A DNA stretch of 64,000 nt from Oscillospiraceae bacterium (GTDB taxonomy: Bacteria > Bacillota > Clostridia > Oscillospirales > SIG530): the NCBI GenBank assembly GCA_015067075.1, contig SVND01000003.1, forward strand, positions 1 to 64,000. Direction: 5' to 3'. The position numbers were made by a program, and so were the translations under genes. The notes below the pieces were generated by a model. The model worked only from the letters and a program-made list of their open reading frames with translations, was not told the DNA's origin and ran no database searches. Of this stretch, positions 1 to 64,000 are shown in pieces; within the stretch, counting starts at the first letter, position 1; each line of letters begins with the position of its first letter.

Positions 1-71
1 GTTTTGACTGGCAGGTCTTTTCCTTTTTACCACAAACGGAGGATTTTTGCTCACCGGTTAACCTTTTTTCT

Positions 72-96
72 ACCACGCGACTATCGCGTGGTTTTC
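72..96 (+). terminator. Rho-independent terminator 1
   Basis: A 9-bp stem (ACCACGCGA / TCGCGTGGT) with a 3-nt loop is followed by TTTCTT on the plus strand. The reverse direction lacks a T tract, so it should end a plus-strand transcript entering from the left edge. The gene it serves lies outside the window. Confidence 0.7.
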
Positions 97-105
97 TTAT
101 ACAAC

Positions 106-138
106 AAGGCGCATAAGCAATGCTTATGCGCCTTTTAT
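106..138 (+). terminator. Rho-independent terminator 2
   Basis: A nearly perfect palindrome of two 14-nt arms (AAGGCGCATAAGCA and its complement) is followed by TTATTA on the plus strand. It sits 14 bases after terminator 1 in the same direction, so the two act as a tandem pair for an upstream plus-strand transcript. Confidence 0.7.
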
Positions 139-150
139 TATCAATATAAA

Positions 151-285
151 ATACAAAGAGAGAACGGTTTTAAAAGTAACTTACTCATCGGTTGTCTGCT
201 GAAACCGACCGTATTTCCATAGCTATATCCGACATATATCAAAGCAGACATTCTGTGGCGTCAATTCTCCGTTCTCTCTTTGTAT
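151..285. repeat. Long inverted repeat flanking a structured spacer
   Basis: Two perfect 17-nt arms (ATACAAAGAGAGAACGG and its reverse complement) lie 101 nt apart. Inside is a second inverted pair, GTCTGCT (194-200) and AGCAGAC (243-249). On the minus strand one arm lies inside the leader ORF, so the RNA from the promoter at 383-411 would fold into a long nested stem. It could be an attenuator-like leader, a small RNA, or a MITE-like remnant; no family is recognised. Confidence 0.6.
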
Positions 286-308
286 TCAATTTGTACTTCC
301 TCGTACAT
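261..308 (-). CDS. Short leader ORF (15 aa), function unknown
   Basis: Reading leftwards, an ATG at 308 follows GAGGT with a 7-nt spacer and opens a 15-codon ORF (MYEEVQIEYKERTEN) ending in TGA. It starts about 70 nt downstream of a consensus promoter, and its 3' half forms one arm of the inverted repeat, as in translation-coupled leaders. The same frame continues after the TGA for 39 more codons to a stop at 141-143, so it could instead be a small gene interrupted by a nonsense codon. It is too short for the ORF track. Product and role are unknown. Confidence 0.4.
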   Translation of the reverse strand: MYEEVQIEYKERTEN

Positions 309-382
309 TGGACTCACCTCTTTCATTGAGACTAATGTTATATAGAGTTCTAATGAAACGACTTATCGTTTGTTACGTCTAT

Positions 383-411
383 ATTATAAACCATATTCGT
401 CTTTTTGTCAA
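383..411 (-). promoter_or_regulatory. Consensus SigA promoter for the leader transcript
   Basis: On the minus strand TTGACA, a 17-nt spacer and TATAAT form a perfect housekeeping promoter pointing to the left edge. The next features downstream are the leader ORF and inverted repeat, so a strongly expressed leader or small RNA is expected. Confidence 0.8.
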
Positions 412-480
412 TATGTCGTTTTTAACAAACTTTGTGCGTTTTATTTGTTCAAATTAACCAATTATTTGCAAATTTATTCC

Positions 481-2871
481 CTATTCCATGTCTTTGCGCC
501 AAAACTCATCGAGCAGTTTTTTTGCCATTTCCACGTTGTGAACAATAAGTCCGTGATGCCACTCAGGAGGAAACGTCCTTGTATATTCACGAGATGCAAA
601 CCTATCATCCAAAAGCAAAACGAAGCCGCAATCGTATTCCGTTCGTATAACGCGCCCTGCCGCTTGAAGCACGCGGTTCATTCCGGGATACATATACGCA
701 TTTTTAAATCCGCTATCGCCACGCTCGTCGAAATGATCGCGGATAATATCGCGCTCCGTACAAAGCTGCGGCAATCCGGGTGAAACTATAACAGCACCTG
801 AAAGCCTTTCGCCTGTAAGGTCAATTGACTCGGCAAAAATTCCGCCCAGCACAACAAAAGCCACCATTGTCTGTGTCGGCTCATTTTCAAATTGAGCGAG
901 AAACTGTTCGCGCTCCCGCTCCGACATTCCTGAATTTTGTGTCACCGTATACACATCGGGATACGCCAACCGAAATTGCTCTGCCACCTCGTTCATATAT
1001 TCAAAGGACGGAAAAAACACCATATAATTGCCCCTTCGGCAAGATATTGCCGTATGAATATAATCAATTATCCGTCTGAATGATCGCTGTCTGTCCTTGT
1101 ACCTTGCTGAAACATCGTCTGCCACAAGCAAGCAAAGATTATCCTTCGGAAATGGCGAGGCAAACCTGTAAAAATCCACCTGCTCCGTTGTAAGCATCTG
1201 CCTGAAATAATCGGCAGGCAAAAGCGTTGCGGAGAAAAACACCGTACCGCCAAGCCCTCCGCACACACGGGAAATATTCTCCGACGGGTCAACGCAATAC
1301 AGAGTCACGCAAACCGTGCCGTTTCGCATTCTCGTATGTGTGACGTACCTGTCGCTATACAGCTCAAGCACGAGCATAAATGTGCGCACAGCGAAAAAAG
1401 TATCCAAAAGCTGTGATTTAATTTGCTCATCGCGGGAGCTTTCAAAGAAATCGGACAGCGCAAAGGAAAGCCGTTCCATGCACGAGCAAAGCTCGCTGTC
1501 AGGTACAGCCGTTACAATATCGCCGCCGTCGCCAAGCTCATGTCGCTTATTTACAAACCAACTGTTCACCGCCGAAAACGCCTTTGAAAGCTGTTTTGCG
1601 TGCGGCTTCAAAATACGGACAAAGGGCGTGAACATTTCCTTCGTTACCTCAGCGCTGAACATTTCTCGGGCACGCTCAGGAAAATTATGTGCCTCGTCAA
1701 CAAGAACGGAATAGCCTTTTGCATCGTCGTCAAAATATCGTTTCAGGTGAGCTTGCGGATCGAAAACATAGTTACAATCGCATATCACTATATCACAACG
1801 CTCCGAAAGGTCAAGGGAAAACTCAAAGGGGCAAACGCAATGCTTTTGCGCATACGCTTCCACCGTTTCGCGGCAAAAATACGTCTCGTTCGCCGCCGCA
1901 TCTGCAATAGCACCGTTTATTCTGTCAAAATGTCCCTTAGCCCTCGGACAAACTGCAGGGTCACAGTTGCTTTTGTCAAAAATACACGTTTTATCCTTTG
2001 CCGTTATGGTTATACACGAAAGCGGGACACCAAACGGGCGCAAAGAGTCCTCAAATTGCGCCGATATGTCATCTTCATAGCTCAAGCTGTCACGGATACG
2101 TAAAAACGTGTTTTCAGCCACGGTGCGCGAAACTGTTTTCGCCGTAAGATAAAACAGCTTTTCACATTTTCCCTCACCCATTGCCTTCAGCGCAGGAAAC
2201 ATGGTGGATGCAGTTTTGCCTATTCCCGTCGGCGCCTGAATAAGTATGGTTTTCTTGTCGCGGACAGCAGTATACACGCTTCCTGCCAGCTCTCTTTGCC
2301 CCTTTCGAAACGAAGGAAAAGGAAACGCCGCTTTTAAAAGAGCGTCATTTCTTTTTTCTTTATGCTTCTGCTCCATTTCCGCAAAGCGCGCGTAATCACG
2401 GCAAATTTTATCCGTAAATTCCGCAAGCTCATCAAGAGAAAACCTGCGCTGAAAGCTTTTCGTTTTGTACGTTTCGCTGTTGCAGTAAAGCAGTCGCACT
2501 GAAATAAGGCTCAAGCCGTTTTGCTGCGCGTAAATATATGCGTAAAACATCCCCTGAGCCCAATGCACCTTGTTTTCATCCGTTATATCGTCCACCGATG
2601 CGGCAGTAGTTTTTATCTCTTCTATAACTGTGTCTTCGCCTTCGCCGTCAATGCCGTCAGCAATACCGCGCACACGTATATTTATGTCGCCGTATGTGAA
2701 GGTATGCTCCAATCGCACCTCGGCGCGATAGCTCTCTCCTGCTTGCTTTTGCAGCATACGGTGTATCTGAGTGCCAAGCTGCATATCGCCCTTCGAAACG
2801 CGCGTGCTGTCAATATCACCGCATCTGCAAATAAACTCAACAAGCGCCCTTACGGAAATTTCAGTCATCAT
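481..2871 (-). CDS. PD-(D/E)XK nuclease / XPD-DinG-like DNA helicase fusion
   Basis: The 796-aa protein is an ATP-dependent superfamily 2 helicase of the XPD/DinG type. Walker A APTGIGKT lies at about 213-220 and a DEAH box at about 392-395. Between them Cys296, Cys303, Cys308 and Cys345/347 are placed like the 4Fe-4S ligands of XPD, and the motif VI segment QAAGRVIRTE lies near the C-terminus. The first 150 residues look like a Cas4/RecB-type nuclease fold: Asp72 in GIADG followed by EEIK at 84-87 fits the D...ExK signature. The likely role is DNA repair or removal of structured DNA; the substrate cannot be read from sequence. Its start overlaps the stop of the upstream isomerase gene by 4 nt, so the two are translationally coupled, with AAGAGG as the ribosome binding site. 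Confidence 0.85.
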   Translation of the reverse strand: MMTEISVRALVEFICRCGDIDSTRVSKGDMQLGTQIHRMLQKQAGESYRAEVRLEHTFTYGDINIRVRGIADGIDGEGEDTVIEEIKTTAASVDDITDENKVHWAQGMFYAYIYAQQNGLSLISVRLLYCNSETYKTKSFQRRFSLDELAEFTDKICRDYARFAEMEQKHKEKRNDALLKAAFPFPSFRKGQRELAGSVYTAVRDKKTILIQAPTGIGKTASTMFPALKAMGEGKCEKLFYLTAKTVSRTVAENTFLRIRDSLSYEDDISAQFEDSLRPFGVPLSCITITAKDKTCIFDKSNCDPAVCPRAKGHFDRINGAIADAAANETYFCRETVEAYAQKHCVCPFEFSLDLSERCDIVICDCNYVFDPQAHLKRYFDDDAKGYSVLVDEAHNFPERAREMFSAEVTKEMFTPFVRILKPHAKQLSKAFSAVNSWFVNKRHELGDGGDIVTAVPDSELCSCMERLSFALSDFFESSRDEQIKSQLLDTFFAVRTFMLVLELYSDRYVTHTRMRNGTVCVTLYCVDPSENISRVCGGLGGTVFFSATLLPADYFRQMLTTEQVDFYRFASPFPKDNLCLLVADDVSARYKDRQRSFRRIIDYIHTAISCRRGNYMVFFPSFEYMNEVAEQFRLAYPDVYTVTQNSGMSEREREQFLAQFENEPTQTMVAFVVLGGIFAESIDLTGERLSGAVIVSPGLPQLCTERDIIRDHFDERGDSGFKNAYMYPGMNRVLQAAGRVIRTEYDCGFVLLLDDRFASREYTRTFPPEWHHGLIVHNVEMAKKLLDEFWRKDME

Positions 2872-3734
2872 ACCGCACAGCCTCTTATAAATTCAATGGC
2901 GGAAGGCATTTTTGCCGTGTCGTATATGCTGTGAAGCGTCATACCAAAATTACAACCATACTTTTTTAAAAGTCGGAAAAACAGCGGAAAATCGACTATT
3001 CCCTCGCCTGCACCGCAAAAATCTATTCCGTCGCTCTCGCGAATATCCTTGCCGTGAGCGATAACGATATCCTTACCCAGTATCTCAAAAGCCTCCGTCA
3101 TCGTCTTTTCCACATTTTCTTTGTGCGCCGTACCCTTTTGAAAAAGGTTTGCCGCATCAAGTATCATTTTTACGTACGGCGACGAAAGCGTGTCCATCAG
3201 CTTGCGCGCTTTTTCTGCCGTATTTATTATATTCGACGCTTCCGTTTCAACGGCAAGCGTTATTTTGTGTTTTTCCGCTATTGGTAAAACTTTTTCAAAC
3301 GTGTCAAACATATCTCGCCACGCGCTGTCGCAACCGTTCTCGCAGTGATACGACCATAAATGCTCGCTATTTCTCGTGCCGCTGCAAAGCGTGATACATT
3401 TCACACCGATATGTGAAACAGCATCGGCAAAGCTTGCAAAGCGGCGAACACCTTCGTCACGTACAGCTTTGTCAGGATGTGCCATGTTGAACGTGCCATT
3501 CACAGCAATTATGGGAAGGGAAAGCTGTCGGCTGCAGACGGCAATACTGTCCAAAAGTGAAACAGACACGTTGCTACAGTCGGGAAATTCATGCTTACCC
3601 GTCGGCATAAAATCAAACTCCGCTATATCCGCAAAGGAAAGCTGAACATGGCTAAAGCCCATCCCTCGTATGCAGTTAAAAAGCGACTGTAAAGGCATCG
3701 CTTTAAAATCCGTCGTGCAAATTCCTATATCCAT
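2868..3734 (-). CDS. Sugar phosphate isomerase/epimerase-like TIM barrel protein
   Basis: This 288-aa protein resembles the xylose isomerase-like TIM barrel family (AP endonuclease 2 fold), which includes sugar epimerases, inosose dehydratases and endonuclease IV. The N-terminus (MDIGICTTDF, GFSHVQLSFAD), the mid segment ITLAVETEAS and VKMILDAANLF fit the repeated beta/alpha pattern with acidic and histidine metal ligands. Length is normal for the family. The gene is first in a two-gene operon with the helicase, overlapping it by 4 nt; this pairing does not suggest an obvious pathway. GGAGG lies upstream of the ATG. The substrate is unknown. Confidence 0.75.
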   Translation of the reverse strand: MDIGICTTDFKAMPLQSLFNCIRGMGFSHVQLSFADIAEFDFMPTGKHEFPDCSNVSVSLLDSIAVCSRQLSLPIIAVNGTFNMAHPDKAVRDEGVRRFASFADAVSHIGVKCITLCSGTRNSEHLWSYHCENGCDSAWRDMFDTFEKVLPIAEKHKITLAVETEASNIINTAEKARKLMDTLSSPYVKMILDAANLFQKGTAHKENVEKTMTEAFEILGKDIVIAHGKDIRESDGIDFCGAGEGIVDFPLFFRLLKKYGCNFGMTLHSIYDTAKMPSAIEFIRGCAV

Positions 3735-3762
3735 AGCATCCTCCGCTTTCTCGTGTATTATA

Positions 3763-3791
3763 ATTGTATACCATTTTGTAAGTTAAGTCAA
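3763..3791 (-). promoter_or_regulatory. Promoter for the isomerase-helicase operon
   Basis: On the minus strand TTGACT, 17 nt and TACAAT lie about 30 nt upstream of the start at 3734. The remaining intergenic bases up to the terminator at 3912 show no further signal I can support. Confidence 0.7.
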
Positions 3792-3911
3792 GGGAAGGCA
3801 ATATATATTTTATTTTTTCCTTTAAGCGTCCACCACTTTTTACAACTACGGATTTCTACTAAAATTGCTAAACCAAAGAAACAGTTTTCCCTAAGTAGGA
3901 ATGTATTACAA

Positions 3912-3945
3912 CAAAAAACAAGCTCTCCGAAAAAACGGAGAGCTT
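3912..3945 (-). terminator. Terminator of the AraC-dehydrogenase operon
   Basis: On the minus strand AAGCTCTCCG, a T6 loop and CGGAGAGCTT are followed by GTTTTTTG, about 20 nt after the dehydrogenase stop codon. Confidence 0.85.
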
Positions 3946-3966
3946 GCGTTAAATTTGCTGAATTAC

Positions 3967-5076
3967 TTATTTAACAAGTACTGATTTTACGTTAAGACCC
4001 TTTGCGATGTCTTCGTATGCCTTGTTGATATCCTCTACCTTGTAGAACGTGCCGAGAGCAAGCATCTTTTCATGGAGCTGGGGATTTGCAATAAGGAAAT
4101 CGATGTAAGATTTAACGTCACACATTGAATACTGAGAAGAGCCGATAATGTGAAGAGCCTTGAAGGTGATGACCTGCGGCTGGATCTCGATACCGCCGGA
4201 AGCGGAATACTGACCGGGCACAAGATATACACCGCGGTTGCGGAGAAGATCCATTTCAAACGGTACGGCAGAGGGAGCGCCGGAAGCTTCGAAAACAACG
4301 TCTGCACCAAGACCACCTGTAATATCAAGCACATACTGCTTTACATCGTCTTCGCTGACAACGTCAGTATTGAATACCTTTGTTGCGCCGAAATCTGCAG
4401 CCATCTGTTCTCTCTGATCGTTCTTACCCTTTGTGATAGCAATAATATTTTTAATGCCGAGAGATGCAAGATAAATAAGAGCGAATGTGCCAACGGGGCC
4501 AAGACCCATAACGACAGCTGTTGTAGCCTTTTCGATATGGCAGTTTGCCTGCTCAGCAAGCTTGAAAGCATGGATAGCTGTGGGGCCCGGGCAGGGGAAG
4601 ATAGCGGGAACGCGCGGGTCAAGGCTTTCATCAAGCTTTACCATATTCTGTATCGGTGCGTATGTATATTCGCAGAAGCCGCCGTGGAAGTGAGGAAGCT
4701 CTTCGGGATCACCGCCGTTTGTAACGCCCATGTTTACGCAGTTTGCGTCGTCGCCGTTTTTGCAAAGAAGGCACTCGCCGCAGGGGCAAGCGATGCTGAT
4801 TATAACGTTATCGCCAACATTGATGTTGCACTTTTTAGCATCATCCTCGGCAATATCAACAACCTTACCGATGAATTCATGTCCGATTACCTTGGGAGGT
4901 ACGATACCAAGCTTGCCGCGATGGATATGAATATCCGTTCCGCATATGCCGCTTGCGATAAGCTCAACGAGAGCAGAGCCTGCCTTCGGCTTTGTTACGG
5001 GATAAGTTCTGATTTCAAACGGCTCATTGTAACCAACGAGAACAGCCGCTTTTGCTTCCTTAGGAATGTTTGACAT
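3967..5076 (-). CDS. Zinc-dependent medium-chain alcohol/polyol dehydrogenase
   Basis: The 369-aa protein is a medium-chain dehydrogenase/reductase of the sorbitol/threonine dehydrogenase type that oxidises an alcohol or polyol with NAD(P). Catalytic zinc ligands are visible as Cys45 (GICGTD) and His66-Glu67 (GHE). Structural zinc cysteines follow the family spacing from Cys99 to Cys113, and the nucleotide-binding loop GLGPVGTFAL lies near residue 190. Start: AAGGAG lies 8 nt before the ATG. The gene follows an AraC regulator with a 13-nt gap and is closed by a terminator, so the pair is likely a substrate-induced sugar-alcohol module. The actual substrate cannot be read from the sequence. 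Confidence 0.85.
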   Translation of the reverse strand: MSNIPKEAKAAVLVGYNEPFEIRTYPVTKPKAGSALVELIASGICGTDIHIHRGKLGIVPPKVIGHEFIGKVVDIAEDDAKKCNINVGDNVIISIACPCGECLLCKNGDDANCVNMGVTNGGDPEELPHFHGGFCEYTYAPIQNMVKLDESLDPRVPAIFPCPGPTAIHAFKLAEQANCHIEKATTAVVMGLGPVGTFALIYLASLGIKNIIAITKGKNDQREQMAADFGATKVFNTDVVSEDDVKQYVLDITGGLGADVVFEASGAPSAVPFEMDLLRNRGVYLVPGQYSASGGIEIQPQVITFKALHIIGSSQYSMCDVKSYIDFLIANPQLHEKMLALGTFYKVEDINKAYEDIAKGLNVKSVLVK

Positions 5077-5089
5077 AGTTAATTACTCC

Positions 5090-5974
5090 TTATCTGAAAA
5101 AAGTTGATCTGTATTTTCGAGGACTTACGCCCTCGTATTTACTGAAAAGTCTGCTCAGATAGTTTTCATCGGGAATTCCAACCATTTCACCTATCTGATG
5201 CAAATTAAGTCCTCCGCGCAGTAGAAGCTCTTTTGCTTTTTCAACACGGATTCTGTTGAGGTAGCTTATGATAGTCATGCCTGTCGTTTTTTTAAACACG
5301 CCTGAAAGGTAATTAGAGCTAACGTTCATTTCCTCCGCAACAGCGTTTACGTCAACATCATGCTGATAATTTTCGCTAAGATACTGTATGACCTTGCGGC
5401 TGTAAAGATAATTTCCGGGCGATGCATTCATTATCCTTCTGTTGAAAGCAGATTTTATAGTTTCGCGGGAAAGCGTCGCCAAAAGTTGCATTACCATGCC
5501 GCCTGTCATCGCGGCAGACGCGCTGTCACGCACTGTGCTTTCATAAACTATCTTTTTTATCAGCGAAAACGCTTCGCTTGTTGTCGGTCGTATGGGGTAT
5601 TCAAGCGGTAAAATTACGTTATCCTTCGTATCGAATATTTCTCCCGTAAAAAGCTGTTCTGCAGGCATATCCTCAAGATTTATCAGCTTGCATTCCGTTT
5701 GCAATCTTATTCCGACGGTAGAATGCTGATGCAGCTCATCGGGATTTACTGCGGAGCAAACATATCGGCTGTCAAGAAGAACAGGCGATATCATTCCTTC
5801 CTCCGAAACAAAGCTCATTCCGTCTTCCCTTTCAAGCATGACTGAGCCCTTTTCAATATAGCTGAGCTCGAGCACTCCTGGACAATACAGCGGCATTCTG
5901 TAATTATATATTGCGAACGAATGGGAAAATTGCAACTGCGGAACATAATCCAATTTAAAAGAGAGATATTTCAC
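5090..5974 (-). CDS. AraC family transcriptional regulator
   Basis: The 294-aa protein has an N-terminal cupin-like sensor half and a C-terminal AraC DNA-binding domain with two helix-turn-helix units from about residue 195 (YLSENYQHDVDVNAVAEEM, then LHQIGEMVGIPDENYLSRLF), ending in the usual SPRKYR segment. It starts with GTG at 5974 behind AAGAAGG. It is cotranscribed with the dehydrogenase just downstream, so it probably controls its own operon in response to a sugar or polyol; the effector is unknown. Confidence 0.85.
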   Translation of the reverse strand: MKYLSFKLDYVPQLQFSHSFAIYNYRMPLYCPGVLELSYIEKGSVMLEREDGMSFVSEEGMISPVLLDSRYVCSAVNPDELHQHSTVGIRLQTECKLINLEDMPAEQLFTGEIFDTKDNVILPLEYPIRPTTSEAFSLIKKIVYESTVRDSASAAMTGGMVMQLLATLSRETIKSAFNRRIMNASPGNYLYSRKVIQYLSENYQHDVDVNAVAEEMNVSSNYLSGVFKKTTGMTIISYLNRIRVEKAKELLLRGGLNLHQIGEMVGIPDENYLSRLFSKYEGVSPRKYRSTFFR

Positions 5975-6052
5975 TTGGCAACACCTTCTTTCGAGGTATC
6001 CGAAACTATTTTACGCTCGGTTAAATTTATGTACATCCGACCCTTGCTTATA

Positions 6053-6081
6053 ATTATATACCTTTTTTTTGAATTTGTAAA
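6053..6081 (-). promoter_or_regulatory. Promoter for the AraC-dehydrogenase operon
   Basis: On the minus strand TTTACA, a 17-nt spacer and TATAAT lie about 80 nt upstream of the GTG start, leaving a leader where regulator binding could occur. Confidence 0.7.
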
Positions 6082-6138
6082 GAGGTTTTGCAAAATTCAT
6101 CATATAAATTTTTTTATTGTAAGATGAAATCTCTTGCC

Positions 6139-7434
6139 TTATCTTATTTTTCTGCATTCGAGATAAAATCTCTTGTCGTGAGCTTCACCCATGGAGAAGG
6201 TCTTTCTCGGCAAAGCGCCATCGAAAATAACCGTTTTGAAAAGGTCTGATTTTGCCATCGGTGCGAGCAAAAAGCCTATATTTCCATCTTCGCTTCCAAG
6301 TCGGACCGTAACGTCATCGCCGTGAATATAGTCCACCGTTCCGCCGTTTTCGGCAATATACTTGTCGATAAAAGCCTGAAGCGTACCTGCTTCGATGGTG
6401 TAAGGCGATGCGGGGATAACAACTGTGCCGGCTCCGCCCTTATATACATATTTAAAGGTTTGACCTCTTACTTTCTCGCCGCTGTAATTTTCTTCGTAAA
6501 TTTCAGCCGTTTCGTAAAAACTCTTTATCTCCTTGAGCATCTTGTCTGCGTCAACACCAAAAACAACGCGATGGATAGGCTCAAATTCAAGGGAATCGTC
6601 ATGCAGATTTACAAGCTCCGCCAATGCAAATCGTGCGGGGTGAGCCAATCGTTCCTGCTCACTCATACCTGCCGTAAGCTTCAAAAAGCACTCGCGAGCT
6701 GTTGCGAGAGAATGGTTTCCGTCGCCCACAGCGTAAGCCAAAACAGGCTTTTCGGGGCATCCGTATCTTTCCGCAAAGGCACTTTCGCTGATATTCTCGT
6801 CCAAAAGTGCCATTATTTCATCAGCAGCATCTCCGCATACGCGCCAGCCGCGGATATGACCGCCGCCTGCCATAAGTTCAAAATCATATACCTTTTCCAT
6901 GGACTTCTTTTTGTCGTCAAGGGACTCGATGACCTTCTTTGCAGGATCGTCGATAAGAAGCATTATGTGCGGAAGCTCCAAAGGTGCATCTATACGTATT
7001 TTTATACGGGGCGGAAGTCTGTCAAGAACGGTGCCCTCCGTTGCACGAACAGCAGAGCCTGAACCCTTGTTGTAATCGTACTGCATAAGGTCTACCGCAC
7101 CGACGAGACCGCGACGCACCTTGCCGTTCTGCTGTGTGCGTTCAACGTAAACAAAGCTGTCAGCAAGCGTTTTAAAAACGCCGCCGTCTGCATACTCCGT
7201 CATTTTTTCATTTATTGCTTTAATGCGCTTTTCAGGCTCATTTTCAAGGTAAGCCTCAGGGAATATCATGTGTAAGGTGGACGGTTCATCACCAACTACC
7301 TGCGCCGCCTTTTCCCAATAAGCAGGCTCCGACGTATACTGGTCGCAAGCTACGACGCTCCATTTTGTCATATCCGCATCCTTTGGAATAAGAATATCCG
7401 CTGTGCGAAAAGCATTTTCTTTCATATTTATCAT
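6139..7434 (-). CDS. DUF1015 family protein
   Basis: The 431-aa protein matches the DUF1015 family over its whole length: the N-terminal segment FRTADILIPKDADMTKWSVV, a conserved ACDQYTSEP, the central VGDGNHSLATARE and a C-terminal tail rich in charged residues. The family is widespread in Clostridia and its biochemistry is undefined; the GDGNHSLA motif is its hallmark. No signal peptide or membrane segment is seen, so it should be cytoplasmic. It lies 32 nt downstream of the HAD phosphatase and is probably cotranscribed. Two starts are possible (7434 or the ATG at 7425), both behind AAGGAAAGGAA. Confidence 0.8.
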   Translation of the reverse strand: MINMKENAFRTADILIPKDADMTKWSVVACDQYTSEPAYWEKAAQVVGDEPSTLHMIFPEAYLENEPEKRIKAINEKMTEYADGGVFKTLADSFVYVERTQQNGKVRRGLVGAVDLMQYDYNKGSGSAVRATEGTVLDRLPPRIKIRIDAPLELPHIMLLIDDPAKKVIESLDDKKKSMEKVYDFELMAGGGHIRGWRVCGDAADEIMALLDENISESAFAERYGCPEKPVLAYAVGDGNHSLATARECFLKLTAGMSEQERLAHPARFALAELVNLHDDSLEFEPIHRVVFGVDADKMLKEIKSFYETAEIYEENYSGEKVRGQTFKYVYKGGAGTVVIPASPYTIEAGTLQAFIDKYIAENGGTVDYIHGDDVTVRLGSEDGNIGFLLAPMAKSDLFKTVIFDGALPRKTFSMGEAHDKRFYLECRKIR

Positions 7435-7466
7435 TTCCTTTCCTTAACTTTCAATTTCGTAAAAAA

Positions 7467-8294
7467 TCACTTTTGTTCCTGTTCGGCAATATACCGAGCA
7501 ACGCCGTCCTCCGTATTTTTGCCTATAACGACGTCGGCAAGCTCCTTTATTTCCGGCAATGCATTTCCCACTGCACAAAACATATCAACCGCTTTTTTAA
7601 GGGGCATATCGTTGAAATTATCACCAAAACCAACTACCTTGTCAGCCTTGATATACTCGCGGATAAACTGTGCGCCGTAGAACTTTGACGCCTTCGAGGA
7701 AAACACCTCAAGATACCATACACCAGGGTGATATACGTCCGCATAATACGCCAACGAGAGCTCCTTTTCCTTGGACAGCATCTCATGTAAAACGTCCAGC
7801 TTTTCCTTCAAAGCGATTATGGAAAAATACACATTTGGTTTACTGTATACTTCGGAAAAATCATTCACTTGAACGAATTTTTTATTGTATTTTTCCGTTC
7901 TGTCTTTTTTGACGTCCAAAAGCTCTTCCGTATCAAGCTGTTCATAATGAGCAACGATTTTTTCATCCTCAAAGGAATACAAAAATCCGTTGATACCGCA
8001 TTTTTTCATTGCTTCGCAAACAAGCTGAACGGCCTTTTGCGGTATGTATTCCACCTTTAAAAACTTTTTTGTACCGCAATCGTAGATCAAAACTCCGTTC
8101 AGCATAATTACGGGCATATTCAGATTAAGCTTTTGTGTGATCTTCAGTGCCGAAGCGTTTGAGCGAGCGGACGCAAAGGAAAAACTAACGCCGCTTTCTA
8201 TGAGCCTGTTGAGCGTATCCACGGAAAACTGCGATACGCTTTCATCGGGCTGCAAAAGCGTTCCGTCAAGGTCACTCAAATAAAGCGTTTTCAA
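7467..8294 (-). CDS. Cof-type HAD superfamily phosphatase
   Basis: A HAD hydrolase of the Cof/YidA group, which dephosphorylates sugar phosphates or related small metabolites. Motif I is DLDGTL near the N-terminus, motif II the SFASARS segment, and motif III/IV the late VVGFGDNFNDMPL with its two acidic metal ligands. The ORF-track start at 8336 is probably wrong: AAGGAG lies 7 nt before an in-frame TTG at 8294, giving a 275-aa protein that begins LKTLYLSDLDG, the normal length for the family. First gene of an operon with the DUF1015 gene. Confidence 0.85.
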   Translation of the reverse strand: MKTLYLSDLDGTLLQPDESVSQFSVDTLNRLIESGVSFSFASARSNASALKITQKLNLNMPVIMLNGVLIYDCGTKKFLKVEYIPQKAVQLVCEAMKKCGINGFLYSFEDEKIVAHYEQLDTEELLDVKKDRTEKYNKKFVQVNDFSEVYSKPNVYFSIIALKEKLDVLHEMLSKEKELSLAYYADVYHPGVWYLEVFSSKASKFYGAQFIREYIKADKVVGFGDNFNDMPLKKAVDMFCAVGNALPEIKELADVVIGKNTEDGVARYIAEQEQK

Positions 8295-8326
8295 AAAAAC
8301 ACTCCTTTTTTCGATATTCTGTTCAT

Positions 8327-8355
8327 AGTATAACACAAATACGAATTTGCCGCAA
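8327..8355 (-). promoter_or_regulatory. Promoter for the HAD-DUF1015 operon
   Basis: On the minus strand TTGCGG, 17 nt and TATACT lie 33 nt upstream of the proposed TTG start. The -35 is weak. Confidence 0.5.
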
Positions 8356-8384
8356 TATTATTTTATATTTTTGTTATATATTTA

Positions 8385-8413
8385 TTGAAAAATTCATCGA
8401 AAAGTGATACAAT
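8385..8413 (+). promoter_or_regulatory. Promoter for the lipoprotein/two-component operon
   Basis: TTGAAA, a 17-nt spacer and TACAAT precede the GTG start of the lipoprotein gene by about 30 nt. The -35 overlaps the ORF-track start of that gene, which supports the later start. Confidence 0.75.
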
Positions 8414-8444
8414 AGTTATATTATATAAAAAGGAGGCGGCAAAA

Positions 8445-9815
8445 GTGTTTTTCAGCTCAAATGAATATCGGAAAAAATCCGTTGGCACAAAAGCAATTAT
8501 TGCTGTGTTTTTAGCTTTTTCCATGTTTTTTATCTCCTCTTGCTCCTTCAGCTCTTCCGATATCATGTCGCCGCCTGCTTTGCTCGGCAGTCAGCAGCAG
8601 ATCAAAAACGCCTTGGACGAGCTTTTGCCGACGGGATATTCTCTCGTTTATTCCGTAGCAGGTGAGCACACCTCGGCGGTGCGCTCCATTGACCTTACAG
8701 ACGACGGCAAGGATGAGATAGTTGCCTTTTTCCGCACACCCGCAAAAAAGGATGTTCTCAACGTAGCCGTTTTAAGTGAAACACAAACAGGCTGGCTTCT
8801 TGCAAGCTCCTTTGCCATCGACGGTGCCGATTTTCATATTACGGAATTTGTGGATTTCAACGACGACGGCAAGCCCGAGCTTCTTGCAGGATTCAAATCC
8901 AACGAGATGACGCAGTACGCCTTCACCGTTTATTCCTTCGAAACAAGCATACGCGCCTTAGTTTCGGGACAGTACACTCATCTTATCGTTTCCGATATAA
9001 CCTCCGACGGCTCGCCGGACGTATTTTACATCTCGCACGATACATCGTCCATGTCTGCCACGGGAAATCTTATCTCACGAACGGAACAGCAAACAGCCCA
9101 GCTCGTATCTTCCGTAAAGATAGACGGCAACATCGTCCGTTTTACAAGTCTTTTCGCAGGCATTGCCTCCGTCAATAAGCCTGCCGTTTTCTGCAGTACC
9201 CTGAAAGGCTCTAACGGTGGTACGACGGAAATGATTCTTTGGAACGGCTCGTCACTCATAAATCCCTTTTTCGACGAGGACAAGGGCTATGCAGTAACAA
9301 CGCACAATCAGTTTTACATACTGCCTATGGATTTTGACAGTGACGGTATAACAGATATCCCCACCGTCAAGCGTTTTTCAGGCGATGCTGAAACAGCTCT
9401 TTCCGACACGGTATGGCTCGTTGAATGGAATTCCTACAACGGCGAAAAAGGTCTTTTGAAAAAAAGCTCCGTTTTATATAATTCCGCCATGGAATATACC
9501 CTCGCCTACCCCTTAGGTAAAAACACAACTGAATCGGCGTTTGCCGAAAGCTTCGACGTATATAGCTCCGACGGCGGAAAAATATGGCGCATTTCACCTA
9601 AAGGAGAATACGATACCGTGCTTTACGAGCTGTTTTACGGCACAAAGGAGCAGTCCATGGAACAAAACACGCTATATACTGACTGCGTTTCTGCGCCGGA
9701 CGGCGTAAATTCACTCTGGATACACTTAAACGAAAAAGCCCTGACCTATTATAGGTCTGTGGCAGTTACTGCCGATGATCTTTGTGATATGATAGCATTC
9801 GGCTCATTGCGATAA
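8445..9815 (+). CDS. Lipoprotein with FG-GAP/VCBS-like repeats
   Basis: Probable extracytoplasmic lipoprotein of 456 aa. The likely start is the GTG at 8445, behind AGGAGGCGG, rather than the ATG at 8385, which lies inside the promoter. The N-terminus has basic residues, a hydrophobic stretch and the lipobox-like ISSC. At least four short acidic repeats of the D-x-x-x-D-G-x-x-(D/E) kind are visible (DLTDDGKDE, DFNDDGKPE, DITSDGSPD, DFDSDGITD), as in calcium-binding FG-GAP propellers. It lies 25 nt before the response regulator gene, so it may be a ligand-binding or accessory partner of the two-component system. That link is inferred from position only. Confidence 0.75.
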   Translation: MFFSSNEYRKKSVGTKAIIAVFLAFSMFFISSCSFSSSDIMSPPALLGSQQQIKNALDELLPTGYSLVYSVAGEHTSAVRSIDLTDDGKDEIVAFFRTPAKKDVLNVAVLSETQTGWLLASSFAIDGADFHITEFVDFNDDGKPELLAGFKSNEMTQYAFTVYSFETSIRALVSGQYTHLIVSDITSDGSPDVFYISHDTSSMSATGNLISRTEQQTAQLVSSVKIDGNIVRFTSLFAGIASVNKPAVFCSTLKGSNGGTTEMILWNGSSLINPFFDEDKGYAVTTHNQFYILPMDFDSDGITDIPTVKRFSGDAETALSDTVWLVEWNSYNGEKGLLKKSSVLYNSAMEYTLAYPLGKNTTESAFAESFDVYSSDGGKIWRISPKGEYDTVLYELFYGTKEQSMEQNTLYTDCVSAPDGVNSLWIHLNEKALTYYRSVAVTADDLCDMIAFGSLR

Positions 9816-9840
9816 AACTAATCAGAAAGGAACGATAAAA

Positions 9841-10560
9841 GTGCAAAAAAGACTTCTTATTTTAGAGGACGAGGCTTCCCTCCGCGAATTTATGGTAATA
9901 AATCTGCGCAAAGCTGGCTATACGGTCTATGAAGCCGACAACGGCGACACAGCTATTGAAATATTTTTGCGCACCCCAGGTATAGACATCGCCATACTTG
10001 ATATAATGGTTCCGGGCGCTGACGGCAACGAAGTATGCCGCCGTATCCGCGAGCGTAGCCGCACCTGCGGTATAATCATGCTTTCCGCGTTGTCAAAAGA
10101 AACGGACAAGATGACAGGCTTTGCAGGCGGAGCCGACGATTACGTTACAAAGCCCTTTTCCACCTCCGAGTTGCTTGCACGCGTAGACGTGCTTTACAGA
10201 CGCGTGCTTGCCACAAAAAATCCCGCAGGCGAAACGGGAGAGATAATTTCAGGTCCTTTCACTCTTGACCTTCGTACGAGATCGCTTTATAAAAACGGTA
10301 AGCCCGTCGAGCTTACACAGGTGGAGCTTTTACTGATCAAGTATTTCATGGAGAATATGGGGACGGCGCTCAGCCGCGAGGATATCCTCAACACCGTTTG
10401 GGGCAAGGACTATTACGGCGAGCTGAAAATAGTTGACGTAAACATCCGCCGACTGCGTGTCAAGATAGAAAACGATCCTGCCGACCCGCAGATCATAACA
10501 ACGATATGGGGATATGGATACAAATGGGTAGAACAGAACGAACAGTCCGATCAAGACTGA
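9841..10560 (+). CDS. OmpR/PhoB-family response regulator
   Basis: The 239-aa protein has an N-terminal receiver domain, with the acidic pair in LEDEASL, the phosphoacceptor Asp in AILDIMVPG near residue 57, and the conserved Lys in YVTKPFS. A winged-helix DNA-binding domain follows from about residue 140 (LTQVELLLIKYF, VDVNIRRLRVKIE, TIWGYGYKW). It starts with GTG behind AGAAAGGAAC. The gene overlaps the kinase gene in another frame, so the pair is translationally coupled. The regulon is unknown; its own operon is a reasonable first target. Confidence 0.95.
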   Translation: MQKRLLILEDEASLREFMVINLRKAGYTVYEADNGDTAIEIFLRTPGIDIAILDIMVPGADGNEVCRRIRERSRTCGIIMLSALSKETDKMTGFAGGADDYVTKPFSTSELLARVDVLYRRVLATKNPAGETGEIISGPFTLDLRTRSLYKNGKPVELTQVELLLIKYFMENMGTALSREDILNTVWGKDYYGELKIVDVNIRRLRVKIENDPADPQIITTIWGYGYKWVEQNEQSDQD

Positions 10561-11990
10561 CGCGAAGATGGATAATCAACGTTTTCTTACCTATCTTCGC
10601 CGTGCTTATTGCCGTAGATATAGCGCTCATCGTAATAATACATAACACGGTCTATGACAATCTCACCTCCTCACTTTACTCCAGAGCCGAGGTAACGGCA
10701 GAGTTTGCAAGCGGATATATTTCGAAAAACTCCGAAACATTTTACAGCAATGTAAAAACACTTTGCGAGGATTTTTCCGATAAGGACAGAATGGAGTTTC
10801 AAGTCTTGTCGCCTGACGGTCTTATGCTATATTCAAGCAGCGGCTTTGTGTCGCCCTTTCCGCGCACACCCGTTGATTTTATAGCTTCCCTTTCGGAGGA
10901 AAGCGGATTTTGGCTCGGTAACGACGATCTGACAGGTGAAAAGGTCATGGCTGTTTCCCGCACGCTGACAGACGAGTCAGCGTCACCCATCATAGTTTTG
11001 CGCTTTATCTGCTCTGTGTACAATGCCGACACACAGATATTTCAGCTTGCTCTGCTGTCAGTTTCCGTTATTGCGCTTATTCTTCTTATAATCGTCGTTA
11101 TCGGAACGTATTTCGTGCGTTCCATTATCCGTCCCGTAACGGACATTTCCGATGCGGCAAAGCAGATCGCCCAGGGTAAGCTTGACGTACGAATTGATAA
11201 GCAGTACAACGACGAAATAGGCGAGCTTTCCGCCACAATCAATAACATGGCTAAGGCGCTTGCCGAAACAGACAGGTTGGAAAACGAATTTATCTCCATC
11301 ATCTCCCACGAGCTTCGCACACCGATAACAGCCATACAGGGGTGGATCGAAACAATGAGCGATCCTGAGATGCAAAACGAAGCTGTAATACAAAAGGGTT
11401 ACAGTATAATAAAAAACGAAACGGTGCGCTTAAAGCATATGGTTGAGGAGCTTTTGGACTTTTCACATCTTCAATCAGGTAAGCTTGCCATGACCTTCGG
11501 CAAGGTTGAAGTACTTTCCGAGTTTGAGGAAACAGTTTTTCTCTGTATGCAAAAAGCACGTGCCGAAAAAATACGGCTTCAATATGCTGATGCCGATGAT
11601 ATCCCCGCTATCTGGGGCGACCGCGACAGAATAAAGCAGGTCTTCGTCAACATTCTTGACAACGCTATCAAGCATACCCCCGCAGGCGGCACGATACACG
11701 CATCCATCTCTGCTGACGATAAGTTCGTTACAGCCATCATCAGCGATACGGGCGCAGGTATATCGGCGCAGGATCTTCCGAACATCAAGAAAAAATTCTA
11801 CAAAGGTCACACCACCAAGCGCGGTACAGGCTTGGGGCTTGCCGTTTGCGACGAGGTCATCAAGCGCCACGGCGGCGAGCTTCGCATAGAGAGCGAGCAA
11901 GGTAAGGGTACTACCGTTTCCATTATTTTGCCCATCGAGCGGCCTGAAAACTTAGAGCACACAACACAAATTCCAATTATTCGCCCTTAA
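10524..11990 (+). CDS. Sensor histidine kinase (HAMP, HisKA, HATPase_c)
   Basis: Membrane histidine kinase partner of the preceding regulator. A first transmembrane helix lies near residues 15-40, an extracellular sensing domain of about 130 aa follows, and a second helix is rich in LLIIVVIG. Then come a HAMP linker, the HisKA H-box ISHELRTPITA with the phosphorylated His, and an ATPase domain with the N box NILDNAIKH, the G1 box DTGAGI and the G2 region GTGLGLAV. Two starts are possible: the ATG at 10506, which has no ribosome site, and the one at 10524 used here. Both overlap the regulator gene. The signal sensed is unknown; the upstream lipoprotein may contribute. Confidence 0.92.
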   Translation: MGRTERTVRSRLTRRWIINVFLPIFAVLIAVDIALIVIIHNTVYDNLTSSLYSRAEVTAEFASGYISKNSETFYSNVKTLCEDFSDKDRMEFQVLSPDGLMLYSSSGFVSPFPRTPVDFIASLSEESGFWLGNDDLTGEKVMAVSRTLTDESASPIIVLRFICSVYNADTQIFQLALLSVSVIALILLIIVVIGTYFVRSIIRPVTDISDAAKQIAQGKLDVRIDKQYNDEIGELSATINNMAKALAETDRLENEFISIISHELRTPITAIQGWIETMSDPEMQNEAVIQKGYSIIKNETVRLKHMVEELLDFSHLQSGKLAMTFGKVEVLSEFEETVFLCMQKARAEKIRLQYADADDIPAIWGDRDRIKQVFVNILDNAIKHTPAGGTIHASISADDKFVTAIISDTGAGISAQDLPNIKKKFYKGHTTKRGTGLGLAVCDEVIKRHGGELRIESEQGKGTTVSIILPIERPENLEHTTQIPIIRP

Positions 11991-12056
11991 GGGCTAAACC
12001 ATACTGACGGATGGCAAACAAATTAAAAAATTTACCGTCAGAGAAAAAGGTATATT

Positions 12057-13121
12057 ATGTCTACAGAAAAGAAATGCAATTTTACATCCATCGGCGGTCA
12101 AGCTGTAATCGAAGGAATAATGATGCGCGGTCCTAAAACAATGGCGACAGCCGTCAGAACTCCCGGCGGAGAGATAACCATAAAAAAATCCCCCGTAACA
12201 TCCATCGGAAATAAGTATCCGATCTTAAAGCTTCCCTTCATCCGCGGCTCAGTCAACTTTGTGGAAATGATGCTTACAGGCTATAAAACGCTGGAATATT
12301 CCGCCGATCAGGCAGGACTTGAGGACGAGACAGAAGAACCGAGCAAGTTTGAGATATGGTTCAAAAACACCTTTGGTGACAAGGGCTTTTCCGTTCTTAT
12401 GACTATCTCCGCCCTTTTAGGCGTATTACTCGCACTTTTGCTTTTCATCTATCTTCCCACCGCCATCGTTTCAGGCTTTGAATTTATCACGAAGCTTCAG
12501 CTTGACGCCTTCCGTTCTCTTATCGAAGGTATTTTGCGCATCGCTATTTTCACCGTATACGTTTTAGCCGTATCCCGAATGAAGGAGATACGCCGCACCT
12601 TTGAATATCACGGTGCAGAGCATAAGACCATCTTCTGCTATGAGCAGGGACTCGAGCTGACACCCGAAAACGCACGCAAAATGAAGCGTCTGCATCCCCG
12701 TTGCGGTACAAGCTTTTTACTTATTGCCATGGTTTGCGGTATTCTCGTCGGCTCTCTCGTAAACTTCCTTATCGCACCGCTCGCTCCCCCCACTATCGTC
12801 AGAGTTTTACTCAAGCTCGTTATACTTCCCGTCGTCGTCGGCATCAGCTACGAGGTAATTAAGTTTGCCGGAAGACACGACAACACCTTTACACGTATAA
12901 TATCCGCACCCGGTATGTGGTTTCAGCGTCTTACAACAAAAGAGCCCGATGACAGTATGCTTGAAGTAGCCATCGCCGCTCTCAAAGCAGTTTTGCCCGA
13001 CACACCCGAATGGGAAGGTGCAGTAACTCAGGCAGATTTCGCCGAGGAGCAAACAGAAAAAACGGAGTCCGCCGAGCAAGAGCAAGCTGATGAATCCGAA
13101 AACGAGACGGATGCGCAATGA
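12057..13121 (+). CDS. DUF1385 (YqhQ-like) membrane protein
   Basis: The 354-aa protein belongs to the DUF1385/YqhQ family, recognised by the N-terminal IGGQAVIEGIMMRGP and by YHGAEHKTIFCYE in the middle. Four hydrophobic segments are visible (for example ISALLGVLLALLLFIYL and LLIAMVCGILVGSLVNFLI), so it is an integral membrane protein; the family's activity is not defined. The C-terminal tail is strongly acidic and glutamine-rich. It overlaps prmC by 4 nt, a linkage common in Clostridia. No promoter is evident in the 66-nt gap after the kinase gene, so read-through from upstream is possible. Confidence 0.85.
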   Translation: MSTEKKCNFTSIGGQAVIEGIMMRGPKTMATAVRTPGGEITIKKSPVTSIGNKYPILKLPFIRGSVNFVEMMLTGYKTLEYSADQAGLEDETEEPSKFEIWFKNTFGDKGFSVLMTISALLGVLLALLLFIYLPTAIVSGFEFITKLQLDAFRSLIEGILRIAIFTVYVLAVSRMKEIRRTFEYHGAEHKTIFCYEQGLELTPENARKMKRLHPRCGTSFLLIAMVCGILVGSLVNFLIAPLAPPTIVRVLLKLVILPVVVGISYEVIKFAGRHDNTFTRIISAPGMWFQRLTTKEPDDSMLEVAIAALKAVLPDTPEWEGAVTQADFAEEQTEKTESAEQEQADESENETDAQ

Positions 13122-13954
13122 CAATAAATGAAGCAATTACAGCTCTCGGCTGTTCAAAGCGCGACGCGCAGTTTATCCTTGCCGCGCTTTTGGATAAGCC
13201 CGAAAGCCATATACTTATCCATAAAAGCGAAGTCCTGACCGATGAGCAGCGCCAATCCGTGCTTCATGCGGCAGAAAGGCTTGCACATGGCGAGCCCGTG
13301 CAATACGTTATCGGTATGTGGGAGTTTATGTCCTTGCCTTTTTACGTGGGTGAAGGCGTGCTGATCCCACGGGGTGATACGGAGCACGTATGTGAAAAAG
13401 CCGAGGCGATTTTGCGTAAAAACGCAATGCCCGTCCTTTTGGACTTATGCACAGGCTCCGGCGCAATTCCCATTGCCCTTGTGCACAGTCTGCCCGCCCT
13501 TACGGCTTATGGTGTTGATATTTCTGAAAAGGCTTTGGAATATGCAAGAAAAAATGCAAAGCTCAACGGCGTGGAAAGCAGATTGACACTTTCCGTCGCC
13601 GACGTTATGGATAAAGGCTTTTACACTTCCAATATATTTTTCGACGTAATAACCTGCAATCCGCCCTACATTCCTACGGGCGACATTGCATTACTTGACA
13701 AGTCCGTGCAAGACTTCGAGCCGATTTCCGCTTTGGACGGCGGTGCAGACGGACTTGATTTTTACCGTTTTATCAGCGAAAACGCCTTGTCGTCGTTAAA
13801 GGACGGCGGCTCACTGATATTCGAGGTCGGCATCGGTCAAGCAACGGACGTTGCCGAAATAATGAAGCGCCACGGATATGTTTCCGTCGCAATACAAAAG
13901 GATTACAGCGGCATTGAGCGCGTTGTAACAGGAGAAAAAAGGAGGCTATCTTGA
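13118..13954 (+). CDS. prmC: Peptide chain release factor N5-glutamine methyltransferase PrmC
   Basis: PrmC (HemK) transfers a methyl group from SAM to the glutamine of the GGQ motif in release factors RF1/RF2. This 278-aa protein has the N-terminal helical domain, the substrate segment PVQYVIGMWEFM, the SAM-binding LDLCTGSGAIPIAL near residue 110 and the catalytic NPPY (CNPPYIPTG) near residue 188. Length is typical. The usual partner prfA is not in the window; instead prmC is coupled to DUF1385 upstream (4-nt overlap) and to the SLH glycosidase downstream (4-nt overlap). Confidence 0.93.
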   Translation: MTINEAITALGCSKRDAQFILAALLDKPESHILIHKSEVLTDEQRQSVLHAAERLAHGEPVQYVIGMWEFMSLPFYVGEGVLIPRGDTEHVCEKAEAILRKNAMPVLLDLCTGSGAIPIALVHSLPALTAYGVDISEKALEYARKNAKLNGVESRLTLSVADVMDKGFYTSNIFFDVITCNPPYIPTGDIALLDKSVQDFEPISALDGGADGLDFYRFISENALSSLKDGGSLIFEVGIGQATDVAEIMKRHGYVSVAIQKDYSGIERVVTGEKRRLS

Positions 13955-16900
13955 AAATATTCAAACGCATCGCCGCTTTGACTGTTGCGGCACTCGTTTC
14001 ATTTTCTTACATATCGGTATTCGCCGATACAAAATATAAGGGCTTCGGTGAAATGAGCGGACAAAGCGACTTTGTCGAAAACGCCCCAAGCTCCTTTTAC
14101 TACGAGATGACAGCCGAGCACGAGACTCACGGTCTTGAAAAAGGCTACGTGCTTGAATATACACCCGGCAGCGTTTTGCCTACAATAAATTACGGCGATC
14201 AAATAACGGGTCGTTCCTCCGTTGAGGATATGATAAAACATGAAACACAGCTTGGAAAGGATGCTTTCGCCTGCATAAACGCCTCTTTTTATGATATGTC
14301 AACGGGTGTCCCCATCGGCGTAGTCATAAAAGACGGCATTTTACGAAGTGCCTCCGTCACAAATTGGACGGCAATCGGCTTTTACTCCGACGGAAAAGGT
14401 ATAATCTCCGAGCTCGGCGTTGAAATAAACGCCGTTGCAAACGGTGAAACGCTTTTCACCATGCGTAATTTCAATAAAACCCAGCTTGAGCACGGCGTTT
14501 ATCTTTTTAACTCAGACTTTGCCGCCTCCACTCGTTCAACAGTTGACAGCACTGAGGTCGTTGCCAAAATAATAAGCGGCGAGGCGCGATTGGGAACTTC
14601 CGTTTCCCTTGAAGTCACGGCAGTAAACAAAAACACCACGGATACGAAAATTCCTGCAGGCCACTTTGTCATTTCCGCGCAGACAGGCGGCAACAGTGAA
14701 AATATAGATAAGCTTTCAGTCGGCGACAAATTTGCCATCAGCTTTACCGCCGATAACAGCGCGTGGAACAGCGTCGCAGAAGCCGCCAGCGGCAACACCC
14801 GTCTTATTTCAGATGGCACTATTCCCTCAAGCTTTTCCGACAACAAGGCTGAGCCGCGCACAGCTGTCGGTATCAGAGCAGACGGAACAGTCGTCTTTTT
14901 CGCCGTTGACGGACGCGATAAAACGCACAGCGCAGGTCTTGGTCTTGCTGACCTTGCCGCACACATGCAAAAGCTCGGATGCGTCAACGCCGTAAACATG
15001 GACGGCGGCGGTTCAACTACAGTAGCCGTGCGCACACCGGGCTATACCGACATCGTCATAACAAACAAGCCCTCAGGCGGTACACCGCGCAACAATTCCA
15101 CGGGCTTTGTTTTCGTAAATACAGCACCGAGAACGGAAACGGCAGGCGAAATATATATAACGCCTGAAAACGAGGTCGTTATGCCTAACTCCACCGTTCC
15201 CATCGTTTTAACGGCAACGGATAAAAATCTTCATCCTCTTTCGATAAGAGGGCTTACCCCCATCGTCACCGTGTCAGGCGACAAAAACTCCGCCATCGGA
15301 ACGACTGCCATTATCGGTGCAGAAACAGGCACGTTCACCATATCCGTTGAGCTTGCAGGCTTTACTGCGACGCGCGACATAGCTGTCACAGGCGTTGTGG
15401 ATGAAATATCAGTTTCACCTGAACAAATACTCTCCCTGCCCGGCAGACTTATTCAGCTTGAAGCACGCGGACTTATCAGCGGTACGCAAATTCCCTCAAG
15501 CAATGCATCCTTCACTTGGGAGCTTATTCCCTCCACACTCGGCACAGTTACCTCTGACGGCGTTATAACTACGGCAGGCGTGGCAGGCGAAAGTGGCGTT
15601 CTGCGTGTTTCCCGCGGTCAGACGTATACCGACATTCCCATTCTTCTTACCAATGAAAGCTCCGAGCAGGTCTACGACTTTGAAGCAGGTATATACGGTT
15701 ACACGCTTACAGGGCTTAACGCAGGCGGTACGAGAAAGAACGCTCCGCCGAGCTTCGTCCGATTTGGCAAAGGTGCAATACAGCTCGACTACAATTTTTA
15801 CGTTGCCACCTCCGCCGTAATGCTTTCACAGCAGTCAGGCAACATCGTTTTCGATAAAGCTCCGAAAGCCTTAGAGCTTTGGATATACGATGAAGCAAGC
15901 AAAAACAAGCTTGCCGCCGAGATACAGGACATAAACGGCAACGTATATACTCTCACCTATTCGCAGGTGCTTGACAAAACAGGCTATCAATGCCTGCGCG
16001 CTGAGCTTCCCTCCGAGGTCAAAGGCGCAATAATCGTTACAGCTCCCGTAAAGCTTATGTATAACAGCAACGAGGAGGGCGCTTTACAAACAGGCTCCGT
16101 CTATATCGACAACTTCCGCGCTATTTACAGCGACACGAAAACAGATACTGCCGCGCCTACTGTTGAGGCAAAAACGGATCTTACCGCAAATCTTAATTAT
16201 AACAGCACAGTTGAAATAAGCGTTAAGGATATTGCCGCAAAGGACGAAGATGCCACAGGTATACTCTCCGCATGGCTTGAAGTGCTTTTGGACGGCAAAA
16301 AGCTGGAACATCTGTATAACGCTGAAACCGGTATCTTGACCTTCTCTTTCCCTTCAGATTGCTACACGGGACTTCATAAGCTCTCCGTCACGGCATTCGA
16401 TATTACGGGAAACAAATCTGTCATTAGCTTTGATATTAAAGTAAAGGGCACAGCCTCTGCCATCGAATTTGCCGACGTTACAGCACACTGGGCGGCGGAT
16501 TATATCAGCTTCGCCTCCATGCAGGGCATCGTTTCAGGCTCACAGACAAATGGTGTTTGGCGCTTCCGTCCCGATGATTATCTGAATAAAGCGGAGCTTG
16601 CAAAGATAATCTGCGGAATTATGAAGCTTGACGTAAGCAAATACGAAAGCTATCCCTTGCCCTTCGCCGATGTAAACGACATCCCCGACTGGGCTATTCC
16701 CTATATCCGTGCCGTTGCATCTGAAAAGATAATTTACGGCTCGCTCGTGGAGGAGGAGCTTTTGTTCCAGCCCACGCGCAATGTAACACGTGCCGAGGTC
16801 ATGACGGTTATCTCCCGTATGCTTCCCGAAGCGCAATATGAGCCCGTTGACACATCCGCCTACAGCGACTGGGATACAGTTCCTCTCTGGGCAGTTCAGT

Positions 16901-17019
16901 ACGTGGAAAACACCATTCGCTTCGGCATTATCGGCGGCTATTCCGACGGAACACTTCGTCCCCTCAACAATGTAAGACGCAGTGAAATAGCAAAAATAAT
17001 TTATACTATGGTGAAATAA
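13951..17019 (+). CDS. SLH-anchored phosphodiester glycosidase (NAGPA domain)
   Basis: A 1022-aa exported protein starting with TTG. A signal peptide with Ala-rich core ends near VFADTKY. The catalytic part (about residues 95-390) is the NAGPA/DUF2233 phosphodiester glycosidase domain, shown by [30 protein letters not shown] and [10 protein letters not shown]; such enzymes hydrolyse phosphodiester-linked sugars. Ig-like and carbohydrate-binding-like modules follow, then three C-terminal SLH repeats from about residue 835 ([43 protein letters not shown]) that tether it to secondary cell-wall polymer. It overlaps prmC by 4 nt and ends 1 nt before mnmG. A wall teichoic acid-like or glycan phosphodiester substrate is inference. 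Confidence 0.88.
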
Positions 17020-17020
17020 A

Positions 17021-18898
17021 ATGGCTTTTTTAGCAGGTGAGTTTGATGTCGCCGTTATCGGCGCAGGCCACGCAGGCATTGAAGCGGCTTTGGCGGCAGC
17101 AAGACTCGGAAAGAAAACGATAATTTTTACAATCAATCTTGATGCCGTTGGTAATATGCCCTGCAATCCCTCCATCGGAGGAAGCGCAAAGGGACATTTG
17201 GTGCGCGAAATAGATGCGCTCGGCGGTGAAATGGCTAAAGCGGCAGACCGCACGTTTATCCAAAGCCGTATGCTTAATACAGGCAAAGGTCCCGCTATCC
17301 ATGCGCTCCGTCTGCAGATAGACAGGCGCGCATACCAAGCCCATATGAAGCATATTCTTGAAAGCGAGCCCAATCTTTACGTAAAGCAGGCAGAGATAGT
17401 ATCCATTGAAACGGAAAACGGCTGTGTGTGCGGCGTTACAACGCAAAACGGCGCTCACTACACGGCGAAAGCCGTTATCATCGCAACAGGCACTTACCTT
17501 AAGGCGAAAACTATCGTCGGCGAGGTCACCCGCATGTCAGGTCCCGACGGTATGTTCGGCGCAAACGAGCTGTCCGACTGCATTCTCAATATGGGCATCG
17601 AGCTTATGCGCTTTAAAACAGGAACTCCCGCCCGTGTTTTACGCTCCTCCGTGGATTTTTCAAAAATGGAGGTACAGCACGGTGACGAGCCCGTCGTTCC
17701 CGCATCCTTTGAAACGACGGAAAAGCTTAAAAATCAGGCTGACTGCTGGCTGACTTATACTAACGAGCGCACACATGAGATAATCCGCGAAAATCTTCAC
17801 CGTTCGCCTTTGTTTTCAGGCGTTATCGAAGGAACAGGTCCCCGTTACTGCCCCAGTATCGAAGACAAGGTGGTTCGTTTTTCCGACAAGCCCCGTCATC
17901 AGCTTTTTATCGAGCCTATGGGGCTTGATACAGATGAAATGTACGTCCAAGGTATGTCAAGCTCTCTTCCCGAGGACGTACAAATAGCCATGTATAAGAC
18001 TGTCCCCGGCCTTGAAAACGTCCACATCATGCGCACGGCATACGCTATTGAATACGACTGTGTAAATCCCCTTGAGCTTTATCCCACCCTTGAGCTGAAA
18101 AAAGTGTCCGGGCTTTACGGCGCAGGACAGTTCAACGGTACATCGGGCTATGAGGAAGCGGCAGCTCAAGGACTTATCGCAGGTATAAACGCCGCTTTAA
18201 AGCTCGACGGCAAGGAGCCGTACATAGCTGAGCGCTCTAATTCCTACATTGGAACTCTTATTGACGACCTTGTAACTAAGGGTACTCGCGAGCCGTACAG
18301 AATGATGACCTCCCGCTCCGAATTTCGCCTTTGGCTTCGTCAGGATAACGCCGAGGATCGACTTTTGCCCGACGGCCACCGTATCGGTCTTATCTCCGAC
18401 GAGCGTTATCAACGCTTTTTAAACGAAACGGCTCTGTGCGAGCAGGAGCGTGCGAGAATTGAAGCCGTCAACGTACCTCCCACAGCCGCCCTCAACGAGT
18501 TTTTGCAGTCCAAGGGTACTGAAACAGTTTCAACAGGTATAAAGCTCGGCGCATTGATACGCCGTCCTCAGCTCGACTATGAAAGTCTTGCTCCATTTGA
18601 TCCGCAAAGACCTGATTTAGATAAGAGAATAGCAGAGCGCGTTGAAATTGCCGTTAAGTATGACGGCTACATTAAGCGTGAGCGTGAGCGCGTGGAAAAG
18701 GCGCGCCGACTTGAGTGCAAGGCTCTTCCTGCCGATATTGATTACGACCTTATCGGAGGTCTTCGCATCGAAGCGTGCCAGAAGCTCAAACAAGTAAAGC
18801 CTCAAAATCTTGGTCAGGCATCGCGCATTTCGGGCGTAAACCCTGCCGACATCTCTGTACTTATGATATATTTGGAAGGACGTGGCAAACGTGATTAA
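17021..18898 (+). CDS. mnmG: tRNA uridine-5-carboxymethylaminomethyl modification enzyme MnmG
   Basis: MnmG (GidA), with MnmE, adds the (carboxy)methylaminomethyl group at wobble U34 of several tRNAs using FAD. The 625-aa protein has the FAD-binding [20 protein letters not shown] at the N-terminus, the conserved [22 protein letters not shown] near 205 and the second glycine motif [21 protein letters not shown], plus the helical C-terminal MnmE-binding region ([16 protein letters not shown]). Full family length. The start is one base after the SLH gene stop, so it depends on translation of that gene or on an internal site. The downstream SGNH gene begins inside its 3' end. Confidence 0.96.
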
Positions 18899-19880
18899 AA
18901 CAATAGTATGCACAGGCGATTCACACACATGGGGACAGGGCGGTTTTGACATTTCCGCAATTTTCCCCGACGTTGTAGGCGGCGAGCACCGTCTTGCACC
19001 ATTTGACAATAACGACGCTTATGTAAACGCCATCAGACGCGCCGTAAATAAAAAAACAAATTCCACAGCATGCGACTTTACAGGTGAAAAGCTTTCCGCC
19101 CTTTTCAGCGCTCCTGTCCGCGAAAACTGCATCGTTTGCGAAAACGGCAAGACCGTTACTGCAAAATTAAGCTGCGCTCTTTTCCGACTTCAGTTTCGTC
19201 TTATGACAGAAAAAGCTACAGCATCCATCACCGTTGACGGAAAAAAGCTTGACGAATGCTGTGTATTTTCTGAAAATCTCTCAAATCCTTATAATGCTCT
19301 GCCCTATTTTTGCGACAGCGACGGAGAGCACACCTTGTCCGTTACCGCTGACGGCGGCGATATAATGATATACCGCCTTGAGCTTTACAGCGGCGAATAC
19401 GCCGTTATAAACAGCGGCATCGGAAGCTGTCCCACGGAACGCTATATGGCAAACTACTGGGAAAAATACGTCACCGCGTTAAAGCCCTATCTTATGCTCA
19501 TCGAGGGACATACTATCAACGACTGGCTCACACGTCAGCCCCCCGAAAAATACGCGGAAAACCTTGACCGCTATTTCACCATGGCAGAGCAAGCAAGCGT
19601 AAAAACCCCCATTTTCTTGAGCGTCGCCCCCATCTTGGGCACACAAAGCGAGCCCTGCTCACCCTATGAATATTGCAAGCTTATAGAGCAAAGCAAGGCT
19701 GTAGCGCAAAAGCACGGATTTGAAATTGCCGATGCAAACGCCGTAATGAACGAGCGCATTTCAGGCATGAGTGAAAGCGAAGCCTTTAATCTTCTTTTCT
19801 CCGATAATTGGCATCTTAACGTACCGGGCAATCTTCTCTATGCCGAAATAGCTCTTCCCTATATTTTAAAATCAATTTAA
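18891..19880 (+). CDS. SGNH/GDSL-family hydrolase
   Basis: A cytoplasmic-looking SGNH hydrolase of about 329 aa (no signal peptide). The block I serine is in [12 protein letters not shown] at the N-terminus, a glycine and asparagine block lies in the middle ([17 protein letters not shown]), and the catalytic Asp-x-x-His is the late SDNWHLN. Such enzymes deacylate sugars or lipids; the substrate is unknown. Two GTG starts are possible, at 18882 and 18891; GGAAGGA lies at a good distance only for the second. Either start overlaps the 3' end of mnmG. It and the next gene separate mnmG from rsmG, which are usually adjacent. Confidence 0.78.
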
Positions 19881-19890
19881 TGGAGCTACC

Positions 19891-20709
19891 GTGAAATATT
19901 TTTTACTTTTTTCCGCCGCCGTCTTTTTGCTTTCCGCAATATCTGCATTCGATAAAAAGCTGCGTATCCGCCGTTTCACCATAAAAAGCCGCAAGCTATC
20001 CGATATACCAATTAAAATAATGGTCATATCCGATATGCATATGCGCGCCGACAGGCAGATATTGGCCGCAGTCAAATCGGAAAAGCCCGATATCATTGCC
20101 CTTTGTGGAGATGTGCTGGACGAAAGGCAGAGCACGGATAAAAAATACGAAAAAATGATTGGGCTTTTGCGTGAGCTTAAATCTTGTGCGCCCATCTATT
20201 CCGTCTGCGGAAATCACGATCTGCGCGCCGATTGCTGTGAAAAATACATGAGCGATATCGAAAAAATCGGCATTGTTACGCTGGAAAACCGCGCCGAGTA
20301 TTACATAAAAAACGGCGTATCTTTTTGCATCAGCGGCATCGCCGATCCCATGACGCGCAGCCGCGATAAAAGCTTTTCCGTGGATGACAGCATTTTCATC
20401 GGAGGCAACAGCGATTATAAGCTCATGCTGTATCACCGCGCCACCTTTTCCGATAAAATAGCCGCTACATTCAAGCCCGACCTGCTTTTGACAGGTCACG
20501 TCCACGGCGGTCAATGGCGCATACCCTTTTGGCGCGGAATTTTAAGCCCTGAGCGAAGCTTTTTCCCGAAATACGAGGGCGGTATGTACCGTGAAAACGA
20601 AACTCAAATTGCCGTATGCCGTGGAAGCGGCTCTGCGCCCTTTTTGCCGCGCATTTTCAATCCGCCCGAGGTCATGCTTTTAACTTTAGAAAAGGAAAAT
20701 ACAAAATGA
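19891..20709 (+). CDS. Metallophosphoesterase (YkuE-like)
   Basis: A calcineurin-like phosphoesterase of 272 aa that begins with GTG behind TGGAG. A single N-terminal hydrophobic helix (YFLLFSAAVFLLSAISA) anchors it to the membrane. The metal-binding motifs are in order: ISDMHMRA, LCGDVLDE, VCGNHDLR and the late TGHVHGGQW; the first motif is DxH and the last GHxH, as expected. The family includes YkuE-type hydrolases and lipid pyrophosphatases such as LpxH. It overlaps rsmG by 4 nt. Confidence 0.88.
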   Translation: MKYFLLFSAAVFLLSAISAFDKKLRIRRFTIKSRKLSDIPIKIMVISDMHMRADRQILAAVKSEKPDIIALCGDVLDERQSTDKKYEKMIGLLRELKSCAPIYSVCGNHDLRADCCEKYMSDIEKIGIVTLENRAEYYIKNGVSFCISGIADPMTRSRDKSFSVDDSIFIGGNSDYKLMLYHRATFSDKIAATFKPDLLLTGHVHGGQWRIPFWRGILSPERSFFPKYEGGMYRENETQIAVCRGSGSAPFLPRIFNPPEVMLLTLEKENTK

Positions 20710-21425
20710 ACGATTATGAAATCTTACGGCAAGGCGCCGAAAAAATGGGAATATCTCTTTCCGCCGATCAGATAGAGCGCTATCGCATTTTCACTGAATA
20801 CCTTTTGGAAATAAACAGCGTTATGAATCTTACGGCGATAACTGAGCTTCCCGAAATAATGACAAAGCATTATCTTGACAGTCTGACGCTTGTGCAAACG
20901 GAGCTTATCGGCAAAAACGCCGCCGTTATTGACGTTGGCTGTGGCGCAGGCTTTCCGGGTTTCCCTTTAAAGCTTGCACGAACCGATATAAAGCTTACAC
21001 TTTTGGACAGCCTGCGCAAGCGCATAAACTTTCTGACCGAGGCCTGTGCAAAATGCAATATATCCGATACAGTTTGCGTTCATATGCGTGCCGAGGAAGG
21101 CGGCAAACAGCCGAAAATGCGCGAAAAATACGACGTTGCCGTGTCCCGTGCCGTAGCATCCTTACCCGTTTTAAGCGAGCTTTGCCTGCCCTTTGTAAAA
21201 AAAGGCGGTTACTTTTTGGCAATGAAGGGTCCTGAGCCGGAGAGCGAAATTGCGGAAGCTAAGGATGCCATACGCATTTTAGGTGGCACGGTGAAAAAGG
21301 TGATTCACACCGATATTCCCGACACAGACCTTCGCCACAGTATAATCGTTATCGAAAAAACAGCTCCGACTCCTGCGAAATATCCCCGTATTTCCGCAAA
21401 GATCGGAAAAGAGCCTATTAAATAA
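20706..21425 (+). CDS. rsmG: 16S rRNA (guanine-N7)-methyltransferase RsmG
   Basis: RsmG (GidB) methylates N7 of G527 in 16S rRNA. Of the ORF-track frame, the real start is the ATG at 20706 (MNDYEILRQGAEKMG), behind AAAGGAAAATAC; the longer start would run far into the preceding gene. The 239-aa product has the typical LEINSVMNLTAI, the HYLDSLTLV segment, the SAM-binding VIDVGCGAGFPGFPLKLA and VAVSRAVASL. Translational coupling to the phosphoesterase gene (ATGA overlap) places it in the same transcript as mnmG. Confidence 0.95.
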   Translation: MNDYEILRQGAEKMGISLSADQIERYRIFTEYLLEINSVMNLTAITELPEIMTKHYLDSLTLVQTELIGKNAAVIDVGCGAGFPGFPLKLARTDIKLTLLDSLRKRINFLTEACAKCNISDTVCVHMRAEEGGKQPKMREKYDVAVSRAVASLPVLSELCLPFVKKGGYFLAMKGPEPESEIAEAKDAIRILGGTVKKVIHTDIPDTDLRHSIIVIEKTAPTPAKYPRISAKIGKEPIK

Positions 21426-21437
21426 TGTATAATATAT

Positions 21438-22235
21438 ATGAAAATTGCTTATATCGGCATAGACCTTCTCATTTCCGCACTTTTTTCCCTTATGGAAAAC
21501 GATTGTGAGATCGCGGAAATATTCACCTGTAAAACGGATAATAAAACAGAATTCAATACACAAATAATTGAAACTGCATTGAAGCACAATATCCCCATTT
21601 CTGTAAAAAAGGTTACTCTTTCTGATCTTGAACGCATGGCGGATATGGGCTGTGATGCAGTTATCTGTGCAGGATATTACTACAAACTGCCCGTTTGCCC
21701 GCGTATTCCTATGGTAAATATCCACCCTGCTTATCTGCCCGTCGGCAAGGGCTCGTGGCCTATGCCCATAGCTATTTTGCGGCGCATGGAAGCAAGCGGT
21801 GTGACAATTCACAAAATCGCAGAAAGCTTTGATACAGGCGATATTTTGCTTCAAACAAAATTTTCCCTTTCTGAAAACGAAAGCCTTGTAAGTCTGATGG
21901 ATAAGGTCAATCTCGTAATTAAAGCTCTTATTCCCATTTTGATGCACAGCTTTAGTACGCTTTACGAAAACGCTCTGCCGCAAGGTGACGGCGAATACTG
22001 GCAAGCGCCGACGGCTGAGGATTGGACTGTGACACATGATATGGATGCGGAAGCTGCTGACAGGATATTCCGAGCCTTTTTAGGCTACGAATGCATCTAC
22101 CGCACAGCCGAGGGCGATTCCTTTGAGCTTATCGGAGGCAAAATATGCTTCGAAAAGCCGCAAAGCAATCACTTCTTTGTTATGGATAACGGCGTTTATA
22201 TAACTGCCGATAAAATAACAGAATTAAAAGCATAG
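21438..22235 (+). CDS. Formyltransferase-family protein (Fmt-like, short)
   Basis: The 265-aa protein resembles formyltransferases that use 10-formyltetrahydrofolate. The catalytic core shows NIHPAYLPVGKGSWPMPIAI, where Fmt and ArnA have N-x-H-x-SLLP, and then SFDTGDILLQTKF with the catalytic Asp. It lacks the usual C-terminal tRNA-binding domain of methionyl-tRNA formyltransferase and is about 50 aa shorter, so it is more likely a sugar or small-molecule formyltransferase, or a folate-dependent relative. No ribosome site is seen before the ATG; a TATAAT ends 4 nt upstream. Last gene of the operon, before the terminator at 22259. Confidence 0.7.
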   Translation: MKIAYIGIDLLISALFSLMENDCEIAEIFTCKTDNKTEFNTQIIETALKHNIPISVKKVTLSDLERMADMGCDAVICAGYYYKLPVCPRIPMVNIHPAYLPVGKGSWPMPIAILRRMEASGVTIHKIAESFDTGDILLQTKFSLSENESLVSLMDKVNLVIKALIPILMHSFSTLYENALPQGDGEYWQAPTAEDWTVTHDMDAEAADRIFRAFLGYECIYRTAEGDSFELIGGKICFEKPQSNHFFVMDNGVYITADKITELKA

Positions 22236-22258
22236 CCCATACACCTTTTTGATTCATT

Positions 22259-22296
22259 GGCGGTGACAGCCCTAAAACGGCTGAACACCGCCTTTT
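22259..22296 (+). terminator. Terminator of the prmC-mnmG-rsmG operon
   Basis: GGCGGTG and CACCGCC arms with an inner AGCC/GGCT pair are followed by TTTTATG, 23 nt after the formyltransferase stop. Confidence 0.85.
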
Positions 22297-22394
22297 ATGA
22301 TTTCTTTGCAGTTCTTTCAATGATTTGGTTTTTATACATCTGAAATTTATTTCTCATATTTCACATAAAAATATAGCTATACAATAAAAAACTC

Positions 22395-22423
22395 TTGACA
22401 ATCAGATATTTTTGATGTAAAAT
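22395..22423 (+). promoter_or_regulatory. Promoter for the HAD gene
   Basis: TTGACA, 17 nt and TAAAAT lie about 30 nt before the start at 22455. The rest of the gap from 22297 shows no other signal. Confidence 0.8.
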
Positions 22424-22454
22424 ATTATGGCACGAGCAAAGAGGAGATAGCTTC

Positions 22455-23111
22455 ATGATTGATAAAAGCGCAATAAAAGCCGTTTTGTTTGATATGGACG
22501 GCGTTTTAGTTGATAGTGAGCATTATATGCGTGAAAGCGCAAAGGAAGCTCTGCGCCTTTGGAATGTGGAGGCTGTCGATTCCGATTTTACCGAATTTAT
22601 CGGTGCGGGCGAAGATAAGTTCGTCGGCGGCGTTGCTGAAAAGCACGGCGTGAAATACGTTACCGAGATGAAGGATATCGCTTATAAGATATACGGCGAG
22701 CGCGTTTCCACTGTAAATATCGCCTGCGACGGCGCGAAGGATATCGTTCGCGAGCTTAAATCGCGAGGATATAAAACTGCCGTCTGCTCAAGTGCAGACA
22801 TCGTTAAGGTAAAGATAAATATCAAGTCCATCGGACTTACAAACGACGATTTTGATCTGGTTCTATCAGGAAGTATGGTGGAGCGCAAAAAGCCCTTCCC
22901 CGATATTTTTCTTGAAGCGGCAAAGCAGCTTGGTGTTAACGCTGAAAGCTGTGTCGTAATCGAGGATGCTATCAACGGAATTCAAGCAGCGAAAGCGGCT
23001 TCGATGCAAAACATCGCTGTAACGACATCGTTTACTCGCGAGGAGCTTGCCGAAAAAGCATCTCCCAACCTTATTATTGATAAGCTCTCCGAATTATCGG
23101 ATGCATTATAA
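22455..23111 (+). CDS. HAD phosphatase / beta-phosphoglucomutase-like
   Basis: A 218-aa HAD family hydrolase with the subclass I cap. Motif I is FDMDGVLVDSE (nucleophile Asp and acid/base Asp), motif II the Ser in TAVCSSAD, motif III Lys in ERKKPFPDIF, motif IV CVVIEDAINGIQAA. This pattern fits beta-phosphoglucomutases and sugar or glycerol phosphate phosphatases; the product cannot be decided from sequence alone. It has its own promoter and stands alone, with a hairpin and a tRNA gene after it. GAGGAG precedes the ATG. Confidence 0.87.
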   Translation: MIDKSAIKAVLFDMDGVLVDSEHYMRESAKEALRLWNVEAVDSDFTEFIGAGEDKFVGGVAEKHGVKYVTEMKDIAYKIYGERVSTVNIACDGAKDIVRELKSRGYKTAVCSSADIVKVKINIKSIGLTNDDFDLVLSGSMVERKKPFPDIFLEAAKQLGVNAESCVVIEDAINGIQAAKAASMQNIAVTTSFTREELAEKASPNLIIDKLSELSDAL

Positions 23112-23113
23112 AA

Positions 23114-23135
23114 ACAAAAGAGCTCGCTCTTTTGT
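23114..23135 (+). terminator. Hairpin between HAD gene and tRNA
   Basis: A perfect 10-bp inverted repeat (ACAAAAGAGC / GCTCTTTTGT) with a 2-nt loop lies just after the HAD stop. It has a T run inside the 3' arm but no T tract after it, so it may be a weak terminator or a processing site ahead of the tRNA. Confidence 0.4.
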
Positions 23136-23140
23136 CACAC

Positions 23141-23216
23141 GGGCTCATAGCTCAGTTGGTAGAGCGCTGCGTTCGCAACGCAGAGGCCAGGGGTTCGAAT
23201 CCCCTTGGGTCCACCA
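23141..23216 (+). tRNA. tRNA-Ala (anticodon CGC)
   Basis: A complete 76-nt cloverleaf with encoded CCA. The acceptor arms are GGGCTCA and TGGGTCC, giving the G3:U70 pair that marks alanine tRNAs. The D arm is GCTCAGTTGGTAGAGC, the anticodon arm CTGCG-TTCGCAA-CGCAG with CGC reading GCG, and the T arm AGGGG-TTCGAAT-CCCCT. A terminator follows 8 nt later. Confidence 0.95.
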
Positions 23217-23223
23217 AAACAAG

Positions 23224-23270
23224 CAGATCCGAACAGTTCGTCGCAACGAAACAGTTCGGATCTGTTTTTT
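23224..23270 (+). terminator. Terminator after tRNA-Ala
   Basis: CAGATCCGAAC and GTTCGGATCTG form a long stem with an inner TTCGT/ACGAA pair, followed by six Ts. It ends just before the ribosome site of the esterase gene. Confidence 0.85.
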
Positions 23271-23282
23271 ATAGGAGGCAAA

Positions 23283-24464
23283 ATGAAAAAAAGATTTCTT
23301 ATACTTATAAACACGCTTTTGATTCTCTGTACACTTTTATCACTTGTCGGTTGCGTTGCCAAAAATACAACGATATCCGATGAGCCTGAACAGCACGGCA
23401 CAAACACACCTACACAAAATCCCACTCCGACTTCTGCCGAAAATGTTACGACTGACGGTGACGACAAGAACATAAGCCGCCGCAGATACGGTCTTGCCGA
23501 GGATCTTAAATATTTTAAGCTTATAGGCAGAACGCAGATTCTCGATGAAGGTGTATCCTGCGACTTCACCGCATCGGGCATTGAGTTTGAGGGAGTTATG
23601 AGCGGCGACGTTGTACTCTTACTTTCCTGCGACCGCTCTACATATTTTACAGTTTATATCGATGGAAAAAGAGTTGAGGAAAGATTTTGCGCCGACAGCT
23701 TTAATCCGTTTATAACAGTTGCAAGCTTTGAGGGTGAGGAGCTTCATAACGTTCGCATTCTCAAGCAGACCGAGCCCCAATGGTCGCTCTCCATACTTAA
23801 TGAGATCTTTATTACGGGGTATCTCAACGACGCGCCGGCAAATAAAGAGCTCTACCTTGAATTCATAGGCGACAGTATCACCTGCGGATACGGAAACCTA
23901 GCCCAAAGCGATACGCCAAACGCAGGTACTGCTCTCTACGAGGACGGCACGCAGGCATACGCATTTATGACGGCAGAATCACTTGATGCCGACTATTCTA
24001 TCGTTGGCTGCAGCGGTATCGGTATAGATAAGAGCTGGACAGACTTCAACGAGTCCGATTTCTATCCCAAGGCTTCCTTCTACCGTGACAGAGACGGCGC
24101 TGATTACAGCTTTGCACGCATTCCCGATCTCGTTGTTATTAATCTCGGTACCAACGACAAAAGCCGCGGCAGTACCGAGGCTGACTTCAAGACCGGCGTT
24201 CGCGCTCTTATAGAGTATGTCCGCAGTTCCTATGGCAGCGAAATCCCTATAGTTTGGGCACATAATATGATGGGTAGCTGTAGATTTGAATGGACAGAAT
24301 CCGTGCTTGAGGATATGGGCGGCGAGGATAGCGGCATATACTTCGTAAAACTCGCGCAGAATAACGCAGGCGGCAATTCTCACCCCGAGCTTTCAGCACA
24401 CAAGATTGCCGCAGAGGAGCTTACAAGATTTATCATTGATAAAAACATCCTCGTGTCAGATTAA
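23283..24464 (+). CDS. CE2-like acetyl esterase lipoprotein (jelly roll + SGNH)
   Basis: A 393-aa exported lipoprotein. The start is the ATG at 23283 (AGGAGG 5 nt before), not the ORF-track start, which lies inside the tRNA. The N-terminus is MKKRFLILI with lipobox LVGC, then a Thr/Pro-rich linker. Residues about 85-190 form a jelly-roll-like domain and the rest an SGNH esterase: catalytic Ser in FIGDSITCGYG, Asn block VINLGTNDKS, and His near the end (NSHPELSAH). This two-domain layout is that of carbohydrate esterase family 2, which deacetylates xylan or other glycans outside the cell. A tRNA terminator directly precedes it, so its promoter is unclear. Confidence 0.85.
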   Translation: MKKRFLILINTLLILCTLLSLVGCVAKNTTISDEPEQHGTNTPTQNPTPTSAENVTTDGDDKNISRRRYGLAEDLKYFKLIGRTQILDEGVSCDFTASGIEFEGVMSGDVVLLLSCDRSTYFTVYIDGKRVEERFCADSFNPFITVASFEGEELHNVRILKQTEPQWSLSILNEIFITGYLNDAPANKELYLEFIGDSITCGYGNLAQSDTPNAGTALYEDGTQAYAFMTAESLDADYSIVGCSGIGIDKSWTDFNESDFYPKASFYRDRDGADYSFARIPDLVVINLGTNDKSRGSTEADFKTGVRALIEYVRSSYGSEIPIVWAHNMMGSCRFEWTESVLEDMGGEDSGIYFVKLAQNNAGGNSHPELSAHKIAAEELTRFIIDKNILVSD

Positions 24465-24552
24465 AGCGATTAGTTTTTAAATTATTTTAGAAGCTTTATT
24501 GATGTTACAAAAGCTTTTTTATAGACTTGAATTTTTTTGCTCCACCAAAAAT

Positions 24553-24577
24553 CGACAGGCTTCGACCTGTCGCTTTT
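24553..24577. terminator. Bidirectional terminator between esterase and AraC genes
   Basis: CGACAGG-CTTCGA-CCTGTCG is flanked by CTTTTATT on the plus side and by ATTTTTGG on the minus side, so it can end both convergent transcripts. Confidence 0.75.
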
Positions 24578-24578
24578 A

Positions 24579-25409
24579 TTATGTAACGGCATTTTTTACG
24601 CTATATGCTTTTTTGTATTCTCGAGGTGTCATTCCTTTATATTTTTTAAAGGTCTTGCTGAAATAGCTCAAATCGTTGAAGCCGCAGGCAAACGCCGCCT
24701 CAGTAATTGATTTTTCTGCCATTTCAGCGCACGCTCGCTCAATTCTTATTTCGCTGACATATTCCGTTATCGTCTTTGACGTATATTCCTTAAAGATGCG
24801 GCATATGTATTTTTCGCTAAGCCCCATAACCTGCGATAATCTTGAAAGCGATATAAGCTCCGCGGCGTGCTTTTCTATCCATTTTATTATGGACATTACC
24901 GTGTCGACACCCCTGTCCTTTGACTGCTCTTTGTTTTTCACAATGTATCCAAAGCTGTACATCTCGTAGAAAAGCTTATACAAAAGCCCTACTACCTCAA
25001 GCTCATAAAAGGGCTTTTCCTCGCGGACTGAGCAAATAAGGCTGTCTATGGTTTTGATTATCACTCTTTCACTTGTAGATACGAAGTGCTTGTATTCAAC
25101 AGAGCCGTCGCTTTTGTGCCTGTCAAGCATTGCACCATCAAAAACAAGACACTCATAAACGCAAGAGTCGGGATATCCTCTTTTCAGACAGCCGCCTTCT
25201 ACGAAAAGGCACTCTCCGCTTGTCAGATCATATTTTTCCTTGTTAAGATAAACGGTCAGCTTGCCCTCCAACACCCTTATTATTTCAAATTCCTTGTGCC
25301 AATGGGACGCCATAATATACCGCGGGTGCGAGCTGTCAATGTAGTAATATTCTATAGGGAAGCTCAGTGTACCGTGTTGCTTTTTTTCTATCAGCTCCGA
25401 ATATTTCAT
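24579..25409 (-). CDS. AraC family regulator divergent from fucI
   Basis: The 276-aa protein has an N-terminal cupin-type ligand domain (ASHWHKEFEIIRVLEGKL, then ECLFVEGG) and a C-terminal AraC DNA-binding domain with two helix-turn-helix units (LSRLSQVMGLSEKYICRIF and ITEAAFACGFNDLSYFSKTF, then MTPREYKK). It is divergent from L-fucose isomerase with only 111 nt between them, and direct repeats in that gap fit its binding site. It probably activates fucI in response to a sugar such as fucose; this is inferred from position. Confidence 0.87.
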   Translation of the reverse strand: MKYSELIEKKQHGTLSFPIEYYYIDSSHPRYIMASHWHKEFEIIRVLEGKLTVYLNKEKYDLTSGECLFVEGGCLKRGYPDSCVYECLVFDGAMLDRHKSDGSVEYKHFVSTSERVIIKTIDSLICSVREEKPFYELEVVGLLYKLFYEMYSFGYIVKNKEQSKDRGVDTVMSIIKWIEKHAAELISLSRLSQVMGLSEKYICRIFKEYTSKTITEYVSEIRIERACAEMAEKSITEAAFACGFNDLSYFSKTFKKYKGMTPREYKKAYSVKNAVT

Positions 25410-25456
25410 ATATTTCTCCTAAAAGCGAAAATAATTATAATTTTAAGTGTATTTTG

Positions 25457-25496
25457 TACAAGTATTATACACCATTTTATACTATAATACAAGTAT
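25457..25496. promoter_or_regulatory. Divergent promoter region with direct repeats
   Basis: TACAAGTAT occurs at 25457-25465 and again at 25488-25496, 31 bp apart, close to three helical turns, as AraC dimers prefer. On the minus strand TTGTAT-N17-TATAAT (25464-25492) drives the regulator gene, while a plus-strand TATAAT at 25483-25488 faces fucI without a good -35, which suits an activator-dependent promoter. Confidence 0.6.
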
Positions 25497-25520
25497 AAAT
25501 AAAAAAATCGGAGGTTTAAT

Positions 25521-27323
25521 ATGACACGCTCAAGACTTATCGGTGGATACCCTGTTATCGGGATACGTCCCGTTATCGACGGAAGACGCGGACCGCTCAA
25601 GGTTCGTGAGGGACTTGAAGAGCAGACCATGGGAATGGCACGCGCCGCGGCAAAGCTATTTGAAGATAACCTCAAATATTCCGACGGCACTCCCGTCAAG
25701 GTCGTTATCGCGGATACAACCATAGGAAGAGTTGCAGAGGCCGCGGCTTGCGAGGAGAAATTCAGACGCGAGGGAGTGGCTGTAACGCTCACCGTTACGC
25801 CTTGCTGGTGCTATGGCTCCGAAACTATGGACATGGATCCCAACACAATAAAAGGTGTGTGGGGACTTAATGCTACGGAACGCCCCGGTGCGGTGTATCT
25901 TGCTTCCGTGCTTGCAACGCACGCACAAAAGGGCTTGCCCGCGTTCGGCATTTACGGACACGACGTAGTTGATGCCGATGACGACACTATCGGCGAGGAC
26001 ATAAAGGAAAAGCTTCTTCGCTTTGCGCGTGCAGGCGTGGCGGCGGCTACTATGAGAGGTAAATCCTATCTGCAGATAGGCTCCATATGTATGGGTATCG
26101 GCGGATCTATAATCGACTCTGATTTTCTTGAATCCTACCTTGGGCTTCGCGTTGAATCTGTTGACGAGGTGGAGATAATTCGCCGAATGACGGAAGGCAT
26201 TTACGATGAGGCGGAATATCAGAAAGCGCTCAAATGGGCAAAAGAAAAGTGCATCATCGGCTTTGACAAGAACCCCGATTTTGTTCGCAAGAGCGACGCA
26301 GTCAAGCAGGAGCAATTTGAGTTCGTTGTAAAAATGGCTGTTATTATAAAAGACCTTATGCAAGGCAACGATAATCTTCCGCAGGGATGCGAGGAGGAAG
26401 CTGTGGGTCACAACGCTATCGCCGCAGGCTTCCAAGGACAAAGACAGTGGACAGACTTTTATCCCAACGCCGACTTTGCCGAAGCAATACTCAACACGTC
26501 ATTTGACTGGGAAGGTGCACGTGAGCCCTATATTCTCGCAACTGAAAACGATGTTCTCAACGGTATCGGTATGCTCTTTATGAAGCTGCTGACAAACCGT
26601 GCGCAGATGTTTGCCGACGTTCGCACATATTGGTCGGGTGATTCCGTAAAACGCGTCACAGGATATGAAATAGAAGGCAAGGCAAAAGCTTGCGACGGCG
26701 TTATCCACCTTATAAATTCAGGTGCATGCTGTCTTGACGCAAGCGGCGCGGCAAAGGATGAACTTGGAAATTCAGTAATGAAGCCGTGGTATGAGATGAC
26801 GGAAGCTGACATTGATGCTATTATGGCTAATACGACGTGGAATCCCGCCGATAACGGCTACTTCCGCGGCGGCGGTTATTCCTCTCGCTTCGAAACGAAG
26901 GCTGAAATGCCTGTTACAATGATAAGGCTCAATCTCGTTAAGGGGCTCGGCCCCGTGCTTCAGCTTGCTGAGGGCTGGACCGTACATCTTCCCAATGAGG
27001 TTTCCGACACCCTTTGGAAGCGCACGGACTACACTTGGCCCTGCACTTGGTTTGCTCCGCGATGCGACGGCAAGGAGGGCAGCCCGTTCAAAACAGCGTA
27101 CGAGGTTATGGCAAATTGGGGCGCAAACCACGGAGCAATTTCATACGGCCATATAGGTGCTGATATAATCACACTTTGCTCTATCCTTCGCATTCCCGTT
27201 TGCATGCACAACGTGCCTGAGGAAAAGATTTTCCGTCCCGCCGCATGGAACGCTTTCGGTATGGATAAGGAAGGACAGGATTACCGTGCTTGCGCCGCAT
27301 ACGGCCCTATGTATAAAAAATAA
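25521..27323 (+). CDS. fucI: L-fucose isomerase
   Basis: L-fucose isomerase converts L-fucose to L-fuculose (also D-arabinose to D-ribulose) with a manganese ion in the cytoplasm. The 600-aa product matches the family along its length: N-terminal [20 protein letters not shown], the [13 protein letters not shown] and [17 protein letters not shown] segments, [13 protein letters not shown], and a C-terminal [19 protein letters not shown] with conserved His. Length is right (about 590). GGAGG lies 7 nt before the ATG. No fuculokinase or aldolase is adjacent; a GH95 enzyme lies about 18 kb away in the window. Confidence 0.93.
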
Positions 27324-27340
27324 AATTAAAAACACTAAAC

Positions 27341-27376
27341 AAAGAGCAAGGATAAGCTTTTCCTTGCTCTTTAATT
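27341..27376 (+). terminator. Terminator after fucI
   Basis: AAAGAGCAAGGA and TCCTTGCTCTTT with an 8-nt loop, followed by AATTTA. Confidence 0.8.
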
Positions 27377-27403
27377 TATCTTTCCCTATATTGTTTTTCT
27401 CCG

Positions 27404-27432
27404 TTGACAGTGCCGTTATTTGGTGATATATT
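27404..27432 (+). promoter_or_regulatory. Distal promoter candidate for the Na/Pi cotransporter gene
   Basis: TTGACA, 17 nt and TATATT occur 180 nt upstream of the ATG at 27613, leaving an unusually long leader. The Pho box lies between this promoter and the gene, so a nearer promoter may also exist (TTATAT around 27525). Confidence 0.45.
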
Positions 27433-27485
27433 GTTATCATAAAAGTATCTACTGATTTTCCAATGCAGATTTGCAGCTTCAAAAA

Positions 27486-27502
27486 CTTTACATACATTTT
27501 AC
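27486..27502 (+). promoter_or_regulatory. Candidate Pho box
   Basis: TTTACA at 27486-27491 and TTTACA at 27497-27502 are spaced with an 11-bp period, the arrangement bound by PhoP/PhoB-type regulators under phosphate starvation. It lies about 110 nt upstream of a phosphate transporter, which fits. Two repeats only, so this is a candidate. Confidence 0.45.
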
Positions 27503-27570
27503 AAAACCTCGTTTTTGATTTTACTTTTATATGAGAGAATATGTATGTTATGTTTGAAAACAAAGAAAAT

Positions 27571-27586
27571 CAGATCAAGTGATCTG
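27571..27586. promoter_or_regulatory. Palindrome CAGATCAAGTGATCTG before the Na/Pi gene
   Basis: A perfect 16-bp palindrome ends just before the GAAAGGAAG ribosome site and could be a hairpin occluding it or an operator. No regulator is identified. Confidence 0.35.
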
Positions 27587-27612
27587 GAAAGAGAAAGGAA
27601 GTTTTTTTAATT

Positions 27613-29370
27613 ATGGACATTTTTGCCGTCTTATCACTTATCGGCGGATTAGCTCTGTTTCTCTTCGGTATGCGCGTAATGGGACAAGGCCTTGAAAAGG
27701 TTTCAGGTAGCAAGCTTGAACGTGCTCTGGAAAAAATGACAAACAACAAGATCAAGGGTGTTTTGCTCGGTTTAGGCGTAACGGCAGTTATCCAAAGCTC
27801 TTCTGCCACAACCGTTATGGTCGTCGGCTTCGTTAACTCAGGCATTATGAAGCTCACTCAGGCAGTAGGCATAATCATGGGTGCTAACATCGGTACAACA
27901 GTTACCGCTTGGATGCTCAGCCTTACCGGGCTTGAAAGCGACAACCTTTTTGTTCAGCTTTTAAAGCCCGACTCCTTTGCCCCTATCCTTGCTATCATCG
28001 GTATCGCATTGATGATGATGGCAAAAAGCCAGAAAAAGCAAGATGTTGGCTCAATTCTCGTAGGATTTACGGTTCTTATGACGGGTATGTCTGCCATGAG
28101 CGCCGCTGTAAAGCCCCTTGCCGATGTACCTGAATTTGCAAATATTCTTACAATGTTTACCAACCCCTTCCTTGGCGTCGCCGTCGGTGCTATTTTAACA
28201 GCCATCATTCAAAGCTCCTCCGCTTCCGTAGGTATTTTGCAGGCACTCACCGTCACAGGCAGTATCACCTTCGGAAGTGCGCTTCCCGTAATCATGGGAC
28301 AAAACATCGGTACATGTATCACCGCTCTTCTTTCCTGCATCGGTGCGAACAAAAACGCAAAGCGCACAGCTATGGTGCATCTTTATTTCAACCTTATCGG
28401 TACGATAATTTTCCTCATTCTTTTCTACTCCATCAACGCAATTTTTGCCTTGCCCTTTATGAATATGGCGCTTGAGGCTTGGCATATAGCCGTAGTACAC
28501 ACAATATTTAACGTACTCGCAACGGCAATGCTTCTTCCCTGCTCCAAGCTGATTGAAAAGCTTGCTGTGCTTACTATCCGCGACAAGGAAGAACACGTGG
28601 AGATCGGTCCCCGTCTTGACGAGCGTTTGCTCAACACTCCTTCCTTCGCCGTTGAGCATTGCCGCAAAGCTACGATAGACATGGCACATATCGCCGTGGA
28701 CGGTCTTTTGACTTCCATCGCCGCAATGAACGGCTATGATGCGGCGCTTGCGGAAAAAATAATGGCTAAAGAAAACGAAACCGATATTTACGAGGATAAG
28801 ATAGGCTCGTATCTTGTCAAGCTGTCAGGTAAAGACCTTTCCGAGACGGACAGCTCCGAGGTATCAATGCTTTTGCATATGATAGGCGATTTTGAGCGTA
28901 TCGGTGACCATGCTGCAAATATCCTTGAGGTATCCAAGGAAATGGCTGATAAAAACATATCCTTCTCCGAGGAAGCAAAGCAAGAGCTTAAGGTCTTTGC
29001 AGATGCTCTCAGCGAAATATTGGAGCTTTCCGTTACAGCCTTTGAAAACGAGGACGTCGAGGCTGCAAAGCGCGTTGAACCTCTTGAACAGGTCATCGAT
29101 GCCATTAAGGATACACTCCGTGCCCGCCACATTTCCAGACTTCAGAAGGGCGATTGCACCATAGAGCTCGGCTTTATTTTCTCTGACCTTCTCACAAATT
29201 ACGAGCGTGTTTCCGACCACTGCTCCAACATTGCCATTGCTCTTATTGAGATACAGCAGAAAAAGACACTTGACGCTCATACATATCTCAATACGCTTAA
29301 AAATACTTTCCAGCCCGAATATGTGGAGATGTTCAACTCCTATGCGGAAAAATATAAAATAGGCGAATAA
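27613..29370 (+). CDS. Na/Pi cotransporter family protein (PhoU-like tail)
   Basis: A 585-aa membrane transporter of the NptA/PNaS family that imports phosphate with sodium. The N-terminal 310 residues hold the two inverted repeats of the family, each with a QSSSA signature (VIQSSSATTVMVVG and AIIQSSSASVGILQ) and a GANIGTT/GQNIGTC turn, among about eight helices. The remainder (from about 340) is a cytoplasmic PhoU-like helical bundle (MIGDFERIGDHAANILE and the second YERVSDHCSNIA copy). It has its own promoter region with a possible Pho box and is followed by a terminator, so it is monocistronic. Confidence 0.92.
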   Translation: MDIFAVLSLIGGLALFLFGMRVMGQGLEKVSGSKLERALEKMTNNKIKGVLLGLGVTAVIQSSSATTVMVVGFVNSGIMKLTQAVGIIMGANIGTTVTAWMLSLTGLESDNLFVQLLKPDSFAPILAIIGIALMMMAKSQKKQDVGSILVGFTVLMTGMSAMSAAVKPLADVPEFANILTMFTNPFLGVAVGAILTAIIQSSSASVGILQALTVTGSITFGSALPVIMGQNIGTCITALLSCIGANKNAKRTAMVHLYFNLIGTIIFLILFYSINAIFALPFMNMALEAWHIAVVHTIFNVLATAMLLPCSKLIEKLAVLTIRDKEEHVEIGPRLDERLLNTPSFAVEHCRKATIDMAHIAVDGLLTSIAAMNGYDAALAEKIMAKENETDIYEDKIGSYLVKLSGKDLSETDSSEVSMLLHMIGDFERIGDHAANILEVSKEMADKNISFSEEAKQELKVFADALSEILELSVTAFENEDVEAAKRVEPLEQVIDAIKDTLRARHISRLQKGDCTIELGFIFSDLLTNYERVSDHCSNIAIALIEIQQKKTLDAHTYLNTLKNTFQPEYVEMFNSYAEKYKIGE

Positions 29371-29378
29371 AAAAATTC

Positions 29379-29407
29379 GATCCCTTGTTTTCAGCAAGGG
29401 ATCTTTT
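29379..29407 (+). terminator. Terminator after the Na/Pi gene
   Basis: GATCCCTTG, a 7-nt loop, CAAGGGATC and TTTT. Confidence 0.88.
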
Positions 29408-29465
29408 GTTTAGAGCATAATAAATATTTTCTGACCGTTTTACATGCTTTTTGTCAAAAAAATGA

Positions 29466-29494
29466 TTGATTTTAAGCTCATGATGGTGTATAAT
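29466..29494 (+). promoter_or_regulatory. Promoter for the Lrp-aminotransferase-RpiR-SDR operon
   Basis: TTGATT, a 17-nt spacer and TATAAT lie about 33 nt before the Lrp-type gene start. Confidence 0.8.
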
Positions 29495-29527
29495 AAAGTA
29501 TTATTATATAAATAAGGAGCGGTATAT

Positions 29528-30007
29528 ATGGATAAGCTTTTAGCATTGATCGACGAAAACTGCAGATTAACAACAGAACAGATGGCAGCCATATTGGAAA
29601 TGGACGAGACAGAGCTTGCCGCAAAAATAAAAGATTATGAAAAAAACAAGACTATCGTTGGATATAAGGCTTTGATAGATTGGGACAAAACTGATCGCGA
29701 ATATGCAACTGCGCTTATCGAGCTGAAGGTAACACCCTCCAAGGGACGCGGCTTTGACAAGGTGGCGGAGAGCATTTACAATTTCGACGAGGTACAAAGT
29801 CTTTATCTCATGTCAGGCGGTTTTGACCTTTGCGTTGTTTTGGAAGGCAGATCTCTGCGCGAGGTAGCTCTTTTTGTTGCAGAGCGCTTGGCTCCGATGG
29901 AGGCTGTTGTTTCAACGGCTACTCATTTTGTACTTAAGAAATACAAGGACAAGGGCATTATTTATGACCGCGACGATCGCGACGAGAGAGGATATATCGG
30001 TTTATGA
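29528..30007 (+). CDS. Lrp/AsnC family transcriptional regulator
   Basis: The 159-aa protein has an N-terminal helix-turn-helix (residues about 1-50, with the recognition segment TTEQMAAILEMDETELAAKI) and a C-terminal RAM/ligand-binding ferredoxin-like domain with the typical SLYLMSGGFDLCVVLEG. Such proteins respond to amino acids and usually control amino-acid metabolism. It overlaps the following aminotransferase gene by 4 nt, so the natural inference is that it senses an amino-acid substrate or product of that enzyme. GGAGCGG lies upstream of the ATG. Confidence 0.92.
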   Translation: MDKLLALIDENCRLTTEQMAAILEMDETELAAKIKDYEKNKTIVGYKALIDWDKTDREYATALIELKVTPSKGRGFDKVAESIYNFDEVQSLYLMSGGFDLCVVLEGRSLREVALFVAERLAPMEAVVSTATHFVLKKYKDKGIIYDRDDRDERGYIGL

Positions 30008-31173
30008 TAGATTATGATAAGCTTTTGACGGACAGCATAAAAAGCGTCAAGCCGTCGGGCATAAGAAAATTTTTCGACCTGCTCCAAGGCATGGACGACG
30101 TTATTTCTCTTTCCGTCGGTCAGCCTGACTTTGATACGCCTTGGCACATACGCAAGGCAGGTATAGATTCCCTTAACGACGGCAAAACATATTATACGTC
30201 CAACGCAGGACTTGATGAGCTTCGCGGGGAGATATCGAATTATCTTTTCCGTCGTTTTAACATTCCCAAATACGAGAAAAAAGAAATACTTATTACAGTC
30301 GGCGGAAGCGAAGCTATCGACCTTTGCATCCGCAGCCTTGTAAATCCCGGCGAGGAGGTAATAGTACCCGAACCATCCTTTGTTTGCTACTCGCCTTTAG
30401 CATCTCTTACAGGCGGAGTAGCCGTGCCCATCTGCACAAAAGCAGAGGATGAATTCAGACTCACTGCCGATGCGCTCAAGGCAGCTATTACACCGAAGAC
30501 GAAGCTTCTTGTATTGCCTTTCCCGAACAATCCCACAGGTGCTATTATGCAAAGGGAAGACCTTGAAGCTATCGCTGACGTGCTGGACGGCACGGATATC
30601 ATGGTGCTTTCCGATGAAATATATGCAGAGCTTACATACGGCGATGTTTCGCATTGCTCCTGCGCCGCTATCGAAAGACTCCGCGAAAGAACCGTACTTG
30701 TCGGCGGCTTTTCCAAAGCATACGCCATGACAGGCTGGCGTTTAGGCTACGCCTGCGGTCCTGCGCCCGTTATCGCCGCAATGCTCAAGCTCCACCAGTT
30801 CGCCATCATGTGTGCACCGACGACGAGCCAATACGCCGCTGTAAAAGCCATGCGCGACGGTGACGGCGACGTTGATATGATGTTCGAGGAATATGACCGA
30901 CGCAGAAAAATGCTCATACATGAGCTCAACAGAATAGGAATGCCCTGCTTCGATGCAAAGGGTGCATTTTATTTGTTCCCGAGCATACAAAAATTTGGAC
31001 TTTCAAGCGAGGAATTTGCCGAAAGATTACTTAACGCGGAGCACGTTGCAGTTGTACCAGGCTCCGCCTTCGGCGAAAGTGGCGAGGGCTTTGTGCGCAT
31101 CTGCTATGCCCATTCCCTTGCAAAGCTTACGGAAGCGGTAATCCGCATAGAAAGATTTTTAAAAACGCTTTGA
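30004..31173 (+). CDS. PLP-dependent class I/II aminotransferase
   Basis: The 389-aa enzyme is a fold-type I aminotransferase of the aspartate aminotransferase group (subgroup I-gamma or PatA-like). The PLP-binding Lys is in GGFSKAYAMTGWRLGY near residue 235, the Asn-Pro of the cofactor site in PFPNNPTGAIM, the SDEIYAELTY stretch carries the Asp that contacts pyridine nitrogen, and the conserved Arg is near the C-terminus (FVRICYA). Start overlaps the Lrp gene (ATGA). It probably transaminates an aromatic, aspartate or branched amino acid; the donor is not decidable here. Confidence 0.92.
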   Translation: MIDYDKLLTDSIKSVKPSGIRKFFDLLQGMDDVISLSVGQPDFDTPWHIRKAGIDSLNDGKTYYTSNAGLDELRGEISNYLFRRFNIPKYEKKEILITVGGSEAIDLCIRSLVNPGEEVIVPEPSFVCYSPLASLTGGVAVPICTKAEDEFRLTADALKAAITPKTKLLVLPFPNNPTGAIMQREDLEAIADVLDGTDIMVLSDEIYAELTYGDVSHCSCAAIERLRERTVLVGGFSKAYAMTGWRLGYACGPAPVIAAMLKLHQFAIMCAPTTSQYAAVKAMRDGDGDVDMMFEEYDRRRKMLIHELNRIGMPCFDAKGAFYLFPSIQKFGLSSEEFAERLLNAEHVAVVPGSAFGESGEGFVRICYAHSLAKLTEAVIRIERFLKTL

Positions 31174-31191
31174 TTAGCAGGAGGTCAACTT

Positions 31192-32055
31192 ATGGCAAGT
31201 GAGCTTATTTCAAGAATCGAAGCCCATAAGCACGAGCTGTCCAAGGGACAGCGCAAGCTTACAGCATATATCACAGAGCATTACGATAAAGCGGCTTTTA
31301 TGACGGCGGCAAAGCTCGGTGAAACTGTAGGTGTCAGCGAATCAACTGTAGTTCGTTTTGCTGATAAGCTCGGCTACGACGGCTATCACAAAATGCAAAA
31401 AGCGCTTCACGAGATGATAAGAACGAAGCTTACGTCGGTTCAGCGTATAGAAGTGACAAACGACAGAATAGGAAGTACAGACGTGCTTGAAGCCGTTATG
31501 GCGGCTGATGCCGAAAGAATCCGCTCCACCTTGGGCGAAATTGACAGAGAGGCGTTTAATACTGCTGTTGACAAGCTTGTTTCCGCAAAGCATATTTACA
31601 TCATCGGCGTGCGCTCCGCCGCATCGCTGGCAAGCTTTCTCGGCTTTTATTTCAACAGCATTTTTGCAAATGTAACGCTTATAAGTACCGCTACGCTCAG
31701 CGAAATGTTTGAACAGCTTTTGCGCATCGGCGAGGGCGATGTTGCCCTCGGTATAAGCTTTCCCCGCTATTCTGCAAGGACTGTCAGCGCTTTGCGCTTT
31801 GCAAAGGACAGGGGTGCTCACGTTATCGGTATAACAGACAGTGCTTTTTCACCTATTGCCGAAACATCCACAACGACACTTATCGCCAGAAGCGATATGG
31901 CTTCCTTCGTTGATTCGCTTTGCGCACCGCTCAGCCTTATAAACGCACTTATCGTTGCCATAGGCATGCGCAAGAGTGATGAAATATCCCAAACCTTTGA
32001 ACAGCTTGAACGGATTTGGGATGAATACAACGTATATCAAAAAACACAGCAATAA
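31192..32055 (+). CDS. MurR/RpiR family regulator (HTH + SIS)
   Basis: The 287-aa protein has an N-terminal RpiR helix-turn-helix (residues about 10-75, VGVSESTVVRFADKLGYDGYHKMQ) and a C-terminal SIS sugar-isomerase-type sensing domain (IYIIGVRSAASLASFLGFYF and ISFPRYSARTVSALRFA). Members usually bind phosphorylated sugars and control sugar or amino-sugar genes. It lies 18 nt after the aminotransferase gene and before an SDR gene, so it may be tied to the SDR; AGGAGGTC precedes the ATG. Confidence 0.92.
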   Translation: MASELISRIEAHKHELSKGQRKLTAYITEHYDKAAFMTAAKLGETVGVSESTVVRFADKLGYDGYHKMQKALHEMIRTKLTSVQRIEVTNDRIGSTDVLEAVMAADAERIRSTLGEIDREAFNTAVDKLVSAKHIYIIGVRSAASLASFLGFYFNSIFANVTLISTATLSEMFEQLLRIGEGDVALGISFPRYSARTVSALRFAKDRGAHVIGITDSAFSPIAETSTTTLIARSDMASFVDSLCAPLSLINALIVAIGMRKSDEISQTFEQLERIWDEYNVYQKTQQ

Positions 32056-32069
32056 TCAAGAGGGATATT

Positions 32070-32804
32070 ATGAAAGGTTCCATTAAGGAAAAAGTAATAG
32101 TGCTCACGGGGGCAGGCGGCGGCATCGGTAAAGTCGTAGCTACAGCTTTGGCGGAGCAGGGCGCATCGCTGGCCCTTTGCGGCGGTAATAATCTTGAAAG
32201 ACTCGCTGAAACAGAGCGCCTCGTCCGAGAAAAGGGCGCAAAGGTTTTCACTTTGGCAGGAAATCTTACGGAGCAGTCATTTTTGGACAGCTGCATGGAT
32301 AAAATAGCGGAGCATTTCGGCAAAATTGATATACTCATAAATAACGCAGGCGTTGCTATGAACACACCCTTCGACGATGTTACATACGAAACCTTCGACA
32401 GAATAATGGAGATAAACGTTCGCGTACCGTTTTTCCTTTGCCAAAAAGCTCTACCCTACTTAAGAAAGTCTGACTATGCGGCGATAGTAAATATCGCGTC
32501 TGTCGTCGGACACAAGGGTTACGTAAACCAGTCTGTTTACGCCGCGTCGAAGCATGCGCTTTTGGGCTTCAGCAAAACACTTGCAAACGAAGTATATAAG
32601 GAAAACATCCGTGTTCATACCGTATGCCCCGGCGGAGTTTTCACCGATATGGTAAAGCTGTCACGCCCCGATCTTACGGGCGAGGATATGATAATGCCTG
32701 AAGACATCGCCGATATAATCTTGTTTTTACTGCAAAACAGAACAAATGCGGTAATTGATGAGATTTGTGTTCACAGAAGCGGAAAACAACCCTTCGACGT
32801 GTAA
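32070..32804 (+). CDS. Short-chain dehydrogenase/reductase
   Basis: A 244-aa classical SDR that oxidises or reduces a hydroxyl with NAD(P). The cofactor motif is TGAGGGIGKVVA near the N-terminus, NNAGVA (about 90), the catalytic Ser in NIASVVGH and the YxxxK pair YAASKHAL near residue 156. The late CPGGVFTDM segment is typical. Substrate unknown; related proteins include 3-oxoacyl reductases and sugar dehydrogenases, and the RpiR regulator just upstream favours a sugar substrate. No terminator is seen before the ilvE promoter. Confidence 0.9.
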   Translation: MKGSIKEKVIVLTGAGGGIGKVVATALAEQGASLALCGGNNLERLAETERLVREKGAKVFTLAGNLTEQSFLDSCMDKIAEHFGKIDILINNAGVAMNTPFDDVTYETFDRIMEINVRVPFFLCQKALPYLRKSDYAAIVNIASVVGHKGYVNQSVYAASKHALLGFSKTLANEVYKENIRVHTVCPGGVFTDMVKLSRPDLTGEDMIMPEDIADIILFLLQNRTNAVIDEICVHRSGKQPFDV

Positions 32805-32812
32805 AAAAACGG

Positions 32813-32841
32813 TTGACATAAGGACAATAAAGTAGTAAAAT
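32813..32841 (+). promoter_or_regulatory. Promoter for ilvE
   Basis: TTGACA, a 17-nt spacer and TAAAAT, 33 nt before the start of ilvE, with AAAGGAC as its ribosome site. Confidence 0.8.
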
Positions 32842-32874
32842 ATATAAATAAGTAAATTTAAAGGACTGAAAGAA

Positions 32875-33945
32875 ATGGCACTTAACATCAAAATTGAAAA
32901 AACAACAGCTCCTAAGGCTAAACCCGATTGGTCAAAGCTCGGCTTCGGTAAAATTTTTACAGACCATATGTTCATTATGGACTATACAGAGGGACAGGGC
33001 TGGCATGACGCTCGCATCGTTCCCTATCAGAAGATAGCTCTTGAGCCGTCTGCAATGGTTTTCCACTATGCGCAGGAAATGTTCGAAGGCCTTAAGGCTT
33101 ATAAAACTGCCGACGGTCAGGTTCAGCTTTTCCGTCCTCAGAAGAATATTGAACGTATGAACAACACAAATAAGCGTATGTGCATACCGCAGGTCGATCC
33201 CGATGACGTTTTGCAGGCTATAAAGGCTGTGGTTGACGTTGACCGCGATTGGATACCCGAAGCAGAAGGCACTTCTCTTTACATCCGTCCGTTCATTATT
33301 GCTGTTGACCCCTTCCTCGGCGTTCACGTTGCAAAGCAGTATATGTTCATGATAATCCTTTCTCCCGTTGGCTCTTACTATCCCGACGGCATCAATCCCG
33401 TTAAGATCTTCGTTGAAACGGAGTATGTCCGCGCTGTCAAGGGCGGTACAGGTTATGCAAAGGTCGGCGGAAACTACGCTGCATCCCTTATCGGTCAGGA
33501 AAAGGCTGAAAAGCTCGGCTATGCACAGGTTTTGTGGCTTGACGGTATTGAGCATAAATACATCGACGAAGTCGGTGCAATGAACGTTTTCTTCGTCATC
33601 GACGGCGAAATAATAACACCTTCCCTCGAAGACGGAAACATCCTTCCCGGTGTAACCCGTGCATCCTGCATCGAGCTTCTCAGAAGCTGGGGCTACAAGG
33701 TAACAGAGCGCAAGGTCTCCGTCGCAGAGCTTTATGATGCGCACGCCGCAGGCAAGCTCAATGAAGGCTTTGGCACAGGTACAGCAGCAGTTATCTCTCC
33801 CATTGGCGAGCTTAACGACGATGGCAATAAGATAATTCTCAACGACGGTAAGATCGGTCCTATCTCTCAGAAGCTTTACGATAACCTTACAGGTATTCAG
33901 TGGGGCAGAGTTGCTGATCCCTTCGGCTGGGTAGAAAAAGTATAA
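32875..33945 (+). CDS. ilvE: Branched-chain amino acid aminotransferase
   Basis: The 356-aa enzyme belongs to the longer class IV BCAT group (as in eukaryotes and many Bacillota). Segments include MVFHYAQEMFEGLKAY, LYIRPFIIAVDP, the PLP lysine in YAKVGGNYAAS and the phosphate-binding EVGAMNVFFVI, then PGVTRASCIELLR and GFGTGTAAVI. It transfers the amino group of Leu, Ile or Val to 2-oxoglutarate. Monocistronic with its own promoter and terminator. Its placement next to an Lrp-type gene and an aminotransferase makes a local amino-acid cluster. Confidence 0.93.
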   Translation: MALNIKIEKTTAPKAKPDWSKLGFGKIFTDHMFIMDYTEGQGWHDARIVPYQKIALEPSAMVFHYAQEMFEGLKAYKTADGQVQLFRPQKNIERMNNTNKRMCIPQVDPDDVLQAIKAVVDVDRDWIPEAEGTSLYIRPFIIAVDPFLGVHVAKQYMFMIILSPVGSYYPDGINPVKIFVETEYVRAVKGGTGYAKVGGNYAASLIGQEKAEKLGYAQVLWLDGIEHKYIDEVGAMNVFFVIDGEIITPSLEDGNILPGVTRASCIELLRSWGYKVTERKVSVAELYDAHAAGKLNEGFGTGTAAVISPIGELNDDGNKIILNDGKIGPISQKLYDNLTGIQWGRVADPFGWVEKV

Positions 33946-33955
33946 TCAAAAAAGT

Positions 33956-33996
33956 AAGTGCTGATGTGAGCATTTCACATCAGCACTTTTATTTTT
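33956..33996. terminator. Terminator after ilvE
   Basis: AAGTGCTGATGTGA, a 5-nt loop, TCACATCAGCACTT, then TTATTTTT on the plus strand. It could also serve the convergent lipoprotein gene. Confidence 0.88.
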
Positions 33997-34002
33997 AACG
34001 CA

Positions 34003-34335
34003 TTATTTCCAATCAACAAGCACAGCTTGCTCGGTTGAAAAATAGTCCTCCATCCTACTGCTAAGGCCTGCCGCCTTCCAAGCCTGCGTAAAAGTTATGG
34101 TCTTTCGATTGCTGAGATAAACGAAGGTTGAATCTATTGCGGCATTAGGCATTCTGCCGCTGATGACAAGCCTGTATTTATAAATATTGCCGTCCTTCTG
34201 CCACGTTCCGTCGCTCAGCTCATAATACGTCGTAAACCCCGTCTGAATGGTATCAATTATCTGTGGATCATTCTTTTTTACCGCGCATCCAACAAGCAAG
34301 CAAACGGTAAGCACTAAAACCATTATTCTTTTCAT
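34003..34335 (-). CDS. Small lipoprotein, unknown function
   Basis: A 110-aa exported lipoprotein: basic N-terminus, hydrophobic core and lipobox LLVGC, followed by a soluble beta-rich stretch (GFTTYYELSDGTWQKDGN, YKYRLVISGRMPNA). I do not recognise a family with confidence. It is the last gene of the five-gene operon that starts with the BlaI-like repressor, directly after the DUF4298-like gene with a 1-nt gap. Confidence 0.7.
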   Translation of the reverse strand: MKRIMVLVLTVCLLVGCAVKKNDPQIIDTIQTGFTTYYELSDGTWQKDGNIYKYRLVISGRMPNAAIDSTFVYLSNRKTITFTQAWKAAGLSSRMEDYFSTEQAVLVDWK

Positions 34336-34336
34336 T

Positions 34337-34618
34337 TCATTCTCCCTTCAAAAACCGCTTGTAATCACAAAGAAAATTGTACACACCGTCTTCCGAAAGA
34401 ACACCGCGCTTCAGCGTCGGCTCAAGCAGCTTTTTCTCGTCAAGCTCGTAATCTTTGCGCCATTTACCGCCTTCGTAATACTTTGTCAGCGATTTCAGCA
34501 TTTTTCGCAATCCCTTATCGGCGGCGATAGTATTTGGTGCATTTTTAAAAGCGTCGCTTAACGTGTCAAAATACGTTTCCATCTTCTTTATCCGTTTTAC
34601 CGCAAAATAAATGATCAT
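34337..34618 (-). CDS. DUF4298-like small protein
   Basis: A 93-aa soluble protein. The segment KYYEGGKWRKDYELDE and KRGVLSEDGVYNFL look like the DUF4298 family (usual YY..g.W..D and LKRGVLSED motifs). The function of that family is not known. The start at 34618 follows GAGG by about 11 nt and lies 1 nt after the upstream stop; an internal ATG at 34582 is possible and would remove the hydrophobic-basic head. Fourth gene of the BlaI operon. Confidence 0.65.
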   Translation of the reverse strand: MIIYFAVKRIKKMETYFDTLSDAFKNAPNTIAADKGLRKMLKSLTKYYEGGKWRKDYELDEKKLLEPTLKRGVLSEDGVYNFLCDYKRFLKGE

Positions 34619-34619
34619 A

Positions 34620-35225
34620 TTACTCAGCCTCGTTTATCTTGACGCCCATAACATAGCCATTGCTGTCGTAATAAACTATAGCATATTTATCCATGCCGTC
34701 AATTTTATAAATATCTCCCCAAAGTCCAGACAAATGACCGTCAGGCTCGCCCCATATATCATGGACATTGCTTTCGGATATCCCAAGCAAAGCTTCTTCA
34801 AGCTTTTTTTCGCTGTAGCCGTCAAGCTCGCTGATTTTTGGCACATAAACCTCGCGGTTCTCATAAAGATCAAGCCATTGCGGCGCACTCGCCCAGCCGC
34901 CGTCTTTGCCGACACCGCTTATTTCAGCGCAGGCGGCAGCCATAATATAAGCATCAAGTCCCGCCTCTCCCGAGCGTAAAACAGGTAAAAACGCTTTCAG
35001 CGCGTCATCGCCCGCCGACAGTATCTCATCGTACAGCTCGCGCTTAGCTTCGATGTATGTGTAAGGATTGCTTGAAAAAGCAACGTCGGGGTTGTAGGCT
35101 ATATCATGTACAAGGCTTTGCAAATATTCCGCTGAAATCTTTTCGTTACACGCGGAAAATGAAAAAACAAGTAAAAACAAAGCAAAAAAACAGGCAAACA
35201 AGCGTAAAAAACTACGTTTTTTCAT
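34620..35225 (-). CDS. Lipoprotein of the BlaI/BlaR1 operon
   Basis: A 201-aa protein with a basic start, a long hydrophobic core and lipobox-like FSAC at about residue 26, so probably a lipoprotein. The mature part has an Ala-rich helical region and a C-terminal module (LGISESNVHDIWGEPDGHLS, then DKYAIVYYDSNGYVMGVKI) reminiscent of small SmpA/OmlA-like or BlaR1-associated sensor tails. It lies 15 nt after the M56 gene and probably supplies an extracellular part of the signalling unit; function is inferred from position only. Confidence 0.65.
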   Translation of the reverse strand: MKKRSFLRLFACFFALFLLVFSFSACNEKISAEYLQSLVHDIAYNPDVAFSSNPYTYIEAKRELYDEILSAGDDALKAFLPVLRSGEAGLDAYIMAAACAEISGVGKDGGWASAPQWLDLYENREVYVPKISELDGYSEKKLEEALLGISESNVHDIWGEPDGHLSGLWGDIYKIDGMDKYAIVYYDSNGYVMGVKINEAE

Positions 35226-35240
35226 AAAAATACTCCTTTT

Positions 35241-36137
35241 TTAATGAGAAAAAGCCAAAAAAACAAAAATTAAAACAAAAAAGCAGGTAAAAATCAGCGA
35301 AAAAATCGACATTTTCTTATAAAATATCACGTTTTTGATACGCGCTTCAACTGTTTTCCCACCAAATCCCGACGAAAAAACAGTGCTTTTTTGCTGTGCA
35401 AATTTAAGTAATATCCGCGCGTAATTCTTCCTTTCGCCATCACCCAATTCATACAATGCGCCAATGTCACAGGCAAGCTCACAATCGGTCAAAAGCATCC
35501 TTAAAAATATCCATGAAAGCGGATTGAACCAATGGATGCAAGCGATGAAAACGGCGAAAAACCTCACAATATTATCGCCGCGCCGTATATGAATGCGTTC
35601 ATGCGCCGCCACATAGCGAAGCTCCTTGGCCGTTATACCTTTCGGCAAAATCACACGCGGAAAAAGCATTCCCACAACCATTGCCGTATCAGCTTTTTCA
35701 GAAACGAAAACGTTTCCTCTTATGCGAGCTGCGCCGTTAAATGAATATAAAGACACAATATAAGTGCAAAGAAAATATACGATCAAAAGCACCGCAATTA
35801 CAAGCCATATAACGGCTAAAGCAGAGAAAATCGCTTCGATCATCGCGTTTTTATATACCATGCCTTTGTAATCATCAATAAGCAGTATCACGTTACTCAT
35901 GGCAAAAGCATCCGGAATTTTCGGTATTTCAACAGGTATTATCCGATAAAATCTGAGTATCTCCGGGCGAAGCACAGGTAAAACAGGCAATATCATTCGC
36001 AAAAACGGTAAAAACCATAGAAAATATGTAACCGTTCGCGGTATTTTTTTGATCATTCCAAAAAGCATGACCATGCATCCCATAATGCTCGCGCCGATGC
36101 TCATGTTTACTATCCAATAAAAAGCAGTAGTTATCAT
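35241..36137 (-). CDS. M56 family (BlaR1-like) zinc metallopeptidase
   Basis: A 298-aa membrane protease of the BlaR1/MecR1 type. Several transmembrane segments in the first 130 residues and one at the very C-terminus (SLIFTCFFVLIFVFLAF) flank a metalloprotease loop with the HEXXH motif HERIH and a downstream acidic zinc ligand (LLTDCELACDI). It lacks the C-terminal penicillin-binding domain of BlaR1, so the trigger is probably not a beta-lactam. Such proteins cleave or inactivate BlaI-type repressors; the repressor gene ends 1 nt before this one. Confidence 0.85.
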   Translation of the reverse strand: MITTAFYWIVNMSIGASIMGCMVMLFGMIKKIPRTVTYFLWFLPFLRMILPVLPVLRPEILRFYRIIPVEIPKIPDAFAMSNVILLIDDYKGMVYKNAMIEAIFSALAVIWLVIAVLLIVYFLCTYIVSLYSFNGAARIRGNVFVSEKADTAMVVGMLFPRVILPKGITAKELRYVAAHERIHIRRGDNIVRFFAVFIACIHWFNPLSWIFLRMLLTDCELACDIGALYELGDGERKNYARILLKFAQQKSTVFSSGFGGKTVEARIKNVIFYKKMSIFSLIFTCFFVLIFVFLAFSH

Positions 36138-36138
36138 A

Positions 36139-36501
36139 TCAATCGTCGAGCATTTTCTTTATTTCTTCGATTTCTCCTTCGGTCAGCTCTCCATCGCTTA
36201 AAAATGCTGAGAAAAATGCTTTTTTCGAGCCGCCGAAAAGCTTTTCTATAAGCGTATTCGTTTCAGCTTTGCGAACATCCTCAATAGTTATCGCCGCACA
36301 GCAAGTAAAATTAGGCTCGCTTCGCGTTATCGCCCCCTTTTCCACGAGCTTCGTCACGATAGTGTACGTCGTGTTCTTGCTCCAACCGATAGTATCGCGG
36401 GCAATAAGCGATATGTCCTTCGCCGTTATGGGCTGATGCGCCCACACGATCTCCATCACCTTAAGCTCGCTGTCAAAAAGCTTGATATCCATTTCTTTCA
36501 C
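36139..36501 (-). CDS. BlaI/MecI/CopY-family repressor
   Basis: The 120-aa protein is a winged-helix repressor of the BlaI/MecI/CopY family: LKVMEIVWAHQPITAKDIS, WSKNTTYTIVTKLVEKGAI and the C-terminal dimer region with acidic tail. First gene of an operon with M56 protease, two lipoproteins and a DUF4298 protein. Two palindromic sites overlap its own promoter, so it is autoregulated, and a third matching site lies in the divergent SulP promoter. No beta-lactamase or PBP gene is nearby. Confidence 0.92.
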   Translation of the reverse strand: MKEMDIKLFDSELKVMEIVWAHQPITAKDISLIARDTIGWSKNTTYTIVTKLVEKGAITRSEPNFTCCAAITIEDVRKAETNTLIEKLFGGSKKAFFSAFLSDGELTEGEIEEIKKMLDD

Positions 36502-36509
36502 CCTCTTAT

Positions 36510-36541
36510 ACTATTGCAATAGTGGTACTACTGCAATAGTA
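36510..36541. promoter_or_regulatory. BlaI operators O1 and O2
   Basis: ACTATTGCAATAGT (36510-36523, perfect palindrome) and TACTACTGCAATAGTA (36526-36541, palindrome with one mismatch) lie 16-18 bp apart centre to centre, just downstream of the blaI -10. Spacing and the TACTA...TAGTA half-sites fit BlaI-type operators. Confidence 0.75.
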
Positions 36542-36569
36542 TTGTATCACAACTCATATATTTTGTCAA
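36541..36569 (-). promoter_or_regulatory. Promoter of the BlaI operon
   Basis: On the minus strand TTGACA, 17 nt and TACAAT precede the start at 36501; the operators cover the region between -10 and start. Confidence 0.82.
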
Positions 36570-36637
36570 CTGCTTTTTTGTGGCAAATTTGCGGAATTTA
36601 CAACACATAATTTATTATTATTTTTTTCAAAAAAGGC

Positions 36638-36666
36638 TTGATTTTCTTCGATTGCAGTAGTATAAT
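36638..36666 (+). promoter_or_regulatory. SulP promoter with embedded BlaI half-operator
   Basis: TTGATT, a 17-nt spacer and TATAAT drive the SulP gene. ATTGCAGTAGTA (36651-36662) fills the end of the spacer and the -10 start, and is identical over 12 nt to the reverse complement of O2. Confidence 0.75.
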
Positions 36667-36703
36667 ATTAGGGTTTTGAAGTATAAAAGAAGAAGGGATC
36701 ATT

Positions 36704-38353
36704 GTGAAAAACTTAAAACCCATGCTTTTTACAACGCTGAAAGGTTACAGTAAAGAGCAGTTCATCAAGGACATTGTCGCAGGCATAATCGTTGCGATCA
36801 TTGCCCTTCCGCTTTCCATCGCTTTAGCTCTCGCCTCGGGTGTCAGCCCCGAAAAAGGTATTTACACAGCCATAATCGCAGGCTTTGTAATTTCTTTCCT
36901 CGGAGGAAGCACCGTCCAGATATCAGGCCCAACAGCCGCTTTTGCGACGATAGTTGCAGGCGTTGTAGCAAAAAACGGACTTGACGGACTCGCCGTTGCC
37001 ACCGTGATGGCAGGTATTATACTCGTACTTATGGGTATATTCAAATTCGGCAAGCTCATAAAATTCATTCCTTACCCCATCGCCACAGGCTTTACGGCAG
37101 GTATCGCCGTAACCATACTTATCGGTCAGCTCAAGGACTTTTTCGGCGTTACATATGCACAAGGTGTCAGCCCCATTGAAACAACGGAAAAGCTTGCGGC
37201 ATTTTTTGAAAGCATCGGAACATTCAACTGGGCTGCAATGCTCGTTGGTTTAGTATCGCTTGCTGTGCTTATTGTCTGGCCTATGATACCCAAGGTGCAG
37301 GTCATTCCCGCTTCCCTTATCGCCGTTATCGTCGGCATATTGATGGTGCAATTTTTACCCCTTTCCGTCAACACCATCGGAGATCTTTACACCATAAGCA
37401 ATAAGCTTCCCGCTTTCCAGATGCCCAACGTCAGCTTCGACCTTGTAAAAACAGTTTTACCCGACGCGTTTACCATAGCCGTGCTTGCGGCGATAGAATC
37501 GCTTCTCTCCTGCGTTGTTGCTGACAGCATGACAAACACACGCCACCGTTCCAACATGGAGCTTGTGGCTCAAGGTGCAGGTAACATCGCATCAGCGCTT
37601 TTTGGTGGTATCCCCGCCACAGGCGCTATCGCCCGTACAGCCGCGAACATCAAAAACGGCGGCCGTACCCCCATTTCAGGCATTGTCCACGCCATCGTTC
37701 TTTTACTAATCCTCGTTGTGCTCATGCCCTACGCGTCGCTTATCCCCATGCCCACCATCGCGGCAATACTGTTCATCGTCGCATACAATATGTGCCAGTG
37801 GCGTCCTTTTGTAAAGCTTGTTAAAACAGCGCCGAAGAGTGATATAGCCATACTTGTGCTTACCTTTGTTTTCACCGTAGTTTTTGACCTTGTTGTCGCT
37901 ATCGGTGTAGGTCTCGTCGTTGCTTGCCTGCTTCTGATAAAGAGGCTCAGCGGCTCTGCAAGTGTCGATTCATGGAAATATATTGATGATGAAAACGATC
38001 CTGACAGCATAAACCTTCGCAAGGTTTCAAAACAGATCAAGGTTTACGAGGTCAGCGGTCCGCTGTTCTTCGGTGTTGCGGAAAAGCTTGCTCAAATTGA
38101 GTCCGAAGACGAAACAAAGTGCATTATTTTGCGTATGCGAAGCGTACCGTCTCTTGATATAACAGCGATGAACGAGCTTGAAAGCCTTTATGAAAAGTGC
38201 AAGGAAAAGGGTATTATTCTTATTCTTTCTCACGTTAACGAGCAGCCCATGAAGGTAATGAAAAAGGCAGGCTTTACCGATAAGATCGGCGCAGATAATT
38301 TCTGCTCGCACATAGATGAAGCCATAACGCATGCCGAAAAAATAGTCAAGTAA
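36704..38353 (+). CDS. SulP family inorganic anion transporter (STAS domain)
   Basis: The 549-aa membrane protein is a SulP/SLC26 transporter (sulfate, bicarbonate or similar anions). It starts with GTG behind AGAAGAAGGG. The first 400 residues carry the family segments GIIVAIIALPLSIALALASGV and SGPTAAFATIVAG and about twelve helices; after the last helix a cytoplasmic STAS domain begins near residue 445 (IKVYEVSGPLFFGVAEKL, then ILRMRSVPSLDITAMNELE). Its promoter contains a BlaI-like operator, so it should be part of the same signalling circuit as the divergent operon. Confidence 0.93.
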   Translation: MKNLKPMLFTTLKGYSKEQFIKDIVAGIIVAIIALPLSIALALASGVSPEKGIYTAIIAGFVISFLGGSTVQISGPTAAFATIVAGVVAKNGLDGLAVATVMAGIILVLMGIFKFGKLIKFIPYPIATGFTAGIAVTILIGQLKDFFGVTYAQGVSPIETTEKLAAFFESIGTFNWAAMLVGLVSLAVLIVWPMIPKVQVIPASLIAVIVGILMVQFLPLSVNTIGDLYTISNKLPAFQMPNVSFDLVKTVLPDAFTIAVLAAIESLLSCVVADSMTNTRHRSNMELVAQGAGNIASALFGGIPATGAIARTAANIKNGGRTPISGIVHAIVLLLILVVLMPYASLIPMPTIAAILFIVAYNMCQWRPFVKLVKTAPKSDIAILVLTFVFTVVFDLVVAIGVGLVVACLLLIKRLSGSASVDSWKYIDDENDPDSINLRKVSKQIKVYEVSGPLFFGVAEKLAQIESEDETKCIILRMRSVPSLDITAMNELESLYEKCKEKGIILILSHVNEQPMKVMKKAGFTDKIGADNFCSHIDEAITHAEKIVK

Positions 38354-38358
38354 ATTTT

Positions 38359-38396
38359 AAGAGCGCTATATTGCAGTATCAATATAGCGCTCTTTT
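38359..38396 (+). terminator. Terminator after the SulP gene
   Basis: AAGAGCGCTATATT, an 8-nt loop, AATATAGCGCTCTT, then TT. Confidence 0.85.
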
Positions 38397-38403
38397 GCTG
38401 TAA

Positions 38404-38433
38404 AAAAGCTGAGTCGATTTTGACTCAGCTTTT
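38404..38433. terminator. Terminator for the zinc-ribbon gene (bidirectional)
   Basis: AAAAGCTGAGTC, a 6-nt loop and GACTCAGCTTTT; on the minus strand a T run follows directly, and the site lies 8 nt after the minus-strand stop. Confidence 0.82.
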
Positions 38434-38440
38434 AAGTAAT

Positions 38441-38998
38441 TTATTTTAAAATACGCCATTTGCCGATAAAGGGGATTTCTTTTGCTTTGCCCGTTATGGC
38501 ATTAACTATACCGAGAACAGCCCAAACAAAAAGAAGAAGTCCTGCTACAAATCCGATGATCGATGCGAAAAATCCGATAAAGCCCGCAATTATTACTCCA
38601 ACATAAGGAATTGCCGCAAAAAGGCCGCCTACCGTATTAATTATCGTACAAACAACGCCTACAGCCAACTCGCAAAGGAACAGTATCAGTCCCTGATTTG
38701 CGTGAAAGCGTGCATACTTTGAGCCTTTTGTAGCGAAAAGCGGAATTATAAACAAAAAACCGATATAAGCGAACAAGGACATTATCTTGTTTTCTTCAAT
38801 ATCTTCGGGGATAAATTCGCTTGTTTTATCAGAAAAATCAAAAAGCTTTTGGAAAAAGCTCTCCGCCTTTGGAGCTTCCTTCGCCTTTTGAGGCTCGCCC
38901 TGATAATTGGGCTGCTCCTGATTTACCGCATTGCCGCACGCGCCGCAAAAAGCAACGCCGTCGTTAAGCTCTGCACCACATTTAGAACATTTTTTCAT
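38441..38998 (-). CDS. Zinc-ribbon membrane protein (DUF4870-like)
   Basis: The 185-aa protein starts at the ATG at 38998 (GGAGG 8 nt upstream), not at the ORF-track start. A zinc ribbon at the N-terminus is shown by CSKCGAEL and CGACGNAV, then a Gln/Pro-rich linker and a membrane part with about three to four hydrophobic stretches (LFAYIGFLFIIPLF, VIIAGFIGFFASIIGFVAGLLL). It resembles small tetraspan DUF4870-type proteins. It follows the P-type ATPase-like gene by 25 nt and is likely cotranscribed with it. Function unknown. Confidence 0.7.
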   Translation of the reverse strand: MKKCSKCGAELNDGVAFCGACGNAVNQEQPNYQGEPQKAKEAPKAESFFQKLFDFSDKTSEFIPEDIEENKIMSLFAYIGFLFIIPLFATKGSKYARFHANQGLILFLCELAVGVVCTIINTVGGLFAAIPYVGVIIAGFIGFFASIIGFVAGLLLFVWAVLGIVNAITGKAKEIPFIGKWRILK

Positions 38999-39023
38999 AG
39001 TTTTTTCCTCCGTTTTTTTATAT

Positions 39024-41405
39024 TTATACAAAGATCCATGAAACAATTAAAACAGGTATTGTCCATATGATCTGATAAAGCAAGGCAAGATGCGGCTCTA
39101 TATGCTCAGGTGTTCCCGTATAAAGCATTAAAAGCGCGATTGCAAGCCCGACTATCATCGTTATTATCTGCAATATCGTATTAAAAGTTATGGTCATTTT
39201 CAGCTTCGGAGCTGAAATTATGGCATGGATTATTCCAAGGGGGTTTGTACCGAATATTCCCGCCCGTATGACAGACTTTTCAGCCGTTTTTTCGCTTATA
39301 TCATATGCGGCGCTTTTTGAAAGCATTACGGCAGGGCAATCAAGAACACGTTGTTTAAGTGATATCATTTCCGCCGATACATCGTGGCTTCTTGCGTCTA
39401 CAAGCATTTGCAGATCATCATTTACAAGCGCTTTAATTGTCTTTTGTACAACCTTACAGCCTGAATATTTTACAATGAAAATAGCGGCGATAAAGCCGTT
39501 TGCCGCAACAAAAAGCACGTTACTTCCACCTGACGCGGCTTTGCCCTCGTAATTATCAGGCGGTACCCATACGTTGTATTTACGCATAAGCTCTCGGCTT
39601 CCCGCAAGATACCAAACGCCACGGTATCTGCCCGTAACGCCCATACCCTCTTCATAATCGGCGGCATCGACACGTTCAAAAGCCTCACCGTCAACCATTT
39701 TCGTAAACGCATGGCAAATAGGGCTTGATATTTCTGTAAATATAGCGGCGCACGCCTCAACGACCTTATCTATTTTCGTTTCATCAAGCATTTTCATGCC
39801 TGTGATAGTGACCGTGCCCTTCGGAAACAGTTCAATATCCTTAACTGTTACCGCTTCTATCTGACTTGCTTTTTCGCAAGCAGATATACCGCCGACAGCC
39901 GCTCCTTTAGTACGCATACGCTTTGCAAAACGCACCATGGGGATACCGCTCGCTATTCCCATCGCCGCAGGGCTTGCTATAGCAAGCATCATTGAAAGCG
40001 TATAAAGCACCGGAATTTTTAAAAGTATATAGCACGCCGCTGAAGCAAGACCGATTATCAATAGAATAATCGGTGTTACAGCATACGCAGCACGGGAATT
40101 TTGTGCAGGCTCATATGCGTTTGAAATAACAGACGAGATAAATCCTGTTTTTCGCATGGCCGCAATATTTTTCGTGCCGTTCGATACCTGTCTGCAGGTA
40201 ACACGCTTAACGGTATACATATTTTTTCTACTGAGCGATATTGATAAATTGCTTTTGGCAAACTTCGCCTGTTGCATACGTGAATTTATACAAAGCCAAA
40301 GAGCAAAAACAGCCGATGCATTGTAAAAGCCTGTTGTAAGCATATCTGCAGGCGATGTGAAAAATACGAACGCATTGTGACCGACAGTACAAATCACCGA
40401 CAGCGCCGCCATTGTTTCCCAGCCCATTCTGAAACGGAAAATATCCGCAATTCCTGAAATTATTATGTCAATGCACGTTAAAATTGCTATTCCCGTCGGT
40501 ATTACAAGCAAAGCAAACGCGCAAAGCGCTGTTTCGCTTGGGAAAAGCTTTTCAGCCGCAAACTGAATCATTTGTGGGAAAAAGGCAAATACCAACAAAA
40601 GAGCCAAGAGCATAAAGCAGAAAAGGCTTCTTTGTGACAGCGATAATTCAAGCTGTGATATTCTGTATTCAGCCTCGCTTCCGTTATACATCGAGGTGCA
40701 TTCGGGAACGGGAATGCTGTAAGTATACGTTTTGCGTATTTTTTCTCGCGGCTTTTTTTCAGAAAATGTTTTTGTTCTGGGTTCCGAAAATCCTCTATAT
40801 ATAGGTGCGTTTTTATGTTTATTTGCCGATTTTCCGCGGCTTTTTTGATTTTTCGAGGATTTTTTTCTTATTATTTCTTCTTTTTGCCCCGTATTTTTTT
40901 GACTTTTTACGTTTTTTTGCTGTTTTTCGGCTGTTTTTTCAAAAAATTCAGGCTTGCCTTGCGTTTTTTTCGTCCCTTCTGTCTTCCTGTTGCCTTGCGC
41001 TTGCGACTGTACTTTTCGAGACTGCGCCTCAGCTTTCGCCTTCACATCAGGCTGAGGAGCTTGTTTTTCCATCGCCTTTTTTGCAGGCATAAAAGCAGCG
41101 AAATCATAATCCTTTTCTTCTTTTTTCGGCTCTTGCTCACGTATCGTTTTTACGCGTATATCGCCCTCAACGCCCACGCTTTCAAAAGAAAAACCCATTT
41201 TCTTTGCCGCATCGTCAAAGCTTTTATCCGCATCACCCATGTCCATCGAGGAAAGGATGCTTTCTATGCTCGCCGCCGCAGTTTCTCTGACACGCAGATT
41301 TTCACGGCGCATTGCGTCAACATCCCTGCGAATATCGTCATATCTGCCGTTTTTGTGGCGTTGCTGTTCAATTATTTGATTTACGTCGTATTTTTCAACG
41401 CCCAA
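39024..41405 (-). CDS. Degenerate P-type ATPase-like membrane protein
   Basis: A 793-aa protein starting with TTG. Residues 1-245 are charged, Lys/Gln/Glu-rich and probably disordered. From 260 the helix order and the cytoplasmic loop look like a P1B heavy-metal ATPase, but the catalytic motifs are gone. The membrane CPC motif is ASPA (477-480); DKTGT is replaced by KDIELF near 522-527; the N-domain HP motif is SPIC (561-564); TGD is replaced by VDARSH near 669. No TGES actuator motif is found in the shortened loop of about 60 aa between 378 and 440. The recognisable N-domain pattern GMGVTGRYRGVWYLAG (587-602) shows the origin. It cannot hydrolyse ATP by the normal mechanism; a structural or sensory role is possible. 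Cotranscribed with rlmB upstream and the zinc-ribbon protein downstream. Confidence 0.75.
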   Translation of the reverse strand: MGVEKYDVNQIIEQQRHKNGRYDDIRRDVDAMRRENLRVRETAAASIESILSSMDMGDADKSFDDAAKKMGFSFESVGVEGDIRVKTIREQEPKKEEKDYDFAAFMPAKKAMEKQAPQPDVKAKAEAQSRKVQSQAQGNRKTEGTKKTQGKPEFFEKTAEKQQKNVKSQKNTGQKEEIIRKKSSKNQKSRGKSANKHKNAPIYRGFSEPRTKTFSEKKPREKIRKTYTYSIPVPECTSMYNGSEAEYRISQLELSLSQRSLFCFMLLALLLVFAFFPQMIQFAAEKLFPSETALCAFALLVIPTGIAILTCIDIIISGIADIFRFRMGWETMAALSVICTVGHNAFVFFTSPADMLTTGFYNASAVFALWLCINSRMQQAKFAKSNLSISLSRKNMYTVKRVTCRQVSNGTKNIAAMRKTGFISSVISNAYEPAQNSRAAYAVTPIILLIIGLASAACYILLKIPVLYTLSMMLAIASPAAMGIASGIPMVRFAKRMRTKGAAVGGISACEKASQIEAVTVKDIELFPKGTVTITGMKMLDETKIDKVVEACAAIFTEISSPICHAFTKMVDGEAFERVDAADYEEGMGVTGRYRGVWYLAGSRELMRKYNVWVPPDNYEGKAASGGSNVLFVAANGFIAAIFIVKYSGCKVVQKTIKALVNDDLQMLVDARSHDVSAEMISLKQRVLDCPAVMLSKSAAYDISEKTAEKSVIRAGIFGTNPLGIIHAIISAPKLKMTITFNTILQIITMIVGLAIALLMLYTGTPEHIEPHLALLYQIIWTIPVLIVSWIFV

Positions 41406-41444
41406 AAACTTTACACTTCTTTCTTAATAAATTTGACCTCAACT

Positions 41445-42188
41445 TTACTGTGCAGACTGTCTTACAGCCTCATACATGATTATAGCTCCCGCTACGGAAG
41501 CATTGAGCGACGTTATCTCACCGCGCATGGGAATAGATACGACTCCGTCGCAGGCACTTCTGACAAGGCGCGATACGCCGCTTCCCTCGCCGCCGACAAC
41601 AATAGCCACCGCGCCGCGAAGGTCGGCTTTATAATACGGCACTCCGCCAACGTCAGCCGCGTACACCCATACGCCTGCCTCCTTAAGCTCTTCTATCGCC
41701 GCCGTTATATTCGTAACCTTTGCAACAGCCATATACTCCAGCGCGCCTGCCGCCGCCTTTGAAACGGAAGGGGTAAGTCCTACTGCACGGTGACGCGGTA
41801 CAATAACACCGTGGACACCTGCCGTAGACGCCGTCCTTATGAGCGCACCCAAATTGTGTGGGTCTTCAATTCCGTCAGTCACAAGCACAAAGGGCTTTTC
41901 CCCTCTTTGCTTTGCAATATCAAGTATATCAGCAACTGTGCAATATTCCTTTTGCGCGCAAAGAGCCGCAACGCCTTGATGCTCAGCTATTCCGCTTACG
42001 TGAGCAAGCTTTACCTGAGGCACTTCAACAACAGGTATTCCTCTTTCCTTTGCCATGGCAATTATTCTTACTATACTTCCTTCACGCTGTCCGTTGGCAA
42101 TAAGTATTTTATCCACAGTTCTTCCGCTTTTTAAAACCTCAATAACAGGGTTTCTACCGGCAATATATGCAGATTCAAAGTTTTCCAT
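41445..42188 (-). CDS. rlmB: 23S rRNA (guanosine-2'-O)-methyltransferase RlmB
   Basis: A SpoU/TrmH (SPOUT) methyltransferase of about 247 aa that methylates the ribose of G2251 in 23S rRNA. The N-terminal L30e-like substrate domain begins IAGRNPVIEVLKSG; the SPOUT knot has the motifs DGIEDPHNLGALIRTA, VVGGEGSGVSRLVR and IPMRGEITSLNASVAGAI. The better start is the ATG at 42188, behind TGAGGA, since the ORF-track ATG at 42200 overlaps the previous stop. Homologous proteins methylating other RNA sites exist, so the exact target is the usual assignment for this family. Confidence 0.9.
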   Translation of the reverse strand: MENFESAYIAGRNPVIEVLKSGRTVDKILIANGQREGSIVRIIAMAKERGIPVVEVPQVKLAHVSGIAEHQGVAALCAQKEYCTVADILDIAKQRGEKPFVLVTDGIEDPHNLGALIRTASTAGVHGVIVPRHRAVGLTPSVSKAAAGALEYMAVAKVTNITAAIEELKEAGVWVYAADVGGVPYYKADLRGAVAIVVGGEGSGVSRLVRSACDGVVSIPMRGEITSLNASVAGAIIMYEAVRQSAQ

Positions 42189-42199
42189 AGTATTCCTCA

Positions 42200-43267
42200 T
42201 TATTTATAATAGCCGTATTTATTTACGCATTCGTACATACGCACAACATTTTCCGTCGGGGAATTATCCTGAATCTGATGCGTTGGAGAAAGGCAATAGC
42301 CACCGCCCGGCATCATTATTTCAAGCGTTTCCTTTACGTTTTTCTCAACATCGTCTGCCGTTCCGTAAGCCAAGGGGCCTGCCGTAGAGATACAGCCGTG
42401 GAACGCAAGCTTATCGCCGTATGTTTTCTTTATATATGCAGGCTCCATATTTGCCGCCTCGGGCTGAAGCGTATCAATAACAGTTATGCCCATATCAATG
42501 AAATATTTAAATGCCCAGCTTGACGAGCCGCAGCAATGCATCATAACGTCCTTGCCGTATGACTTTGCAAGGTCAACAAACTTTTTGTGGATAGGCATTA
42601 TATGCTTGATATAAAGCTCGTCGCTGATAAACTGACCGCGCTGTGTTCCAAGGTCCTCGCCCATACGCATTACAGTTATGTAGTCGCCGCATTTATCAAG
42701 CAAACGCTCCATAATACCGAATTCTGCATCCGTTCTGCGCTTTGCAAGCAAAAGTCCTGCTTCATCATCTGTAGCAAGATCTATAAGAGTTTGCTCCATG
42801 CCACGCAAAAAGCCGTTGGAATTTATTACGCAGGCGTTGCCGTCGCCGCCGATAGCCAAAGCCATATCCTTATTGGCTTTTGCATATTCAAGCGCTGTAT
42901 CATAATCAAAATCGTCGGGGTTCGGCACGGGAAACGCTTCGATCTCCTCTACCTCGGCAAATTCCAACGGGAAGTCGCAATAATCCCAATATCCGCCTGA
43001 ATCATTTTCTATCCATCGCGTTGTAAAGCCCCAAATAGGATCAACGTTTCTGTCAGGTCTTTTTGCAAAATGCAAAGGCTTTCCCGTATATCTCGGCCAC
43101 AAAAAACGGAAGTCAACCTGAAGCGCCTTTAAAAGCTCCTCATGGTCTTTCGCCTTATAATGCTTTATAAGTCTGTTATAAATATCCTGATTATAGGAAA
43201 AATCAACAGGTACTCTGTCGGGTATCTCATGGTGAAACGCTTTTAACACTCTTTCACGGCTTGTCAT
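42200..43267 (-). CDS. Uroporphyrinogen decarboxylase-like (UROD/MtaA family) protein
   Basis: The 355-aa protein is of the UROD superfamily. Features are the N-terminal SRERVLKAFHHEIPDRVPVD, an Asp/Glu-rich mid part, MMHCCGSSSWAFKYFIDMG and GGGYCLSPTHQIQ near the C-terminus. The zinc-ligand His-Cys pattern (HCCGS) points to the methylcobamide:CoM or corrinoid methyltransferase MtaA-like branch rather than haem synthesis, since no other haem genes are here. The methyl donor is unknown. It lies 19 nt after the AEC transporter gene and directly before rlmB in the same transcript. Confidence 0.75.
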   Translation of the reverse strand: MTSRERVLKAFHHEIPDRVPVDFSYNQDIYNRLIKHYKAKDHEELLKALQVDFRFLWPRYTGKPLHFAKRPDRNVDPIWGFTTRWIENDSGGYWDYCDFPLEFAEVEEIEAFPVPNPDDFDYDTALEYAKANKDMALAIGGDGNACVINSNGFLRGMEQTLIDLATDDEAGLLLAKRRTDAEFGIMERLLDKCGDYITVMRMGEDLGTQRGQFISDELYIKHIMPIHKKFVDLAKSYGKDVMMHCCGSSSWAFKYFIDMGITVIDTLQPEAANMEPAYIKKTYGDKLAFHGCISTAGPLAYGTADDVEKNVKETLEIMMPGGGYCLSPTHQIQDNSPTENVVRMYECVNKYGYYK

Positions 43268-43286
43268 AATGTAAGTTCCTCTCGGT

Positions 43287-44243
43287 TCAAATTAAGCTTA
43301 AGCTTCTCAATAAAAATATAAATATAAAAATTGTAAATGCGGATATTGCTGTAGTTGCCATAACTATCTGGCTCGCAAGCTGTCCGTTACAGTCAAGCTG
43401 CTCAGCCATAATATAGCTGGACACAGCCGCAGGCGAACCAAGCAAAACAAGCAACGCCGCAAGCTCGCTTGTACGGTAACCAAGCAAAACAGCCACGGCA
43501 AGCCATACGGCAGGTACTATCAGCGTGCGCAATACAGTTGCCGCTGTCAGCGCTTTTATATTTCCGCCGAGGCTTTTGAAATCGAACTGACCACCCAAGG
43601 AGATCAGCGCCAAGGGCGTTCCGACGCTTGCAAGGCTTTTCGTCGTCAAATATATGGCTTTCGGAAGCTCAAAGCTGAACTGCAGCTTAAAAAATGAAAA
43701 AACAAGTCCCAGCAATGTTGCCACAATAAGGGGATTTTTCAGTGCTGAAACAACGAGGGAAAATACGCCTTTCTTCTCTCCGCTCCCCCCTGCGGAAAGC
43801 ACGAGCACCGCCGCCACATTGAATATGGGAATTACTATCGGAATAATCAGCGCCGCAGAAAAAACGCCTTCGCCGCCAAACATATTTTCAAGGGCAGGTA
43901 TTCCGAAAAGCAGATAATTGCTCCTGAAAATGCTCTGTATCACGACGGCTGAGCTTTTTTTATTCTTAATAAAAATCGGAACTATCAGTACAGCCAGCAG
44001 TATAGTCACCACGACCGCTCCGCCTGCGAAAGCAGGAAAGCCCCATTCAAGCTGACGGAAATTTTCGCAATAATCATAAATATTTAAAAACAAGATAGCA
44101 GGTAAAAAAAGTGAAAATGAGATTTTATTCGCCGCGGGAAAAAACTCCGCAGGTAAAATGCGGAATTTGCGCAATCCAACACCTATTATCATAAGTAAAA
44201 AAAGCGGTAAAACCACATTCAACGAAAATACTAAATCTTCCAC
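43287..44243 (-). CDS. AEC (auxin efflux carrier) family transporter
   Basis: A 318-aa membrane protein of the AEC/bile-acid-Na+ symporter-like superfamily with about ten helices: FSLNVVLPLFLLMIIGVGLR at the start, LIVATLLGLVFSFFKL, and the late LLVLLGSPAAVSSYIMAEQ typical of bacterial malonate/auxin-type carriers. It begins with GTG at 44243 behind AGAGGG. The probable role is export or exchange of a small organic acid or metabolite; the ligand is not clear. First gene of the operon that continues with the UROD-like gene. Confidence 0.85.
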   Translation of the reverse strand: MEDLVFSLNVVLPLFLLMIIGVGLRKFRILPAEFFPAANKISFSLFLPAILFLNIYDYCENFRQLEWGFPAFAGGAVVVTILLAVLIVPIFIKNKKSSAVVIQSIFRSNYLLFGIPALENMFGGEGVFSAALIIPIVIPIFNVAAVLVLSAGGSGEKKGVFSLVVSALKNPLIVATLLGLVFSFFKLQFSFELPKAIYLTTKSLASVGTPLALISLGGQFDFKSLGGNIKALTAATVLRTLIVPAVWLAVAVLLGYRTSELAALLVLLGSPAAVSSYIMAEQLDCNGQLASQIVMATTAISAFTIFIFIFLLRSLSLI

Positions 44244-44269
44244 TTGCTGTACCCTCTTTTCTTTATATT

Positions 44270-44298
44270 ATTATACAATAAATCTTTTGCTTTGTAAA
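44270..44298 (-). promoter_or_regulatory. Promoter for the AEC-UROD-rlmB operon
   Basis: On the minus strand TTTACA, 17 nt and TATAAT lie 27 nt before the GTG start. Confidence 0.75.
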
Positions 44299-44382
44299 TA
44301 GGAAACGCGCCGATTTTAATGATTTTATTTGCATCGGAGCACTGCGTTTTTATTTGTATAATTTTATTTTTTTATTTATTTA

Positions 44383-44410
44383 TTGACATTTTTATTTTTT
44401 GTGTTAAAAT
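44383..44410 (+). promoter_or_regulatory. Promoter for the 44.4 kb lipoprotein gene
   Basis: TTGACA, a 16-nt T-rich spacer and TAAAAT, about 30 nt before the ATG. Confidence 0.75.
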
Positions 44411-44442
44411 ATTTTTATAATTACATTTTAAGGAGAATAAAT

Positions 44443-45081
44443 ATGAAAAAAATCAACAGTAAAACGCGTTTTTTGTCGGTATTATCGGCACTTATGATTC
44501 TTTTGTCGGTATTTTTCCTTTGCTCCTGCTCAGCCGAGGCGGTAGAGCCTGACCTTTCGCTATACAAGGATGCACGCGGAGAAAAACTGGTGCTGTCAAG
44601 CACATCCGACCCATGGACATCTTACTTCATGGAACCCGGACTTGAGGCGTGCGTACATTTTGCCAAAGCGGCAATATCGGGAAAAATAACAGACATAAAG
44701 GTTATGGATATACCATTTACCGTATCGGAAAAGTTTGACGAAAAGATGTCGCCGGACGGAAAAGCGCCAACCTTGACAGTCACACGATATACTATCGATG
44801 TGGATAAATACTTTATCGGAAGCGGTGAAAAGCAAATAATAGTGCAGATAGCAGGCGACCTTGATTCATATGTTACAAAGCCGAAGGAAAAATGCGGCGT
44901 CGTAATGTTTTTGGACGAATATGAGGACGGTATTTATAAGAACGCTTCGTCTGAGGACAGTATTTTTATAAAAAACTCAAAGGATAAGCTTTATTCCCTT
45001 TCCGATATTGATCAGCTTTCCGCTTACGACGGCGCAGACTTGGAAACGCTGATCAATGACACAAAAAAGCTTATTAAGTGA
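44443..45081 (+). CDS. Lipoprotein of unknown function
   Basis: The 212-aa product begins MKKINSKTRFL, has a hydrophobic core and a lipobox LCSC near residue 28, so it should be an exported lipoprotein. The mature domain is beta-rich with the stretch TVTRYTIDVDKYFIGSG, resembling stray extracytoplasmic proteins of Clostridia; no family is recognised. Start is the ATG at 44443 behind AAGGAG; the ORF-track start is too early. It has its own promoter and terminator. Confidence 0.75.
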   Translation: MKKINSKTRFLSVLSALMILLSVFFLCSCSAEAVEPDLSLYKDARGEKLVLSSTSDPWTSYFMEPGLEACVHFAKAAISGKITDIKVMDIPFTVSEKFDEKMSPDGKAPTLTVTRYTIDVDKYFIGSGEKQIIVQIAGDLDSYVTKPKEKCGVVMFLDEYEDGIYKNASSEDSIFIKNSKDKLYSLSDIDQLSAYDGADLETLINDTKKLIK

Positions 45082-45087
45082 TATACT

Positions 45088-45121
45088 CTTGCGTACCAAA
45101 AAAACGGTACGCAAGTTTTTT
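45088..45121 (+). terminator. Terminator after the lipoprotein gene
   Basis: CTTGCGTACC, an 8-nt A-rich loop, GGTACGCAAG and TTTTTT. Confidence 0.88.
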
Positions 45122-45128
45122 ATTTCTA

Positions 45129-45157
45129 TAGACAAAAAGCCGCAAATGGTGTAAAAT
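45129..45157 (+). promoter_or_regulatory. Promoter for the GH95 gene
   Basis: TAGACA, a 17-nt spacer and TAAAAT, 31 nt before the ATG. Confidence 0.72.
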
Positions 45158-45188
45158 AAATATACAGCTTTACTTATGGAGATTTGAT

Positions 45189-47441
45189 ATGAATTTTGGA
45201 AGCAGACATATTTACACTTTGAAAAAGCCCGCCTCATGGTACGGAGAAATGTGGCGTGAAGCCCTGCCCGTCGGCAACGGACTGACAGGCGCGCTAATAA
45301 GCGGCGCTATAGCGCAGGAAAGCATTATTTTTAACCGTCACGACCTTTGGCACGGCGGCAGCGATACCGAGCTTCCCGATATTTCCGATACCTTTCGGAA
45401 AATGCGCGAATATATTGACAGCGGTAATTACACCGATGCAAATCAGGATAATTTCATGACCGCCTTACAGGAAAAAGGCTATTGCGCCGAGGTTGAAACT
45501 CCTTATCCCCATGGCTATTTTGATATTGATCTCGTTGCCGACGGAATGTTTCATTCCTATCGCCGCGGTGTAAATATGCGCACTGGCGAAGCTTTTGTGC
45601 ATTTCACCGTTAACGGCTGTACATATCAAAGACAGCTTTTCATTTCGCGTCAAAGCGATATAGCCGTGCTTCGCATGAGTGCAGATGCACCATTTACGGC
45701 AGAATACGGCTTTCGCCTCTTCGGCGGAAACGGCGATGAAGTCATAACGGAAAACAGCATAAAAGCCACGTCCTGCGACGGCGATACGGCAGTTAATATA
45801 TTGTTTCTCGGCAAATTTACATCATCTGTGAAAAACGATCGTCTTTCCGTCACGGGGCATGATTATACCGTGCTTATCCGTTGCTCCTCCCACGGCTCCC
45901 CCTTGGAGCTTAACGATTTTCGTAACGAAACGTACGAGTCGCTTTTGGAAAAGCATACCGCCGTTTACACTCCGCTATACGACTCCGTAACAATGGAGCT
46001 TGCGCAGGACGAGGATTTTTTACAGTCAAACGAGCAAATGCTTGAAAATGCGTACGACAGTTGCGCTTGTCCCGCCTTACTTGAAAGGTTATGGCGTTTT
46101 GGCAGATATTTATTCATTTCAGCCGCTTCCGAAAAAGGCAATCCCGTTCCCCTGTACGGTATTTGGCACGGCGGCGACAATCTTATGTGGTCGCAATATG
46201 TGGCTAACGAAAATGTGCAAATAACGTATTGGCACGCAATGGCAGGCGGTCTGTCGTATGCCGTTGAGCCGCTCCTTCGATATTACACGTCAAAAACAGA
46301 GAAGCTGCGTGAATGCGCACGGAAATTATTCGGAATGAACGGCATTTGGGTATGTGCGTATACGACGCCAAACGTCAGCGGTGTCAGCATACCTGTAACC
46401 GTTATCGGAAATTGGATAAGCTGTGCAGGCTGGCTTTGCCGTCATTTTTGGGAGCTTTATCTTTACAGCGGCGATAATAAGCTTTTACGGGAGCAGATAC
46501 TGCCTTTTATGTATGAAACGGCGCTGTTTTACCGCGATTACGCCGTGGACGACGGCGATACTATCCGATTGTATCCGTCTGTTTCACCTGAAAACACGCC
46601 CAATAACCTTATGTCACTTCCAACCCGTGCTACCTATGGTCATCAGTGCCCTGCCGTACAAAATTCCACGATGGATTTTGCCATAATGAAGGAGCTGCTT
46701 ACAAATCTGCTCAAAGGTATTGAGCTTACGGGAATGTACGCTGATGAGGCTGACAGCTTTAGGGCGCTTATTGAAAAAATACCGCCTTATCGTATAAACG
46801 AGGACGGAGCTGTAAAGGAATGGCTTTGCGACGATCTTGAGGATAATTACCATCATCGCCATTTATCACATATTTACCCCGTTTTTCCCGGCACAGAGGT
46901 CACTAAACATAGCGACCCGGAGCTTTTCGAGGCTTTTCGTACAGCTGTAAAGCTTCGTAAGCTCGGCAGTCAGACAGGCTGGTCGCTTGCACACATGGCA
47001 AGCATATACGCTCGCTTCGGCGACGGTGAAAGCTCGGCTGAATGCCTTGACATCATGGCGAAAAGCGTTTTGCTAAACTCCCTTTTTACCTTGCACAACG
47101 ATTGGCGCAAAATGGGTATGACTTCAAGCTGGGAGGGTGCTCCCGTACAGCTTGACGCCGCTTTCGGCACAGTAAACGCGCTTCAGGAAATGCTGTTTTG
47201 CTATTTCCCGTCTGCGCTGTCCGTACTGCCTGCATTGCCTCGCCGTTTAGAAAGGGGCTTTGTACGCGGGCTCGTCTTCCCCGAGGGTAAAATAGATATT
47301 ACATGGGAAAAAGACGGCAAGGTAAATGTGACCGTATACGCAAAAAAGGAAATCGACACTGTTCTTTTGCTTGAAGGCAATCAAGTCGGACACATAAAAC
47401 TGTCCTCAGGACAAAGCACGACCCTTAGCCTTTTTCGCTAA
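45189..47441 (+). CDS. GH95 family alpha-L-fucosidase-type glycoside hydrolase
   Basis: A 750-aa enzyme of glycoside hydrolase family 95 (inverting 1,2-alpha-L-fucosidase or L-galactosidase). The N-terminal beta domain begins PASWYGEMWREALPVGNGLTG; the (alpha/alpha)6 barrel keeps the Asn-x-Asn pair in ANENVQITYW, the Glu in YPSVSPENTPN, HHRHLSHIYPVFPG and the late Asp in GAPVQLDAAFG. There is no signal peptide, so it acts on imported oligosaccharides. With fucI about 18 kb away it would feed fucose metabolism. The usual MNYW is ITYW here, a small change near the active site. Terminated by a bidirectional hairpin. Confidence 0.88.
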   Translation: MNFGSRHIYTLKKPASWYGEMWREALPVGNGLTGALISGAIAQESIIFNRHDLWHGGSDTELPDISDTFRKMREYIDSGNYTDANQDNFMTALQEKGYCAEVETPYPHGYFDIDLVADGMFHSYRRGVNMRTGEAFVHFTVNGCTYQRQLFISRQSDIAVLRMSADAPFTAEYGFRLFGGNGDEVITENSIKATSCDGDTAVNILFLGKFTSSVKNDRLSVTGHDYTVLIRCSSHGSPLELNDFRNETYESLLEKHTAVYTPLYDSVTMELAQDEDFLQSNEQMLENAYDSCACPALLERLWRFGRYLFISAASEKGNPVPLYGIWHGGDNLMWSQYVANENVQITYWHAMAGGLSYAVEPLLRYYTSKTEKLRECARKLFGMNGIWVCAYTTPNVSGVSIPVTVIGNWISCAGWLCRHFWELYLYSGDNKLLREQILPFMYETALFYRDYAVDDGDTIRLYPSVSPENTPNNLMSLPTRATYGHQCPAVQNSTMDFAIMKELLTNLLKGIELTGMYADEADSFRALIEKIPPYRINEDGAVKEWLCDDLEDNYHHRHLSHIYPVFPGTEVTKHSDPELFEAFRTAVKLRKLGSQTGWSLAHMASIYARFGDGESSAECLDIMAKSVLLNSLFTLHNDWRKMGMTSSWEGAPVQLDAAFGTVNALQEMLFCYFPSALSVLPALPRRLERGFVRGLVFPEGKIDITWEKDGKVNVTVYAKKEIDTVLLLEGNQVGHIKLSSGQSTTLSLFR

Positions 47442-47455
47442 TTTATGCGCATTAT

Positions 47456-47496
47456 AAAAACGACGAGATGCTCCGCAAGAGCTCTCGCCGTTTTTT
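47456..47496. terminator. Bidirectional terminator between GH95 and GNAT genes
   Basis: AAAAACG-CGAGA-GCTC and GAGC-TCTCG-CGTTTTT form an imperfect stem with a CGCAA loop, with T runs on both sides of the reading directions. Confidence 0.75.
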
Positions 47497-47505
47497 ATAA
47501 AATAC

Positions 47506-47985
47506 CTATTTAATTCTTTCATATGCTCTGCGAGGCGCACCATCCGCAAGATAAATTATCCCCACAAAGCTGAAGCCCTCGCGCAAAATCGCCTGCTGCA
47601 TCGGCTTATTGTCCTCATGGGTATCGACACGCAGATGATCGTATTTTTTCTCCGCAAATTTCACGCATTCGGCAAAAACCCGGCGCTTCGTACCGTCGCT
47701 CGCCACACGGTGCAGCGTTCCGTAAGGCGCGTCAGACAGCCAATTACCGTCGATATAGCCATAAGTCGGATCTTCTCCGCCGATAAGAGCAAAACATCCG
47801 TAGATATGTCCACTATCCTCCGCCACGTAAAGCGTGCCGTTTGCCACGTCTGCCGTAAGGGTTTGCTCGTCGGGATAGCTTCCGTTCCATTGTGTCATGT
47901 TTCCGTTTCTGCGCATAAAGGCTCGCGCGCCTTCATAAATGCGCAAAAGACGTCGTATATCAGTTAATTTTGCCTTGCGTATCAT
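47506..47985 (-). CDS. GNAT family N-acetyltransferase
   Basis: A 159-aa GNAT protein (acetyl-CoA dependent acylation of an amine). The order is typical: N-terminal IRKAKLTDIRRLLRIYEGAR, a central VAEDSGHIYGCFALIGG strand pair, the LHRVASDGTKRRVFAE region that holds the acyl-CoA loop in diverged form, and LREGFSFVGIIYL near the end. Substrate unknown. It follows the glycosidase-like lipoprotein gene by 11 nt and is likely cotranscribed. Confidence 0.85.
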   Translation of the reverse strand: MIRKAKLTDIRRLLRIYEGARAFMRRNGNMTQWNGSYPDEQTLTADVANGTLYVAEDSGHIYGCFALIGGEDPTYGYIDGNWLSDAPYGTLHRVASDGTKRRVFAECVKFAEKKYDHLRVDTHEDNKPMQQAILREGFSFVGIIYLADGAPRRAYERIK

Positions 47986-47996
47986 TTAACCATCCT

Positions 47997-49442
47997 TTAT
48001 TTTACGCGAAGAAGTACTGCTTCACCTGATTTCAACGTCACGTTGAATCCTGCTTCTGTTTTTGCTATGCACTCGGAGCCGTCAAAGCTCTTCCAGCTCG
48101 AATCAGCGCTGTCAAACCATTCTAGTTCCTCTCCGCTTAAATCGTTAAGTCCAAAAACATTTGCGGGCGCATCCGTTGCAAATTCAAAGTTCATAAGATA
48201 GAATGAGCCGTCATCGTAAAAACCGACCATGCCGTTTTCGCCTTCCACCTTGCCCAACTCGCCGTATGCTTCATATTCAGGCGTTTTTCCTCCTGCACCT
48301 GTTTTTATCTGATAGACGCAATCCAGCTTCTTATCTGCAAGCTGATTGCCAACGGGGACAATATCCTTGGCGATATTCTGTACGAAATAATATTGCTCTG
48401 TTGGCTCAAAATCATATGTAACGAGTCCGCCGTTCTTCGATCCAAGATCTTCTCCTGCGTGCTTCAAATTCATCAACGTGAAATATGAAACGCACTTACA
48501 GCCGTAAACGAGATTGAGATTTGCTTCCCAAAGAAGCTGAGGCTGTTCAAGATATGAATAGCTCCAATGCTGGCTTGCTAAAACTATCAACGCTGTCGGA
48601 ACATCTGCACCTTTACCTGCCATAGCGACTTCGTAAAGGTCATCCAAATAACCTTTTTTATTCCTATGCGTAACAGGATTATTCACAAAGTCATATCTGT
48701 CCAATGAAATAGCATCCGGCGTACACACCTCAACGAATTTTGCCATATATTCTTCAAAAGTCGCACAGCCAAGCTGCTGTTCTTTTGCATACGACGGGAA
48801 AAGATTTATCAGCACGGGGCGATTCCTTTTGTCATATCTGCGGAAGGCATCCGTAATCATTGAAAGCGCCTTGAAATGCGTAGCGGAAGGCTCGTCACGA
48901 AGCTGCCATTCGACAACATTCGGTATATCGCCGTAATCGGAAATAATTCTTGCTACAGCTTGATTTATCTTTCCCTGACCGGGTAAATTATCTTCCGTGC
49001 GAGAATTGTACGTCCAAAGCTCATGGTGCAAATAAAGGCATATATCCATGCCGTATTTTTCTGCCCAAGCCGCAACTTCTTTTACTTTAGCAGGGTTATT
49101 TTTACCCTGCAACGCCATGCGTGTAAAGCCGCAGTCGGCGATGAGCTTGACTATCTCCTCGGTGCACTGTTCAGGGTCAGGTCCGAAATAATATGTAAAA
49201 ACAAATTCCTTATATGCGTTGCGATCCATATTTATCAGCTCCTCAGGTATCGGTGTCGGCGTAGGTGTAGCCGCAGGGGTAGGCGTTACCGTCGGCGTCG
49301 GCGTGAGCGTTGCCGTCGGAGTAGGTGTAGACGTTTCAGTTATCGTAGGTGTCGGTGTTTCTTCAACAGTAGGCGCTTTATTGCAAGCAAAAAGTGTAAG
49401 CAAGGCAAGCACTGCCAAAGCAACGATCAGAATCTTTTTCAT
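47997..49442 (-). CDS. Lipoprotein with glycoside hydrolase-like TIM barrel
   Basis: A 481-aa exported lipoprotein: lipobox LFAC at about residue 20, then a Thr/Pro repeat linker to about residue 67. The remaining about 410 aa look like a (beta/alpha)8 glycoside hydrolase-type domain: ADCGFTRMALQGKN, AWAEKYGMDICLYLHHELW and VVEWQLRDEPSATH, where the WxxxDEP pattern gives the catalytic acid, and a C-terminal beta domain ending FNVTLKSGEAVLLRVK. The family is not identified; GH42 or DUF4434-like barrels share the DEP motif. It leads the GNAT gene and has a good promoter. Confidence 0.75.
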   Translation of the reverse strand: MKKILIVALAVLALLTLFACNKAPTVEETPTPTITETSTPTPTATLTPTPTVTPTPAATPTPTPIPEELINMDRNAYKEFVFTYYFGPDPEQCTEEIVKLIADCGFTRMALQGKNNPAKVKEVAAWAEKYGMDICLYLHHELWTYNSRTEDNLPGQGKINQAVARIISDYGDIPNVVEWQLRDEPSATHFKALSMITDAFRRYDKRNRPVLINLFPSYAKEQQLGCATFEEYMAKFVEVCTPDAISLDRYDFVNNPVTHRNKKGYLDDLYEVAMAGKGADVPTALIVLASQHWSYSYLEQPQLLWEANLNLVYGCKCVSYFTLMNLKHAGEDLGSKNGGLVTYDFEPTEQYYFVQNIAKDIVPVGNQLADKKLDCVYQIKTGAGGKTPEYEAYGELGKVEGENGMVGFYDDGSFYLMNFEFATDAPANVFGLNDLSGEELEWFDSADSSWKSFDGSECIAKTEAGFNVTLKSGEAVLLRVK

Positions 49443-49471
49443 GCTATCATTCCTTTAAAATGTTTTATTTA

Positions 49472-49500
49472 AATATACCTTATTTTCGGCAAATTGTCAA
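49472..49500 (-). promoter_or_regulatory. Promoter for the glycosidase-like lipoprotein operon
   Basis: On the minus strand TTGACA, 17 nt and TATATT lie 30 nt before the ATG at 49442. Confidence 0.78.
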
Positions 49501-49593
49501 GCCTTTTTCGCTCGTCGTCGCATTTGCGGTGCTTTGATTGCGTATTATTTTTAAAAAATAACGCAAGTGTAAAACGCTTCATAGTTAGACATA

Positions 49594-49622
49594 TTGACAA
49601 TGAAATTTTTTTAGTATATAAT
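49594..49622 (+). promoter_or_regulatory. Promoter for the tandem paralogue pair
   Basis: TTGACA, a 17-nt spacer and TATAAT, 32 nt before the ATG at 49655. Confidence 0.85.
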
Positions 49623-49641
49623 TAAAATATATACCAAAATC

Positions 49642-49735
49642 AGGAGGGTACATTATGAAAAAAGCTGTGATAATCATTTCCGTATGTCTTGTTTTCCTTT
49701 TTAGTGTCGTTCTCTTAGCTATTGTAAACAGACCT
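49642..49735 (+). repeat. 94-nt direct repeat, copy 1 (RBS and signal-anchor codons)
   Basis: From AGGAGGG through the first 26 or so codons, this stretch matches 50774-50867 with three mismatches in 94 nt, two of them at third codon positions. The rest of the two genes is much more divergent. Confidence 0.9.
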
Positions 49736-50755
49736 GCAGTTACACTTGATTCTAATCTTTTAAATGCACCCTTTGCCGAGGGTGAGATCAGCATGTCTCT
49801 AAAAGGATGGACTGTGCCCGAAGAGCGAAAATACGGTTATGTCTCTTGCTTGGAAAAATCAGAGACATATATCGATGTTTCATGTACATACACCGTGGAT
49901 GATGACGGTACTCTGTATTTTTACGACACTTATAATTCTTTGATCAAAATATTTCAGGACGGCAAGCAGACCTCACAAATAGATATGCGTCAAATCTTTC
50001 CTGAGTATTTTGATGAGTTTGAAACCTGCGATTTGCTTTATATATGTGTGTCCGAAGGTCACATCTTTGCTACTGAATATTCAAATTCTTTAGTCTTAAA
50101 AATCAGCGAAGCAGGTACTGAAAAGATAAATATAAACAAAGAAAATGTACGATTCATGGAATTAAGAAAAACTATAGATGGAAAAGTTTTATTAGATATT
50201 ACCGATAATGACTATAATTACAACGGATTTTACTGCCTTTATGATCCGTCAGGCGAACTTGAACAATCTGTTCTTTATGCGCCGAATAAAACAAATTATC
50301 ACAAAATCGACACACGCGAAGGCTATTATCCTGAGATCTATCGCAATCCAAATGGGCAAACCATCAAATACACTTCACCTGATTATTGTCTGCACGAGAT
50401 ATATGTTTTAAATGAAAAGAATTGGTTAACAAATAAAATTAAATTCAACTCAAAAGAAGAGCTTCGCGACAGCGGCTACATGGGCAGCATAAGTGCATTG
50501 CATCTTGATGCAGACATCAATGGCAACATTTATTTCAGGATCAATGCTTATGAAGACGACTATGACAGGACTTTTTTAGTTAAAATCAATATAACAGATA
50601 ACACCTTGGAAAATATAGAGATACCTCATGTAGGATCCGCCAGCGACGACTCATATTCCGATTCTTTGTCCGAATCTGTTTGTCTGAACGGTGATATATT
50701 TATCCCTTATGTCAACTCGGAAGGTATTGAAATTCGTAAGTTTTCATTCGATTAA
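49655..50755 (+). CDS. Membrane-anchored beta-propeller-like protein A
   Basis: A 366-aa protein with a signal-anchor start (MKKAVIIISVCLVFLFSVV). The rest is probably extracytoplasmic and beta-rich, with repeats like YTVDDDGTLYFYDTYNSLIK and CLYDPSGELEQ that suggest a small propeller. It is AT-richer than its neighbours. Its downstream neighbour is a paralogue, sharing CxYDPSGE and the D-MRQ-F positions. No family is recognised; a sensor or adhesion role is conceivable. Confidence 0.75.
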   Translation: MKKAVIIISVCLVFLFSVVLLAIVNRPAVTLDSNLLNAPFAEGEISMSLKGWTVPEERKYGYVSCLEKSETYIDVSCTYTVDDDGTLYFYDTYNSLIKIFQDGKQTSQIDMRQIFPEYFDEFETCDLLYICVSEGHIFATEYSNSLVLKISEAGTEKININKENVRFMELRKTIDGKVLLDITDNDYNYNGFYCLYDPSGELEQSVLYAPNKTNYHKIDTREGYYPEIYRNPNGQTIKYTSPDYCLHEIYVLNEKNWLTNKIKFNSKEELRDSGYMGSISALHLDADINGNIYFRINAYEDDYDRTFLVKINITDNTLENIEIPHVGSASDDSYSDSLSESVCLNGDIFIPYVNSEGIEIRKFSFD

Positions 50756-50773
50756 GTAAAGCTGTGTTTTAAA

Positions 50774-50867
50774 AGGAGGGTACATTATGAAAAAAGCTGT
50801 AATAATCATTTCCGTATGTCTTGTTTTCCTTTTTAGTGTCGTTCTCTTAGCCATTGTAAACAAACCT
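50774..50867 (+). repeat. 94-nt direct repeat, copy 2
   Basis: The second copy of the repeat described for 49642-49735; it includes the ribosome site and the same signal-anchor codons of the downstream paralogue. Confidence 0.9.
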
Positions 50868-51866
50868 ATCGATTTAATTACCGTAGATTATTTCACTATA
50901 CCATTAGTCAAAGGCGAAAAGGTTGACATAGACTTTAAGCTCGAATCCAACTCATGCGCATTTACTGTAGCCGACGACGGTACGATATATGCATATGAGA
51001 TATACGGAGGCACCTCCTTGCTCATGGGCTTTCGTGACGGCGAACAGGTCTGGCAAGCAGATATGCGTCAGCTTTTCGATTACGGCTTTAACGAGCTTCT
51101 CGGCTGCCGCCTTTCTCAATTACACTACGCAAACGGATATATCTACGCTTTTGAAAGCGCAAGCGACTCTATTTTAAAGATAAACGAAACATCGGCTGAA
51201 ACACTTGATATTGAAATACGAAACGGAGACGAATGTATCATAAGAAAAACAAACGATGGTATGCTTTTCGCTCATATCATGGATGATGAAACGCACGACA
51301 TTTCCACTTACTGCGTTTACGACCCGTCAGGCGAAACCGCTCCCGGTGAGCTTTTGACCCAGCCGAATGATACGGATGGCTATCTGCTCCATTCGGAAAA
51401 CTATTATTCTTACGATCTCGAAAACCGCTTTGAATTCCTTACACCCGACGGCAATATTATCCGCTGTGTAGATGATTTTGACAAGAATAACTCTTTCCAT
51501 ACGATAAAAATTTTCGACAAAAACTATGAGCTTTTGGATAAATTCTCTTTTGACATCGATTTTAGTTCCAATTCACTCAACGGTAAGACTGTAGCTTCAG
51601 ATTATTTCACAACTTACTTGTATGCTCCCATCGGCGCTGACGCAAAGGACAACATTTATTTCCCAATATTCTTTGCAAAGAATAAGGACAGAGATTTTCT
51701 TCTCAAGGTAAATGTTGCATCCAAAACAGTCACAGCCATTGAGATATGCTCTCCCGTTTCATCTTACGATCTGCTTGTTTCGGCAGACGGCGACGTGTAT
51801 ATGGGATATGTTGAAGACGGAGAACTAAAGCTTTTAAGGTTTACTTTCGATAAACAGAAAGGATAA
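50787..51866 (+). CDS. Membrane-anchored beta-propeller-like protein B
   Basis: A 359-aa protein with the same N-terminal anchor as protein A and a related beta-rich body: FTVADDGTIYAYEIYGGTS and CVYDPSGETAPG match the paralogue. The body has clearly diverged while the first 94 nt have not, which indicates a recent duplication, gene conversion or strong constraint on the leader. It ends 27 nt before a strong terminator. Confidence 0.75.
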   Translation: MKKAVIIISVCLVFLFSVVLLAIVNKPIDLITVDYFTIPLVKGEKVDIDFKLESNSCAFTVADDGTIYAYEIYGGTSLLMGFRDGEQVWQADMRQLFDYGFNELLGCRLSQLHYANGYIYAFESASDSILKINETSAETLDIEIRNGDECIIRKTNDGMLFAHIMDDETHDISTYCVYDPSGETAPGELLTQPNDTDGYLLHSENYYSYDLENRFEFLTPDGNIIRCVDDFDKNNSFHTIKIFDKNYELLDKFSFDIDFSSNSLNGKTVASDYFTTYLYAPIGADAKDNIYFPIFFAKNKDRDFLLKVNVASKTVTAIEICSPVSSYDLLVSADGDVYMGYVEDGELKLLRFTFDKQKG

Positions 51867-51892
51867 AATCGGAATTTTTATAATTATTAAAA

Positions 51893-51924
51893 AGAACCTA
51901 TGGATCGCATAGGTTCTTTTTTTA
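51893..51924 (+). terminator. Terminator after the paralogue pair
   Basis: AAGAACCTATG, a 5-nt loop, CATAGGTTCTT and a T run. It also precedes the stop of the convergent SemiSWEET-like gene. Confidence 0.88.
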
Positions 51925-51933
51925 TATTCTGCT

Positions 51934-52209
51934 TTAATGAACTATTTTTTTGTCGTTGTTTTTATTTATAAAATATACTACAAGATTTACACTGACCATC
52001 AAAAGATTTATTATATAGACGGCAAGTACAAAGCTGATATTATTTGTGTATATTTTCGCAATTATACCTGCGACGTATCCGACAATGATAAGCAAAATAA
52101 AACTCAGGCTCATGGATCTTGCCGTTTTAGCTTTAATATTTTTATAAACGGATACGGGCCATGAACAGCCGAAGCAAACAAGCATTACAGTTTCCAAAAT
52201 CTCAGACAT
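51934..52209 (-). CDS. SemiSWEET/PQ-loop small membrane protein
   Basis: A 91-aa protein with three transmembrane helices and a PQ-loop-like start: FGCSWPVSVYKNIKAKTARSMSL, then ILLIIVGYVAGI and VYIINLLMVSVNLVVYF. It resembles bacterial SemiSWEET sugar carriers, which work as dimers. GGAGG lies before the ATG at 52209, so the ORF-track start (52224) is 5 codons early. It is divergent from a LysR-type gene in a shared 115-nt gap, a pairing that suggests local control. Confidence 0.8.
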   Translation of the reverse strand: MSEILETVMLVCFGCSWPVSVYKNIKAKTARSMSLSFILLIIVGYVAGIIAKIYTNNISFVLAVYIINLLMVSVNLVVYFINKNNDKKIVH

Positions 52210-52254
52210 AATACATTCCTCCAAAAAAATATTTTCAGTATCTATATTATATCA

Positions 52255-52283
52255 TTGACTTTTCATAATGTCCAATATATAAT
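52255..52283 (+). promoter_or_regulatory. Promoter for the LysR gene
   Basis: TTGACT, a 17-nt spacer and TATAAT lie 41 nt before the ATG. Confidence 0.75.
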
Positions 52284-52296
52284 ATTTATATAAATA

Positions 52297-52311
52297 ATAA
52301 CTTTTAGTTAT
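52297..52311. promoter_or_regulatory. Candidate LysR operator
   Basis: ATAACT-TTT-AGTTAT is a 6-3-6 inverted repeat with the T-N11-A spacing typical of LysR sites, placed between the LysR promoter and its start. Evidence is the palindrome and position only. Confidence 0.5.
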
Positions 52312-52324
52312 ATAAGGAGCAAAT

Positions 52325-53191
52325 ATGGAGCTTACACAAATTAAATATTTCCTCGAAGCCGCACGGACACAGCACATAACAAAAAGCGCACAGCGTTTAC
52401 ACATTGCACAGCCCGCTCTCAGCAAGGCTATACACAATTTGGAACAGGAGCTCGGTGTGCCGCTTTTCATGCGAAGGGGCAGAAACATCCGTTTGACGCA
52501 GTATGGCGAATACCTTAGGGACAAGCTTTCACCCGTTATGACTGCTGTAGACGGCATTCCCGATGAGCTTTCACATATGACGGAAATTGAAAGCAGAACC
52601 ATTCGTTTAGCAGTATCTGCCGCATCAACTCTCGTTACACAAGCCATAATCGAATATAAGCGCAATCATCCTCAAGTGAATTTTCACGTTATACAAAACC
52701 CCGATAACGAGCTTTTTGATATTGAAATTACAACTGCACCCATATATGAAAAAGCTGTGGACGAAAGCGTTTTTGTTTGTACTGAAAAAATATTTATCGC
52801 CGTGGCGGACAACGAAAAATATAACAACATTGACAGCATAAATCTTGAGCAAATTAAAGACGAGGGTTTTATCAGCCTTTTCGGTTCGAAACAGCTTCGC
52901 AGTATTTGTGATAGCTTTTGTCAAATTGCAGGCTTTTCTCCCAGTATAATTTTTGAAAGTGACAGTCCTGATGCTGTAAAAAACATGATAGCCGCTAGCA
53001 TCGGCATCGGCTTTTGGCCTGAATTTACATGGGGAAGCACAAATAACAGCCACATAAAGCTTATAGAAATAGTATCGCCCATCTGCAAACGTGATATAAT
53101 CATAAAACATAAAAGTATTAAAACCGATACAAAAATCACCGAAAGCTTTTTTCAATTTTTAAAGGAATACTTTTTGAGCAGGAAAATGTGA
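52325..53191 (+). CDS. LysR family transcriptional regulator
   Basis: The 288-aa protein has the LysR helix-turn-helix at the N-terminus (LTQIKYFLEAARTQHITKSA, then LHIAQPALSKAIHNLEQELG) and a substrate-binding type sensor domain after residue about 85. Activator or repressor is not evident. Its divergent neighbour is the SemiSWEET-like gene, a natural candidate target. The effector is unknown. AAGGAGC precedes the ATG. Confidence 0.9.
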   Translation: MELTQIKYFLEAARTQHITKSAQRLHIAQPALSKAIHNLEQELGVPLFMRRGRNIRLTQYGEYLRDKLSPVMTAVDGIPDELSHMTEIESRTIRLAVSAASTLVTQAIIEYKRNHPQVNFHVIQNPDNELFDIEITTAPIYEKAVDESVFVCTEKIFIAVADNEKYNNIDSINLEQIKDEGFISLFGSKQLRSICDSFCQIAGFSPSIIFESDSPDAVKNMIAASIGIGFWPEFTWGSTNNSHIKLIEIVSPICKRDIIIKHKSIKTDTKITESFFQFLKEYFLSRKM

Positions 53192-53273
53192 TTTACCTCC
53201 TTTGTGTGCATATTCGGTGCAAGACCGTAATAAACTATACCATGCAATATGTGTACAGGCAAGGAGGACAAAC

Positions 53274-54203
53274 GTGGCTTTTTATATTTACGACGAGGAA
53301 AAACAGCTTCCCGAGGTGATCTTGCTCGGTGACGGCACAGAAAACAGCACAGATGGCACGCACGATGAGCTTGATGACGAACCGAAAGAAAGCTTTGTTC
53401 CCACACAAAACGAGCGAAAAAAGCCTTTTCCCTCATCTGTTTTTGCTGTGCAATGCTTTTTTTCCGCCTTGCTTATTCTCGTTGTTGTAATAATTAAGTG
53501 GACCAACACCTTGCCGTCCGACTCTGCTTCGGCTATGGCTCAAAGTATTTCTCACGGCGCAAGCTTTTCCGAGCTTAACGAGCAGCTTTGGAGCATTATC
53601 GAGGAAAGTGAGCTTCTGTCTTACGCATTTAACACCCCCTCCGATGCAACCGCCGTTTACAAGGATATTATTGTGCCTGCAAAAAAAATCGAAACCTTTT
53701 CCGTAAGCTACGGTATACACGGCTGGCAAACGGCAGAAAAAGATTACTTTTCACCCTATATCCCTGCCGCGCGCATATCCGCACTCGGCACTTTGAAAAA
53801 GCACACACCGAGCTATGCTTTCATTGCGCCTGTTATGGGGCGTATAAGCTCTCCCTTCGGCGACAGAATAGATCCCATCGACGGCAAAACAGCCTTTCAC
53901 AAGGGAATAGATATTGCCGTACCTTCCGGCACTGCCATCTGCGCTGTCGCCACGGGCTTTATTTCCTCCGTCGGACAAACGGAATCATACGGAAACTGCG
54001 TTACCGTCGCTCACAGCGGCGGCTATTATTCATTTTACGCCCATTGTCAGAAGATACTCGTCAGCGAAGGCGATACCGTTTCACAAGGCGATATAATTGC
54101 ACTTGTGGGGTCTACCGGTAAATCAACGGGAAATCACCTGCATTTTGAGCTCCGTCACGACGGTATTTACGTCGATCCCCTTGACTTTTTCACGATACCA
54201 TGA
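53274..54203 (+). CDS. SpoIVFA-like M23 peptidase-domain membrane protein
   Basis: The 309-aa protein starts at the GTG at 53274 (AAGGAGG 5 nt before). An acidic N-terminal tail precedes one transmembrane helix (FFSALLILVVVIIKW, about residue 75), and the C-terminal third is an M23/LytM fold: FGDRIDPIDGKTAFHKGIDI with the first His-x3-Asp zinc pair, then HLHFELRHDG with the HxH. The stop overlaps the start of an M50 protease gene. This order and architecture fit SpoIVFA, which restrains the SpoIVFB pro-sigmaK protease during sporulation. Confidence 0.8.
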   Translation: MAFYIYDEEKQLPEVILLGDGTENSTDGTHDELDDEPKESFVPTQNERKKPFPSSVFAVQCFFSALLILVVVIIKWTNTLPSDSASAMAQSISHGASFSELNEQLWSIIEESELLSYAFNTPSDATAVYKDIIVPAKKIETFSVSYGIHGWQTAEKDYFSPYIPAARISALGTLKKHTPSYAFIAPVMGRISSPFGDRIDPIDGKTAFHKGIDIAVPSGTAICAVATGFISSVGQTESYGNCVTVAHSGGYYSFYAHCQKILVSEGDTVSQGDIIALVGSTGKSTGNHLHFELRHDGIYVDPLDFFTIP

Positions 54204-54805
54204 GCTTTGCTTTGAAAATAGGACGTGTTTATTTTTCTCCTGTCACGGTAGTAACAGCTTTGATGATAGTATATTTATCGGAAAGCGCGTTTGCGCTTTT
54301 AATATACGCTTTTGCGGCGATACACGAGCTTGGACACCTTACTTGCATGAAGCTTTGCAAAATAAAAACGGAAAGAGTTGATATTTATCCTCTTTCCGTT
54401 GCTATAACGCCTGATAAAACGCGTTTTTTGACATATCGCCAGCAAGCAATAATTGCCGCAGGCGGACCGCTTACAAGCCTTTTTTCCGCCGTCCTTTTCC
54501 TTGCCGTCGGTCACTTTTTTCATTTCACCTCATTGCCTATTTGCGTTTTCGGCAATCTTTGGCTTTTCCTTATAAATATGCTTCCTATACCGCTTTTGGA
54601 TGGAGGTAAAATCTTTGAGTCTTTCATAATGACTCGGACAGATTTTATTAAAGGAGAACAAATTTGCAAAATATGTGCATATACAGCTTGCGCCGTCAGC
54701 GCACTGGCGGGCTGTTACATTTTTTACATAACAAAATACAATGCATCGCTGCTTATAACGTCCATTTACATGGCTATCTCGCTATATTTTTCGCCTCGCT
54801 CATAG
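54200..54805 (+). CDS. SpoIVFB-like M50 intramembrane protease
   Basis: A 201-aa integral membrane metalloprotease of the M50/site-2 protease family. The HEXXH motif is in AIHELGHLTCM (about residue 43) and the second motif with its Asp ligand in NMLPIPLLDGGKIF, with several hydrophobic helices around them. It overlaps the SpoIVFA-like gene by 4 nt, as in the B. subtilis spoIVFAB operon, so it should process pro-sigmaK in the mother cell. It is shorter than typical SpoIVFB (about 290 aa) and has no CBS domain. Confidence 0.82.
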   Translation: MSFALKIGRVYFSPVTVVTALMIVYLSESAFALLIYAFAAIHELGHLTCMKLCKIKTERVDIYPLSVAITPDKTRFLTYRQQAIIAAGGPLTSLFSAVLFLAVGHFFHFTSLPICVFGNLWLFLINMLPIPLLDGGKIFESFIMTRTDFIKGEQICKICAYTACAVSALAGCYIFYITKYNASLLITSIYMAISLYFSPRS

Positions 54806-55492
54806 CTTGCTGTAGGGGCATACGCGCAGGCAAATGCCGCAAACAGCTCCGCGGCCCACATCCTTATACGTTTTCATATTTGCCGAGCATTTTGCCGCGT
54901 CAAAAACTGTATCTCGCGATGCACCCGGCACGTAAAGCGCGCCCGTTATGGCTTTTGCTGGACACGCATCACGGCACGCCGTGCATTCTCCGCATCCGTT
55001 TTCAATTATTTCAGCTTCCGCTTCAAAGGGTATGTCTGTCAGCACCGTTGCAAAACGGAGCTTTGCACCGTGCTCTGGGTTTATGAGAAGTCCCGACCTG
55101 CCGATAAAGCCCAATCCCGATGCTACAGCCGCCGTTTTATGAGGAAAGACTCCGCGGAAGGATTCCTTGTCGTCGGCTGTGCTTTGTGAAGCCGCTATGG
55201 GGAATGCCTGTCCGCCTGCACGCTCAATAAGCGTTGCCGCGTCGAAGGCAAGCTGATCCAAGCGCGCATTGGCTGTCCTATACTGCTGAAAATACATAAT
55301 AGACGGTCTATCCTCGATGGTTTTCAGTACCGCATCTGGTAGCTTTACAGCAATTGATACAGCATAGGGAAGCTCAGGAAAAGGCAGCTGCACCTGCGAA
55401 GGAATTCGGCAGAAGCCAACCTTCGCCGCACCGTTTTCCGTGAGCTTTTTCGTTATTTCCTTTTGCAATTCCGATACCATATATCTCTCCAA
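54800..55492 (-). CDS. 4Fe-4S double-cluster protein, epoxyqueuosine reductase-like
   Basis: A 230-aa protein that resembles a short QueG relative: the C-terminal half has two iron-sulfur ferredoxin motifs, CGECTACRDACPAKAI and then CGICLRVCPYSKL. The N-terminal half (YAVSIAVKLP, SRP-like helices) corresponds to the start of the QueG family, which adds cobalamin-dependent chemistry. It is about 150 aa shorter than QueG and lacks the HEAT repeats, so QueG activity is uncertain. It converges with the spoIVFB-like gene, overlapping it by 6 nt. QueA, of the same pathway, is 1.7 kb away. Confidence 0.75.
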   Translation of the reverse strand: MERYMVSELQKEITKKLTENGAAKVGFCRIPSQVQLPFPELPYAVSIAVKLPDAVLKTIEDRPSIMYFQQYRTANARLDQLAFDAATLIERAGGQAFPIAASQSTADDKESFRGVFPHKTAAVASGLGFIGRSGLLINPEHGAKLRFATVLTDIPFEAEAEIIENGCGECTACRDACPAKAITGALYVPGASRDTVFDAAKCSANMKTYKDVGRGAVCGICLRVCPYSKL

Positions 55493-55497
55493 AGCAA

Positions 55498-56862
55498 TCA
55501 GACAAGTATTTTTTCATCGGGCAATGGCTTGAATTTCCGTTTGACCACGAAAAAGCAAACCAACAAAATAAGCGCCGTTATTACCCATGAAACAGGGTAT
55601 GAAAGGAAGAGCGTTTCCAGCGTTCTGTTTGCCTTGAATATTGTATATATCCAAGCTATACGCAATCCGCATACACCTAAAACAGACACGAGCATAGGTC
55701 CTAACGACGAGCCCATACCACGCAAAAGTCCCACGAGCACGTCCATTATACCGCAGGTAAAATACGTTGTGGCAATTATAGACATACGGATAGCACCGTA
55801 TTTAATGACTTCGGGATCGGATTCATATATGCCGATAAGCGGCTCGCGAGCCAAAAATGCCGCCGCGCCTAAAACAAGCCCTATAACGCTGACATATATT
55901 ACGGAAACTCGCGCAACATAGCTGATGCGGTTATATTTTTTCGCACCGATATTCTGTCCCATAAAGGAAAGTGCCGCTTGATGAAACGCATTCATCGCTA
56001 CCCAGATAAAGCCCTCGATGTTTGCCGCGGCAGTATTTCCCGCCATAACAATTGTTTCAAAGCTGTTGACGGAGCTTTGTATGAGCACGTTTGAAATAGA
56101 GAAGGTCATGCCCTGAAGTCCCGAGGGGATACCGACCTTAGCCATGCCGATGACCTTGTCCTTGAATATGCGAAGTCTCTTTAGATCAAGCCTCATGCAT
56201 CCGTCGTAATTGCAAAGGTTCAGCGTTACCAATACGGCAGAAACAGCCTGCGATACTGTCGTTGCGATAGCAACACCCGCAACGTCCATATGAAACACGA
56301 TTACCGTAAACAAATTCAAAATCACGTTTACAACGCCCGCAATAGCAAGGTATATCATGGGGCGTTTTGTATCTCCTACGGCTCGCAAAAGCGATGCACC
56401 GAAATTGTAAAGCGACATAAACGGCAATCCGACAAAATATATTCGCATATAAAGCGTCGCTTTATCTATAACATCGTCGGGGGTATCCATAAGGGCAAGC
56501 ATCGGCTTCGAAAGGAAAAATCCGATTATACCGACTATAACGCCGCCTACCAATGCAACAGTTATGGCTGTGTGCACAGTTTCGTTTACGTCCTTATCCT
56601 GTCTTGCACCGTAATACTGGGCAACCAAAACGGATGCACCGACTGACAGACCAAGCAAAAGATTTACTATAAGATTGACAAGCGAGCCCGTACATCCTAC
56701 TGCGGACAGCGATTCCTTGCCTGCAAAGTTTCCGATAACCACAAGGTCTGCGGCATTGAAAAGAAGCTGCAGCATGCTTGACAGTATAAGCGGTATAGCA
56801 AACACGAGCATTTTGCCCCATAAGCTGCCGCTAGTCATATCTATTTCATATTTTCTACTCAT
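55498..56862 (-). CDS. MATE family efflux transporter
   Basis: A 454-aa multidrug and toxin extrusion transporter: twelve helices in two repeats, with LWGKMLVFAIPLILSSMLQL at the start, GNFAGKESLSAVGCTGSL and, in the second half, MGQNIGAKKYNRISYVARVS. It probably exports cationic drugs or metabolites using a Na+ or H+ gradient. It lies upstream of the QueG-like gene with a 5-nt gap and is probably cotranscribed. No promoter was identified. Confidence 0.9.
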   Translation of the reverse strand: MSRKYEIDMTSGSLWGKMLVFAIPLILSSMLQLLFNAADLVVIGNFAGKESLSAVGCTGSLVNLIVNLLLGLSVGASVLVAQYYGARQDKDVNETVHTAITVALVGGVIVGIIGFFLSKPMLALMDTPDDVIDKATLYMRIYFVGLPFMSLYNFGASLLRAVGDTKRPMIYLAIAGVVNVILNLFTVIVFHMDVAGVAIATTVSQAVSAVLVTLNLCNYDGCMRLDLKRLRIFKDKVIGMAKVGIPSGLQGMTFSISNVLIQSSVNSFETIVMAGNTAAANIEGFIWVAMNAFHQAALSFMGQNIGAKKYNRISYVARVSVIYVSVIGLVLGAAAFLAREPLIGIYESDPEVIKYGAIRMSIIATTYFTCGIMDVLVGLLRGMGSSLGPMLVSVLGVCGLRIAWIYTIFKANRTLETLFLSYPVSWVITALILLVCFFVVKRKFKPLPDEKILV

Positions 56863-56898
56863 TTTTCGTCCTTCTTCAAAATAAAAACTTAACGCATA

Positions 56899-57243
56899 AA
56901 TAAAGGCAGGTATACTGCCTTTATTCTATAAACATCACATCTGCAAACCTGACGGCTTGCAGGAGATAAAGAGTAAGAGTGAATAGTGAATAAGTTCGGT
57001 GGATTTTCGCCGCAGGCAAAAATCTTCATTACCTCTTCACTGAATAAAGGACGCCGTCCTTTATTCTATAAACATCGCATCTGCAAACCTAACGGCTTGC
57101 AGGAGGTAAAAAGTAAGAGTGAATAGTGAATAAGTTCGGTGGATTTTCGCCGCAGGCAAAAATCTTCATTACCTCTTCACTTTTCACTATTACCTCTTCA
57201 CTGAATAAAGGACGCCGTCCTTTATTCTATAAACATCGCATCA
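56899..57243. repeat. Tandem repeat array copying the queA 3' end
   Basis: In this gene-free 359-base gap, a unit starting with CTTTATTCTATAAACATC repeats at 56919, 57059 and 57220. Units 1 and 2 differ by four substitutions and by a 21-bp insertion in unit 2 that duplicates ACCTCTTCAC. Each unit start equals the 3' end of queA: the codons for DAMFIE, its stop and the following terminator-like hairpin (AATAAAGGAC...GTCCTTTATT at 57043-57065 and 57204-57226; variant at 56899-56925). Between lie a CTGCAA/TTGCAG hairpin and a GTGAATAGTGAATAAG motif. It is therefore not CRISPR but a duplicated gene tail. Hairpins could terminate queA. Confidence 0.85.
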
Positions 57244-58247
57244 CCGAATGAAAAGAAACGGTAGCGTTCCTTTATCGCCTCGCCGTATGCATTCATTATA
57301 TTTTCCTTGCCTGCAAGCGCGGAAACAAGCATTATAAGCGTGCTTTGTGGCAGATGGAAGTTAGTTATCATCGCTTTGCACATCTTAAAGCGATAGCCCG
57401 GATAAATGAATATATCGGTGTTGCCCGAAAGCTTCGTGATCTTTCCGCTTTCATCGGAAGCCGATTCAAGTGTGCGGCAGCTCGTTGTGCCTACACAGAT
57501 TATACGTCTGCCCTGCTCCGCCGCTTTATTTATAGTCTGCGCCGCCTGATCGGTGATGGAATAAAACTCTGTGTGCATTTTATGCTCCTCGACCTTATCC
57601 ACCTTTACGGGACGGAATGTGCCAAGCCCGATATGGAGCGTTACATAAACGACGTCTATCTTCTTTTCAGCTATTTTCGCCAAAAGCTCAGGTGTAAAAT
57701 GCAAGCCCGCTGTCGGAGCGGCAGCAGAGCCAAGCTCCCTTGCATACACAGTCTGATATCGTGAGCCGTCTTCGAGGCGCTCCTTGATATAGGGCGGCAA
57801 AGGCATATTACCTATCTCATCGAGTAATTCGTAAAAATTACCGTCATATGTGAATTTTACGATCCTGTTGCCATCGTCAACGACCTCAAGTATCTCTGCC
57901 ACAAGTTTTCCGCCGCCAAAGGAAAATTTCGCTCCCGGCAGCGCCTTTCTTCCCGGCCGCAAAATAACCTCCCATACATCGCCCTCGATGCATTTTAAAA
58001 GCACAAATTCGATTTTTGCACCCGTAGGTATCTTTTCGCCGAAAATTCGTGCAGGCAACACCTTCGAATCATTGAGCACCAAGCAATCGCCTTCCTTAAG
58101 AAAGTCGATAATATCGTGAAACCGCTTATGCTCAAGCTCACCCGTTTGCCTATGCAAAACGAGAAGCCTTGACATATCGCGCTGTGCCGACGGAGTTTGC
58201 GCTATAAGCTCCTGCGGCAGCTCGTAATCAAAATCAGAAACATTCAT
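57222..58247 (-). CDS. queA: tRNA ribosyltransferase-isomerase QueA
   Basis: QueA makes epoxyqueuosine at tRNA position 34 by transferring ribose from SAM. The 341-aa protein matches the family: [19 protein letters not shown] at the start, [39 protein letters not shown] and the late [16 protein letters not shown]. Full length. Its last codons and stop lie within the repeat array. It follows the SpoIID gene with a 24-nt gap and is the last gene of the DacF-SpoIID-queA transcript. Confidence 0.95.
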
Positions 58248-58271
58248 CTGCTTGTAAATCCATTCCTTTTG

Positions 58272-60353
58272 TTATCGCTTGTTGTAATTAGCTGCAATTC
58301 CGACGCCTGTATAGTAGTAGCGGATTATCTGGTCAAAACTATAGCCCGCAACTGCCATTCCGTGAGCGCCTTCCTGTGAAAGACCGACGCTATGTCCCCA
58401 GCCGCGTCCTTCAATAATGTACTTTACCACCTTTTTACTGCCTGACGAGGGTGAGTTGTCGCTGTTAAGCGCAACATCGGAGAAGTTATCCTGCTTATAA
58501 GGAGCAGGGATAGGCTCACCCGGCATCGGAGTGGGTGTCGCTGTTACGACTACGCCGGGCGCGCTCGTAGGTACAGGTGTCGGTGTGGGCGTTGCAGGTG
58601 TACCGAGGCTTTCATCAAGTCTTGTTACACCGTCCTCAGTCTGAACATACGTAGATGCTTCCTGGTTCATGGCATAAACGTAGTTGCTATACCCGTCAAT
58701 TACAAATATAGCGCCGTCGTTTATTTTATATGCTGTACCGTCACTTTTCGTTATCATTATGGGCTGAGCAGGTTTTTGATACACAACGCCTGAATACCAT
58801 CCGCCCGCAAAGGCATTCGCTGTAAGGCCCGTAAGCGACATTGCCGACGTGGAATACATATCTATGTTGGGCAATCTGTCGGGAATACCCGTTACTATAT
58901 TGCTCCAATTAAGCGTCGTTCTCACATTTCTTGCCTGCGCTGATTCGGCAATTTCCTGCGTACCGTCAGAGTACACTTTAATAATAATAAATCGTGAGCT
59001 TTTTACAAAGCCCGACAGCGCCGCACGGCTCTTTTCACAAGTCGAAAAGGTCAGCGTTTTTCCTCGCGAGTCCGTAACGTGAACTCGCTGTACGTTACCC
59101 GTGCTTGTATATTCGTCTACGTAAAGATTGGTTACGTCACCTACGAAATCTCTGCCCTTTTGGCGCTGAACGTTACCGAGCTGTTCAGGTGTTACCTCAA
59201 AGGACCAAGCGCCGTTTGATACGTTATTCGTATCCTCGTAATAGTCTCGGACAGGCTGAAGATACGGCTTGCTTTCGCCGCCCCATACGTTAGAACTGCT
59301 TTCCGTGTAGCCGCCCGATGCAGAGAAAAAGTATGTATCGGCAAGCTCTCCGTTATACGTTATGACCATACCCTTTGTTTCGTCAACAGCCTGACGAACA
59401 ACATCGTTTTCTCTTCCGCATCCGTAATATACCTGACAGTTGTCGGAGCTGCATACATTATAGCCCTTTGAAAGATGCTTATCAAAATGCGACAGCGCAT
59501 ATGTACGGGAAATAAGCGCATGAGCCTTTTGTACCTCTAACGGCCAGCTGGGGTATATCTCATAGGATAAAACTCCGTAAAGGTATTCCTGCATTTCAAG
59601 CACGTTTACAAGGTTTATCTTACCGCTTTTAAGCTGATATTCAAAAGTGCCTCTATAGCGGTATGAACCGTGCTTCATTGTTGAAAATTCAGCATCGGGC
59701 TGATATTGCGGACGTGCGGCAAACGTGTAGCCGTAAGCATTATCGCAATCGAATTCAAAAATAATATCGCCCGTATTCATATTTACGACAGTTATTACAT
59801 TGCTTTTTTCACCAACGATGGAAACATTCTGACCGACCGCGTTTGACACATATGACATTTCCGTCGCCGCTTCCTCTGCTGACGAATATGCGCCGACACG
59901 AAGCTTATAGCTCGTTCCCGTGTACGCGGGAAACGCCATATATCCCATATTTTTTACCGAGTCAGCCGCCGCTCTCACAGATTGCTCAGTTGAATATTCC
60001 GCCGCAGCTTCAAGATGATACGCGCCTATACGCAAACCGCTGTAATCTGTTTCCGACAGCGCATTGTCACGCATATAAACCGTTTTATCTGCAACGCAGG
60101 CAATAAATCTGTCATCTGCACCCACGTTATATACAGGTACAAAATCATGCCCCATATTGGCATATCTGCCGAAAATAAAACCGTTTTCCGCAAAAGCATT
60201 TACCGAAAGCTGTGTTCCTCGGTTGTAATACAAGCCGACACGAAGATACATATCCTGCACGGTGGTATTTGCCGAGGACGGTATGGCGGAGCAAAGCATG
60301 AGCAAAATAAGAGCTGTAAAAATAGCAATAAATTTGCAAAGTTTGTTTTTCAT
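58272..60353 (-). CDS. SpoIID/LytB-domain protein with SPOR-like region and long insert
   Basis: An exported protein of 693 aa from the ATG at 60353 (AAAGGGA 6 nt upstream), with signal peptide ending near SSANTTV. Residues about 110-165 look like a SPOR repeat (LRVGAYSSAEEAATEM). The SpoIID core begins near residue 235 with VNVLEMQEYLYGVLSYEIYP and includes SSDNCQVYYG and FSASGGYTESSSNVWG. Its final motif RGWGHSVGLSQEGAHGM appears only near the C-terminus, so about 150-200 aa with a Thr/Pro-rich linker interrupts the domain. The family includes the lytic transglycosylase SpoIID of engulfment and LytB. First half of the pair with DacF. Confidence 0.85.
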   Translation of the reverse strand: MKNKLCKFIAIFTALILLMLCSAIPSSANTTVQDMYLRVGLYYNRGTQLSVNAFAENGFIFGRYANMGHDFVPVYNVGADDRFIACVADKTVYMRDNALSETDYSGLRIGAYHLEAAAEYSTEQSVRAAADSVKNMGYMAFPAYTGTSYKLRVGAYSSAEEAATEMSYVSNAVGQNVSIVGEKSNVITVVNMNTGDIIFEFDCDNAYGYTFAARPQYQPDAEFSTMKHGSYRYRGTFEYQLKSGKINLVNVLEMQEYLYGVLSYEIYPSWPLEVQKAHALISRTYALSHFDKHLSKGYNVCSSDNCQVYYGCGRENDVVRQAVDETKGMVITYNGELADTYFFSASGGYTESSSNVWGGESKPYLQPVRDYYEDTNNVSNGAWSFEVTPEQLGNVQRQKGRDFVGDVTNLYVDEYTSTGNVQRVHVTDSRGKTLTFSTCEKSRAALSGFVKSSRFIIIKVYSDGTQEIAESAQARNVRTTLNWSNIVTGIPDRLPNIDMYSTSAMSLTGLTANAFAGGWYSGVVYQKPAQPIMITKSDGTAYKINDGAIFVIDGYSNYVYAMNQEASTYVQTEDGVTRLDESLGTPATPTPTPVPTSAPGVVVTATPTPMPGEPIPAPYKQDNFSDVALNSDNSPSSGSKKVVKYIIEGRGWGHSVGLSQEGAHGMAVAGYSFDQIIRYYYTGVGIAANYNKR

Positions 60354-60364
60354 CTGGTTCCCTT

Positions 60365-61726
60365 TCATTTTAATCGTCTGTTTTTTGTTCCGTCGTATGT
60401 TGATACTTTTGTTTTTTCTCGTTTTCTTTGAGCACCCTTAGGACGCCAATTTTTCAAAATGATAACGAGAATATAGAACAGAATAAGCGCTATAGTAATG
60501 AAAACGAATATTTTCATCCATATGCTTCCGAACGCATCAAGCACGTTTCGGCTGTATTCCATAAATCCGCTTTTTTCGATCCCCGTAATAGCCACAAGGT
60601 CGACCGTTCCGTAAATTTTATCGTTATAGGATACGGTTACGCTTCCAAGCACCTGACCTTTTACAACGGGTGCTTCGATGCTTTCAGGTGTTGAAACTTC
60701 CTTTTTAATAAGCGACTCGTCCATTTCAGTCGGTGCAAGCACACGAAGGTCCTCGGCAGGTACGAGCACTACCGAGTCGGCATCAGAGGAAAGCGTTACA
60801 GCAAGCTGTGTTATAGTTTCCGTTTTCGAAAGCACCTTTGTGAATTCAAAGCTTTTGAACGCCCAATCTAAAAGTGCCTTTGCGTCAACGTAGCTGTTGA
60901 TGCTGTCTGCCGTCTTTGTCGAGCCCATAACGATGCAAAGATACTCATAATCTCCGCTTTCAGCCGTCGTTACAAGGCATTGACCGCCCTTGGACGTACT
61001 GCCGCTGTTAAGTCCCGATGCTTTTGAATATCTGTATTTGACCTCAAGCTTCTGGGAAACAAAATAATTGGATGAGTTAAAGGTGCGCTCCTTATTTGTG
61101 TCCGATGCTTCAATGGTATAATCAACGTAATCAGAATATGCGACGAAATTTTCAAGCTGTATCGCCTTCATGGCTATGCGTGCCATGTCGCGTGCCGTTG
61201 TATACTGTCCCTCGGCATCAAAGCCTGTGGCATTTTTAAAATATGTAGATGTAAGTCCAAGCTCCGCCGCGTAGCTGTTCATCTGTTCGACGAAAGCGCT
61301 TGTACTGCCGCCGCCGAAATGATACGCCAGCGTAAGCGCAGCATCATTTGCGGATGCTGTCAAAAGAGCAATAAGAAGCTCTTCGATGCTTATCTTTTCC
61401 CCTGCTTTAAAGCCTACAGATCTGCCCGATGTGTCGGCAGCTATCTGCGGTATGGCTATCTTTTCGGAAAAATCATCGCAAAGCTTATAGACCGTAAGAG
61501 CAGTCATGAGCTTCACTGTAGATGCAGGTGCTATCTGTACGTCGGCATCCTTTTCGTAAACAGTTTCGTTTGTAGTTATATTTACGACCATTGCCGCCTT
61601 CGCTGTTATATCGGGTGCTTGAGATGCACCTGCTGTCACTTCACCATATATCGGCAGGAATGCTGAAAAAATGTAAATAAAAATAAAAAATATTGCTCCG
61701 ATTCTAAAAAATTTCCGTTTTTCTAT
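60365..61726 (-). CDS. D-Ala-D-Ala carboxypeptidase (DacF/PBP5 type), atypical start
   Basis: A serine-type PBP that trims the stem peptide D-Ala in peptidoglycan. SxxK is STVK in PASTVKLMTAL, the second motif is SAN in LLTASANDAAL, but the KTG box reads NSG (SGLNSGSTSKGGQ), losing the usual Lys. A C-terminal beta domain and one membrane helix (IFVFITIALILFYILVI) end in a basic tail. The first canonical start codon is GTG at 61639, after a full signal-peptide sequence that is in frame from 61726 (EKRKFFRIGAIFFIFIYIF); its own start would be ATA (or CTG 9 nt earlier), placed correctly after GGAAAGGGG. A sequence error or non-canonical start is needed. The 61726 end is therefore tentative. Confidence 0.8.
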   Translation of the reverse strand: MEKRKFFRIGAIFFIFIYIFSAFLPIYGEVTAGASQAPDITAKAAMVVNITTNETVYEKDADVQIAPASTVKLMTALTVYKLCDDFSEKIAIPQIAADTSGRSVGFKAGEKISIEELLIALLTASANDAALTLAYHFGGGSTSAFVEQMNSYAAELGLTSTYFKNATGFDAEGQYTTARDMARIAMKAIQLENFVAYSDYVDYTIEASDTNKERTFNSSNYFVSQKLEVKYRYSKASGLNSGSTSKGGQCLVTTAESGDYEYLCIVMGSTKTADSINSYVDAKALLDWAFKSFEFTKVLSKTETITQLAVTLSSDADSVVLVPAEDLRVLAPTEMDESLIKKEVSTPESIEAPVVKGQVLGSVTVSYNDKIYGTVDLVAITGIEKSGFMEYSRNVLDAFGSIWMKIFVFITIALILFYILVIILKNWRPKGAQRKREKTKVSTYDGTKNRRLK

Positions 61727-61749
61727 GGAAAACAGCCCCTTTCCGATGT

Positions 61750-61778
61750 ATAATATAGATACAGAATAATTATATCAA
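61750..61778 (-). promoter_or_regulatory. Promoter for the DacF-SpoIID-queA operon
   Basis: On the minus strand TTGATA, 17 nt and TATTAT put the transcript start only a few bases before the GGAAAGGGG ribosome site, which confirms that translation starts near 61726 and not at the GTG 87 nt later. Confidence 0.7.
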
Positions 61779-61895
61779 AAAAAACTACATTTTTAAAGGG
61801 GTTTTCGCATTTTTTCTCATATTTTTTTAAGTTATTTTTTACCGAATATGAGATTGCGGGAAAAACCTAAAAAAACAGAAAGGAAACACTTAAAA

Positions 61896-62378
61896 ATGAT
61901 ACAGATCGTTCTCGTCGAACCTGAGATTCCGCAAAACACAGGCAACATTGCCCGCACCTGCGCCGCCACGGGCGCGCGTCTCCATCTTGTCGGTCCACTC
62001 GGCTTTAAAATCGACGACGCAAAGCTTAAACGTGCGGGACTTGACTATTGGTATTTGCTCGATATTACGTATTACGACAACCTTGACGACTTTTTTGCAA
62101 AAAACAAGGGGGAGTTTTACTTTGCCTCAACGAAGGCTAAGCACATTTACAGCGACGTTACATATCCCGACGGTGCATATTTGTTTTTCGGCAAGGAGAC
62201 AAAGGGCTTGCCCGAAGCTTTGCTCGCCGAAAACTACGACCGTGCCATTCGCATTCCCATGATAGATGAGGCGCGAAGCCTCAATCTGTCCAACTCCGTG
62301 GCCATCGTTGTGTACGAAGCATTGCGCCAGCAGGGCTTTCCGAATATGCTCACTGAAGGGCATCTGACACAGTTTTAA
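61896..62378 (+). CDS. trmL: tRNA (cytidine/uridine-34-2'-O)-methyltransferase TrmL
   Basis: A SPOUT-family 2'-O-methyltransferase acting at the wobble position of tRNA-Leu. The real start is the ATG at 61896 (AGGAAACAC before it), 16 codons after the ORF-track start. The 160-aa product has the family segments VEPEIPQNTGNIARTCAATG, HLVGPLGFKIDDAKLKRAGL, LFFGKETKGLPEALL and IPMIDEARSLNLSNSVAIV. Full length. It is divergent from the DacF operon. Confidence 0.92.
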   Translation: MIQIVLVEPEIPQNTGNIARTCAATGARLHLVGPLGFKIDDAKLKRAGLDYWYLLDITYYDNLDDFFAKNKGEFYFASTKAKHIYSDVTYPDGAYLFFGKETKGLPEALLAENYDRAIRIPMIDEARSLNLSNSVAIVVYEALRQQGFPNMLTEGHLTQF

Positions 62379-62391
62379 AGGAGCTGATTTG

Positions 62392-63936
62392 ATGAGATCC
62401 TATTTTGAATACGTCCGTCACGACGGCGAAGATTTTTTCACCGTCGTTATATTGCCCGACAAGAGCGTCCATTATCCCGTCGTCGTAATGCGCAACCCTT
62501 ACGTCGGTCATTTGACCGAAGCCGATGAAAACGAGATAGTGCGTCAATACGAGGACTCCTTGCGCCAATGGACGGACAGTGGTTACGCCGTTGTGTATCA
62601 GCACTGTCGCGGACAGGGTAAAAGCACGGGAGCGTTCGTTCCTTATATTCAGGAGCGTGAAGACAGCTCTGCGCTTTTCGATTGGATACGAAAGCAAGAT
62701 TTTTACGGCGGTGAAATGTATCTTGTTGGCGGCAGCTACACAGCATCGCTTTTCTACACCGCCGTCCCCTTTGCAAGCGATATAAAGGGCGCTGTATTGG
62801 AGGTTCAGGATTGTGAGAGATACCGCCTTTGGTATCGCAACGGTCAAATGCGCAAGGGGCACGCAAATTGGCATTTTTCTTTATACAAAGCCAAATGTAA
62901 CCTCGACAAATCGTTTAATATACGCTCTTTTTCCGCTTTGCCGCTTGCGGGACTTTCGGAAAAAGTTCTCGGTGACCGCGCCGAGGATTTCGAGCAGATG
63001 CTTGAGGCTGAACGTCCCGACCATAAATTCTGGAGCACGCGCTTTGGCGGAGGAGAAGCTCATAACGCCGTTAAAAGCGCAGGTATCCCCATACTTTTCA
63101 CAAGCGGATATAACGATTTTTATATCGGCGGTATGTTTGCGATGTGGAACGAGCTGGACGATGACACTCGAAAGCAATGCGCATTTTTAGTTTCTCCCTA
63201 CGATCACGGCGACAATTTCAGCTCGGAAAATGGGCTTTCTTTTGAAAAAGGCCGTCGTAGTGAGCAATTCGGCGGATACCAGATTGCCTGGATAGAAAAT
63301 ATCCGCAAAAAAACATCTTTGCCCTTTGAAAAAGGCGTTATCACATATTACCGTACTTTTGAAAACCGTTGGGACAGCGATTTTTACGCTACTCCCACGA
63401 AGGATATGCTCTTTATACTGGGAAACGATACGCTTTCGCTGACTTATGACCCGAAAGATCCTCCCTTTTTTGACGGTGAAGGCTCTTTGAAAAACGGCTC
63501 GTACGATCGTGGCGACGTTATCACCTTATACACCGAGCCATTTGAAAAAGATACGTTTGTAAAAGGTAAAATGAAAATGCAGTTAGCCGTAAGCTCCGAC
63601 TGCGCCGACACGTCTTTTTATGTAAGAATAAGCATAAAAACACCCGACGGAGATTACTGTCTTCGCCATGATATAACTTCGCTTTGCTATCAACTTGGTG
63701 ATTATACGGAAAACTCACAGGTTCTTTTGAACTTCACCTTTGATGAATACGCATTTGCCGTAAAAAAGGGTGGTCGTCTGCGAATTGATATTGCACCGAC
63801 AGACGATAACGCCTATGTTTGTCATACCAACACAAAAGGGCAATACAGCCGTCAGACGAAAGCGGTAACAGCTGTAAATACCGTGTTTTTGCACAGGTCT
63901 ACGCTAACTTTACCCGTTGAAAGCGATTATCTTTAA
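62392..63936 (+). CDS. CocE/NonD family hydrolase (X-Pro peptidase S15-like)
   Basis: A 514-aa alpha/beta hydrolase of the CocE/NonD (S15-like) family. The nucleophile serine is in VGGSYTASLFY (about residue 122), with the oxyanion segment HCRGQGKSTGAF, an Asp/His region near SPYDHGDN (about 270) and a C-terminal jelly-roll domain (RLRIDIAPTDDNAYVCH). Such enzymes cleave acylated peptides or esters; the substrate is not known. The ORF-track start is the TTG at 62389; the ATG at 62392 lies 8 nt after AAAGGAG and is preferred. Follows trmL by 13 nt in the same direction. The last 64 bases after the stop show no further feature. Confidence 0.88.
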   Translation: MRSYFEYVRHDGEDFFTVVILPDKSVHYPVVVMRNPYVGHLTEADENEIVRQYEDSLRQWTDSGYAVVYQHCRGQGKSTGAFVPYIQEREDSSALFDWIRKQDFYGGEMYLVGGSYTASLFYTAVPFASDIKGAVLEVQDCERYRLWYRNGQMRKGHANWHFSLYKAKCNLDKSFNIRSFSALPLAGLSEKVLGDRAEDFEQMLEAERPDHKFWSTRFGGGEAHNAVKSAGIPILFTSGYNDFYIGGMFAMWNELDDDTRKQCAFLVSPYDHGDNFSSENGLSFEKGRRSEQFGGYQIAWIENIRKKTSLPFEKGVITYYRTFENRWDSDFYATPTKDMLFILGNDTLSLTYDPKDPPFFDGEGSLKNGSYDRGDVITLYTEPFEKDTFVKGKMKMQLAVSSDCADTSFYVRISIKTPDGDYCLRHDITSLCYQLGDYTENSQVLLNFTFDEYAFAVKKGGRLRIDIAPTDDNAYVCHTNTKGQYSRQTKAVTAVNTVFLHRSTLTLPVESDYL

Positions 63937-64000
63937 TTAAAATTTTGCTGAATATTTACGCGCGTTTTGTTAAAACTACTACAGAAACCTTTGTTTCATC

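Follow-up and report, generated by a model that had tools for sequence, protein, structure and literature searches.

The BlaI-type locus in the window, i.e., the whole 64,000-nucleotide stretch of Oscillospiraceae DNA that was analysed, was read as a clostridial BlaI–M56 derepression switch. Its predicted trans target is a split-off membrane-protein gene on contig C16, not the divergent sulP gene, and the probability of this reading was put at roughly 75%. The gene families, the operators, the promoter geometry, their conservation and an orphan operator pair on C16 were observed directly in the genomes compared.

The BlaI–M56 operon and its tandem operators

The operon consisted of five tightly packed minus-strand genes: BlaI and an M56 protease came first, followed by two genes for lipoprotein-like proteins with a DUF4298 gene between them. 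The first gene (36139..36501, minus strand) encoded a repressor of the BlaI/MecI/CopY family. The PF03965 profile (E=8e-23) scored 81.4 bits, with the cut-off at 22.6, and covered the whole protein (residues 10-119), which also aligned with S. aureus BlaI and MecI from the PDB. Translation more likely begins at ATG 36492 (117 aa) than at GTG 36501 (120 aa), because a purine-rich GAGGGTG is located at the right distance and the orthologs begin near there. The second gene (35241..36137, minus strand) encoded a 298-aa M56 zinc metalloprotease with an HERIH motif (PF05569, E=1.8e-40, 139.4 bits). This protein ended after its last membrane helix and aligned only to residues 30-322 of the 602-aa S. 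aureus BlaR1. According to the profile search, it had no domain besides PF05569 and no match to a transpeptidase or penicillin-binding sensor. The HExxH motif was present in 25/25 extracted M56 sequences, and nearly all of the closer orthologs were equally short.

The third gene (34620..35225, minus strand) encoded a 201-aa lipoprotein-like protein, whose N-terminal signal carried a lipobox-like LVFSFSAC. No Pfam family was assigned to it, and its matches elsewhere in the order were only partial. Residues ~137-196 (WGEPDG-LSGLWGDIY) matched two other genomes (L184, L186) at positions away from M56, and the C-terminal part is possibly an unnamed small domain. The DUF4298 gene (34337..34618, minus strand; PF14131, E=3.8e-18) was separated from each of its neighbours by a 1-bp gap. 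The last gene (34003..34335, minus strand) encoded a 110-aa lipoprotein-like protein with the signal LTVCLLVGCA and without a Pfam family. A bidirectional terminator-like hairpin (33956..33988), with a stem of 14-15 pairs and a T tract on both strands, was located at the end of the operon. No beta-lactamase or PBP gene was present in the operon. The gene content reported in the first-pass annotation (a sensor-less protease, two lipoproteins and a DUF4298 protein, without a beta-lactamase) was thus borne out by the Pfam profiles. Divergent from the operon was a gene for a SulP-family anion transporter with a STAS domain (36704..38353, plus strand; PF00916, E=1.4e-87, and PF01740). At 39024-41405, the window contained a 793-aa minus-strand ORF, which had no Pfam match and showed apparent membrane helices in its second half.

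The blaI promoter (36541..36569, minus strand) had the form TTGACA-17-TACAAT, and a TG preceded its -10 box. It had 11/12 consensus matches and was overlaid by two palindromes. Operator 2, TACTACTGCAATAGTA (36526..36541, 21.6 bits), had as its first base the last base of the -10 box, and operator 1, TACTATTGCAATAGTG (36509..36524, 21.1 bits), was positioned between operator 2 and the start codon. The operator scoring matrix was trained solely on other genomes; the median of its training sites was 20.9 bits, and its consensus operator was GACTATTGCAATAGTC. Both operators were far outside the chance expectation. The two palindromes that had been claimed for this promoter were recovered by the pattern search, and the coordinates 36510-36666 given for the region were right.

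The BlaI orthologs were 48-60% identical to the window BlaI. In other families of the order, the genes of these orthologs were preceded by a TTGACA box and then a tight pair of GACTATTGTGATAGTA / GACTATNNNNATAGTC-type palindromes, and the operator arms of more distant BlaI proteins had diverged. The pair pattern ACTAYNNNNRTAGT-N2-14-ACTAYNNNNRTAGT was present in 29/394 genomes of the order, whereas the reversed control pattern had 0 matches in all 394 genomes. In the other 28 genomes, 27/28 pair loci were located directly before a BlaI gene, usually with M56 as the next gene. Judged from sequence, the tandem BlaI operators are real, because the close BlaI–M56 orthologs carry such pairs and C. 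thermocellum BlaI uses GACTAT/ATAGTC pairs. Palindromic operators on the own promoter, which are a mark of the BlaI family, were found for the window blaI and for its closer orthologs. The window operators differed from the classical BlaI/MecI/CopY operator core, which is TACANNTGTA (PMC7253601), and would represent a variant form, as do those of C. thermocellum BlaI. A tandem pair of another palindrome, ACTACGCATGTAGT, was observed at locus L142 (G078:C47:3004-3041). No BlaI homolog was detected beside this pair, and it may belong to another regulator.

An orphan operator pair on contig C16

The genome-wide pair search returned by pattern exactly one further tandem pair, located at C16:52194-52227, and the total for the window genome was two. 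This single orphan operator pair is what is new in the present analysis. The pair had the form GACTATTATGATAGTA-TG-TACTATAGCAGTAGTT (21.2 and 18.7 bits) and was surrounded by a promoter, TTGACA-17-TAGTAT, that matched the BlaI-operon promoter of relatives. The gene behind the pair (C16:52266-53231) encoded a 322-aa polytopic membrane protein, for which the profile search gave no Pfam family. The orphan pair, the promoter and the 322-aa gene together formed the locus L144:6195-7235, which corresponds to C16:52194-53234. No BlaI or M56 gene was located beside the pair.

The orthologs of the C16 gene were the third gene of a blaI–M56 operon, with M56 directly upstream in 16/22 carrier genomes of the order. 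Among the 6 unlinked copies of the gene, operators were present only in the copy of the window genome. A membrane protein that stands behind BlaI–M56 in many genera and bears operators when alone is the strongest pointer to the purpose of the switch. Most likely, the C16 gene is what remained of a blaI–M56–membrane protein operon after the loss of its regulator genes. Moreover, the trans target of the window BlaI is probably the C16 gene rather than sulP; recognition of the C16 operators by this repressor is assumed because the motifs are identical.

The origin and ownership of the pair were considered in light of the whole assembly. The window genome, a 96%-complete draft of 85 contigs from which a second BlaI could be missing, contained one M56 gene, which was in the window, and one other full BlaI homolog (C66:12393-12725, L016; PF03965). 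The C66 homolog had no M56 nearby and no palindromes of the window type upstream. Because of these missing palindromes and of a genome without a second M56, it was discounted as the repressor to which the C16 pair belongs. Bin contamination was likewise rejected as the source of C16 on tetranucleotide composition, which gave a correlation of 0.93-0.97 with the genome versus <=0.72 for six outgroup loci. In a rough FastTree phylogeny, the window BlaI–M56 pair branched outside the clade carrying the membrane-protein gene. The idea that the window pair had itself been split off from the membrane-protein operon was therefore unsupported, and a take-over of the C16 gene by a paralog or xenolog appears more likely than the simple split of one operon. 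Two other operator-like sites, C78:8522 (16.2 bits) and C12:24676 (15.8 bits), were rejected as targets because each was inside a transporter coding sequence; the operator-like sites on C73 were in or adjoining coding sequence.

The operator-like site in the sulP promoter

The sulP promoter (TTGATT-17-TATAAT; 36638..36666, plus strand) had 10/12 consensus matches. It contained a weak operator-like site, TTCGATTGCAGTAGTA (36647..36662, plus strand, 10.55 bits), of which the right half was intact and the left half was broken. The 12-mer ATTGCAGTAGTA, which the first-pass annotation had placed within the spacer of this promoter, was indeed found there at 36651-36662.

The similarity of this site to an operator arose quite probably by chance, from the common -10 context TAGTATAAT and a few spacer bases that match an operator half. 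Promoter-like sites of the form TTG-N17-TAGTATAAT occurred 15 times in the genome versus 0-1 times for the reversed control, and the SulP orthologs L064 and L067 carried GTAGTATAAT without an operator. Furthermore, 7.67 of the 10.55 bits of the sulP site came from TAGTA, which overlaps the -10 box. Background operator scores were computed on 293 kb of the genome, in which 3 unrelated sites, all in coding sequence, scored as high as the sulP site. However, none of the other 14 TTG-N17-TAGTATAAT promoters exceeded 2 bits by the operator matrix, so the match was rarer than this context would lead one to expect. The chance of the sulP-site score was ~0.002 by background density (3 sites/293 kb, ~190 bp of intergenic DNA) and ~0.006 given the -10 context. 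The sulP site was hence only modestly above chance.

An alternative is that BlaI also represses the divergent sulP gene through the degenerate spacer site, which is unlikely. Exact copies of ATTGCAGTAGTA in the 2.26-Mb genome were confined to operator 2 and sulP, and the sulP site was the best of 30 SulP upstream regions (10.6 bits versus 7.0 for the next best), with the low chance values given above. A repressor bound in the spacer would block polymerase, and for C. thermocellum BlaI_1845 one repeat per probe is enough for binding in vitro (PMC8457756). However, the 16-mer TTCGATTGCAGTAGTA had 2 mismatches to the operator consensus, and its left half, TTCGAT, missed two conserved positions. 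The score of 10.55 bits was 8-11 bits lower than the 18.7-21.6 bits of the true operators, and the site was single, whereas published BlaI targets have two palindromes.

The comparison of genomes also argued against regulation of sulP by BlaI. No operator was found in the upstream regions of 29 other SulP orthologs, which belonged to families other than that of the window. Conservation of a shared operator was contradicted by three genomes (G020, G056, G089), which keep SulP and the BlaI operon with its operators; the best sites in their SulP upstream regions (L066, L068, L075) were <0 bits. The neighbourhoods of SulP orthologs at 59-68% identity, plus more distant homologs, were also compared. 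SulP was not found beside BlaI or M56 in the other genomes, and the adjacency was seen in the window genome only. The proposed link between the BlaI circuit and SulP through a shared operator was not supported: the site was absent from orthologs in genomes keeping the BlaI operon, an outcome that the first-pass annotation had named as refuting; moreover, one half of the site was ruined, its score was 8-11 bits low, and its -10 context was common. According to these features, the sulP site is probably not a functional shared operator. Weak occupancy of the site by BlaI is possible, as its score exceeds the simple chance models. The case shows that a half-operator over a -10 box is easily over-read.

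A further reading joins the two sites, and it is quite improbable. Two unlinked targets would have been taken over in one lineage, the C16 gene by a full pair and sulP by a half-operator that is still forming in its -10 region, and the regulon would be in the middle of rewiring.

Proposed switch and comparison with known systems

In the preferred reading, a BlaI–M56 switch with the C16 gene as its distant target, BlaI dimers would bind the two adjacent palindromes over the blaI -10 box and the start region, and the operon would be repressed. A signal, probably from the envelope, would be received without a penicillin-binding sensor and would activate M56. This signal may enter via the membrane/extracellular loop of M56 and the co-encoded lipoproteins. 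The active M56 would then cut BlaI, which would lead to derepression of blaI–M56–lipoprotein–DUF4298–lipoprotein without direct sensing of beta-lactams. The C16 gene would now be served by the window BlaI after its own regulator genes were lost. The envelope is suggested as the source of the signal because lipoproteins are co-encoded and the membrane protein is conserved. Sensing of envelope or anion stress had been suggested earlier for this circuit; the envelope part is reasonable in view of the lipoproteins and the membrane protein, and the anion part found no support. A classical beta-lactam-sensing BlaI/BlaR1 system is very unlikely, although both proteins are homologous to BlaI and BlaR1, given an M56 protein without a penicillin-binding sensor and an operon without a beta-lactamase or PBP gene. 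BlaI–M56 pairs without a beta-lactam sensor recur across the order.

The design of the locus, a self-controlled clostridial BlaI–M56 switch, is already known, and the split regulon is the point of mild interest. DAP-seq and EMSA showed that a C. thermocellum BlaI recognizes GACTAT/ATAGTC arms, and each of its targets carries a pair of palindromes; the blaI–blaR1 operon is autoregulated, and for BlaI_0696 paired sites are found at distant operons as well (PMC8457756). The window system had in common with it the GACTAT/ATAGTC arms, the paired palindromes, also at a distant gene, and an operon that is predicted to be autoregulated. It differed in its targets, which are predicted from sequence to be the lipoproteins, DUF4298 and, in trans, the split-off membrane-protein gene.

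The BlaI–BlaR system of M. tuberculosis (Rv1846c–Rv1845c) is described, in an account that cites Sala et al. 2009, as having a sensor-less M56 protein and BlaI targets outside the operon (PMC5473688). As far as that account goes, M. tuberculosis BlaR resembles the window M56 as a protease without an extracellular sensor, and BlaI targets beyond the operon are predicted for the window system as well. Unlike the M. tuberculosis system, the window system had no beta-lactamase target found, one full distant site and other cargo.

The S. aureus BlaI–BlaR1 and MecI–MecR1 systems share the repressor family and the HExxH M56 protease with the window locus, whereas the latter had no sensor domain or beta-lactamase, and its operator was ACTAYNNNNRTAGT rather than the TACANNTGTA of S. 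aureus. In S. aureus, BlaI is cleaved between Asn101 and Phe102, and the autocleavage of BlaR1 occurs between Ser283 and Phe284 (PMC9834060). An A–F pair of the window BlaI aligned at the former position, and a G–F pair of the window M56 protein aligned at the latter.
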